A stretch of DNA of 36,973 nucleotides, from positions 1 to 36,973 of the forward strand of contig JAGFWA010000003.1 in the NCBI GenBank assembly GCA_017640245.1. The letters run 5' to 3'. The notes beneath the pieces are model-generated. The model was not told the DNA's origin, searched no databases, and worked only from the letters and a program-made list of their open reading frames with translations. Source of the DNA: Pelagibacteraceae bacterium. Lineage in GTDB: Bacteria > Pseudomonadota > Alphaproteobacteria > Pelagibacterales > Pelagibacteraceae. How positions within the stretch are numbered: the first letter of the stretch is position 1; each line of letters begins with the position of its first letter. Position numbers and translations under genes: made by a program. Shown here piece by piece: positions 1 to 36,973 of this stretch.

Positions 1-1094
1 TGTGTGTATTTGTAATTGTCGCAATCGTATTTAGTATCCGTTTTATTCTTAAAAAATTCAAAAAAACAAAGAAAAGAAACTATGGAATTGCCGCTGTTAT
101 AATAACAGGGTTAATTCTTTTGAGATTAATATCAGGTCCTGCAATTGAATCAATCGAAGCTGTAAGCCCAGCAACTACGGGATTTTTGGGAGGCATGGGT
201 CTTCCGATTTTATTTTCTTGGATTGTTGGAGCTTTTTTTGCTGGTGCTTTGGCATACGTTATAGGCAAAATTGCTTTGGGACTTAGAGCAGACTATCTGG
301 CGATAGCAACACTATTAATATCAGAAATTGTTATTGCTGTGATAAAGCATGAAGATTGGCTAGCTCGTGGTGTTAAAAATGTAATTGGATTGAAAAGACC
401 AGTGCCATATGAAATTGATCTACAAACTAAAGAATGGTTTATTAATTTAGTTGAGAAATTTCACAGAGGCACTCTGAATTTAATTACTGATACTTTAGAA
501 AAACAACAATTACTAAAACAGCTAGTTATTGAATCGTCAACAGTATTTGTAAAACTATGTTTTGCTGGACTTTTTATAGCCGTGGTAACAATTCTTTTAA
601 TTATAACTCAAAAAGCACTTTATTCTCCCTGGGGAAGAATGATGAGAGCGATTAGAGATAATGAAGAAGCTGCTAATGCAATGGGAAAAAATGTTGTTAA
701 ACAACATCTTTTAATTTTCGTTCTTGGTTCAGCAATTGTTGGTATAGCAGGCGCCATGATGGTTACATATGACGGTCTATTTACACCAGGAAGCTATAGA
801 CCAATGCGGTATACATTTCTAATTTGGGTAATGGTCATTGTTGGGGGAAGCGGAAATAATTTTGGAGCAATTTTAGGAGGCTTTGCTGTTTGGTTTTTAT
901 GGATTGAGGCTGCTCCTATCGCATTATTCTTAATTAATTTTTTTACTAGCGGTTTAGAAGAAACTAATACTTTTAGAGTTCACTTAGTTAATAGCATTCC
1001 TTACTTCAGATATTTAATGATGGGAATTGGTTTATTATTAATTATGCGCTATAGGTCCAGAGGCATTTTGCCTGAGAAAATCAAACATATATAA
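1..1094 (+). CDS. livM: Branched-chain amino acid ABC transporter permease LivM (5'-truncated by window edge)
   Basis: This is an inner-membrane permease subunit of a Liv-type (HAAT) ABC importer. The frame is open from base 3 with no start in the window, so the gene enters from the left; 363 codons are visible. Several hydrophobic segments are present, and the family signature loop WGRMMRAIRDNEEAANAMG lies in the middle, followed by a glycine-rich MVIVGGSGNNFGAILGG segment typical of LivM, not LivH. A charged insert of about 60 residues (KHEDWLARGV to the LEKQQLLKQL region) separates two membrane blocks. The gene converges on a periplasmic binding protein gene, its likely partner. The TTG at 120 is an internal codon, not a start. 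The family assignment is secure; the substrate (Leu/Ile/Val or another amino acid) is inferred. Confidence 0.9.
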   Translation, partial: CVFVIVAIVFSIRFILKKFKKTKKRNYGIAAVIITGLILLRLISGPAIESIEAVSPATTGFLGGMGLPILFSWIVGAFFAGALAYVIGKIALGLRADYLAIATLLISEIVIAVIKHEDWLARGVKNVIGLKRPVPYEIDLQTKEWFINLVEKFHRGTLNLITDTLEKQQLLKQLVIESSTVFVKLCFAGLFIAVVTILLIITQKALYSPWGRMMRAIRDNEEAANAMGKNVVKQHLLIFVLGSAIVGIAGAMMVTYDGLFTPGSYRPMRYTFLIWVMVIVGGSGNNFGAILGGFAVWFLWIEAAPIALFLINFFTSGLEETNTFRVHLVNSIPYFRYLMMGIGLLLIMRYRSRGILPEKIKHI

Positions 1095-1097
1095 AAA

Positions 1098-1127
1098 AAA
1101 CCTCAGCAGTTTTCACCGCTGAGGTTT
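1098..1127. terminator. Bidirectional intrinsic terminator between livM and livJ-like gene
   Basis: A perfect 10-bp stem (AAACCTCAGC with GCTGAGGTTT) surrounds a 10-nt loop. It lies directly after the livM stop and 13 bases before the end of the convergent binding-protein gene. The A-run at 1093-1100 becomes a T-run for minus-strand transcripts, so termination of the binding-protein gene should be strong. The plus-strand exit (TTTATAAAATT) is weaker. Confidence 0.85.
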
Positions 1128-1140
1128 ATAAAATTAAACT

Positions 1141-2322
1141 TTATCTTTGTTTTTTAGTTTTGAATTTTCCGTATTTGATTTCTTTTTCTAAGAAAGAACC
1201 CTCGGCTTCTCCAACTTTCGTAAACACCACGCCAGTCGCTCCTTCGTAGTCAACAGCTTTTCCTTTAGCCAAAAGATCCAAAGCTTTTTTAAGTTCACCT
1301 GGATAAATTTTCTTTCCAGGACCATTGGCTACAGCCATTACGTTTTTGGCAATCGAACCTCTATCAGCCGATCCACCAGCTTGCATTGCAAGAACGATTA
1401 ATGCTGCTGCATCATAAGACTCACCAGTGTAAGGACCAGAAGAATCTATACCAGCTGCTTTCGCAACCTTAGTAAATACTCCAGCACCTTTACCCGTAGA
1501 ACCTGGCAATGAACCAAAAGATTTATTTAAGCTTTTTCCAAATGCTTCAATTAAAGAATCACCAATCATACCATCTGATAATATAAATGTATCAAAGGCA
1601 CCAGAATCTAAAGATCCCTGAATAATTCCTTTACCACCTTGGTCAAGGTAACCAATCACAGCTACCGCATCTCCACCAGCTGACGCTAGTGTAGAAACTT
1701 CAGCGCTATAGTCTGCTTTCCCGTCTTCGTGAGCTGCTACAGTTGTAACTTTGATACCATGAGCTTTAACTGCTGCTGAATAAACATCAGCTAAACCTTT
1801 ACCATAGTCATTGTTAGTATATGTAACTGCAACACTTTTAATTCCTCTGTCTTTAGTTATATCAGCAAGAATTTGTCCACCACGAGCATCAGAAGGTGCT
1901 GTACGGAAGAACAAACCTTTGTCATCCAAAGTTGTTAAACCAGGAGATGTTGCTGAAGGAGATATCATTACTACACCGTTAGGAACCGCAACGTTACTTG
2001 CAATCGCTCCAGTAACACCAGAACAATCTGCTCCCATAATGGCAGCAATACCTTGGGAGACTAAGCCTTCTGCTGCAGTTGTTGCAGCTGCTGAGTCAAC
2101 ACAAGTTGAGTCTGCTCTTATTGGTGTAATTTTTTCTCCACCTAGCAAAGAACCTGAGTCAGAAGCTTCTTTAAAAGCTAATTCTGCTGAAGCTGCCATT
2201 GCCGGAGTAAGAGATTCAATAGGACCAGTAAATCCTAAAATAATACCCATTTTAATTTCTGCAAATGCAGTTGTCGTCAATAGTGACAAAGACATAATTG
2301 CAGCAATAAATAGTTTTTTCAT
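1141..2322 (-). CDS. livJ: Branched-chain amino acid ABC transporter substrate-binding protein (LivJ-like)
   Basis: This is a periplasmic binding protein of the Peripla_BP_6/LivJ type, 393 residues, the usual family length. A Sec signal peptide is clear: MKK, a hydrophobic core, and a likely cut after AFA at residue 21. The mature start KMGIILGFTGPIESLTPAMA is the typical first strand and ligand loop, and YTNNDYGKGLADVY lies mid-protein. On its own strand GAGAGGAAAAA precedes the ATG, an unusually clear ribosome site for this window. It converges on livM and probably delivers the ligand to that permease. The ligand cannot be fixed from sequence. Codons are richer in G/C than in neighbouring genes, which would fit a very highly expressed binding protein. 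Confidence 0.88.
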   Translation of the reverse strand: MKKLFIAAIMSLSLLTTTAFAEIKMGIILGFTGPIESLTPAMAASAELAFKEASDSGSLLGGEKITPIRADSTCVDSAAATTAAEGLVSQGIAAIMGADCSGVTGAIASNVAVPNGVVMISPSATSPGLTTLDDKGLFFRTAPSDARGGQILADITKDRGIKSVAVTYTNNDYGKGLADVYSAAVKAHGIKVTTVAAHEDGKADYSAEVSTLASAGGDAVAVIGYLDQGGKGIIQGSLDSGAFDTFILSDGMIGDSLIEAFGKSLNKSFGSLPGSTGKGAGVFTKVAKAAGIDSSGPYTGESYDAAALIVLAMQAGGSADRGSIAKNVMAVANGPGKKIYPGELKKALDLLAKGKAVDYEGATGVVFTKVGEAEGSFLEKEIKYGKFKTKKQR

Positions 2323-2578
2323 TTTTTCCTCTCTGTATTTAATAATTTTAATAAACGAAAGTATTAACTATTGAGTTATTTTTTCAATGGTTAAATTAAC
2401 TAGTTTTTTGAAGCAAAAAGACTGAAGTTATTACTATAATAGTCTCAATCTCATAAAAAGCATGGGAATTTCAGCAAATATTAAAAAAGTTTGAGTTAAA
2501 ATCGAAAACAGGAAATAATGCATAAATAAAAAAGGAACACCTGATCTACAGTGTAAAATTAGATTATATATTAAATTT

Positions 2579-2920
2579 ATGAAAGAACAAATTACCTTTA
2601 ATGATTACGAAAAAGTAGATATTCGTATTGGTACGGTTTTGAGTGTAAACCAAAATAAAAAAGCCAGAAAACCTTCATTAGTTATAGAAGTAGATTTTGG
2701 AAAAGAAATAGGAATTAAAAAATCATCAGCGCAAATTACTGATTTTTATAACAAAGAAAATTTAATTGGAAAACAAGTAATAGGAGTATGTAATTTTCCA
2801 AACAAAAATATTGCCGGGATAATATCGGAATTTCTTGTTCTAGGCGCTATTGATAAAGATGGCAAAGTAGTCCTTGTTCATCCATCTCAAAAAGTTGAGA
2901 ACGGTTTAGAAATAGCTTGA
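2579..2920 (+). CDS. csaA: CsaA-type tRNA-binding-domain protein
   Basis: A 113-residue cytosolic OB-fold protein of the tRNA-binding domain family; CsaA proteins are about 110 residues and have been described as export-related chaperones. The family start FNDYEKVDIRIGTVL, the KSSAQIT segment and the central IGKQVIGVCNFPNKNIAG stretch are all visible, and the C-terminus ends with the usual V(E)NGxxIA-like tail. It heads a tight plus-strand run (19 bases to the next gene). The AT-rich leader upstream, from 2323, holds only the divergent promoters. Confidence 0.88.
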   Translation: MKEQITFNDYEKVDIRIGTVLSVNQNKKARKPSLVIEVDFGKEIGIKKSSAQITDFYNKENLIGKQVIGVCNFPNKNIAGIISEFLVLGAIDKDGKVVLVHPSQKVENGLEIA

Positions 2921-2939
2921 GGTCAAAGAAAATTAATTA

Positions 2940-3530
2940 ATGTATCAAGATTTAATAGCACTATTAATTTTTATGTTTGTTGCAGCTTTTACACCGGGGC
3001 CAAATAATTTTTTAGCTTCATATTCTGGTTTTAATTTTGGAATAAAAAAAACAATTCCATTAATATGCGGAGTTACTTTTGGTTTTCCAATATTATTAAT
3101 TGCAATAAACTTTGGTTTGATAATTTTTTTTAAAAAATTTCCAATACTTCAAGAAATTATAAAGATAATTGGTTCAGGATTTATATTATATTTTGCTTAT
3201 AAAATTGCTTCAAATAAAAATAATGAGGAAAAAAAAATTAACAACCCCATTAAATTTATTAATATGCTTTTTTTTCAATTCATTAATCCAAAAGCAGTTT
3301 TATTTGCTATTATGGTAATATCTACATTTATAAATACTAATGAAAATTTTTTAAGAGACACAATAATTGTCTTGAGTGTAGCTATTACCTTTAGTTTTGT
3401 GAGTATTTTTTCATGGTGCTTGTTAGGAAAATTCTTAAGAAGATTTGCGACAAATAAGAAATTTGTACAAACTTTTAACTATGTTATGTCATTCTTACTG
3501 ATTGTATGTGTTATAATGTTTTATGTATAG
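2940..3530 (+). CDS. LysE/RhtB family amino acid exporter
   Basis: A 196-residue inner-membrane protein with about six hydrophobic segments, matching LysE/RhtB efflux proteins. The N-terminal family motif FTPGPNNFLASYSGFNFG (residues 18-35) is intact, and FFQFINPKAVLFAIMVIST gives the second conserved region. It is expected to export an amino acid or a related metabolite; the substrate is not predictable. It lies 19 bases after csaA, and its stop is 3 bases before the aconitase ATG, so translation of the two is probably linked. Confidence 0.85.
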   Translation: MYQDLIALLIFMFVAAFTPGPNNFLASYSGFNFGIKKTIPLICGVTFGFPILLIAINFGLIIFFKKFPILQEIIKIIGSGFILYFAYKIASNKNNEEKKINNPIKFINMLFFQFINPKAVLFAIMVISTFINTNENFLRDTIIVLSVAITFSFVSIFSWCLLGKFLRRFATNKKFVQTFNYVMSFLLIVCVIMFYV

Positions 3531-3533
3531 AAT

Positions 3534-6206
3534 ATGAAATTTGGACAAAAAAATTCATTTAACTGTATTAAAGAAATTGATATCCGATCAAATAAATATA
3601 ACTATTTTAGTCTTGCGGAAGCAGAAAAACAAGGTTTGTCAGGTATTTCTAAACTTCCAAATTCTTTAAAGGTACTTTTAGAAAATCTTTTGAGGTTTGA
3701 AGACGGTATAACCGTTGATCATAATCAAATTCAATCTCTTAAAGATTGGTTAAAGTTTAAAAAATCAAAGGCTGAAATTGCTTTTAGACCAGTACGTGTT
3801 TTATTGCAGGATTACACTGGCATTCCAGCAGTAGCTGATTTGGCTGCAATGCGTGAAGCAGTGCAAAAGAAAAAAAAAGACCCTAAAAAAATTAATCCAT
3901 TGTCTACAGTTGATCTTGTGATTGATCATTCTGTTCAAGTTGACACATCTGCAACGAAAGATTCTTTTAACGAGAATGTTAAAAAGGAATTTGAAAGGAA
4001 TGGCGAAAGGTATTCATTTTTAAAATGGGGACAACAGGCATTTGATAATTTTAGAATTATTCCACCAGGAACAGGAATTTGTCATCAGGTTAATTTAGAA
4101 CATCTCTCAAAAGTCGTTTGGTCTACTAAAAATGGAAATAAAAATTATGCTTATCCTGATACTTTGGTTGGTACGGATAGCCATACAACAATGGTGAATG
4201 GGCTTTCGGTTTTAGGATGGGGAGTTGGAGGAATAGAAGCTGAAGCTGGAATGTTAGGACAGCCCATCTCCATGCTTATTCCTGAAGTTGTTGGTTTTGA
4301 AGTTAAAAATAAACTGCCAGAAGGCACAACGGCAACTGATTTAGTTTTAACAATTGTAAAAATGTTGAGAGAGAAAAAAGTAGTTGGAAAATTTGTAGAA
4401 TTTTATGGAGAAGGCTTAAAGAATTTGTCATTAGCCGATCGTGCAACAATTGCAAACATGGCACCAGAATACGGAGCAACTTGCGGTTTTTTTCCAGTAG
4501 ATGAGGAGTCTATTAAATATTTAAGACTATCAGGACGAGACGAAGAAAACATAAAACTGGTTGAAAGATATTCTAAAGAGCAGGGCTTGTGGGCAAGCGG
4601 TGATATAAAATTTACAGACACTTTATCATTGGACCTGTCTACTGTTGTACCAAGCATCTCAGGGCCCAAACGACCACAAGACAAAATAAAACTTAACGAA
4701 TCAAAAAAGAATTTCGAATTAATTTCAAAAAATTTAACTAAAAGAGAAAAAGTTAAAGAAGTAAAAGTTGATAAGGCAGAATATTCAATCAAGGATGGCG
4801 ACATAGTTATTGCGGCAATTACTTCATGTACAAATACATCTAATCCAAAAGTTTTAATAGGCGCAGGATTGTTAGCTAAGAAAGCTATTGAACTTGGGCT
4901 TCAAACTAAGCCATGGACAAAAACTTCTTTAGCCCCAGGATCACAAGTGGTTACAGACTATTTGAAAAAAGCAGGGTTAAATACTTATTTGGATAAACTT
5001 GGCTTTAACTTGGTTGGTTATGGATGCACAACTTGTATTGGAAATTCTGGACCATTACCAGAGAATATTAACAATGCAATTTTAGAAAATGATATTCTTG
5101 CAGTTTCAGTTTTATCAGGAAATAGAAATTTTGAAGGAAGAATAAGTCCAGTTGTAAAAGCAAATTATCTTGCCTCACCTCCTTTAGTTGTTGCTTATGC
5201 AATAGCCGGAACAATGAATATTGATTTGTACAAAGACTCCCTTGGTAAAGATAAGAACGGAAAAGATATATTCTTAAAAGATATCTGGCCTTCAAACAAA
5301 GAAATAGAAGACACATTACTTAAATCATTAAATGCAGAAATGTTTGTTTCTAGATACTCTAATATTTCAAAAGGCCCAAAAGAATGGCAAGAAATAAGAA
5401 CAAAAGCGAGTAGCATTTATAATTGGGACGAAGGCTCAACCTATGTAAAAAAACCTCCATTTTTTGAAAATTTGCCAGACAAACCTCCTGGTTTTAAAAA
5501 AATAAAAGATGCAAGACCGTTATTGATTTTAGGAGACATGGTAACAACGGATCATATTTCTCCAGCAGGCTCAATTCCTAAAGATAGCCCAACAGGAAAT
5601 TATTTTATGAAATATCAAATTTTACCAAAAGAATACAACTCTTATGGAGCAAGGAGAGGTAATCATGAGGTGATGATGAGAGGCACATTTGGAAACATTA
5701 GAATTAGAAATGAAATGGCGCCAGGAACAGAAGGAGGTTTTACTAAAATTTATCCAGAAGGAAAGACATCAACGGTTTTCGATGCTGTTATGGAATATAA
5801 AAAAAGAGGAACTGATTTAGTTGTTATAGGCGGTCAATTATATGGGACTGGCTCCTCAAGAGACTGGGCTGCAAAAGGAAGTTTGTTATTAGGAATAAAA
5901 GCAGTTTTAGCAGAGAGTTTCGAAAAAATTCATAGATCAAATTTGGTAGGCATGGGAATACTACCACTGCAATTCAAAGAGGGAATGAATAGAAAAAAAC
6001 TAAATTTAATAGGCTCAGAGCTTATAACGGTGAAAAATATAGAAAAAGGATTACAACCAAGATCAGATGTAAATGTTGAGATTAAGTATGCAGACGGAAT
6101 GAGCAAAACTATTCAAGTTCTTTGCAGAATTGATACCAAAAATGAAGTTGAGTACTATAAACATGGGGGCATACTTCAATACGTTTTAAGGAATATGTTG
6201 TCGTAA
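3534..6206 (+). CDS. acnA: Aconitate hydratase A
   Basis: Cytosolic aconitase (citrate to isocitrate), 890 residues, equal in length to Escherichia coli AcnA. The three [4Fe-4S] ligand cysteines are in place: about residue 432 (SCTNTSNP) and about 498 and 501 ([13 protein letters not shown]). The N-terminal [12 protein letters not shown] region and the C-terminal swivelling-domain motif [13 protein letters not shown] are conserved. A lysine-rich linker sits near residues 395-420. It starts 3 bases after the LysE-type gene and ends 4 bases before the PrpD-family gene. Besides the TCA cycle, adjacency to a methylcitrate-dehydratase-like protein makes a role in methylcitrate hydration possible, but that is inference. 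Confidence 0.97.
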
Positions 6207-6210
6207 AATC

Positions 6211-7716
6211 ATGAGAGAAATAAAAGTCAGAACACACAAGTCATCAGATAATTTAAAAAAAGAAAATCAATTGGCTTGGAAAATTGCCGAAATTGCTTCT
6301 GATAAATCAAAACCTGGAGAAGATTGTATTGAAATGGTTATCAATAGAATTATTGATAATGCTTCTGTAGCTATAGCTTCTTTTAATAGAAAGCCTGTTG
6401 TATCCGCTAGAGAAATGGCCCTTGCTCATCCTAGAAAAAACGGCTCAACTATTTTTGGTTTAAATTCAAAAATAAAAGTTCATTGCGAGTGGGCAGCTTG
6501 GGCAAATGGAACAGCAGTCAGAGAATTGGATTTTCATGATACATTTCTTGCTGCTGACTATAGTCATCCAGGAGACAATATTCCTCCAATTCTTGCTGTG
6601 GCTCAACAAAAAAGATGTAACGGAATGGATTTAATAAGAGGTGTTCTTACCGGTTATGAGGTTCAAGTAAATCTTGTTAAAGGAATATGTTTGCACGAAC
6701 ATAAGATTGATCATATTGCTCACTTAGGACCTAGTGTTGCTGCAGGCATTGGAACTTTATTAAAATTAAAAACCGAAACTATATATCAGTCAATTCAACA
6801 AGCGCTTCATACTACTGTTTCCACAAGGCAATCTAGAAAAGGTGAAATATCAAGCTGGAAAGCTTTTGCACCATCTCATGCTGGTAAATTAGCTATTGAA
6901 GCCGTTGATCGCTGCATGAGAGGTGAAGGTGCTCCAAGTCCCATTTATGAAGGAGAAGATAGTGTAATTGCTTATGTTCTTTCAGGACCCGAAGCCGAAT
7001 ACAACGTTCCACTTCCAAATGTTAATGAAGAAAAAAAGGCAATCCTTGAGACTTTTACAAAAGAGCACTCAGCAGAATATCAATCACAAGCACTTATAGA
7101 TTTAGCAAGAAATCTAAATAAAAAAATCAACAATATTTCAAACATTGAATCTGTTGAGATATATACCAGTCATCACACTCATTATGTTATAGGAACCGGA
7201 GCTAACGATCCTCAAAAAATGGATCCAAAGGCTAGCAGAGAAACACTAGACCATTCTATTATGTATATTTTTGCTGTTGCCTTGGAGGATGGCGAATGGC
7301 ATCATATCAATTCTTACACCCCTAAAAGAGCAAGTAGAAAAAGCACCATTGAATTATGGCAAAAAATTAAGACTTTTGAAGATAAAGAATGGACAAAAAA
7401 ATATCACGATCCTGATCCCAATAAAAAATGTTTTGGCGGGAGAGTTGTCATTAAAATGAATGATGGGAAACAAATAGAAGACGAGATATCTGTGGCAGAC
7501 GCACATCCAAGTGGAAAACGACCTTTTACAAGATCAAATTATATTGAAAAATTTAATTCACTAACCGATGGAGCGGTAGATACTAAAGAAGCCAAAAGGT
7601 TTATTAAAGACGTTGAAAATCTCAGAAAACTTAAATTGAATGAACTTTTTAAACTTAATATTGAGGTTAGAAAAAAAATAGCGAGAAAGAGTAAAGAAAA
7701 ATCCTATATTTTCTGA
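6211..7716 (+). CDS. prpD: MmgE/PrpD family protein, probable 2-methylcitrate dehydratase
   Basis: A 501-residue cytosolic protein of the MmgE/PrpD family, close to the 480-500 residues usual for PrpD. Visible family features are [20 protein letters not shown] (about residues 108-127), the [16 protein letters not shown] region, and [20 protein letters not shown] followed by a [12 protein letters not shown] tail. PrpD dehydrates 2-methylcitrate to cis-2-methylaconitate in propionate oxidation. No prpB or prpC lies in this window, so the pathway assignment rests on family resemblance and on adjacency to acnA (4-base gap). Other family members act on other substrates (iminodisuccinate epimerase, cis-aconitate decarboxylase); the high similarity to the PrpD core favours the dehydratase. 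Confidence 0.8.
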
Positions 7717-7774
7717 TTGGCTTTATCACTAATTTTAAATCTAAAGGTTTAAAAAAATAAACAATTAAAGCCAA
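7717..7774. repeat. 9-bp inverted repeat at the prpD/TerC convergent junction
   Basis: TTGGCTTTA at 7717-7725 is the exact reverse complement of TAAAGCCAA at 7766-7774; the right arm lies inside the last codons of the minus-strand membrane protein gene. The 40-nt loop contains an A-rich stretch. It sits where a shared terminator for two convergent genes would be expected, but the long loop and short stem make this uncertain. Confidence 0.4.
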
Positions 7775-8391
7775 GATTTAAAAGGCTCAGGTATAGTACC
7801 GGGATACTGAGATTCTACACCACCGCCAATTAGTTGCAGAGCAACTAAAAAAATTACAATCAAACCTACAATGCCAACCCAGCTGTGTTTTTTTATATAT
7901 TCTGCGAAGAATGTTGCAGCTGTGGCAATTAAGAATACAGATAACAACAATCCAAATATTAACAAATACGTGTGTTCTCTTGAAGCGGCAGCCACACCTA
8001 AAACGTTATCAAAACTCAAAGTAACATCTGCGATTAAAACTGCATAGACGCCACTAACAAAGGAAGGTTGTTTTTTTGGTTTAACAATTTTTGGTTTAGA
8101 AGTTTTGAAAACATCTAAAAGTTGTAGGTCATGTAATAACTTAAGAACTATCCAAATTAAAAGGGCTCCACCTATTATTTTTAAGATAGGGTATTGTAGG
8201 AGCTGAACTGTTATCAATGCAAAAATAACTCTGAAAATAAAAGCAGCAAAGACTCCAAACATTATTATTCTTTGTCTGTCCGCTTTAGCGAATGATGCGG
8301 CTATAAGACCGATGATGATTGCATTATCAGCAGCCATCAAGATATCGATAAATACAATCTGAAAAAAAATTGTTACCTGTTCGAAGCTCAT
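7765..8391 (-). CDS. TerC family (YjbE-type) integral membrane protein
   Basis: A 208-residue polytopic inner-membrane protein of the TerC superfamily. The two family-defining acidic membrane motifs are present: AADNAI near residues 20-25 and SFDNVLG near 125-131, each in a hydrophobic helix. Seven or so hydrophobic segments can be counted. TerC/YjbE proteins are linked to metal (manganese, calcium) export or metalation of exported enzymes. Its ATG overlaps the stop of the upstream pxpA gene by one base (TAATG), indicating translational coupling. Why a metal-handling protein is coupled to 5-oxoprolinase is unclear; a metal need of PxpA is speculative. Confidence 0.85.
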   Translation of the reverse strand: MSFEQVTIFFQIVFIDILMAADNAIIIGLIAASFAKADRQRIIMFGVFAAFIFRVIFALITVQLLQYPILKIIGGALLIWIVLKLLHDLQLLDVFKTSKPKIVKPKKQPSFVSGVYAVLIADVTLSFDNVLGVAAASREHTYLLIFGLLLSVFLIATAATFFAEYIKKHSWVGIVGLIVIFLVALQLIGGGVESQYPGTIPEPFKSWL

Positions 8392-9164
8392 TATTTATAT
8401 TTTTTCATTTTATCTAATGGTTTTAAAATCATTCCAGCTTTTATAAACCCCTCCTTAATTTGTTTTGCAGTCCCAACTGCACTCTTTCCATCACCATGTA
8501 CACATACGGAATCAATTTCACAAGGAATTTGTTTTCCAGAATAACAATTAAGCGCTTGATTTTCTACCATCTTAGTAACATGTTTTTTAGCTATTTCTGG
8601 ATCAGTAATCATCGCGTTACTTTTTGATCTTGAAACTAAACTTCCATTATCTTCATAGTTCCTGTCAGCAAATATTTCTACGGCAATTTTCATATCAAGT
8701 TTTTTTCCAGCTTTTTCCATTTGTGATCCTGTTGGAACTAGAAAAATTAAATCTTTGTTTACTTTAATGATAGATTCCGAAATGACTTTAGCCAAATCAT
8801 AATCTTCGCAAGCCATATTGTTCAAAGCTCCATGAGGTTTTACATGCGTAACTTTCATTCCAAACCTGCCTGTAATTTCAGACAGAATATTTATTTGATC
8901 AATAATTAATTTTGTTATTTCGTTTGATGGTAAGTTAATTCGTTTTCTTCCGAAGTTTTCTCTGTCATTAAACGATGGATGCGCTCCAATACTGACAGCG
9001 TTTTTTTTTGATATTTTTACAGTTTGTTCCATTGTGGGCTTATCTCCAGCATGATAACCGCATGCTATATTTGCTGAGTTAACAATCTCTAGCAATAAAG
9101 GGTCATTTTCTGTAGAACAAAATTTTGAACTTTCTCCAAGATCACAATTAATGTTAATTTCCAT
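8391..9164 (-). CDS. pxpA: 5-oxoprolinase subunit A (LamB/YcsF family)
   Basis: A 257-residue cytosolic LamB/YcsF protein, normal length. The N-terminus INCDLGESSKF and the following NIACGYHAGDKPTM, VSIGAHPSFNDRENFGR, HVKPHGALNNMA and VCVHGDGKSA blocks are the family hallmarks and include the probable metal and catalytic residues. With PxpB and PxpC it forms the ATP-dependent 5-oxoprolinase that opens pyroglutamate to glutamate. In many bacteria pxpB, pxpC and pxpA are co-directional; here pxpA is transcribed divergently from pxpBC across only 36 bases and forms a two-gene unit with the TerC-type gene. Confidence 0.95.
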   Translation of the reverse strand: MEININCDLGESSKFCSTENDPLLLEIVNSANIACGYHAGDKPTMEQTVKISKKNAVSIGAHPSFNDRENFGRKRINLPSNEITKLIIDQINILSEITGRFGMKVTHVKPHGALNNMACEDYDLAKVISESIIKVNKDLIFLVPTGSQMEKAGKKLDMKIAVEIFADRNYEDNGSLVSRSKSNAMITDPEIAKKHVTKMVENQALNCYSGKQIPCEIDSVCVHGDGKSAVGTAKQIKEGFIKAGMILKPLDKMKKYK

Positions 9165-9173
9165 TTTTAAATC

Positions 9174-9183
9174 ATTATATAAT
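9174..9183. promoter_or_regulatory. Back-to-back -10 elements between pxpA and pxpB
   Basis: TATAAT at 9178-9183 reads towards pxpB (ATG 9201). On the other strand TATAAT (9179 down to 9174) reads towards pxpA (ATG 9164). The two overlap, so polymerases should compete for the site. Initiation about 7 bases after the leftward element would give pxpA almost no leader. No good -35 matches were found. Confidence 0.45.
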
Positions 9184-9200
9184 ATTTATTATAGCAATTT

Positions 9201-9890
9201 ATGCTTAAAAAAATAAGTAATATAGGGGACTGCGGTATCGCTTGTGATTTTGGAGATGAAATTAGCAAAGATACTAACAAAGAGGTAATTAAATTTTTTA
9301 GTTTTGTACAGGACTCTACAAAAGCTAAAAAGATTAAAGGAATTTTAAACTGCACGCCATCTTATAATAAATTAATAATTAATTTTGATCTAGAAAAAAT
9401 AAAATCTAGTGAACTTATTCAATTTATTCAAAAAAGTGATTATTCTAAAATAACACTACCAGAGAAAAATAAGCTGATTGAAATTCCGATATGTTATGAC
9501 GAGGAATTTGCTTTGGATATTAAAACTTTGGAGCAAAAAACAAAATTGAATTTTAAGGAAATAACAAAAGAGCATCTTAAAACGGACTTTTTTGTTTATA
9601 TGATAGGTTTTGTTCCTGGGCATCCTTTCATGGGCGACCTAAATAAGAAATTGTATTTAAACAGATTAGAAACACCCAGAGTTAGAGTGCCAAAAGGTTC
9701 AGTTGGGATAGTTGAAAAGTTTTGCAATATATACACTTTTGATTCTCCTGGAGGATGGAATATTATAGGCAAGACACCTTTAGAGTTATTTAACATTAAT
9801 AAAAAAAATCCAAGCATTTTATCGCCAGGAGACAGCGTGCAATTTAAATCAATAACAAAAAAAGAATTGTTATCTTTTAAAAATGAGTAA
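9201..9890 (+). CDS. pxpB: 5-oxoprolinase subunit B (KipI/allophanate hydrolase subunit 1 family)
   Basis: A 229-residue protein of the AHS1/KipI family. The family signature GFVPGHPFMGDL lies near residues 138-149, followed by TPRVRVPKGSVGI and the SPGGWNIIG segment. It is a subunit of the ATP-dependent 5-oxoprolinase complex together with the overlapping PxpC and the divergent PxpA. The start MLKKISNIGDCGIACDFGDE fits the usual beginning (the family normally has GD.ALLVEFG), so the ATG at 9201 is well supported. Its stop overlaps pxpC by 8 bases. Confidence 0.93.
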   Translation: MLKKISNIGDCGIACDFGDEISKDTNKEVIKFFSFVQDSTKAKKIKGILNCTPSYNKLIINFDLEKIKSSELIQFIQKSDYSKITLPEKNKLIEIPICYDEEFALDIKTLEQKTKLNFKEITKEHLKTDFFVYMIGFVPGHPFMGDLNKKLYLNRLETPRVRVPKGSVGIVEKFCNIYTFDSPGGWNIIGKTPLELFNINKKNPSILSPGDSVQFKSITKKELLSFKNE

Positions 9891-10833
9891 TTATTTTAAA
9901 ATTCTAAGACCTGGTATTAATTCTACTTTTCAAGATCTAGGAAGATTTGGATTGCAGCATCTTGGTATTGTTCCGAGCGGATGTATGGATCGGTCTTTAT
10001 TTTATCTTGCCAACCAATTGGTTGGCAACGAAGTTTTCGAAGGAGTTTTAGAATTTGCTTACCAAGGACCTTTGCTTGAGCTTGAAAGTGAAAGCGCTGA
10101 AATAGCTATAGCAGGAAAAGTTAATTTCAATGTTATTGATAAAAACGGAAAGATAAAACAAGGCGTATGCAATCAAAACTTTTGTATCTACAAAGGTGAG
10201 AAGATTGACATTATTTCAACAGTAAAATCCGTTTATGGATACCTGTCAATTTCTGGTGGTTTTAAATTGGATAAAGTCAAAGAAAGTATTTCTACCCTAG
10301 TTAGAGCAAAGATCGGTTCCAACGATGGTGAAAAATTAAAGTTAGGAGAAAAAATTTTTTATAATCAGATTAAATCAGCCAATTCAAAAAAAAAGATAGA
10401 ATTTAATTTTGACGAAAATAACACTATAAGAGTCATGGAGGGATTACAGTTTAGTTATTTTTCAAAAGAAAGCCAAAAAAATTTTTTCTTAAAAGAATAT
10501 GAGATTACAAAATTAACCGATCGAATGGGTATGAGGTTGGAAGGAGAGAAACTTCAAAATGTGATAAGCTCAAATATAAAATCAGAAGGGATCACTAAAG
10601 GATCAATACAAGTTCCAGGAGATGGCCAACCTATTATTCTTTTATCAGATCATCCTACAATTGGGGGTTATCCCAAAATTGCCAATGTTATTACTGCCGA
10701 TTACGATAAATTAGTGCAAAAAGCACCAGGAACAAAAATAAATTTCAAATTGGTCGACATATCAATTGCAGAAAGTGCATTTGAAGAATATCTAAAAAGA
10801 CTAAATAATAATTTAAATGCAATTCGTTTATAA
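9883..10833 (+). CDS. pxpC: 5-oxoprolinase subunit C (KipA/biotin-dependent carboxyltransferase-like family)
   Basis: A 316-residue protein of the AHS2/KipA family, normal length. The start FKILRPGINSTFQDLGRFG and the following LGIVPSGCMDRSLFYLANQL block are diagnostic, as is EGITKGSIQVPGDGQPIILL with DHPTIGGYPKIANVI near the C-terminus. It forms the 5-oxoprolinase with PxpA and PxpB. The ATG lies 8 bases inside pxpB, and the next gene starts 17 bases before its end, so the three plus-strand genes should be translated as one unit. Confidence 0.95.
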   Translation: MSNYFKILRPGINSTFQDLGRFGLQHLGIVPSGCMDRSLFYLANQLVGNEVFEGVLEFAYQGPLLELESESAEIAIAGKVNFNVIDKNGKIKQGVCNQNFCIYKGEKIDIISTVKSVYGYLSISGGFKLDKVKESISTLVRAKIGSNDGEKLKLGEKIFYNQIKSANSKKKIEFNFDENNTIRVMEGLQFSYFSKESQKNFFLKEYEITKLTDRMGMRLEGEKLQNVISSNIKSEGITKGSIQVPGDGQPIILLSDHPTIGGYPKIANVITADYDKLVQKAPGTKINFKLVDISIAESAFEEYLKRLNNNLNAIRL

Positions 10834-11683
10834 AATTCCAGGATATATTTTGTGTCTTCTCGCAGGTTTCTGCTTGAGTTTTGGAGGACCTCTTATTAGA
10901 TCTTATGAAAGTGCTAGCCCATGGCAAATTCTTTTTTGGAGATCTGTATTTTTTGTGTTGGCCTTGGTTGCATTCTTACTTTTAACTTATAAAAAAGAAG
11001 CCTTTAATATAATAAAAAAATCTGGATTCCCAGGAATTCTTGGAGGGGTTTTTTTATCTATTAGCTTTACCGGATATATTTTTGCCATGACAAAAACCAC
11101 TGTAGCCAATGTGGCTTTTATGTTGAGTACTCAAACTCTCTTCCTAGCAGTCTTTGGATATTTTCTTCTTAAAGAGAAAATTTCAATAAGGGGATTTGCA
11201 GCTATCATTATAGCAATGTTAGGAATTTTTTTAATGATTGGAGATTCTCTTTTCCGTGGATCTTTAACTGGGAATTTAATTGCTCTTCTAATATCCATTA
11301 GTCTTGCAGCGCTTATAATAACAATTAGAAAACACCCTAACCTAGATATGATTCCTGCAATTTTTTATGCTGGAATTTTAAGTTGTTTATATGCTTTTCT
11401 TATGTCAAAGAGTTTAGTTATTTCCTATAGAGATTTTGGTCTTTCTTTTCTTTTTGGTGTTCCTCAGTTAGCTCTCGGATTCATTTTTCTTACTATTGGC
11501 TCAAGAACTACGCCAGCAGTCACGGTTGGTCTGTTAATGTTAGTCGAAAGTATAGGCGGACCAATTTGGGTGTGGTTATTTTTTAACGAAATACCACCAA
11601 TGAATGTATTTATTGCAGGTTTACTAATAATGACAGCCGTTATTATTAAGAGTTTGGAAAAAGTAAAACCCGGTGTAAATTAA
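10817..11683 (+). CDS. EamA/DMT family transporter
   Basis: A 288-residue inner-membrane protein with ten predicted hydrophobic helices arranged as two EamA halves, the usual DMT layout. Landmarks are FGGPLIRSYESASPWQILFWR near the start, ATTVANVAFMLSTQTLFLA-like text in helix 3-4 (actual TTVANVAFMLSTQTLFLA), and RTTPAVTVGLLMLVESIGGP in the second half. It overlaps pxpC by 17 bases, so it probably belongs to the 5-oxoprolinase operon and might move pyroglutamate, glutamate or a related compound. That substrate is inference from context alone. The next 183 bases contain no confident gene. Confidence 0.88.
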   Translation: MQFVYKIPGYILCLLAGFCLSFGGPLIRSYESASPWQILFWRSVFFVLALVAFLLLTYKKEAFNIIKKSGFPGILGGVFLSISFTGYIFAMTKTTVANVAFMLSTQTLFLAVFGYFLLKEKISIRGFAAIIIAMLGIFLMIGDSLFRGSLTGNLIALLISISLAALIITIRKHPNLDMIPAIFYAGILSCLYAFLMSKSLVISYRDFGLSFLFGVPQLALGFIFLTIGSRTTPAVTVGLLMLVESIGGPIWVWLFFNEIPPMNVFIAGLLIMTAVIIKSLEKVKPGVN

Positions 11684-11866
11684 TTACAATTAGAATTTCA
11701 CATAATAAGAGATGAAAAAACCATCACAACATCTGATGTTTTCTCAGTAGAATCATCATTTATAAATAAGAATAAAAATTTTGCATTTTTAATTAACTCA
11801 TATGAGAAGTAAAATTATTATATACACAGTTTTGTCAAAAATCGATATAAAATCCAGTAAATAAGT

Positions 11867-13117
11867 ATGAAAAAAACAATTAACAAATTTTTTATATTAT
11901 TAATTATAATATTAGTAAGCATATTTACTGGCTATGAAAATCCAAATTTAGTAGAGGTCCCAAAAAAATATATTAACTACACTCTAAAAAAAATAGGTTT
12001 GAAAGATAGTTTTGTTAATAAAAAAGCGGACAATGACAAATTAAATAAATTAGAAAATAAAAAAGAAGATTTTAAAGAATTATCTGCAAACTCATTCTCA
12101 TTAATTTTTTCTAAAGTTAAGTCTTACTCTGGAAAAACCGCTTCTTTAATTATAAATAATAATAATAATAAAACAGATTATGAAATTTTTACAAGAAATG
12201 GCTTGTTAATTAAAAATGAAAATACATCAGAAATAAATTTACCTCTATTATTTTATAATGAAAGAGATGGTGGAGTTAAAAGTGTATTTACAATAAATGA
12301 TGAATATTTTGCTTTAATTTCATTAAAAAAATTCTCATGTTTGTATGCTGCTTTAATTCATTTAAAAAGTGGGAAAAAAATAATTGAAAGCAAATGTCTG
12401 CCAGACAAAAAAAAAGTTGATTTTGGTGGTTTGGGAGGAGCCTATGTTAAAAATAATAACAATATTTTGCTAACTATAGGTACACCAACTCATCAGTCAG
12501 AAGAAATATCAGCGCTCGCTCAATCAAAAAATTCAATTTTTGGGAAAGTGTTATTAATTAAAAATGAAACTTTACTTTCGCCAGGAGATAGTGATCAAAA
12601 TTATGAAATTTTTTCTTTGGGTCACAGAAACCCGCAAGGTTTAGTCCTTTACAAAAAAAATATATTTTCTTTGGAACACGGACCTCAAGGTGGAGATGAA
12701 TTAAATGAAATAATAAAAGGGAAAAATTATGGTTGGCCAATAGTTTCTTTAGGAACAAAATATAATAATGGTAAAAGTTTTTCTAGAAGTCACAGTAAAT
12801 ATAATTTTAAAGAACCTATATATGCATTTCTTCCTGCGGTAGCGCCGTCCTCTCTGAACGTATGTCCAGAAAATTTATCTACTTACTATCAAAATAATAT
12901 TTGTTTAATGGGCCTAAGCCTAAGAGGCGGGTCTATAATAATTTTTATAATAAATAAAAATAATATTCTTAATATTGAAAAAATTTCTTTTAAAAAAAGA
13001 TTGAGACATTTTGGTTTAGATAAATCTGGAAAACTATTTTTTGATAAAGAAAGTTATTTTTACATCACTGCTGACAACGATGGTTTATATAAAGTTAAAT
13101 TTAGTAAATTTAGATAA
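11867..13117 (+). CDS. Divergent glucose/sorbosone (PQQ-dependent sugar) dehydrogenase-like exported protein
   Basis: A 416-residue protein with an N-terminal hydrophobic segment (residues 8-24) that could be a signal peptide or membrane anchor, so an envelope or periplasmic location is likely. The C-terminal half carries the GSDH beta-propeller signature: SLGHRNPQGLVLY, then LEHGPQGGDELNEI and GKNYGWPIVSLGTKY, and a later AFLPAVAPSSL. The N-terminal half is asparagine- and lysine-rich and poorly conserved, and no convincing catalytic histidine is obvious there. It may use PQQ on an aldose, or may be a binding-only propeller. It is flanked by two gene-remnant-like stretches. Base composition is unusually A-rich even for this window. 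Confidence 0.7.
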   Translation: MKKTINKFFILLIIILVSIFTGYENPNLVEVPKKYINYTLKKIGLKDSFVNKKADNDKLNKLENKKEDFKELSANSFSLIFSKVKSYSGKTASLIINNNNNKTDYEIFTRNGLLIKNENTSEINLPLLFYNERDGGVKSVFTINDEYFALISLKKFSCLYAALIHLKSGKKIIESKCLPDKKKVDFGGLGGAYVKNNNNILLTIGTPTHQSEEISALAQSKNSIFGKVLLIKNETLLSPGDSDQNYEIFSLGHRNPQGLVLYKKNIFSLEHGPQGGDELNEIIKGKNYGWPIVSLGTKYNNGKSFSRSHSKYNFKEPIYAFLPAVAPSSLNVCPENLSTYYQNNICLMGLSLRGGSIIIFIINKNNILNIEKISFKKRLRHFGLDKSGKLFFDKESYFYITADNDGLYKVKFSKFR

Positions 13118-13216
13118 AATTAAAATTCTATCTTGATAGCTCTTTATTTAATTTGTTTATAAAGTCATTTATTAACTTTGCATCAAATAGTCCATTTTTA
13201 CGGAATTTTTTTGATC
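13118..13216 (-). pseudogene. Possible gene remnant (coding-like tail, no start)
   Basis: The gap after the dehydrogenase-like gene holds a minus-strand frame reading KKFRKNGLFDAKLINDFIN and ending in a TAG near 13132. It has no start codon, being closed upstream by TGA. A second frame starting MPKCDQK meets it at a run of seven A residues, which looks like a frameshifted junction. I do not recognise the protein. The rest of the gap up to 13256 shows nothing else apart from the promoter listed separately. Confidence 0.25.
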
Positions 13217-13234
13217 ACACTTGGGCATACTAAA

Positions 13235-13262
13235 TTGTTGCTACAGCTTAAAGGATTATGAT
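13235..13262 (+). promoter_or_regulatory. Putative sigma-70 promoter of the gcv operon
   Basis: TTGTTG (13235-13240) and TATGAT (13257-13262) are separated by 16 bases. Initiation near 13269 would begin the transcript about 20 bases before the first riboswitch helix, the expected arrangement. No terminator or start codon intervenes. Confidence 0.55.
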
Positions 13263-13283
13263 ATGCTTCCGGTGTGTTAGAAA

Positions 13284-13433
13284 GATAGCGTAACGGGAGA
13301 GACCATTTTTTGGCGCCGAAGGAGCAACCCCCCGGAAACTCTCAGGCAAAAGGACCGTTACCGTAATAACTCTGGAAAGCAGGCGTTAGCCTCACCGAAG
13401 GGGTAAATCTCTCAGGTAATCCGACAGAGGGGG
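13284..13433 (+). ncRNA. Tandem glycine riboswitch upstream of gcvT
   Basis: Two glycine aptamers lie in series. Aptamer 1 is closed by GTAACGG (13290-13296) with CCGTTAC (13355-13361) and contains GGGAGAG, GCGCCGAAGGAGCAA and CTCTCAGGCAAAAGGAC, the conserved glycine-aptamer core. Aptamer 2 is closed by CTCTG (13370-13374) with CAGAG (13425-13429) and contains CACCGAAGGGGTAAA and CTCTCAGGTAA. The linker is about 8 bases. Only about 17 bases separate aptamer 2 from the gcvT ATG and no terminator hairpin fits there, so control is probably of ribosome access (SD-like GAAGAG at 13439-13444). Glycine riboswitches upstream of gcvT in SAR11 are established. Confidence 0.95.
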
Positions 13434-13449
13434 ACAATGAAGAGTTATT

Positions 13450-14544
13450 ATGCAAACACAAAAAACAATTTTATATAATTTTCATAAAAATTTAGGAGCA
13501 AAGTTTGTTCCTTTTGCAGGTTATGAAATGCCAATTCAATATAAGGATGGCATTGTCAAAGAACATATTAGCACAAGAGAATCTGCCGGTTTTTTTGATG
13601 TTTCACATATGGGGCAATTATTTTTATCTGGAGACAAAGCATTGGAAAACAGTTTAGAAAAAATTATTCCTTTGGATTTGAAAGAAATTAAATTAAATCA
13701 ATCAAAATATTCCTTTTTAATAAATAATAAGGGCGGTGTTATTGACGATCTTATTATCACTAGAACAGAAAAGGGATTTAATATTATTTTGAATGCCGCC
13801 TGCAAGGAGAACGATATCAAAGAAATAGTAAAGTGTTTAAAGCCAGAGCATAAATATGATTTAAAGAACGATCTTTCACTTATTGCTATTCAAGGACCAA
13901 AATCAGAATCAATTCTAGAATCAATTGTTTGCGGCGTAAATAAACTTAAATTTATGAACGGAAATCATTTTCAATTTGAAAATAAAAGAATTTATATAAC
14001 CCGTTCAGGATATACGGGTGAAGACGGGTTTGAAGTTTCAATTACAAATTCAAAAGCAGAAAGTTTCACAAAACTTTTAGTGGAAAAAGGAGTTAAGCCA
14101 ATCGGCCTTGGAGCCAGAGACACTTTAAGATTAGAAGCCGGACTTTGCTTATATGGACACGACCTTAATGAAAATATCAATCCCATCCAAGCAAATTTAA
14201 AATGGGCCATTTCAAAAAGGAGAAGAGAAGAAGGAGGATTTAATGGTTGGGAAAATATAAGAGAAGATTTGAAGAATGGCGCATCTAAAATTCGAGTTGG
14301 TATAAAACCGTTAGGACGAATCATAGCTAGGGAAGGGACTAAAATATTTTCATCAAATGGTGAAGAGATAGGAGTTATTACTAGCGGGACTTTTGGGCCA
14401 AGCGTTAACAGCTCTGTTGCAATGGGTTATGTTAAAAGCGAATTTTCTAAGATTAATAACAAGATCCTCTTAGGGGTTAGAGGAAAAAAACACGATGCAG
14501 CAGTTTCAGAACTGCCGTTTTATAAAAAAAGTTATGTTAAATGA
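13450..14544 (+). CDS. gcvT: Glycine cleavage system T protein (aminomethyltransferase)
   Basis: A 364-residue cytosolic T protein, normal length. It transfers the aminomethyl group on lipoyl-GcvH to tetrahydrofolate, giving 5,10-methylene-THF and ammonia. The start with FVPFAGYEMPIQY, then SAGFFDVSHMGQ, the RSGYTGEDGFEV block and LGARDTLRLEAGLCLYGHDL are the family landmarks, including the folate-site aspartate region. It is the first gene after the tandem glycine riboswitch. The stop is 12 bases before gcvH. Confidence 0.96.
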   Translation: MQTQKTILYNFHKNLGAKFVPFAGYEMPIQYKDGIVKEHISTRESAGFFDVSHMGQLFLSGDKALENSLEKIIPLDLKEIKLNQSKYSFLINNKGGVIDDLIITRTEKGFNIILNAACKENDIKEIVKCLKPEHKYDLKNDLSLIAIQGPKSESILESIVCGVNKLKFMNGNHFQFENKRIYITRSGYTGEDGFEVSITNSKAESFTKLLVEKGVKPIGLGARDTLRLEAGLCLYGHDLNENINPIQANLKWAISKRRREEGGFNGWENIREDLKNGASKIRVGIKPLGRIIAREGTKIFSSNGEEIGVITSGTFGPSVNSSVAMGYVKSEFSKINNKILLGVRGKKHDAAVSELPFYKKSYVK

Positions 14545-14556
14545 AAAGGAGGACGC

Positions 14557-14937
14557 ATGAGTGAAAAAAAATTTTCTAAACAACACGAATGGCTAACGGT
14601 AGATGGCGAGATAGCTACTATTGGTATTACAAAACATGCAACAGAAATGCTTGGCGATATTGTTTTTGTTGAGTTGCCAGAAAAAGGAAAGAATGTTGAA
14701 AAAGATGGTCATGCAGGAGTAGTTGAATCTACAAAAGCAGCCAGCGATATTTACATCCCTATTTCAGGCGAAATTACAGAAGGCAATCAATCCATAGTCG
14801 ACAATCCCTCGGCAGTTAACAAAGATCCTGAAGGAGGCGCCTGGTTTTTTAAAATGAAAATTAAAAATAAATCAGATTTAGATTCACTTATGAGCAAAGC
14901 TGATTACGATAAATTTGTTACTGAGAATCCAAATTAA
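14557..14937 (+). CDS. gcvH: Glycine cleavage system H protein
   Basis: A 126-residue lipoyl carrier protein, normal length. The lipoylated lysine is K60 in the motif [12 protein letters not shown], and the C-terminal [10 protein letters not shown] is conserved. It shuttles the aminomethyl intermediate from GcvP to GcvT. A full Shine-Dalgarno AAGGAGG stands at 14546-14552, four bases from the ATG; this is the best ribosome site in the window and fits the higher stoichiometry usually needed for H protein. The stop is one base before the gcvP ATG. Confidence 0.97.
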
Positions 14938-14938
14938 T

Positions 14939-17809
14939 ATGATTGATAATACGTCAAAAGAATTTATTGGAAGACATATAGGTCCCTCAGAAGAAGAGAT
15001 CAAAAAAATGCTGAAAGTGGTGGGAGCAGATTCTTTAGATGATCTAATAAAAAAAACTGTTCCAGACAATATTTTATTAAAAGATGAACTTAAAATTGGC
15101 AATCCAACTTCTGAACACGAATCTTTAAAGCAATTAAAAACTATTTCTGAAAAAAATAAAGTGTACACAAATTACATAGGAATGGGCTATTCCAACACTT
15201 ATATGCCCAATGTTATTCTGAGAAACATTTATTGCAATCCTGGTTGGTATACTGCTTATACACCGTATCAACCCGAAGTAGCTCAAGGAAGATTAGAAAT
15301 GTTGTTGAATTTCCAACAAATGATTTTGGATTTTACTGGTATGGATATAGCAAACGCATCTTTGCTAGACGAGGCTACGGCGACAGCAGAAGCTATCGGA
15401 TTAAGCAGAAGATTAGATAAAAATAATTTAAATAAAGTTTTTGTTTCAAGCGATTGTAATCCTCAAACTATCGATGTAATTAAAACAAGAACCGAAGTGT
15501 TTGGTTTAAAATTAATAATAGGAGATCAAGAAAAAGATTTAAAAGACATAAAAGGTGATATTATATGTGGAATTCTTGCGTATCCTGGAACGCTAGGAGA
15601 TATTAGAGATCCTAGTGAAGCAATTAGCGTAATTCATAAAAAAAAAGGGAAAGCAATTTTAGTTTGTGATCTCTTGGCTTTAGCAAAACTTAAAACACCC
15701 GCAGAACTCGGAGCCGATATTGCCGTTGGTAGTTCACAAAGATTTGGAATTCCAATGGGATATGGAGGTCCTCACGCTGCGTTCTTTGCAACAAAAGATG
15801 AATATAAAAGAGCAATGCCAGGAAGGATCATTGGAGTTTCTGTTGACCGTTTAGGAAAAAAAGCTTTGCGTATGGCATTACAAACTCGTGAGCAACATAT
15901 AAGGAGAGAAAAAGCAACTAGCAATATTTGCACCGCACAAGCTTTGCTTGCAATTATTTCAGCCGCATATGCGATTTATCATGGACCCGATGGTATTAAT
16001 AAAATAGCAGAAAGAATTTCTAAATTAACAAAAAGCTTTGCTGATAAAATTAAAAAATCGGGTTACGAACTTTATTCTGATAATTTTTTTGACACCGTTA
16101 CTATCCTTACAAAAAATAAAACAAAAAATATTTTTAAAAACGCACTAAACAATGGAGTAAACATAAGAATGGTCGATGATAATATGTTGTCCATTGCTTT
16201 TGATGAAAGAAAATCGGTTGAAAAAACTAACGATCTCTTAAAAATTTTTAATAGCTCTGAATCAATCAATGAAACAGGAAAAGTTATATTAAGCAACATT
16301 CCAAAAAAATTAGAAAGATCATCAAAATATCTTACACATCCTGTTTTTAACTCTTATCATTCAGAAACAGAAATGACTCGTTATTTAAAAAAATTAGAAG
16401 ATTCAGACATCGCTTTAAACAGATCAATGATCTCTCTGGGTTCATGTACCATGAAATTAAATGCAGTATCGGAAATGATCCCGGTTACTTGGGGAGGATT
16501 TTACGAACCCCATCCGTTTGCTCCTTTAGAACAAATGGAAGGATATAGAAACTTATTTACAGATTTAAAAAATTGGTTGAGAGAGATTACTGGTTTTTCA
16601 GGTGTTTCTCTACAACCAAATGCTGGAGCACAAGGTGAGTATGCGGGATTGATGATAATTAGAAAATATCATTTAGAAAATGGAGATAAAGATAGAAACG
16701 TTTGTTTAATTCCGAGTTCAGCTCATGGAACGAATCCGGCAAGTGCTCAAATGGCCGGTATGAAGATAGTGGTTGTTGGTTGTGATAAAAATGGAAATAT
16801 TGATATTGAAGAATTAAAATCTAAAGCAAAACAGTATTCAAAAAATTTATCAGCTCTAATGGTTACGTATCCATCAACCCACGGTGTTTTTGAAGAGAAA
16901 ATAAAAGAGATTTGCAACATTGTTCACGATAACGGAGGTCAAGTTTATATGGATGGAGCTAATCTTAATGCGTTAGTTGGAATTGCAAAACCAGGTAAAT
17001 TTGGTCCGGATGTATGTCATATCAATTTACATAAAACATTTTGCGTTCCACATGGCGGGGGAGGACCAGGAATGGGACCCATTGCATGCAAAAAGCATTT
17101 AGATCCTTTTCTTCCAAAACACGAAGTGATCAAAGACTGCGGACCAGCAACTGGTATCGGGGCAGTTTCTGCAGCACCCTGGGGAAGCGCAAGTATTTTG
17201 GTAATTTCTTGGATGTATATAAAGATGATGGGAGCTGAAGGTTTAAAGAAAGTTTCTCAAGTGGCAATATTAAATGCGAATTATATTTCAAAGAAATTAA
17301 AAAAACATTTTTCTGTTCTTTATACGGGCAAGAATGGAAATGTTGCCCACGAATGTATTATTGATATTCGCCCTATTAAAACAGAGACAGGAATTACCGA
17401 AGAAGATATTGCAAAGAGATTAATTGATTTTGGTTTTCATGCACCAACAATGTCTTGGCCAGTTCCAGGAACAATTATGATTGAACCTACCGAAAGTGAA
17501 AGTTTATCTGAAATTGATCGTTTTTGTGAAACATTAATTAAAATAAAAGAAGAAATTGATAAAGTTAAAAGCGGAGAATTTGATAAAAATGATAATCCGT
17601 TAAAAAATGCTCCACACACTCATGTCGAGCTTACGGCTAACGAATGGAAACATAAGTACGATAGAGAAACAGCAGCTTATCCTTCTGCAACTTTAAAATC
17701 TTATAAGTACTGGCCACCTGTTGCCAGGGTAGATAACGTCTATGGCGATAAAAATCTTTTCTGCTCTTGTCCGTCGATAGATGAATATAAAAAAGAAACA
17801 GCCGCTTGA
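14939..17809 (+). CDS. gcvP: Glycine dehydrogenase (decarboxylating), P protein
   Basis: A single-chain P protein, 956 residues, the length of fused GcvP (not split gcvPA/gcvPB). It decarboxylates glycine with pyridoxal phosphate and passes the aminomethyl group to GcvH. N-terminal FIGRHIGPSEEEIKKML and the PLP site NLHKTFCVPHGGGGPG (lysine about residue 699) are intact. I prefer the ATG at 14939, one base after the gcvH stop, over the in-frame upstream codon at 14915, which would overlap gcvH and add a non-conserved leader. No lpd (L protein) gene follows; it must come from elsewhere. Confidence 0.97.
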   Translation: MIDNTSKEFIGRHIGPSEEEIKKMLKVVGADSLDDLIKKTVPDNILLKDELKIGNPTSEHESLKQLKTISEKNKVYTNYIGMGYSNTYMPNVILRNIYCNPGWYTAYTPYQPEVAQGRLEMLLNFQQMILDFTGMDIANASLLDEATATAEAIGLSRRLDKNNLNKVFVSSDCNPQTIDVIKTRTEVFGLKLIIGDQEKDLKDIKGDIICGILAYPGTLGDIRDPSEAISVIHKKKGKAILVCDLLALAKLKTPAELGADIAVGSSQRFGIPMGYGGPHAAFFATKDEYKRAMPGRIIGVSVDRLGKKALRMALQTREQHIRREKATSNICTAQALLAIISAAYAIYHGPDGINKIAERISKLTKSFADKIKKSGYELYSDNFFDTVTILTKNKTKNIFKNALNNGVNIRMVDDNMLSIAFDERKSVEKTNDLLKIFNSSESINETGKVILSNIPKKLERSSKYLTHPVFNSYHSETEMTRYLKKLEDSDIALNRSMISLGSCTMKLNAVSEMIPVTWGGFYEPHPFAPLEQMEGYRNLFTDLKNWLREITGFSGVSLQPNAGAQGEYAGLMIIRKYHLENGDKDRNVCLIPSSAHGTNPASAQMAGMKIVVVGCDKNGNIDIEELKSKAKQYSKNLSALMVTYPSTHGVFEEKIKEICNIVHDNGGQVYMDGANLNALVGIAKPGKFGPDVCHINLHKTFCVPHGGGGPGMGPIACKKHLDPFLPKHEVIKDCGPATGIGAVSAAPWGSASILVISWMYIKMMGAEGLKKVSQVAILNANYISKKLKKHFSVLYTGKNGNVAHECIIDIRPIKTETGITEEDIAKRLIDFGFHAPTMSWPVPGTIMIEPTESESLSEIDRFCETLIKIKEEIDKVKSGEFDKNDNPLKNAPHTHVELTANEWKHKYDRETAAYPSATLKSYKYWPPVARVDNVYGDKNLFCSCPSIDEYKKETAA

Positions 17810-17816
17810 ATTAGTT

Positions 17817-18920
17817 ATGGACGATATAGTTATAATTGGTGGTGGAATAATAGGGGCGGCCACAGCTTATTTTTTGTCCAAAGAAGGTAGAAAAGTTAAA
17901 GTTATAGAAAGAGATCCAACTTACAAAAAAGCATCATTTCCTTTATCTCTTGGCGGTTTTAGAAGGCAATTTTTTCAAAAAGAAAATATTTTATTAGGAA
18001 AATTTGCCCAAGAGTTTATTTCTCAAATTCCTCAATTATTAAAGACAGAAAAGAATCCCAATCCTACCGTCAGCGTAGTCCCAAATGGATATTTGTTTTT
18101 ATTTGGACCTAAAGATGCAGAAGAACAATACAAAGCTTTGAAAAATCATCAAGCATGTGAGGCAGGAACAAAAAATATTAAAGGGAAAGAGTTAACAAAA
18201 ATATTCCCCTATATTAATGACGAAGGGATAGAAACCGTAACCTATACAGACAGCAAGATAGAAGGTTGGATCGATCCACATATGTTTCATGGCGCAATCA
18301 AAAACAAAGCAATTGAATTAGGTGCTGAATTTGTGAAAGGAGAAATAAAAAGCATATCAGAGATAAAAGCAAAAATTATTATTTCTGCTGTAGGCTATTG
18401 TACGAATGAATTGTTAAACGATATACCGGTGGTTCCACAAAAACATACTGTTTTTAGAGTTAGCTGCCCCAAACACATACCTGAAATGCCTCTTACATCT
18501 GACTTTACTACTGGAGTTTATTGGAGACCAGAAGGCAAAGAGTATTTAGCAGGCTCACCAAATTCAAAGTTTAATGCTAAAGATTTAGAACCAGAATGGA
18601 ATGATTTTGAAGAATTAGTTTGGCCAGCGCTTGCAAAAAGAATACCAATTTTTGAAGAATTAAAATTAACAGGTGGTTGGGCAGGGTATTATGATTGCAA
18701 TAGATTAGACAATAATGCTGTTGTAGGAAAACACCCCAAGTATGAAAATTTATATATAGCTTCAGGCTTCACCGGAAGAGGCCTAATGCAGGCTCCAGGA
18801 ATTGGTAGAGCTTTAACTGAGTTAATTACCACAGGCTCTTACCAGTCAATCGATTTAAATTGTTTTGCTATAGAGCGTGTATTGGAAAATAAAAAAAGAC
18901 CAGAACCCTACGTATTATAA
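17817..18920 (+). CDS. FAD-dependent oxidoreductase of the DAO family
   Basis: A 367-residue D-amino-acid-oxidase-superfamily flavoprotein. The ATG at 17817 puts the Rossmann motif VIIGGGIIGAATAYF at residue 5, as is normal; an in-frame ATG at 17781 overlaps gcvP and adds 12 unconserved residues. SLGGFRRQFFQKENILLG near residue 45 and ASGFTGRGLMQAPGIGRAL near the C-terminus resemble FOXRED1/sarcosine-oxidase-beta-like enzymes. It follows gcvP by 7 bases with no terminator, so it should be in the glycine-riboswitch transcript. Oxidation of an N-methylated or secondary amine that yields glycine or one-carbon units would suit the context. The substrate is inference. Confidence 0.85.
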   Translation: MDDIVIIGGGIIGAATAYFLSKEGRKVKVIERDPTYKKASFPLSLGGFRRQFFQKENILLGKFAQEFISQIPQLLKTEKNPNPTVSVVPNGYLFLFGPKDAEEQYKALKNHQACEAGTKNIKGKELTKIFPYINDEGIETVTYTDSKIEGWIDPHMFHGAIKNKAIELGAEFVKGEIKSISEIKAKIIISAVGYCTNELLNDIPVVPQKHTVFRVSCPKHIPEMPLTSDFTTGVYWRPEGKEYLAGSPNSKFNAKDLEPEWNDFEELVWPALAKRIPIFEELKLTGGWAGYYDCNRLDNNAVVGKHPKYENLYIASGFTGRGLMQAPGIGRALTELITTGSYQSIDLNCFAIERVLENKKRPEPYVL

Positions 18921-19083
18921 CCATTGCCACAGACATCCCTGATACAATTAGCTCCAAATTTTTTGGTATTTTCATATATATTTTTCCTTTAATTAGTTTA
19001 TATACATCTATGGAATTTAAAGAGTCATTTAAACTTCTTGAAAATTTACCAAAAAAACTCAACAGTTTTACGAAAAGATATAT

Positions 19084-19599
19084 ATGGTTTTAATTTTTAT
19101 AAACAGAATTTTTCGAGCCATTAAGATAGATCCAGATTTATATGAAGAAGTTGAGCACGATAAATCAGCTACCATTCAAGCTGCCGGAGTAGTTGTTTTG
19201 TCAAGTTTAGCCGCTGGAGTTGGTGCAATACATCTAGGTGCTTCAAATTTTCTTTTGGGCCCCTTGTTATCTCTAGCAAGTTGGTATTTTTGGGCCTTCA
19301 TCATTTATATAGTTGGCACAAAATTATTTCCTGACAAAGAAACAAAAAGTGATCATGGAGAATTATTAAGGACGATTGGTTTTTCGAGCGCTCCAGGATT
19401 AATTAGAGTTTTTGCTTTTACTCCTGAATTAATGACCGTGACTTTTGTTGGATCAGCACTTTGGATGCTTGCTTGTATGGTAGTGGCCGTTAAGCAGGCA
19501 CTTGATTATAAAAGTTTATGGAGAGCTTTAGGTGTAGTAATAGTAAGTTGGCTTGTTCAAGCTTTTTTATTACTTTTAATTTTGCTTATTTTTAGATAG
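19084..19599 (+). CDS. Yip1-family-like integral membrane protein
   Basis: A 171-residue inner-membrane protein. It opens with an interface segment FRAIKIDPDLYEEVEHDKSAT, followed by four or five hydrophobic helices, including ATIQAAGVVVLSSLAAGVGAI and a GELLRTIGFSSAPGLIRVF loop typical of YIP1-family bacterial proteins. No catalytic function is known. The gap of 163 bases after the FAD gene holds no clear terminator, so co-transcription is uncertain. Its stop overlaps the convergent small CxxC gene by 8 bases. Confidence 0.7.
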   Translation: MVLIFINRIFRAIKIDPDLYEEVEHDKSATIQAAGVVVLSSLAAGVGAIHLGASNFLLGPLLSLASWYFWAFIIYIVGTKLFPDKETKSDHGELLRTIGFSSAPGLIRVFAFTPELMTVTFVGSALWMLACMVVAVKQALDYKSLWRALGVVIVSWLVQAFLLLLILLIFR

Positions 19600-19735
19600 G
19601 AAAAATAGTTTTTGATAGTTTGCAGCTGTCACAAATTTTATATCCATGCACAATAAGATTTTGAGTTACACTTTCATCTTCTTTTTTACACTCTTCGCAA
19701 ATTTCATTTAGGTCTTTATCTTCATTTTGTAACAT
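19592..19735 (-). CDS. Small CxxC...CxxC protein, putative zinc ribbon (47 aa)
   Basis: A 47-residue frame running from the ATG at 19735 to the TAA at 19592. It contains ICEECKKED near residues 12-20 and KICDSCKLSK near 33-42, i.e. two CxxC pairs about 18 residues apart, the layout of a minimal zinc ribbon. The N-terminus is acidic (MLQNEDKDLNE). It begins 6 bases after the hisI stop on the same strand, so the two are probably co-transcribed. Its 3' end overlaps the convergent Yip1-like gene by 8 bases. I do not recognise a named family; metal binding is inferred from the cysteines only. Confidence 0.7.
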   Translation of the reverse strand: MLQNEDKDLNEICEECKKEDESVTQNLIVHGYKICDSCKLSKTIFPI

Positions 19736-19741
19736 AATAAT

Positions 19742-20209
19742 TCAAATCTTAGTTGGATTAGTTTTATTTTTATAAACTATATTAGGATCAAATCTTTTCT
19801 TTTTTTCTTTAAATTCCATTTCCACTTTTTCAAAGTTCTCAACTTTTCCTAGAGGCATAGATCTATAAAAACATGATTTATACCCCACGTGACAACTAGC
19901 ACCATTTCCAATGTCCACACTCATCCAAATAGAATCCTGGTCGTCGTCGATTCTAATTTCAATAACTTTTTGTATAAAGCCACTAACCTCGCCTTTGTGC
20001 CAAACAGACTTTCTTGATCTACTCCAATAGTAAGCTTCTTTGCTTTCGATAGTTTTTTTCAACGCTTCAGCGTTCATGTAACTATGCATCAATACTTCTC
20101 CTGTTTTACAGTCAGTAGTTACAACGGGTATCAAGCCATCTTTATCAAATTTGGGGGACAATAATTTTCCTTCTTCTATAGCAGCGACATTTTCTCTTTT
20201 TTTAAACAT
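19742..20209 (-). CDS. hisI: Phosphoribosyl-AMP cyclohydrolase
   Basis: The third enzyme of histidine synthesis, opening the adenine ring of phosphoribosyl-AMP; 155 residues, a stand-alone HisI without the HisE domain. The family core is visible: EVLMHSYMNAEALKKTIES, YYWSRSRKSVWHKGEVSG, the metal-binding DDDQDS-type aspartates and the zinc cysteines in GASCHVGYKSCF. It is not beside other his genes. It is divergent from folE across 77 bases, a combination of two purine-ring cyclohydrolases of similar chemistry. A 47-residue CxxC gene follows at 6 bases. Confidence 0.96.
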   Translation of the reverse strand: MFKKRENVAAIEEGKLLSPKFDKDGLIPVVTTDCKTGEVLMHSYMNAEALKKTIESKEAYYWSRSRKSVWHKGEVSGFIQKVIEIRIDDDQDSIWMSVDIGNGASCHVGYKSCFYRSMPLGKVENFEKVEMEFKEKKKRFDPNIVYKNKTNPTKI

Positions 20210-20286
20210 TTGATTAAATTAATAAAAAAGTAGTAAAATAGCAATTTGCATTAACAAAATTTGTAATATATGAAAGAAATAAAATC

Positions 20287-20904
20287 ATGAAAATTGTCAA
20301 GAACCTAGAAAAAGTCAGAGAAAACAGTAAAGTTAAAGTCAATGACGACGAAGCCGAAGAGGCTTTTAGAACAATTATTAGATGGATTGGCGAAGACCCA
20401 AGTAGAGAAGGTTTAATCGAAACTCCTAAAAGAGTTGTAAAAGCATTCAAAGAATATTTTAAAGGATACCATCAAGATGCCAATTCAGAATTAAGCAAAA
20501 CTTTTGGCGATGTCCAAGGTTATGATGATATGGTGTTAGAAAAAAATATATCTATTTCAAGTCATTGCGAACATCACATGGCACCAATAGTTGGCTTTGC
20601 TCATGTTGCTTATTTGCCCAAGAAAAGGATAGTGGGTTTAAGCAAACTAGCAAGAACAGTCGAAATTTTTTCAAAAAGACTTCAAACTCAAGAGCGACTT
20701 ACAATGCAGATAGCCAATGTTTTAATGAAAGGACTTGATGCTTATGGGGTGGCGGTCACTATTGATGCCTCACACCAATGCATGTCAACGAGAGGAGTAA
20801 AAAAAGAAAAGGCAACCACTGTAACAAACTATTTCCTAGGAAAATTTAAAGACGATCTAAGCTATCAAAATAGATTTTTAAGATATATCGCCGATCAAAA
20901 CTAA
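20287..20904 (+). CDS. folE: GTP cyclohydrolase I
   Basis: Type I GTP cyclohydrolase, 205 residues, the first step to tetrahydrofolate (GTP to dihydroneopterin triphosphate). The zinc site is complete: CEHHMAPIVGFAHVAY provides the cysteine and histidine, and QCMSTRGV the second cysteine. IRWIGEDPSREGLIETPKRV is the usual N-terminal block, after a 20-residue charged leader. It supplies the folate needed by the glycine cleavage system encoded earlier in the window. It starts the folE, acuI-like, lysR run (9-base gap). Confidence 0.97.
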   Translation: MKIVKNLEKVRENSKVKVNDDEAEEAFRTIIRWIGEDPSREGLIETPKRVVKAFKEYFKGYHQDANSELSKTFGDVQGYDDMVLEKNISISSHCEHHMAPIVGFAHVAYLPKKRIVGLSKLARTVEIFSKRLQTQERLTMQIANVLMKGLDAYGVAVTIDASHQCMSTRGVKKEKATTVTNYFLGKFKDDLSYQNRFLRYIADQN

Positions 20905-20913
20905 TTTTGATTC

Positions 20914-21915
20914 ATGGTAAAAAAATTTAAAGCTATTGTTATAAACAATGAAAGTGAAAACTTTACTCGCGAAGTTAAGGAGCTTGATACGAGCGCACTT
21001 AAAGATGGCAATGTTTTAGTAAAAGTTGATTATTCGGGTTTAAATTATAAAGATGCGCTCATTTTAAACAATGGTGGAAAATTAGTAAAAAAATTTCCTC
21101 ATATACCAGGAATTGATTTTTCAGGCACTGTAGTAGAAAGTGAAAATAACAATTTCAAATCTGGTGATGAAATTATTTCAACTGGTTGGAGGGTTGGAGA
21201 AATATTTTACGGTGGATATTCTCAGTATGCAAAAGTTAATGCAGACTTTTTAGTTAAAAAACCAAATTCTCTAACAACAAAACAATCAATGATATTAGGT
21301 ACCGCCGGGTTTACAGCTTTACAATGTTCTTTTGCTATTAAGGCTAGAGAAGAATTATTATTAGGAGAGAAAGTAAAAGATGTAATTGTTACTGGCGCAT
21401 CAGGTGGTGTAGGCAGTATTGCTGTGATGATATTAAATAAGTTTGGATACAATGTAACTGCAGTCACAAGAACAGCTGATAATAGCGAATACTTAAAATC
21501 AATAGGCGCAAAAAACATTATAAATACTAAAGATTTAGATAAAGATTTAAGACCATTAGAAAAAGGATTGTGGGACGGAGCAGTTGATACTGTTGGAGGA
21601 AAAATACTCGCAAATGTTCTTGCTCAAACCAAAGATAATGGAATTGTAGCAGCATGTGGTTTAGCAGCAAATATAAAATTAGATACTACTGTAATGCCGT
21701 TTATAATAAGAGGAGTTAAACTTTGGGGTATAAATTCCGTTAATGCCTCTATAAAAAGAAGACAATTTATTTGGAATGAGGCAGCAAACCTAATTGATTT
21801 TGAAAAATTAAATAAATCAATTAAAGAGATTGGTTTAGACGAAGTATTAAATATTTTTCCAAAAATGTTAAAAGGCGAAACATCAGGCAGACATATAGTA
21901 AATCTTAATAAATAA
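20914..21915 (+). CDS. acuI: Acryloyl-CoA reductase-like MDR oxidoreductase (AcuI/YhdH family)
   Basis: A 333-residue zinc-free medium-chain dehydrogenase/reductase of the YhdH/AcuI group. Visible are YSGLNYKDALILNNGG near residue 45, FPHIPGIDFSGTV, and the dinucleotide-binding VIVTGASGGVGSIAVMIL near 160, with TGWRVGE. AcuI reduces acryloyl-CoA to propionyl-CoA with NADPH, which detoxifies acrylate made from DMSP, a SAR11 substrate. Family membership is clear; the exact substrate is inference. A one-base overlap (TAATG) couples it to the following LysR gene, which may be its regulator. Confidence 0.82.
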   Translation: MVKKFKAIVINNESENFTREVKELDTSALKDGNVLVKVDYSGLNYKDALILNNGGKLVKKFPHIPGIDFSGTVVESENNNFKSGDEIISTGWRVGEIFYGGYSQYAKVNADFLVKKPNSLTTKQSMILGTAGFTALQCSFAIKAREELLLGEKVKDVIVTGASGGVGSIAVMILNKFGYNVTAVTRTADNSEYLKSIGAKNIINTKDLDKDLRPLEKGLWDGAVDTVGGKILANVLAQTKDNGIVAACGLAANIKLDTTVMPFIIRGVKLWGINSVNASIKRRQFIWNEAANLIDFEKLNKSIKEIGLDEVLNIFPKMLKGETSGRHIVNLNK

Positions 21916-22805
21916 TGGACTGGGATAAATTAAAAATTTTTCATACCGTTGCTGAGATTGGAAGTTTTACAAAAGCATCTGTTATTCTAAATTTAAGTCA
22001 ATCAGCTATTAGTCGACAAGTTCAGTCATTAGAAAATGATTTAAAAATCCATCTATTCGAAAGACATGCTAGAGGTTTGGTGCTTACAGACAATGGAGAA
22101 TACCTATACAAAACTGCACACGATGTAATATCAAAACTAAAAGATATTGAAACAACACTAGGGGATGAAAAAGATAAACTTCATGGCAAATTAACCATTA
22201 CTACCGTCGTAAGTTTTGGAACTACTTGGCTTACTCCTAGAATTCAAGAGTTTATGAAAATGCATCCAGAGATTGAAATTGAATTAATTTTTGATGACAA
22301 AGAATTAGACTTAAGTACACGTCAAGCGGACATCGGAATTTTTATGAGAAGACCAAAACAGCTAAATTATATCCAAAGAAAATTAATCGATCTTCATTAT
22401 CATATTTATGCTTCAACAAAGTATTTGGAAAAATTTGGTCATCCAAAAAACATAAAAGATTTAAATAAACATAAATTTATAACTTATGGAAAAGGAGCTC
22501 CTTCACCTGTATTTAATCCTGATTGGGCACTAAAATTAGGTACCAAAGATAACAAGAAAAGAAAACCTGTTATGAAAGTAAATAGTGTTTATGGATTACT
22601 TCTTGCAGTTCAAAGCGGAGTTGGCTTAGCTGCATTACCAGATTACATGACTGTAGATATCCCAAATATTATTAAAGTTCTTCCAGATGTGGAAGGCCCT
22701 TTAACAGAAACACATTTCGTATATCCTCCGTCACTAAAAGATTCTGCCAAAGTCAAGGCATTTAGAAATTTTTTGTTTAGTAAAATAAGTGAATGGGAAT
22801 TTTAA
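21915..22805 (+). CDS. LysR family transcriptional regulator
   Basis: A 296-residue LysR regulator of normal length. The winged helix-turn-helix occupies the first 60 residues (FTKASVILNLSQSAISRQVQ is the recognition region), followed by a linker helix and a ligand-binding domain (LTITTVVSFGTTWLTPRIQE, then SGVGLAALPDYM). It is translationally coupled to the acuI-like gene instead of divergent from its target, which is atypical for LysR. The effector is unknown; an acrylate-type or amino-acid-type signal is speculation. Confidence 0.93.
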   Translation: MDWDKLKIFHTVAEIGSFTKASVILNLSQSAISRQVQSLENDLKIHLFERHARGLVLTDNGEYLYKTAHDVISKLKDIETTLGDEKDKLHGKLTITTVVSFGTTWLTPRIQEFMKMHPEIEIELIFDDKELDLSTRQADIGIFMRRPKQLNYIQRKLIDLHYHIYASTKYLEKFGHPKNIKDLNKHKFITYGKGAPSPVFNPDWALKLGTKDNKKRKPVMKVNSVYGLLLAVQSGVGLAALPDYMTVDIPNIIKVLPDVEGPLTETHFVYPPSLKDSAKVKAFRNFLFSKISEWEF

Positions 22806-22806
22806 T

Positions 22807-23118
22807 TTAATATGTTTCGGTTTTTATTTTAAGCTTGGCTCCATCTTCTACTGAAAGATTTTTTTGATTTAATACCCCGTCAACATCTGCAGTTGATCTG
22901 ATTCTAATTTGATCTGCATTTATATTTCCTTTGGACAAGCCTCCCAAAGTTACCTTTGAAGAACTGATGTTACCAGTTATTTTTGCTCCCTCGTGAGTTT
23001 GTAATTGATCTGCCGTTATATCACCTTCAATTTTTGAGTCCGTGACTAACCTCTCCTTTTCCACAATATCTCCCTTTATTGTGACATCTGAAAGAAGCGT
23101 TGATGTTTTCTCACTCAT
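22807..23118 (-). CDS. Bactofilin family cytoskeletal protein
   Basis: A small bactofilin (polymer-forming cytoskeletal family), 103 residues from the ATG at 23118. I prefer this start to an in-frame one at 23154, because MSEKTSTLLSDVTIKGDIVE is the natural beginning and the longer leader is not family-like. The body is a short right-handed beta-helix with hydrophobic repeats (IKGDIV, IEGDITADQL, ITGNISSSKV, SKGNINADQI). No membrane segment. It is convergent with lysR (1-base gap) and divergent from the rhomboid gene. Confidence 0.85.
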   Translation of the reverse strand: MSEKTSTLLSDVTIKGDIVEKERLVTDSKIEGDITADQLQTHEGAKITGNISSSKVTLGGLSKGNINADQIRIRSTADVDGVLNQKNLSVEDGAKLKIKTETY

Positions 23119-23177
23119 AACGATAATTTTACAATTATAAGTTGATAAAATCAAATATTTAAAATATTACAAAAATG

Positions 23178-23221
23178 CATAATTTTAGGCATAAAAGCAT
23201 GATAAAAAGCCTAATTTTATG
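23178..23221. repeat. Imperfect 13-bp inverted repeat between bactofilin and rhomboid genes
   Basis: CATAATTTTAGGC (23178-23190) and GCCTAATTTTATG (23209-23221) match as inverted repeats at 11 of 13 positions with an 18-base spacer. It lies between two divergent starts and could be an operator or a leader hairpin of the rhomboid mRNA. Confidence 0.35.
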
Positions 23222-23236
23222 TAATAGATAAAAAAA

Positions 23237-23971
23237 ATGATACCGTTAAAAGACGACAATCCAACAAAGAAAAAACCAATTGTAAGTTACTGTATTATTG
23301 GTTTTTGTGTTGTCATATTTTTATCTCAACTAGGACTGAGTGAAAGTGAACTGCGTGATTTTACTTATTCATATGGACTAATACCATCAGTTTTAATGGG
23401 CATTGATCAATTGCCAAATGACCTTTTTAAGATTTCACCCGTGGGAACTATTTTTACATCAATGTTTATGCATGGAGGATGGATGCATCTTATAGGCAAT
23501 ATGTTATACATGTGGATTTTCGCTGATAATATTGAAGACGATTTAGGAATCTTAAATTTTGTAATTTTTTATCTTATTTGTGGAATAGGCGCAGCAATGT
23601 CTCAAGTATTAATGGATATTAATTCCCAAATTCCGATGATAGGTGCTAGCGGAGCAATTGGCGGTGTTCTGGGCGCATATTTAATTAATTATCCAAACGC
23701 AAAAGTTTTGGTTTTGATTCCGTTTGGTTTTTTTAGCCAATTAATAAAAATTAGAGCACTATATGTTTTGGGCTTTTGGTTTGTTTTACAATTTATAAAT
23801 TCTTTTTTATCCTCTTCTTCTGGAGGTGGCGTGGCATACGCAGCACATATAGGCGGTTTTATTTCAGGTGTAATTTTGATATTATTTTTTAATAAAAAAA
23901 TTAATAAAAAAAGTTACAAACCAAAAATTAAAGGAGTAAAAAAAGTAAATAAAGGGCCCTGGGAACAATGA
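23237..23971 (+). CDS. Rhomboid family intramembrane serine protease
   Basis: A 244-residue rhomboid protease with six or seven membrane helices. The catalytic dyad is visible: Ser138 in IGASGAIGGVLGAY and His204 in YAAHIGGFISG; FMHGGWMHLIGNMLYMW (near residues 78-94) is the conserved WR-loop/helix-2 region with its HxxxN. It cleaves membrane proteins inside the bilayer; the substrate is unknown. The stop overlaps the next gene by 4 bases (ATGA), coupling it to a site-2 protease. The C-terminal 30 residues are very basic. Confidence 0.92.
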   Translation: MIPLKDDNPTKKKPIVSYCIIGFCVVIFLSQLGLSESELRDFTYSYGLIPSVLMGIDQLPNDLFKISPVGTIFTSMFMHGGWMHLIGNMLYMWIFADNIEDDLGILNFVIFYLICGIGAAMSQVLMDINSQIPMIGASGAIGGVLGAYLINYPNAKVLVLIPFGFFSQLIKIRALYVLGFWFVLQFINSFLSSSSGGGVAYAAHIGGFISGVILILFFNKKINKKSYKPKIKGVKKVNKGPWEQ

Positions 23972-25077
23972 ATTATGTCGTTGCTTTTGTTATACTAATT
24001 ACAGTAGTAGTATTTATACATGAATATGGGCACTATTATTTTGCAAAAAAATATGGCGTTGGTGTAACTGATTTTTCTATAGGATTTGGAAAAGAAATAT
24101 TTGGATTTAACGATAAAAATGGAACTAAATGGAAATTTTGTCTTATTCCTCTCGGAGGATACGTTAAATTTTTTGGAGATAGAAATGTATTTAGTCAAGC
24201 AGAGCAAGCAGAAATTTTAAAAAAATATAATAAACAAGATCAACAAAGATTATTTATTACAAAACCACTTTACCAACGTGCTTTAATTGTTGCTGCTGGA
24301 CCATTTGCAAATTTTATATTAGCAATTGTAATTTTTTCATTAATCTATATGTTTGTTGGAAAAGATTTTACGCCAGCAAAAATAGACGAAGTAGCGTTAG
24401 AGAGTCCAGCAGAGAAATCAGGATTGAAGAAAAACGATATTATAGTTTCTATTGATAAAAATAAAGTTGAAAGTATATTGGAAGTTTCTACTTATATAAA
24501 TACTGCTTCTTCAGATAAAATAAATATCAAAGTTTTGAGAAACCAAAAAGAAATTACAGTTATCACTGAACCTACAATCATTGAATCAAAAGATGCTTTT
24601 GGCAATTCTGTTAAAAAAAAAATCATTGGAATTAAAATTGCACCAATAAATAACCAATTTAATAAAAAAAAATTAGGTCCTACCAAAGCAATATACTACT
24701 CGATTAAGGAGACTTGGTTTGTATCAAAAACGACTATAAAATTTATTGGATCGTTATTTAAAGGGAAAGGAGATGTATCTCAGCTCGGCGGACCAATAAA
24801 AATTGTTAAAATTTCAGGACAGGTTTTAGAATTTGGAATCGTAGCCTTTTTCAGTGTTATAGCTTACATATCTATTAGTCTTGGCCTCATAAATTTATTT
24901 CCAATACCGTTATTAGACGGCGGTCATTTAATGTTTTTTTTATTTGAAAAAATACTAGGAAGACCTTTAAAACAAAAAACCCAGGAAGGTTTTTTTCGAA
25001 TCGGTCTTTTTTTACTACTTTCACTAATGATTTTTGCAACCTTTAACGATCTAAAAGACTGGGGTTTATTTCAATAA
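23968..25077 (+). CDS. rseP: RseP-type site-2 zinc metalloprotease
   Basis: A 369-residue intramembrane metalloprotease. The zinc motif HEYGH is at residues 18-22 in helix 1, the third ligand motif INLFPIPLLDGGH is near the C-terminus, and a single PDZ domain (ESPAEKSGLKKNDIIVSIDK) lies between; E. coli RseP has two PDZ domains. It performs regulated intramembrane proteolysis, typically of anti-sigma factors or signal-peptide remnants. In many proteobacteria this gene lies between dxr and bamA; here it is coupled to a rhomboid gene instead, so the two may act on a shared set of membrane substrates. Confidence 0.92.
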   Translation: MNYVVAFVILITVVVFIHEYGHYYFAKKYGVGVTDFSIGFGKEIFGFNDKNGTKWKFCLIPLGGYVKFFGDRNVFSQAEQAEILKKYNKQDQQRLFITKPLYQRALIVAAGPFANFILAIVIFSLIYMFVGKDFTPAKIDEVALESPAEKSGLKKNDIIVSIDKNKVESILEVSTYINTASSDKINIKVLRNQKEITVITEPTIIESKDAFGNSVKKKIIGIKIAPINNQFNKKKLGPTKAIYYSIKETWFVSKTTIKFIGSLFKGKGDVSQLGGPIKIVKISGQVLEFGIVAFFSVIAYISISLGLINLFPIPLLDGGHLMFFLFEKILGRPLKQKTQEGFFRIGLFLLLSLMIFATFNDLKDWGLFQ

Positions 25078-25100
25078 ATAGGTAAAAATCTTAAAAAAAC

Positions 25101-25183
25101 CAATAAAATCAACATTTTTTTAATATATACGATATGTTGTGTTAATATGTGTAAAGGGTACTAAATTATCGTTGATTTTATTG
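25101..25183 (+). promoter_or_regulatory. 13-bp perfect inverted repeat flanking the putative hup promoter
   Basis: CAATAAAATCAAC at 25101-25113 and GTTGATTTTATTG at 25171-25183 are exact inverted repeats 57 bases apart. Between them lies a possible promoter (TTGTGT at 25137-25142, TACTAA at 25159-25164, 16-base spacer). The right arm would then fall near the transcript start, so paired operator sites with looping, or a 5' hairpin, are both possible. Confidence 0.5.
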
Positions 25184-25226
25184 AATTTTTATAGACATTC
25201 AAAAAAAGTAATAAAAAGAGGCTAAA

Positions 25227-25502
25227 ATGAATAAAAAACAACTGATTACTAAGATCTCAGCTGCACTGAACCAAAGCAAGGTTGATGCTGAAAGGATGTT
25301 TGATACTACTACGCAAATTATCCTGGATTGCCTTAAAAATGACGAAGCTGTAAAAATAGCAGGTTTTGGCACTTATAAGGTTGCTAAGAGGAAGGCCAGA
25401 ATAGGTCGAAATCCTAGAACTGGAGAACAAATACAAATTAACGCTTCTCAGAAAGTTAAGTTCCTTCCAGCCAAAGGCTTAAAGGAAATGTTCAATAAAT
25501 AA
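25227..25502 (+). CDS. hup: HU family DNA-binding protein
   Basis: A 91-residue HU/IHF-fold nucleoid protein. The family signature GRNPRTGEQIQINASQKVKF (residues 61-80), with the DNA-minor-groove proline, is intact; the N-terminal MNKKQLITKISAALNQSK is typical. It compacts and bends DNA as a dimer. AAAAAGAGGC a few bases before the ATG acts as the ribosome site. A large inverted repeat surrounds its promoter, and a strong hairpin follows. Codon use is more G/C-ended than in neighbours, as usual for abundant proteins. Confidence 0.95.
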   Translation: MNKKQLITKISAALNQSKVDAERMFDTTTQIILDCLKNDEAVKIAGFGTYKVAKRKARIGRNPRTGEQIQINASQKVKFLPAKGLKEMFNK

Positions 25503-25510
25503 TTGGAATT

Positions 25511-25549
25511 TAAACAATCCCTAAAATCATTATTTTTAGGGGTTGTTTA
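25511..25549. terminator. Strong bidirectional terminator hairpin between hup and prxQ
   Basis: A 16-bp stem pairs 25511-25526 with 25534-25549 (one G-T wobble), with a 7-base loop. Arms read TAAACAATCCCTAAAA and TTTTAGGGGTTGTTTA. It lies 8 bases after the hup stop and 13 bases before the end of the convergent peroxiredoxin gene. No long T-run follows, though the arms themselves end AT-rich. Confidence 0.8.
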
Positions 25550-25562
25550 AAGCCGATTTGTT

Positions 25563-26027
25563 TTATTTTTGTGATTTTACAAAATCAAGGACTTCTTGTG
25601 CATGATTTTTTACTCTAACGTTTGACCAAACTCTTAAAATTTTTCCGTGTTTATTTATTGCAATAGTTGATCTTATTGTTCCCATAAATTTTTTACCCAA
25701 AAAGGATTTCATTCCCCAAACGCCATATTTTTTTTGAACTTGAACTTTCTCATCTGATAAAAGTTGGAAGGGTACTTTATATTTCTTCTTAAAGCCCAAG
25801 TGACTTTTTATATCATCTTTTGAAATACCAACAATTTCATATTTCAAACTTTTAAACCTCTTGTAGAGTTTAGAAAAATCTTTGGTCTCCACAGTACATC
25901 CCGGAGTGTTGTCTTTTGGGTAAAAATAAATTATCAGGGCATTTTTTGATTTTGATAATTCGAATGGGTTTGAGGCTGTCGAATCTAACTTAAAATTTGG
26001 AGCTTTTTTGTTTGTTTTAATTTTCAT
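25563..26027 (-). CDS. bcp: Thioredoxin-dependent peroxiredoxin (Bcp/PrxQ family)
   Basis: A 154-residue PrxQ/Bcp peroxiredoxin that reduces peroxides through a cysteine thiol. The peroxidatic site FYPKDNTPGCTVETKDF gives Cys44, and the later WGMKSFLGKKFMGTIRSTI contains the conserved arginine. The resolving cysteine usually five residues downstream (as in GCTxxxCDF) is a lysine here, and no other cysteine is visible, so the enzyme appears to be of the 1-Cys type. Its start overlaps the preceding glycosyltransferase-like gene by 11 bases. Confidence 0.92.
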   Translation of the reverse strand: MKIKTNKKAPNFKLDSTASNPFELSKSKNALIIYFYPKDNTPGCTVETKDFSKLYKRFKSLKYEIVGISKDDIKSHLGFKKKYKVPFQLLSDEKVQVQKKYGVWGMKSFLGKKFMGTIRSTIAINKHGKILRVWSNVRVKNHAQEVLDFVKSQK

Positions 26028-27045
26028 TTTCTTCCCATAATTTTTTCCAATTTACATTTGGAGACAAACCATAAATTGAATTTATATTTGTAAAATGTAC
26101 TGCCAATGATGGAATTGGAGATATACATGTTTCAACTTTGTAAATATTATGCAGGGGTTTCTCAAAAGGATAGTGTTCAAATTTGCACATACTTGTGAGT
26201 TGATTCCAATATTTTTCGATTATTTTTTTACTTGTTAAAAAAGTGCATAAAGTTTGGTCTACCTGACGCCAATGTCTTCTTTCACCTAAAAAAATTTTCG
26301 TATTTTCACTTTGCGTATATAAATAAGGATAATCGGTTGGACAAATTATCAACTCTTTTTTTGTGAGCGAAGCTATTCTTTCATAAGTGTATAACATTTC
26401 TGAAATACTATCTTTTTGATGGATATAATCATCTTCAATCAAATAGACCAAATCTTCACTTTTTTCTTTAGAAAGTAAAAGAGATTTATGAATATTTGAC
26501 ATATTTGACTTTTGATTTGACGTTACTTCCTTGTTTTCCTCATTTATTTTTTTAATTTGGTTTGAAAATTCTTCTAATTTTAAATTCAAAATTTCAAAAT
26601 TAATATCTGAACCATCCAATATATTCCTCATATTTTCGATTTGGTTTTTTTCAGAATTATGATCAATAACAAAAATTTTAAATCTTACATTTTGAAATAT
26701 ATTCTTTGCATGATTTATGCTTTTGATTATTGATATTAAAGTTCGCTTAGTATATTCGTCTTTGCTTTTTTCAAATATTCTTTTTTTTGATTGCGTTAAC
26801 ATATTGACGGACATGCAAGTTCTTAAAATAACATCTAAAGACTTGACCGGTCTTGTAATATTAACTTTGCCCAAAGGTAAGTTTATCGATCTTTTTCCAG
26901 GAATACTTATGCTCTGATCAAGAGATTTATTTGAAGTTGGGATATAAAAGTTGCTTTGATCAATAATTTCAAAACCAAAGATTCTACATAATTTAATAAA
27001 TATTTTTTTTAATGGGTTGTTTTTATTAGATTTAATTTCTCTCAT
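26017..27045 (-). CDS. Putative glycosyltransferase-like protein (GT-A-like)
   Basis: A 342-residue soluble protein that I cannot assign to a named family. A central region KSLDVILRTCMSVNMLTQSK (about residues 68-87), FKIFVIDHNSE and, later, LVYLIEDDYIHQKDSISEML resemble the nucleotide-sugar fold and acidic metal motif of GT-A glycosyltransferases (EDDY in the DxD position). The middle section (about 150-185) is charged, lysine-rich and low in complexity. The C-terminus carries RRHWRQVDQTLCTFLTS. It lies in a tight minus-strand run (5 bases after an HCCA-isomerase-like gene, 11-base overlap with bcp). A role in surface glycan synthesis is only suggested. Confidence 0.5.
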   Translation of the reverse strand: MREIKSNKNNPLKKIFIKLCRIFGFEIIDQSNFYIPTSNKSLDQSISIPGKRSINLPLGKVNITRPVKSLDVILRTCMSVNMLTQSKKRIFEKSKDEYTKRTLISIIKSINHAKNIFQNVRFKIFVIDHNSEKNQIENMRNILDGSDINFEILNLKLEEFSNQIKKINEENKEVTSNQKSNMSNIHKSLLLSKEKSEDLVYLIEDDYIHQKDSISEMLYTYERIASLTKKELIICPTDYPYLYTQSENTKIFLGERRHWRQVDQTLCTFLTSKKIIEKYWNQLTSMCKFEHYPFEKPLHNIYKVETCISPIPSLAVHFTNINSIYGLSPNVNWKKLWEENEN

Positions 27046-27050
27046 TTTAT

Positions 27051-27638
27051 TTATTTTTCAGCTTCATTTACAGCATAAGATAATCTATCTTGCCCCCAAA
27101 AGATTTTATTACCTACCAGAAAGGTAGGTGCACCAAATATTCCTTTTTGGAGCGCATCATCTGTTAGTTTTTTTAACTTATTTTTTATTTTTATATCAGC
27201 AGCCCTTAAAAAAAATGTTTTGGGGTTTATATCCATATTTTTTATCACTTTATCTATTATTATTTGATCGTTCATATTGAGGCCATCTTTCCAAATAGCA
27301 TCGAAAATTTTTTTAATATACAATTTTTCGAATTTATCCTCTTGTGATATTAGCGTGCCTCTCATTAAGTTTAATGTTTTGATTGGAAAATAAGAATTAA
27401 ACTTAAACGTAATATTTTTTTTTTCGGAGACTAACTTAGTGTCTCTTATCATAAATTTGGCTTTAATAGGTATGAAAGCCGGAGCTGTTACTCCTGCAGA
27501 ATTATGTAATCCACCTAAACAGATAGGCATATATTTAATTTTGAATGTATTTTTTTTTTCTACTTTTTGGATTTGTTTGTGAGCTATATAAGAATATGGA
27601 CTACCGAAGTCGAAATAAAATTCTATAGATTTACTCAT
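27051..27638 (-). CDS. 2-hydroxychromene-2-carboxylate isomerase/DsbA-family protein
   Basis: A 195-residue thioredoxin-fold protein of the GST-kappa/HCCA isomerase type. The N-terminal strand EFYFDFGSPYSYIAHKQI carries the serine-containing (not CxxC) active site, and the C-terminal FGAPTFLVGNKIFWGQDRL is the family signature. Such enzymes are glutathione-dependent isomerases of aromatic-degradation intermediates, but in small genomes they are often of unknown substrate. Start overlaps the end of the upstream membrane gene by 8 bases; it is part of the four-gene minus-strand run. Confidence 0.88.
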   Translation of the reverse strand: MSKSIEFYFDFGSPYSYIAHKQIQKVEKKNTFKIKYMPICLGGLHNSAGVTAPAFIPIKAKFMIRDTKLVSEKKNITFKFNSYFPIKTLNLMRGTLISQEDKFEKLYIKKIFDAIWKDGLNMNDQIIIDKVIKNMDINPKTFFLRAADIKIKNKLKKLTDDALQKGIFGAPTFLVGNKIFWGQDRLSYAVNEAEK

Positions 27639-28101
27639 AATAATTAATTTTTTTTGAATAAAAAATTCTGATCAACCAATAAAAAACAAGTCCTACAGGT
27701 CCGGTAAAATAGGTAACAGTTAATGAGATAATTACAAAGATTTTTGAAATCGAGTATGTTTGTGAATCGCTAGCAATCCAGTTACCCACAAAAAGACCTA
27801 TTGATAAAAAATGTAACCAGAAGATTAAAAGAAATGCCTCATTAGAAAATAGAGCATAAAGTTCATCCAAACCTAAATAAAGGTTAAAAATTTCAAAAAT
27901 ATTTTCAGTTATGTAAATCTGATAAACTATAAAAATATAAGCTGTGGATAGCAAAAGAGGAATTATTACAGATTTGACAAAAAATTTAGTAATTATGTGA
28001 TTTGGAAAAATAATTAATAACAACCAACAAGGAACAACACCTATATTTGCTATATAGTAGATATTTTCATAAGTTAAAAATTGTAGCAGGTCATTAATCA
28101 T
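27631..28101 (-). CDS. ABA4-like (DUF4281) integral membrane protein
   Basis: A membrane protein of 156 residues from the ATG at 28101 (an in-frame upstream codon at 28146 would run into the opposite gene). Four hydrophobic helices are visible. GLDELYALFSNEAFLLIFWL, then FVGNWIASDSQ and TYFTGPVGLVFYWLIR match the ABA4/DUF4281 family, known in plants as a neoxanthin-forming factor. What the bacterial version does is not established; a carotenoid link is only by homology. It starts 25 bases from the divergent recX gene. Confidence 0.75.
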   Translation of the reverse strand: MINDLLQFLTYENIYYIANIGVVPCWLLLIIFPNHIITKFFVKSVIIPLLLSTAYIFIVYQIYITENIFEIFNLYLGLDELYALFSNEAFLLIFWLHFLSIGLFVGNWIASDSQTYSISKIFVIISLTVTYFTGPVGLVFYWLIRIFYSKKINYYE

Positions 28102-28111
28102 AAAAAACTTG

Positions 28112-28117
28112 TATAAT
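28112..28117 (+). promoter_or_regulatory. -10 element for recX
   Basis: A perfect TATAAT lies 9 bases before the recX ATG. Initiation about 7 bases downstream would leave a leader of only two or three bases, i.e. an essentially leaderless mRNA. The same AT-rich stretch must contain the opposite promoter of the ABA4-like operon. Confidence 0.5.
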
Positions 28118-28126
28118 ATAAAAGCA

Positions 28127-28687
28127 ATGGATCCAATATCAAACAAAAAAGAATTTGAGGATTTAACCGCTAATCTCAGGGATTTGGCTTACTCATATAT
28201 TGAAAAATATAATCCATCAAAACAACAAATAAAAATCTATCTGTTAAAAAAATATTTAAAAAAATTCCAGGGTTCTAAAGCAAAAAAAGAAATATCAAAA
28301 ATAATAGATAATATTATATTGAATTTAGAAAAAAATCGTTTTTTAAACGATGCTCTGTATTCCGATTCTAAAGCCAGAATGTTTTTTCGCAAAGGTTATT
28401 CTTTGAGGAAAATTATTTATTCTTTAAAGAGCAAAGGGATAGATCAAAAAAATATTAAACTTAGTATAGAAAAAATAAAAAATGAAAAATCAGATCCTGA
28501 TTTTGTATCAGCAGTTAAAACTTGTAAAAAAAAAAGAATAGGACCTATGCGACCTGAAAGTAATAGGGAGCTTTTTTATAAAAAGGATATGGGAATTTTA
28601 GCTAGATCTGGATTTGGCTACGATATCTCAAAGAAAATTTTGGCTATGAGCAACAAGGAATTTAATCAATTCTTGAAACTTATTTAG
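28127..28687 (+). CDS. recX: RecX family regulatory protein
   Basis: A 186-residue protein with the three-helix repeats of RecX, an inhibitor that caps or disassembles RecA filaments. YLLKKYLKKFQ, LEKNRFLNDALYSDSKARMF and RKGYSLRKIIYSLKSKGIDQ give the conserved helices. The TTG at 28109 lies upstream of the -10 element and cannot be the start; ATG at 28127 is used. recA is not adjacent. The end overlaps the convergent 45-residue membrane peptide by 8 bases. Confidence 0.85.
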   Translation: MDPISNKKEFEDLTANLRDLAYSYIEKYNPSKQQIKIYLLKKYLKKFQGSKAKKEISKIIDNIILNLEKNRFLNDALYSDSKARMFFRKGYSLRKIIYSLKSKGIDQKNIKLSIEKIKNEKSDPDFVSAVKTCKKKRIGPMRPESNRELFYKKDMGILARSGFGYDISKKILAMSNKEFNQFLKLI

Positions 28688-28817
28688 ATTTTCTCTTTTT
28701 TTTATTTAGTTTCAGATAATAATCAATTCTTTTTTTCATAGAATTTTTTACGATGATAAAAAAAATTAAACCAAATAAGGATACCGAAAGAATGATTATA
28801 GATATTGTTTTAATCAT
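28680..28817 (-). CDS. Small single-pass membrane protein (45 aa)
   Basis: A 45-residue frame with one hydrophobic helix (about residues 4-22, IISIIILSV-like; actual TISIIILSVSLFGLIFFIIV) followed by a strongly basic tail with YYLKLNKKKRKSK at the end, a topology that would put the tail in the cytoplasm. Its ATG overlaps the cysQ stop by 8 bases (ATGATTAA), and its own stop overlaps recX by 8 bases. Codon ends are A/T-rich as in neighbours. No family is recognised. Confidence 0.65.
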   Translation of the reverse strand: MIKTISIIILSVSLFGLIFFIIVKNSMKKRIDYYLKLNKKKRKSK

Positions 28818-29664
28818 TTCTCTTCAGATACAAAGCGTCATCTAATAAACGGCCTGAAAGTACATTATTGGGATCATGATATTTATCTTTTAATACTTTA
28901 CTACGTCTAATGAGAAGACTTAAATTCTTATAATCTTCTTTTCCGTATTTGAATTCTTTATTTTCGAGAGTAGTAATAATCGCCCCAGCATGTTCAGCTA
29001 TTGCATGACCAGCAGCATAATCCCACTCATGAGCTCTTTCCATGGAAGCATAAAGGTCAACCTCTCCTGCAGCAATGACACAAAATTTATATGAGCTACT
29101 TAATTTATACCAATTGGTTACACCATATTTTTGTAATAAATTTATAATTTTTGGTGGCTGACTCATACCATTTACTACTGCCACCACTTTCCCTTTTGGA
29201 GTTTTTTTTTCACAGCTCAATCTTATAGTTTTACCTTGGTCAATTAAATATGAATTACTTTTCCCATAAGAGTAAAATAATCTTTTTTTTTTAGGCACAC
29301 CAACCAAACCAATAGCTGGCAAATTATCAATTATTAATCCAGCATTTAAAGTGTACTCATCTTTACCTGCAATATATTCTTTGGTTCCATCGATAGGATC
29401 TATGAGCCAAAATGTATTTAATTTATTTTTCTTTTTTAAATCAACTGTCTCTTCAGATATAATAGGAATACCAGGTGTTAACTGACTAATTTTTTCTGTA
29501 AGAATTTTATTAACTTCCAAATCACCATTGGTAACTGGAGATCCATCTTTTTTAATGGTGGTTTTCAAACCTTCATTTTGAATTTTAATAGATTTATTTC
29601 CAGCGCTTTCCATAGTCGCGATAAGACCTTCAGCTATAACTTTTAAATCTTTATTGTTCATCAT
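28810..29664 (-). CDS. cysQ: 3'(2'),5'-bisphosphate nucleotidase CysQ (IMPase superfamily)
   Basis: A 284-residue Li-sensitive phosphatase. The three metal-binding motifs are intact: PIISEETVD, WLIDPIDGTKEYI and EWDYAAGHAIAEHAGA. CysQ removes the 3'-phosphate from PAP released during sulfur and phosphopantetheine metabolism; the family also contains inositol monophosphatases, but the length and the DGTKEYI wording favour CysQ. Two adjacent ATGs begin the frame (29664, 29661); the 3' end of the upstream DUF3553 gene overlaps them by 11-14 bases. It is followed by the overlapping 45-residue membrane gene. Confidence 0.92.
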   Translation of the reverse strand: MMNNKDLKVIAEGLIATMESAGNKSIKIQNEGLKTTIKKDGSPVTNGDLEVNKILTEKISQLTPGIPIISEETVDLKKKNKLNTFWLIDPIDGTKEYIAGKDEYTLNAGLIIDNLPAIGLVGVPKKKRLFYSYGKSNSYLIDQGKTIRLSCEKKTPKGKVVAVVNGMSQPPKIINLLQKYGVTNWYKLSSSYKFCVIAAGEVDLYASMERAHEWDYAAGHAIAEHAGAIITTLENKEFKYGKEDYKNLSLLIRRSKVLKDKYHDPNNVLSGRLLDDALYLKRND

Positions 29665-29827
29665 TCACTTTTTCTAGTCTAATATTGTCCGAATTAATTA
29701 CTTTTTTGCCAGAGTGTTGAAAATTAACAGTTACCCTATTTTTTATGATTGATTGAACTTGGCCGATTCCCCAACTTCTTTCTTTTGGGTGTCTAACGAA
29801 ATTTCCTGGTTCTAGATCATATTGCAT
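29651..29827 (-). CDS. DUF3553-family small protein (58 aa)
   Basis: A 58-residue frame from the ATG at 29827 to the TAA at 29651. It reads FVRHPKERSWGIGQVQS, then RVTVNFQHSGKKVIN and an IRLEKV strand. These match the DUF3553 pattern (HP..., WG.GQV, VTV.F...GK..I), a small beta-barrel-like domain in alphaproteobacteria also seen attached to DNA-repair helicases. It overlaps cysQ by 14 bases and is the first gene of that minus-strand unit, 38 bases from divergent mnmA. Function unknown; nucleic-acid binding is only a suggestion. Confidence 0.85.
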   Translation of the reverse strand: MQYDLEPGNFVRHPKERSWGIGQVQSIIKNRVTVNFQHSGKKVINSDNIRLEKVNDEQ

Positions 29828-29865
29828 AATGGAAAGTTTTATTTTTTTATAATATATAACAGGTT

Positions 29866-31011
29866 ATGATTAACTCACTAGGTATAAAAAAATTACCTAA
29901 AGACACAAAAGTAGTCGTGGCTATGTCAGGTGGAGTCGATTCGTCCGTTGTTGCAGGCTTAATGAAAGAGCAAGGATATAATGTAACTGGAATAACGCTT
30001 AAATTATACGATGATGCCAAATCCCCGAACAATGGAAGGCAGTGCTGTGCTGGACAAGATATTGTTGATGCTAAAAGAGTGTGTGAACAATTAAATATTC
30101 AACATAGAATTTTATACTACCAAAAAAAATTTAAAGCAGAAGTAATAGACTCTTTTATTGATAGCTATGTAGCTGGAGAGACACCTATACCCTGTGTTCA
30201 ATGTAATCAAACGGTTAAGTTTAGAGATTTATTTCAATTTTCGAAAGAAATGAAGGCAGATGCTTTGGTAACAGGTCATTATGTACTAAGGCGCGAAGAT
30301 AATGGCAAAGGTTCAATGTATCGCGCAGAAGATAAAGATCGGGATCAAAGTTATTTTTTGTTTGGTACAACGCAAGAGCAACTAGATTATTTAAGATTTC
30401 CACTCGGATCAATCAGCAAGTCTGAGACTAGAAATATAGCGGAAAAACTTAATCTTAATGTGGCTACAAAACCAGACAGTCAAGATATTTGTTTTGTTCC
30501 TAATGGGGATTATAGTTCTGTAATAAAAAGATATAGACCAGAATCTTTTAAAAGTGGCGATATCTTTGATTTAAAAGGAAAAAAATTGGGTTCCCATGAT
30601 GGAATTATAAACTATACGATTGGGCAAAGAAGAGGCATTAAGATTTCAAATCAGGAACCACTTTATGTTGTTGATATAAAAACTAAAGAGAATTCTATTA
30701 TTGTAGGTCCGCAGGAATATTTAAATATAAAAAAATTATATTTAAGAAATATGAATTTTCTATCTGATAAAAAAATATTTGATAAAGAAATTTTTATTAA
30801 AGTAAGATCTACTGGAAGATTGCTTAAAGCCAAATCCATAATTAAAACAGACTCAGCAATAATTGAAATCTTACAAGATGAAAAAGGTATATCTCCAGGA
30901 CAAGCTTGTGTGTTTTATTATAAAGATAATTTTGGAGAAAGAGTTCTTGGAGGAGGCTGGATTGATAAAACCGTAAATAAAAATTTATCCACACAACTAA
31001 CAGAGCATTAA
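29866..31011 (+). CDS. mnmA: tRNA-specific 2-thiouridylase
   Basis: A 381-residue enzyme that thiolates U34 of tRNA(Lys/Glu/Gln) using a persulfide relay and ATP. The PP-loop motif MSGGVDSSV is at residues 20-28; the nucleophilic Cys113 is in [11 protein letters not shown] and the second catalytic Cys209 in DSQDICFV. The C-terminal beta-barrel part with YTIGQRRGI is present. It is divergent from the DUF3553/cysQ unit. The structured RNA at 31061 begins about 50 bases after its stop. Confidence 0.97.
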
Positions 31012-31048
31012 AAAAACAACCAAAAAGTGATAGTTATTTTTTATCCCG

Positions 31049-31054
31049 TATGAT
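31049..31054 (+). promoter_or_regulatory. -10 element of the structured RNA downstream of mnmA
   Basis: TATGAT lies about 7 bases before the predicted RNA start at 31061. A weak -35 candidate, GTGATA, stands 16 bases upstream. No terminator separates it from mnmA, so read-through from mnmA is also possible. Confidence 0.4.
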
Positions 31055-31060
31055 TTAATA

Positions 31061-31247
31061 GATACTAATTGAGAGGCAACTCTTAACTGGCCAGTTGGGG
31101 AAAGGCCGAGAGGTTTAAGCTCAACGGGCAGAAAACGGGGGACAGCAGTACTAAACATTCCTCGTGGCGAGACGAAGGTAGTACTTCAACAGCGTCTCAA
31201 ACTTGAAGGTTCGGTCACGAAAGTGACTGGATCTTTTGGTTTTTTTA
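31061..31247 (+). ncRNA. Structured RNA of unknown class with own terminator
   Basis: A GC-richer island in very AT-rich DNA, without an open frame of use. It shows hairpin TTGAGAG-GCAA-CTCTTAA (31069-31086); a long arm closed by AGTACTA/TAGTACT (31147-31153 with 31179-31185), with an inner TTCCTCG...CGAG..GAA stem; TTGAGA (31069-31074) could alternatively pair with TCTCAA (31195-31200); and a 13-bp terminator hairpin with a GAAA loop. The size, about 187 nt, fits a stable housekeeping RNA. I looked for tmRNA, SRP, RNase P and tRNA signatures and found none; a divergent 6S RNA is possible but unsupported. Confidence 0.6.
31206..31246 (+). terminator. Intrinsic terminator of the structured RNA
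   Basis: A 13-bp stem (31206-31218 with 31223-31235, three G-T pairs) is capped by a GAAA tetraloop, followed by TTTTGGTTTTTTT. It is the clearest plus-strand terminator in the window and fixes the 3' end of the RNA near 31247. Confidence 0.85.
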
Positions 31248-31289
31248 GGGCTACCCATTCAACCCTTATATCTTTTATCTTTACTAAAC

Positions 31290-32036
31290 TCACTTAATAA
31301 TGGCAAAAAAATCAAAGGTCGATGTAGTAGCAAGGGTTTTAGTTTTTTTCCAAAGAGAAAAGTTAGCACGTAGAAGACAGCACTCCAACAAAATAATTCC
31401 ATTCAAGCGCATGTTTAAAATGCACGTTGCCGATGTTGTTATTATAGGCACACTTGCAATAGCGACCATTGTTAAGATACTAACTAAAATTATTTTAAGT
31501 ATTAAAACGTGACCATTAATATCTCGATATATTATTTTTTTTAATTTGAAGAGTCTGTAAACCAAGATAGATTGGGCAACAACTTCAAAAATAATAAAAG
31601 CTAATAAAATAAATCTTCTAAAAAATTTATACAGATCATAATCAAATTTTATACCTAAAAATATAGTGTGCATTATGAGAAATACTGCAGACAGTATTCC
31701 AAAAGTTTTAAAAATATTATTTTCATTCTCTCTATTTAGGTAAAGATTTACAATTTTATTTGTTTTTGCCCAATAAACCATAAGTAAAACCGAAGTAACA
31801 ATCATGCCTGGTTTAAATATCAAATATGTAGGATATGTTCTAGAAACTCTACTTATGGAAACTCCGCCATCGATATAAGGTAACGTAAAAGCCGAACGAC
31901 CAATCTGATCAACGCTTAAAAATGTGTTTTCGAAAATGTGAAAATTAACAGAGATGAATAAACATAAATTTATAGAAATAAAAGGAATAAGAAATATCCA
32001 CAAACTCAATTTTTTAATCTGAGTTCTTAACTCCAT
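31290..32036 (-). CDS. Frag1/DRAM/Sfk1-like integral membrane protein
   Basis: A 248-residue membrane protein. Five clear helices are visible (about residues 11-30, 76-94, 108-128, 139-162, 180-203), with a periplasmic loop PYIDGGVSISRVSRTYPTY that resembles the Frag1/DRAM/Sfk1 family. A sixth, weaker helix (IILLECCLLRANF) keeps the glutamate and asparagine seven residues apart as in my recollection of that family. The distal 200 bases carry an open frame on the other strand, so the true C-terminus is less sure. The function of bacterial members is unknown. It follows the basic 27-residue gene by 11 bases. Confidence 0.7.
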   Translation of the reverse strand: MELRTQIKKLSLWIFLIPFISINLCLFISVNFHIFENTFLSVDQIGRSAFTLPYIDGGVSISRVSRTYPTYLIFKPGMIVTSVLLMVYWAKTNKIVNLYLNRENENNIFKTFGILSAVFLIMHTIFLGIKFDYDLYKFFRRFILLAFIIFEVVAQSILVYRLFKLKKIIYRDINGHVLILKIILVSILTMVAIASVPIITTSATCILNMRLNGIILLECCLLRANFSLWKKTKTLATTSTFDFFAIIK

Positions 32037-32047
32037 TTTAAATAAGA

Positions 32048-32131
32048 TTATTTCTTCTTATTTCTTTTTCTAGCCCTTCTTTTTTTTGAGCCGATTTTTC
32101 TTCTTCCTCGATGCTTTTTTGGGTATCCCAT
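32048..32131 (-). CDS. 27-residue highly basic peptide, putative ribosome- or RNA-associated protein
   Basis: From the ATG at 32131 to the TAA at 32048 a 27-codon frame begins MGYPKKHRGRRKIGSKKRR and ends in a further Lys/Arg-rich tail; about 17 of 27 residues are Lys or Arg. Such composition is typical of tiny ribosomal or rRNA-binding proteins (bL36- or Thx-sized, or AURKAIP1/COX24-like short proteins). It starts 52 bases after the accC stop and ends 11 bases before the membrane-protein ATG, all on one strand. No named match is claimed; the A-rich frame could also be chance. Confidence 0.5.
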   Translation of the reverse strand: MGYPKKHRGRRKIGSKKRRARKRNKKK

Positions 32132-32183
32132 AATTAAGTTTTCATATCATTTAAAATATTTATTATCAATTTAAATAATTGGC

Positions 32184-33521
32184 CTAATAAAATTTTTCTT
32201 TATCTAGCCAATTTGTATCGAATTCTGACGAAATGAACTTTTCATGAGAAAGTATTTTTTTATGCAATTCAATGGTAGTTGTGACTCCTTCTATTACAAA
32301 CTCGTCTAAAGATCTTAAAGTTCTTTGTATAGCCTCTGTTCTATTTCTTCCATGGCAAATTAATTTGCAAATTAAACTGTCATAATAAGGTGTGATTTTG
32401 CACCCCTGAAAAATAGCTCCATCCACTCTAGTTCTAAAACCCGAAGGTTGGTGACATACTGAAATTATTCCTGGGCTAGGTTGGAAATTTTTAGATGGAT
32501 CTTCAGCATTTATCCTACATTCAATAGCATGTCCTCTTGGTTCGATATCTTCTTGAGTTAGAGCGGTGTTACCAGAGTATGCAATCCATATTTGTTCTTT
32601 AACAATATCTATTCCTGTGGCAACTTCAGTCACAGGGTGTTCAACTTGTATTCTTGTGTTCATTTCTAAAAAATAGAATTTTCCAGATTCATAGATATAT
32701 TCAACTGTTCCAGAACCTTCGTATTCTAATGGCTCAACCATCTTTACAGTTTTATTAAGCAAATCTGATCTCATTTTTTCATCCAATACTGGACTTGGAG
32801 ATTCTTCTATTAATTTTTGATGGTTTCTTTGAACACTACAGTCTCTTTCACAAAGGTGAACGGTTCTATTTTTTCCAGATAAAATTTGCACCTCAATATG
32901 TCTTGGGTTCTTGAAATATTTTTCAATATAGACCTCATCATTTCCAAAATATTTTCTTGCTTCTAAACGTGCCAATGAAAATAATTCTTCTAATTTTTCT
33001 TCCCCCTCAACAACTTTCATTCCTTTACCTCCACCTCCACCCGAAGCTTTAATCAAAACAGGATAACCGATTTTTTTACAAATAGATTTTGCATCGCTTG
33101 TATTTTTAACCACACCTTCCGAACCTTCTATTACTGGCAAGCCATTTTGTTTAGCAATTTTCCTTGCCTCAATTTTGTTTCCCATCTTTTTTATAATATC
33201 TGCTTTGGGACCAATAAATTTAATTCCATGCTTTTCAACAATTTCTGCAAATTTGTGGTTTTCAGATAAAAAACCATAACCGGGATGAATTGCTTCTGCA
33301 CCAGTAATATCGACAGCCGACATTATTGCAGGAATATTTAAATAACTATTTTGTGGTTGGTGAGATCCTATACAAACGCTTTCATCAGCTAAGCGAACAT
33401 GCATTGAATCATTATCAACATCTGAATGTACTGCAACAGTTGCAATACCCCATTCTTTACAGGCTCTTATTATTCTAACGGCAATTTCTCCTCGACTTGC
33501 AATTAAAACTTTTTTGAACAT
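32184..33521 (-). CDS. accC: Acetyl-CoA carboxylase, biotin carboxylase subunit
   Basis: A 445-residue biotin carboxylase that carboxylates biotin on AccB with ATP and bicarbonate. Visible: N-terminal KVLIASRGEIAVRIIRACKE, the glycine-rich ATP loop KASGGGGGKGMKVV, CERDCSVQRNHQKLIEESPS, and EMNTRIQVEHPVTE with the catalytic Glu and Arg. Length is standard. It follows accB by 3 bases; the aroQ-accB-accC order is common in proteobacteria. accA/accD are not in this window. Confidence 0.97.
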   Translation of the reverse strand: MFKKVLIASRGEIAVRIIRACKEWGIATVAVHSDVDNDSMHVRLADESVCIGSHQPQNSYLNIPAIMSAVDITGAEAIHPGYGFLSENHKFAEIVEKHGIKFIGPKADIIKKMGNKIEARKIAKQNGLPVIEGSEGVVKNTSDAKSICKKIGYPVLIKASGGGGGKGMKVVEGEEKLEELFSLARLEARKYFGNDEVYIEKYFKNPRHIEVQILSGKNRTVHLCERDCSVQRNHQKLIEESPSPVLDEKMRSDLLNKTVKMVEPLEYEGSGTVEYIYESGKFYFLEMNTRIQVEHPVTEVATGIDIVKEQIWIAYSGNTALTQEDIEPRGHAIECRINAEDPSKNFQPSPGIISVCHQPSGFRTRVDGAIFQGCKITPYYDSLICKLICHGRNRTEAIQRTLRSLDEFVIEGVTTTIELHKKILSHEKFISSEFDTNWLDKEKFY

Positions 33522-33524
33522 TAA

Positions 33525-33932
33525 TTATTCAAGGATAAGCAAAGTTTGTCCAAACTCTACCGCCTGACCATCTTGTACCAAAACTTTTTTAACAACTCCA
33601 TCAGCAGTTGAAGGTACATGGTTCATTGTTTTCATCGCCTCCACAATTATTACGGTTTGGCCTTTTTTTATCTGACTTCCCACTTCAACAAATTTTTTTG
33701 CACCCGGCTCAGGCGATAAATATGCAGTACCAATAATCGGAGAGGTAATTTTTGTCCCAGATTCTTCTTTAACCGAAGTTAAGCTTGGTTTATGAGCGGT
33801 TAGACTACTGTCAGCAATTTTATTTCTGGCTACTTTTATTTTTCTATCACCGTCTTGATATTCAATCTCTGATAAATCAAATTCTTCTAAATAATCCTTA
33901 AGTTCTTTTATTAATTTTTTATCAATTTTCAT
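33525..33932 (-). CDS. accB: Acetyl-CoA carboxylase, biotin carboxyl carrier protein
   Basis: A 135-residue BCCP, slightly shorter than the 150-160 usual for this subunit. The biotinylated lysine lies in VEAMKTMNHV, and the C-terminal half is the biotinyl domain ending VEFGQTLLIL. The first 40 residues form an acidic helix, then a Ser/Thr/Pro-containing linker shorter than in E. coli. Start overlaps aroQ by 11 bases and the stop is 3 bases before accC, so the three genes form one unit. Confidence 0.96.
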   Translation of the reverse strand: MKIDKKLIKELKDYLEEFDLSEIEYQDGDRKIKVARNKIADSSLTAHKPSLTSVKEESGTKITSPIIGTAYLSPEPGAKKFVEVGSQIKKGQTVIIVEAMKTMNHVPSTADGVVKKVLVQDGQAVEFGQTLLILE

Positions 33933-34368
33933 TATCTATGATCTTCTTAATTCCGTCGAGTGCCATAACATATCCATCAACACCCAAACCACAAATTATT
34001 CCATCAGCAGCTTTGCTAATTAGTGATTTATGCCTGAAATCTTCTCTTTTGTAAATATTTGTTATATGTAACTCAATAGTTGGTTTTTTAACCGCAAGTA
34101 ACGCATCAAGTATTGCTACAGATGTGTGGGTGTATCCACCAGCATTAATGATAATGCCCTCATAGTTTTTACTACTATCTTGGATAAAATTTACTATTTC
34201 ACCTTCAACATTTGACTGTCTAAATTCGACTTCTAAACCAATCTTTTTAGAATATGATTCACATTTATTTTTTATATCCTCAAGTGAAGATTTTCCGTAC
34301 TTTTCTTTTTCTCTTGTTCCAAGCAAGTTCAGATTTGGTCCATTAATAACAAGAATTTTTTGATTCAT
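33922..34368 (-). CDS. aroQ: Type II 3-dehydroquinate dehydratase
   Basis: A 148-residue type II dehydroquinase of the shikimate pathway. The N-terminal NGPNLNLLGTREKEKYG contains the active-site arginine and tyrosine; INAGGYTHTSVAI and HITNIYKREDFRHKS supply the other catalytic positions. Cytosolic dodecamer in the family. First gene of the aroQ-accB-accC unit, divergent from thiS across 33 bases. Confidence 0.97.
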   Translation of the reverse strand: MNQKILVINGPNLNLLGTREKEKYGKSSLEDIKNKCESYSKKIGLEVEFRQSNVEGEIVNFIQDSSKNYEGIIINAGGYTHTSVAILDALLAVKKPTIELHITNIYKREDFRHKSLISKAADGIICGLGVDGYVMALDGIKKIIDNEN

Positions 34369-34401
34369 TTTGATATAGTAAAATTTTAAAATATCTCAAT
34401 T

Positions 34402-34605
34402 ATGGCAAAAATACAATTAAATGGAAAAAAAGTAAAAATTCAAAGAAATTTAAGCATTAAAGATCTTATAAAAAAATATAGACTAAAGGAGAATAAAATA
34501 GCAATCGAACTTAATGGTACAATTTTACCTAAGGATCATTACAAAAATAAAAAGGTCAAAAACAATGATAAAATTGAAATTGTTCAATTTATTGGTGGCG
34601 GGTAA
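34402..34605 (+). CDS. thiS: Sulfur carrier protein ThiS
   Basis: A 67-residue ubiquitin-like sulfur carrier. The C-terminal diglycine, FIGGG, is adenylated and thiocarboxylated to deliver sulfur to the thiazole ring. The usual IAIELNGTILPKD segment is recognisable. Its stop abuts the thiG ATG with no gap. The N-terminus is more basic than in most ThiS. Confidence 0.95.
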   Translation: MAKIQLNGKKVKIQRNLSIKDLIKKYRLKENKIAIELNGTILPKDHYKNKKVKNNDKIEIVQFIGGG

Positions 34606-35379
34606 ATGAAAAAAGATGATTTCAAAATAGGAAAACGTATTATTAAATCCCGTTTAATTGTGGGAACAGGCAAGTATAAGAATTTTAAACAAACCGCAGA
34701 TGCTGTTAAAGCTTCAGGAGCAGACATGGTTACCGTTGCGGTAAGAAGAGTTAATATTCTAGATAAAAAAAAACCTATTTTAATGGATTACTTAGATCCG
34801 AAAAAAATTATTTATTTACCAAATACCGCAGGATGCTTTACATCAAAAGACGCTCTTAGAACTTTAAGACTGGCAAGAGAAATGGGAGGTTGGAAACTCG
34901 TAAAATTAGAAGTTCTTGGTGACAAAAAAACTTTGTATCCAAATATGATTGAAACTTTGAAATCAACAGAGGTACTTGTTAGAGAAGGTTTTGAGGTAAT
35001 GGTTTATTCTTCAGATGATCCTATAATTGCAAAAAAATTGGAAGATCTAGGTGCATCAGCAATCATGCCTTTGGCATCTCCAATAGGTTCGGGTAGAGGA
35101 ATTAAAAATAAACTAAATTTATCAATTATTGTTAGTAATGCAAAAGTTCCTGTTATTGTTGACGCAGGTATAGGAACGGCTTCCGATGCAACGATTGCTA
35201 TGGAACTTGGGTGTGACGGGGTATTAATCAATACAGCAATCGCTAAAGCCAAAGACCCAATTATGATGGCAACTTCAATGAAGCATGCCGTGTTAGCTGG
35301 AAGAAAGTCTTATTTAGCAGGAAGAATTGGACTGCAAAAATTCGGTTTAGCCAGCAGTCCCAACGAAGGATTAATTTGA
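34606..35379 (+). CDS. thiG: Thiazole synthase
   Basis: A 257-residue TIM-barrel enzyme making the thiazole phosphate of thiamin from deoxyxylulose phosphate, ThiS-thiocarboxylate and dehydroglycine. The Schiff-base lysine is in the block [18 protein letters not shown], and SPIGSGRGI and [11 protein letters not shown] bind phosphate. SAR11 bacteria are described as making thiazole but needing an exogenous pyrimidine, so thiSG without thiC nearby is consistent. The end overlaps the convergent RNase E gene by 9 bases. Confidence 0.97.
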
Positions 35380-36973
35380 TCTAGCTTTTCTTCTTGTCCA
35401 TAAGATTTTACCCAAGTCTTCAGTGGTTTTTTTTTTATTTTTTTTACTTTTATCTATATCTATAATATTACTATCTTTCGCTACAATTGTTTTAAAATTT
35501 TCTATTTTTTTTAGTATTTTTTTGTTTTTATTGAGCAGATGTATTTTATATTCCGGGATAATTAAAGTATTATCAGGAATTATATTTATTTTAAATTTAT
35601 ATTTTTTTTCGAAAAAAAGCATCTCTTTTCTAAAATGGCGGTTTAAAAAAGAACTAACTTTATTCGGAATAAACGCAGAGACTATTTTTGTTTTGTTTGA
35701 GAATGCCAATGTTTCAATTTTTTTTAAAATTTTTTGAGCGAAAGATTCTAGAGATAAATTTATTTCCCACTTTATAGAACTTTCCTTAAGTCTTTGACGA
35801 GTCATTTCTAAAAGTCCAAAATTACTAATTCGACCAATTTGAATTCTGGCCCTATCTAATTTAAGTTTTTCTCTTATTTTTCTCTCAACTATTCTTTTGT
35901 TATAAAAATTCATCATATCAATAAAGTCTATGACAATTAGTCCAGACAAATCTCTAATTTTAATCTGTCTTGCAATCTCTTCAGCTGCTTCGAGATTTGT
36001 ATTTAGTGCAGTTTTTTCAATATTTATCTGTTTTATAGATTGTCCAGAGTTTACATCAATGGCCACTAAAGCTTCAGTTGGATTTATTACTAAATAACCA
36101 CCAGATTTTAACTTTACCACTGGTTCAAAAATTTTATTCAAATCTTTTTCAATACCTTCCTTATGAAACAGTGGGATTTTACCTCTATATTTTTTAATAT
36201 ATTTTGTGTTTCTTGGCATAAACTGGCTCATAAAAAATTTTGCTTTTTTATAGCCTTCATTACCTTCTACGTGGACATATTTTGTATCGTTGTCATATAT
36301 ATCTCTAAGAGCTCTCTTAATAACATCACCCTCTTCATGAATCAGAATTGGTGCAGTTGAATTTATCGTATTATTTTTAATTTCTTCCCAAACAGCAATT
36401 GTATTTTGTAGGTCATTATTTATTTCATTTTTGGTTTTTCTTGATCCTGCCGTTCTTACTATCAGACCCATATTTCCAGGAATCTCTATATCTTTGAGTA
36501 TTTTTCTGATTTTATTTCTATCTTCATAGTTAAAAATTTTTCTTGATATCCCACCTCCCTTTGCAGTATTTGGCATCAAAACAATATATTTTCCAGCTAG
36601 AGATATAAATGTAGTGAGAGCAGCTCCCTTTTGACCTCTTTCTTCTTTTATTACCTGAACCAAGATAACTTGACCAGGTTTAATCACTTCTTGAATTCTG
36701 TATTTTCTTACCCCGTATCTATTTTTTAATTTTTCTCTAATTTCTTCTGATCGATTAGTATTTGAATTTTTATCTTCAACAATACTTTCGTTTGTATTGT
36801 TATTTGCACTTTGGCCATCTTTAAAATTTTCTGGAGTTTTTATTTCGTTATCTTCAGTCTTTTCTTTTAAATCTTCTCTAATTTTTTCCTCTGTCTTTTG
36901 TAATTCTTTTTTGTCTTCAGTTGGAATTTGATAATAATCAGATTGAATGTCATTAAATGCTAAAAAACCATGT
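35371..36973 (-). CDS. rne: Ribonuclease E/G catalytic protein (5'-truncated by window edge)
   Basis: The 3' part of an RNase E/G gene: 533 codons are visible and the frame enters from beyond the right edge, beginning [14 protein letters not shown] within the S1 domain. An acidic, asparagine-rich insert of about 70 residues splits the S1 domain, as in other alphaproteobacteria. The 5'-sensor [12 protein letters not shown] and the DNase I-like catalytic [10 protein letters not shown] and VIDFIDM aspartates are intact. The GTG at 36687 is an internal valine of [10 protein letters not shown], not a start. The zinc-link CPxC motif is absent, and the protein ends about 40 residues after the small domain. 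Confidence 0.93.

Follow-up and report, generated by a model that had tools for sequence, protein, structure and literature searches.

Identity of the element

The element at positions 31,061-31,247 of the window (the whole stretch of Pelagibacteraceae DNA analyzed, 36,973 nucleotides long) is, with near certainty, an IMES-2 RNA gene, a member of a structured RNA family of SAR11 bacteria. A cmscan search of the window against Rfam 15 gave two matches above threshold, a glycine riboswitch and IMES-2 (RF02035), the latter at 31,062-31,200 on the forward strand with 121.3 bits (E 6.2e-31; gathering score 54.7 bits) and covering the full model, positions 1-141. A permissive search of positions 30,990-31,320 returned no other credible family besides IMES-2. 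The earlier note on this DNA, made from the letters alone, had described a structured, separately transcribed SAR11 RNA of an undescribed or unassigned class. The first part of that description was upheld; the second was not, since a match to the full RF02035 model makes the element neither unassigned nor undescribed, and the claim of novelty fails now that the covariance-model search has returned a significant known family. The element is a real member of an already catalogued marine-bacterial RNA family and not a new RNA class. That tmRNA, SRP RNA, RNase P RNA and tRNA had been discounted proved correct: no such model matched at E values up to 10 in 30,990-31,320, ARAGORN found neither tRNA nor tmRNA, and the RNase P RNA of this genome was found elsewhere (C41:4300-4651).

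The description of IMES-2 reportedly dates from 2009 and drew on marine metagenomes and metatranscriptomes; the RNA is said to be abundant in ocean RNA. The Rfam entry RF02035 gives no function, and full-text literature searches found no open paper about IMES-2. SAR11 bacteria rank with the most abundant ocean cells, and in IMES-2 they have a structured RNA without a known job; the host range, the full gene limits, the tertiary contact and natural strain pairs with and without the gene (G040 and G003, respectively) provide a handle on its function. The window sequence shares with IMES-2 the four stems, the conserved loops and the SAR11 host. The RF02035 consensus leaves the loops of stems P3 and P4 unpaired and stops before the terminator, whereas the description given here adds a kissing contact, a promoter element and a terminator (Table 1). 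The additions comprise strong evidence for the loop-loop contact and a map of presence and absence in SAR11 genomes.

Table 1. Positions of mnmA, the IMES-2 RNA and its predicted parts in the window.
Feature	Positions	Strand	Remarks
mnmA (tRNA 2-thiouridylase)	29866-31011	+	Pfam PF03054, PF20259, PF20258; context, not part of the RNA
Conserved upstream element CAACCAAAAAGTGATA	31017-31032	+	Holds the -35-like hexamer GTGATA (31027-31032)
-10-like hexamer TATGAT	31049-31054	+	16-base spacing; start predicted near 31061
IMES-2 RNA core	31062-31200	+	RF02035, full model 1-141
P1 hairpin, 7 bp, invariant GCAA tetraloop	31069-31086	+	100% of cells paired; 3 pairs with double-sided changes (76 sequences)
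P2 long arm, 11 bp in three segments, A-rich internal loop	31087-31131	+	9 pairs with double-sided changes in two helices
P3 hairpin, 8 bp (31135-31142/31158-31165), 15-nt loop	31135-31165	+	8 of 8 pairs covary; 95.6% of cells paired
Kissing contact, P3 loop AGTACTA (31147-31153) with P4 loop TAGTACT (31179-31185)	31147-31185	+	Predicted from covariation
P4 hairpin (31169-31174/31193-31198), encloses the second loop	31169-31198	+	99.5% of cells paired; 3 pairs covary
Terminator hairpin, GAAA loop, then U tract (31240-31246)	31199-31247	+	Equivalent hairpin in relatives

Four-stem fold

The predicted stems P1, P2, P3 and P4 are all strongly backed by compensatory changes. In an alignment of 76 distinct relatives (A2), 94.8% of cells are paired when nested stems and loop contact are taken together, 26 pairs show double-sided changes against 16.9 in shuffles, and pairing collapses to 32-41% when the partners are slid. 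A second alignment (A4), to which the named genomes and a divergent genus (g2) were added and which was fitted to the nested stems and not to the loop contact, contained 33 pairs with double-sided changes against 20.0 in shuffles. All four stems of the IMES-2 consensus form in the window. The internal loop of P2 reads GAAA/TAAG in the window and GAAA/CAAG in most relatives, and the upper helix of this arm (31,104-31,107/31,112-31,115) is capped by a GAGA tetraloop. P4 of the window contains purine mismatches and one further pair, 31,177-31,190. Judged from the covariation, the RNA would fold as four covarying stems followed by a terminator hairpin.

The GCAA-capped hairpin that the earlier note had pointed out is P1, conserved and paired in every sequence with three covarying pairs. 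A competing long-range pairing of TTGAGA with TCTCAA, also proposed there, fared differently: all six pairs form only in the window, and two or three form in 66 of the 76 sequences. A switch built on it was rejected, as the pairing is not conserved, and the proposed 5' end with two conformations falls with it.

Kissing contact between the P3 and P4 loops

The P3 and P4 loops each carry six to seven complementary nucleotides, and the pairs that these would form change in concert among GC, UA, CG and AU in several lineages, giving contact cores GCGC, GUAC, GCAC/GUGC and UCGC/GCGA. The commonest loop alleles are GCGCUA/UAGCGC. The alleles AGUACUA/UAGUACU occur in the window and at loci L034, L044, L113 and L153; AGCACU/AGUGCU at L033 and, in another genus, at L039 and L040; and UCGCU/AGCGA (AUCGCU/AGCGAG) at L046, L139 and L163. 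In a group with AUCGCU/AGCGCA the contact is shortened to four or five pairs. In alignment A4, 18 cells of the contact had double-sided changes against 2.1 in shuffles, and none of 500 shuffles reached the observed value; the covariation score of the contact and its fraction of paired cells were likewise reached by 0 of 500 shuffles, and slid versions were lower. The count of contact pairs with double-sided changes, a weak measure alone, was 3 against 1.6, with 53 of 500 shuffles reaching 3.

When the single sequence is folded to minimum energy (-68.1 kcal/mol), the contact comes out as a nested helix. At -65.1 kcal/mol, before any kissing-pair energy is counted, the comparative nested fold of the window is close to that value. 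The complementarity between 31,147-31,153 and 31,179-31,185 is better explained by two hairpin loops that kiss. Spotting this 7-bp helix was a valuable contribution of the earlier note, and its complementarity and covariation held, with compensatory changes across SAR11 relatives in the 31,147-31,185 arm; its interpretation as the closure of a long arm did not hold, a loop-loop contact between covarying hairpins being the better fit. The pattern of covariation suggests that the P3 and P4 loops would kiss to form a compact 3' domain.

Palindromic loops (AGCGCU, AGUACU) might instead pair between two copies of the RNA, and the loops are indeed self-complementary in most alleles, including that of the window. 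We consider such homotypic dimerization improbable, however, because AGCACU/AGUGCU (L033, L039 and L040) and AUCGCU/AGCGAG (L046, L139 and L163) keep the complementarity between P3 and P4 and lose self-complementarity. That neither AGCACU nor AUCGCU can pair with itself favors pairing of the P3 loop with the P4 loop over dimers in which a loop meets its own copy; a domain-swapped dimer is possible.

Gene limits

A conserved motif precedes the RNA in all compared loci. The sequence AGTGAT (AGCGAT in two loci of genus g2) lies 33-36 bases before the RNA in 111 of 111 loci from three genomic contexts, usually embedded in a longer motif resembling CAACnAnnAAGTGATA. Some 16 bases further on comes a -10-like hexamer, where relatives have TATGAT, TGATAAT or a TGTTAAT-like sequence. 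The promoter-like pair of the window, GTGATA-16-TATGAT (31,027-31,054), was by itself no better than chance in a promoter scan. Among 12 genomes the upstream motif had zero to two matches per genome, and its AGTGATA versions were at IMES-2 except for one elsewhere in G001; this rarity and location indicate an element of the IMES-2 gene and not a general SAR11 promoter. Downstream of the core, a further hairpin was present in 111 of 111 loci, with a mean energy of -21.4 kcal/mol compared to -7.8 kcal/mol in shuffles, and a run of at least four U followed it in 92 of 111 loci, the window having seven. Since the promoter element and the terminator recur across the compared loci, we infer a gene about 187 nt long that has a promoter of its own and an intrinsic terminator, the extent of the transcript being predicted; the promoter would drive an IMES-2 RNA of this length that ends at the terminator.

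The 187-nt stretch is 47% GC compared to 31.7% for the window, a level reached by 0.5% of 187-nt windows, mostly at the glycine riboswitch near 13,284 and at IMES-2 itself. It folds at -68.1 kcal/mol against -46.7 ± 3.9 kcal/mol for dinucleotide shuffles (z = -5.5). Of the features named in the earlier note, the GC-richer island and the terminator with its GAAA loop are borne out; the predicted promoter is supported by the fixed distance of the upstream motif in all relatives and not by the hexamers of the window.

Distribution and alleles

RF02035 was detected in 140 of the 297 genomes searched from the window's order, always as a single copy above the cut-off, and these genomes represent four of 11 genera. 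Among 385 genomes drawn from the class, a match occurred only in the genome of the window and in two further members of its family, and IMES-2 was absent from the sampled alphaproteobacteria outside that family. A 29-base IMES-2 pattern occurred in at least 120 GTDB genome records, and all 80 matches listed belonged to Pelagibacteraceae, Pelagibacterales or Pelagibacter. A phage-borne RNA was rejected given these host assignments and the lack of a match to the pattern in IMG/VR. No convincing divergent copy was detected with a model built here in 38 genomes without an RF02035 match, and because this model also misses the divergent G001 copy detected by the Rfam model, some of these negatives may still carry a very divergent copy.

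Presence of IMES-2 requires six changes on a tree of MnmA, of which at least four are forced by well-supported branches, and close relatives on this tree differ (G003 lacks the gene and G040 has it). A recombinase tree showed no clustering of IMES-2 presence. Both trees are of single genes and the clade recombines, so gains and losses are not firmly countable. The half of the window's IMES-2 comprising P3, P4 and the terminator, with its AGUACU loops, is near those of L044 and L153 and differs from the IMES-2 of most of its genus; its 5' half is genus-like. By inspection, this combination suggests that 3' domains may have been exchanged between lineages. A copy at L140 (268-396) has an intact 5' half and, within the P3 loop, ceases to follow the family sequence; it is either a broken copy or an assembly join.

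Genomic context

The same cassette was found in three unrelated contexts. In the window's genus and the related genus g6, the only ones in which mnmA is the upstream neighbor, IMES-2 lies about 50 bases behind mnmA and is followed, with few exceptions, by a gene on the opposite strand. The g3 loci place it between an ogt-like gene and a tyrosine recombinase, past which there are glycosyltransferase-like genes (names assigned by inspection of the sequences and not by family search), and in g2 its neighbors are again unrelated genes. The recombinase and ogt are still near each other in g3 genomes without IMES-2, and in several of these the end of a small open reading frame (ORF) is no more than about 10 bases from ogt, leaving a clean empty site. 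The recombinase was rejected as a partner by co-occurrence, given its presence near ogt without the RNA.

The contexts also bear on the reading of IMES-2 as an mnmA 3' element with a role in regulation or processing, or as a two-conformation switch. Its position behind mnmA in the window's genus and g6 would fit such a role, as would the TTGAGA/TCTCAA pairing that can form in the window alone. Other genera, however, have IMES-2 beside unrelated genes, a promoter element stands between mnmA and the RNA, and the pairing is not conserved. The comparison of contexts speaks against this reading, which is already largely refuted and to which we assign only a very slight probability; a leader or 3' element of mnmA was rejected on genomic context. 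One cassette in three unrelated settings, together with many relatives that lack it, argues for a trans-acting, accessory RNA, the accessory function following from its absence in close relatives. IMES-2 would thus act in trans and not as a cis-regulator of mnmA.

Several ORFs were noticed around these loci. A short basic ORF on the opposite strand, beginning MSYPKKHRGRRK..., is conserved behind mnmA in many SAR11 genomes without IMES-2 at that place (G005, G009, G011, G013 and others). Two ORFs overlap on opposite strands behind the RNA of the window. The protein of 31,290-32,036 (reverse strand) is the conserved one, with 63-70% identity in genus mates and no Pfam match, and the ORF at 31,300-31,512 (forward strand) is probably spurious.

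Possible mode of action

The overall best explanation is an IMES-2 gene with its own transcript, a kissing-loop fold, action in trans and protein binding, and we judge the chances that this combination is right to be about even. No obvious substitute for IMES-2 was noted in hosts without it, which counts against this explanation. The folded RNA would bind and modulate a protein or protein complex rather than pair with mRNAs, a mechanism that we favor tentatively, with a probability somewhat short of one half. RNAs such as 6S and those of the CsrB type can in principle bind and modulate a protein. Under the favored mechanism, IMES-2 would resemble protein-sponge RNAs of the CsrB/RsmZ type in working by folding and protein binding; by inspection its hairpin loops lack GGA motifs, and its fold is a single compact unit and not a repeated motif.

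The principal competitor is an antisense sRNA acting in trans, whose loop sequences would pair with mRNAs. The promoter, the U-rich terminator, the intergenic position and contexts indicative of action in trans would suit such an RNA, and the GUAGCGC loop sequences are strongly conserved. The P3 and P4 loop bases covary with each other, however, which explains their conservation. Once the stems and the loop contact are assigned, conserved bases stay unpaired only in two GNRA-type tetraloops, the A-rich internal loop and short linkers, in runs of at most 4 nt (GCAA, GAAA and GAGA). Formation of the kissing contact leaves no conserved free seed of at least 5 nt; the two loops would offer one, and their bases could pair with targets, if the contact opens. 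Hfq (PF17209) was detected in none of 20 SAR11 genomes, where a very divergent form might escape the Pfam model, and was found in control genomes including E. coli and Caulobacter. ProQ (PF04352) was detected in none of 12 SAR11 genomes in a search that found it, among the controls, in E. coli only. The short unpaired runs and the lack of detectable Hfq or ProQ favor a protein-binding RNA over an antisense RNA, which we regard as unlikely but worth keeping in view.

A divergent 6S RNA had been among the identities suggested by the earlier note, and neither sequence nor architecture backs it. The 6S model (RF00013) had no match at E values up to 10 in 30,990-31,320. IMES-2 and 6S RNA are alike in a length near 187 nt, a single copy, and an own promoter and terminator; 6S RNA is a long rod with a closing stem and a large central bubble, whereas IMES-2 comprises four serial covarying hairpins with a kissing contact, and a divergent 6S RNA was rejected on model score and architecture. 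A separate proposal is that IMES-2 does the job of 6S RNA, sequestration of RNA polymerase, with an unrelated fold. Its similar length is consistent with this, as is the failure to detect 6S RNA in any of 30 SAR11 genomes by a search that finds the 6S RNA of Caulobacter, RNase P RNA having been found in 12 of 12 SAR11 genomes searched. Against it stand the missing 6S match even at an E value of 10, the serial hairpins in place of one rod with a central bubble, and the many SAR11 genomes without both 6S RNA and IMES-2. Functional replacement is thus a minority reading with a low probability. An extension in which the compact kissing-loop RNA would be a lineage-specific global regulator of SAR11 with a 6S-like role, gained, lost and allelically exchanged among strains, seems to us equally improbable; if true, IMES-2 would fill that role in bacteria that seem to have lost 6S RNA, Hfq and ProQ.

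Other RNAs noticed

The second Rfam match in the window, a glycine riboswitch aptamer (RF00504, 66.4 bits), lies at 13,284-13,367 on the forward strand, ahead of an ORF of 364 amino acids that starts at 13,450. In g3 genomes, a conserved intergenic stretch around GAGCAATGCAGTTATAGAATAT...CCATAGAGGTGC...ACAACTGAAGGGTGCA was seen behind the ogt-like gene, shortly before position 1500 of loci L272, L275, L277, L282, L284 and L287, and may be another structured RNA.
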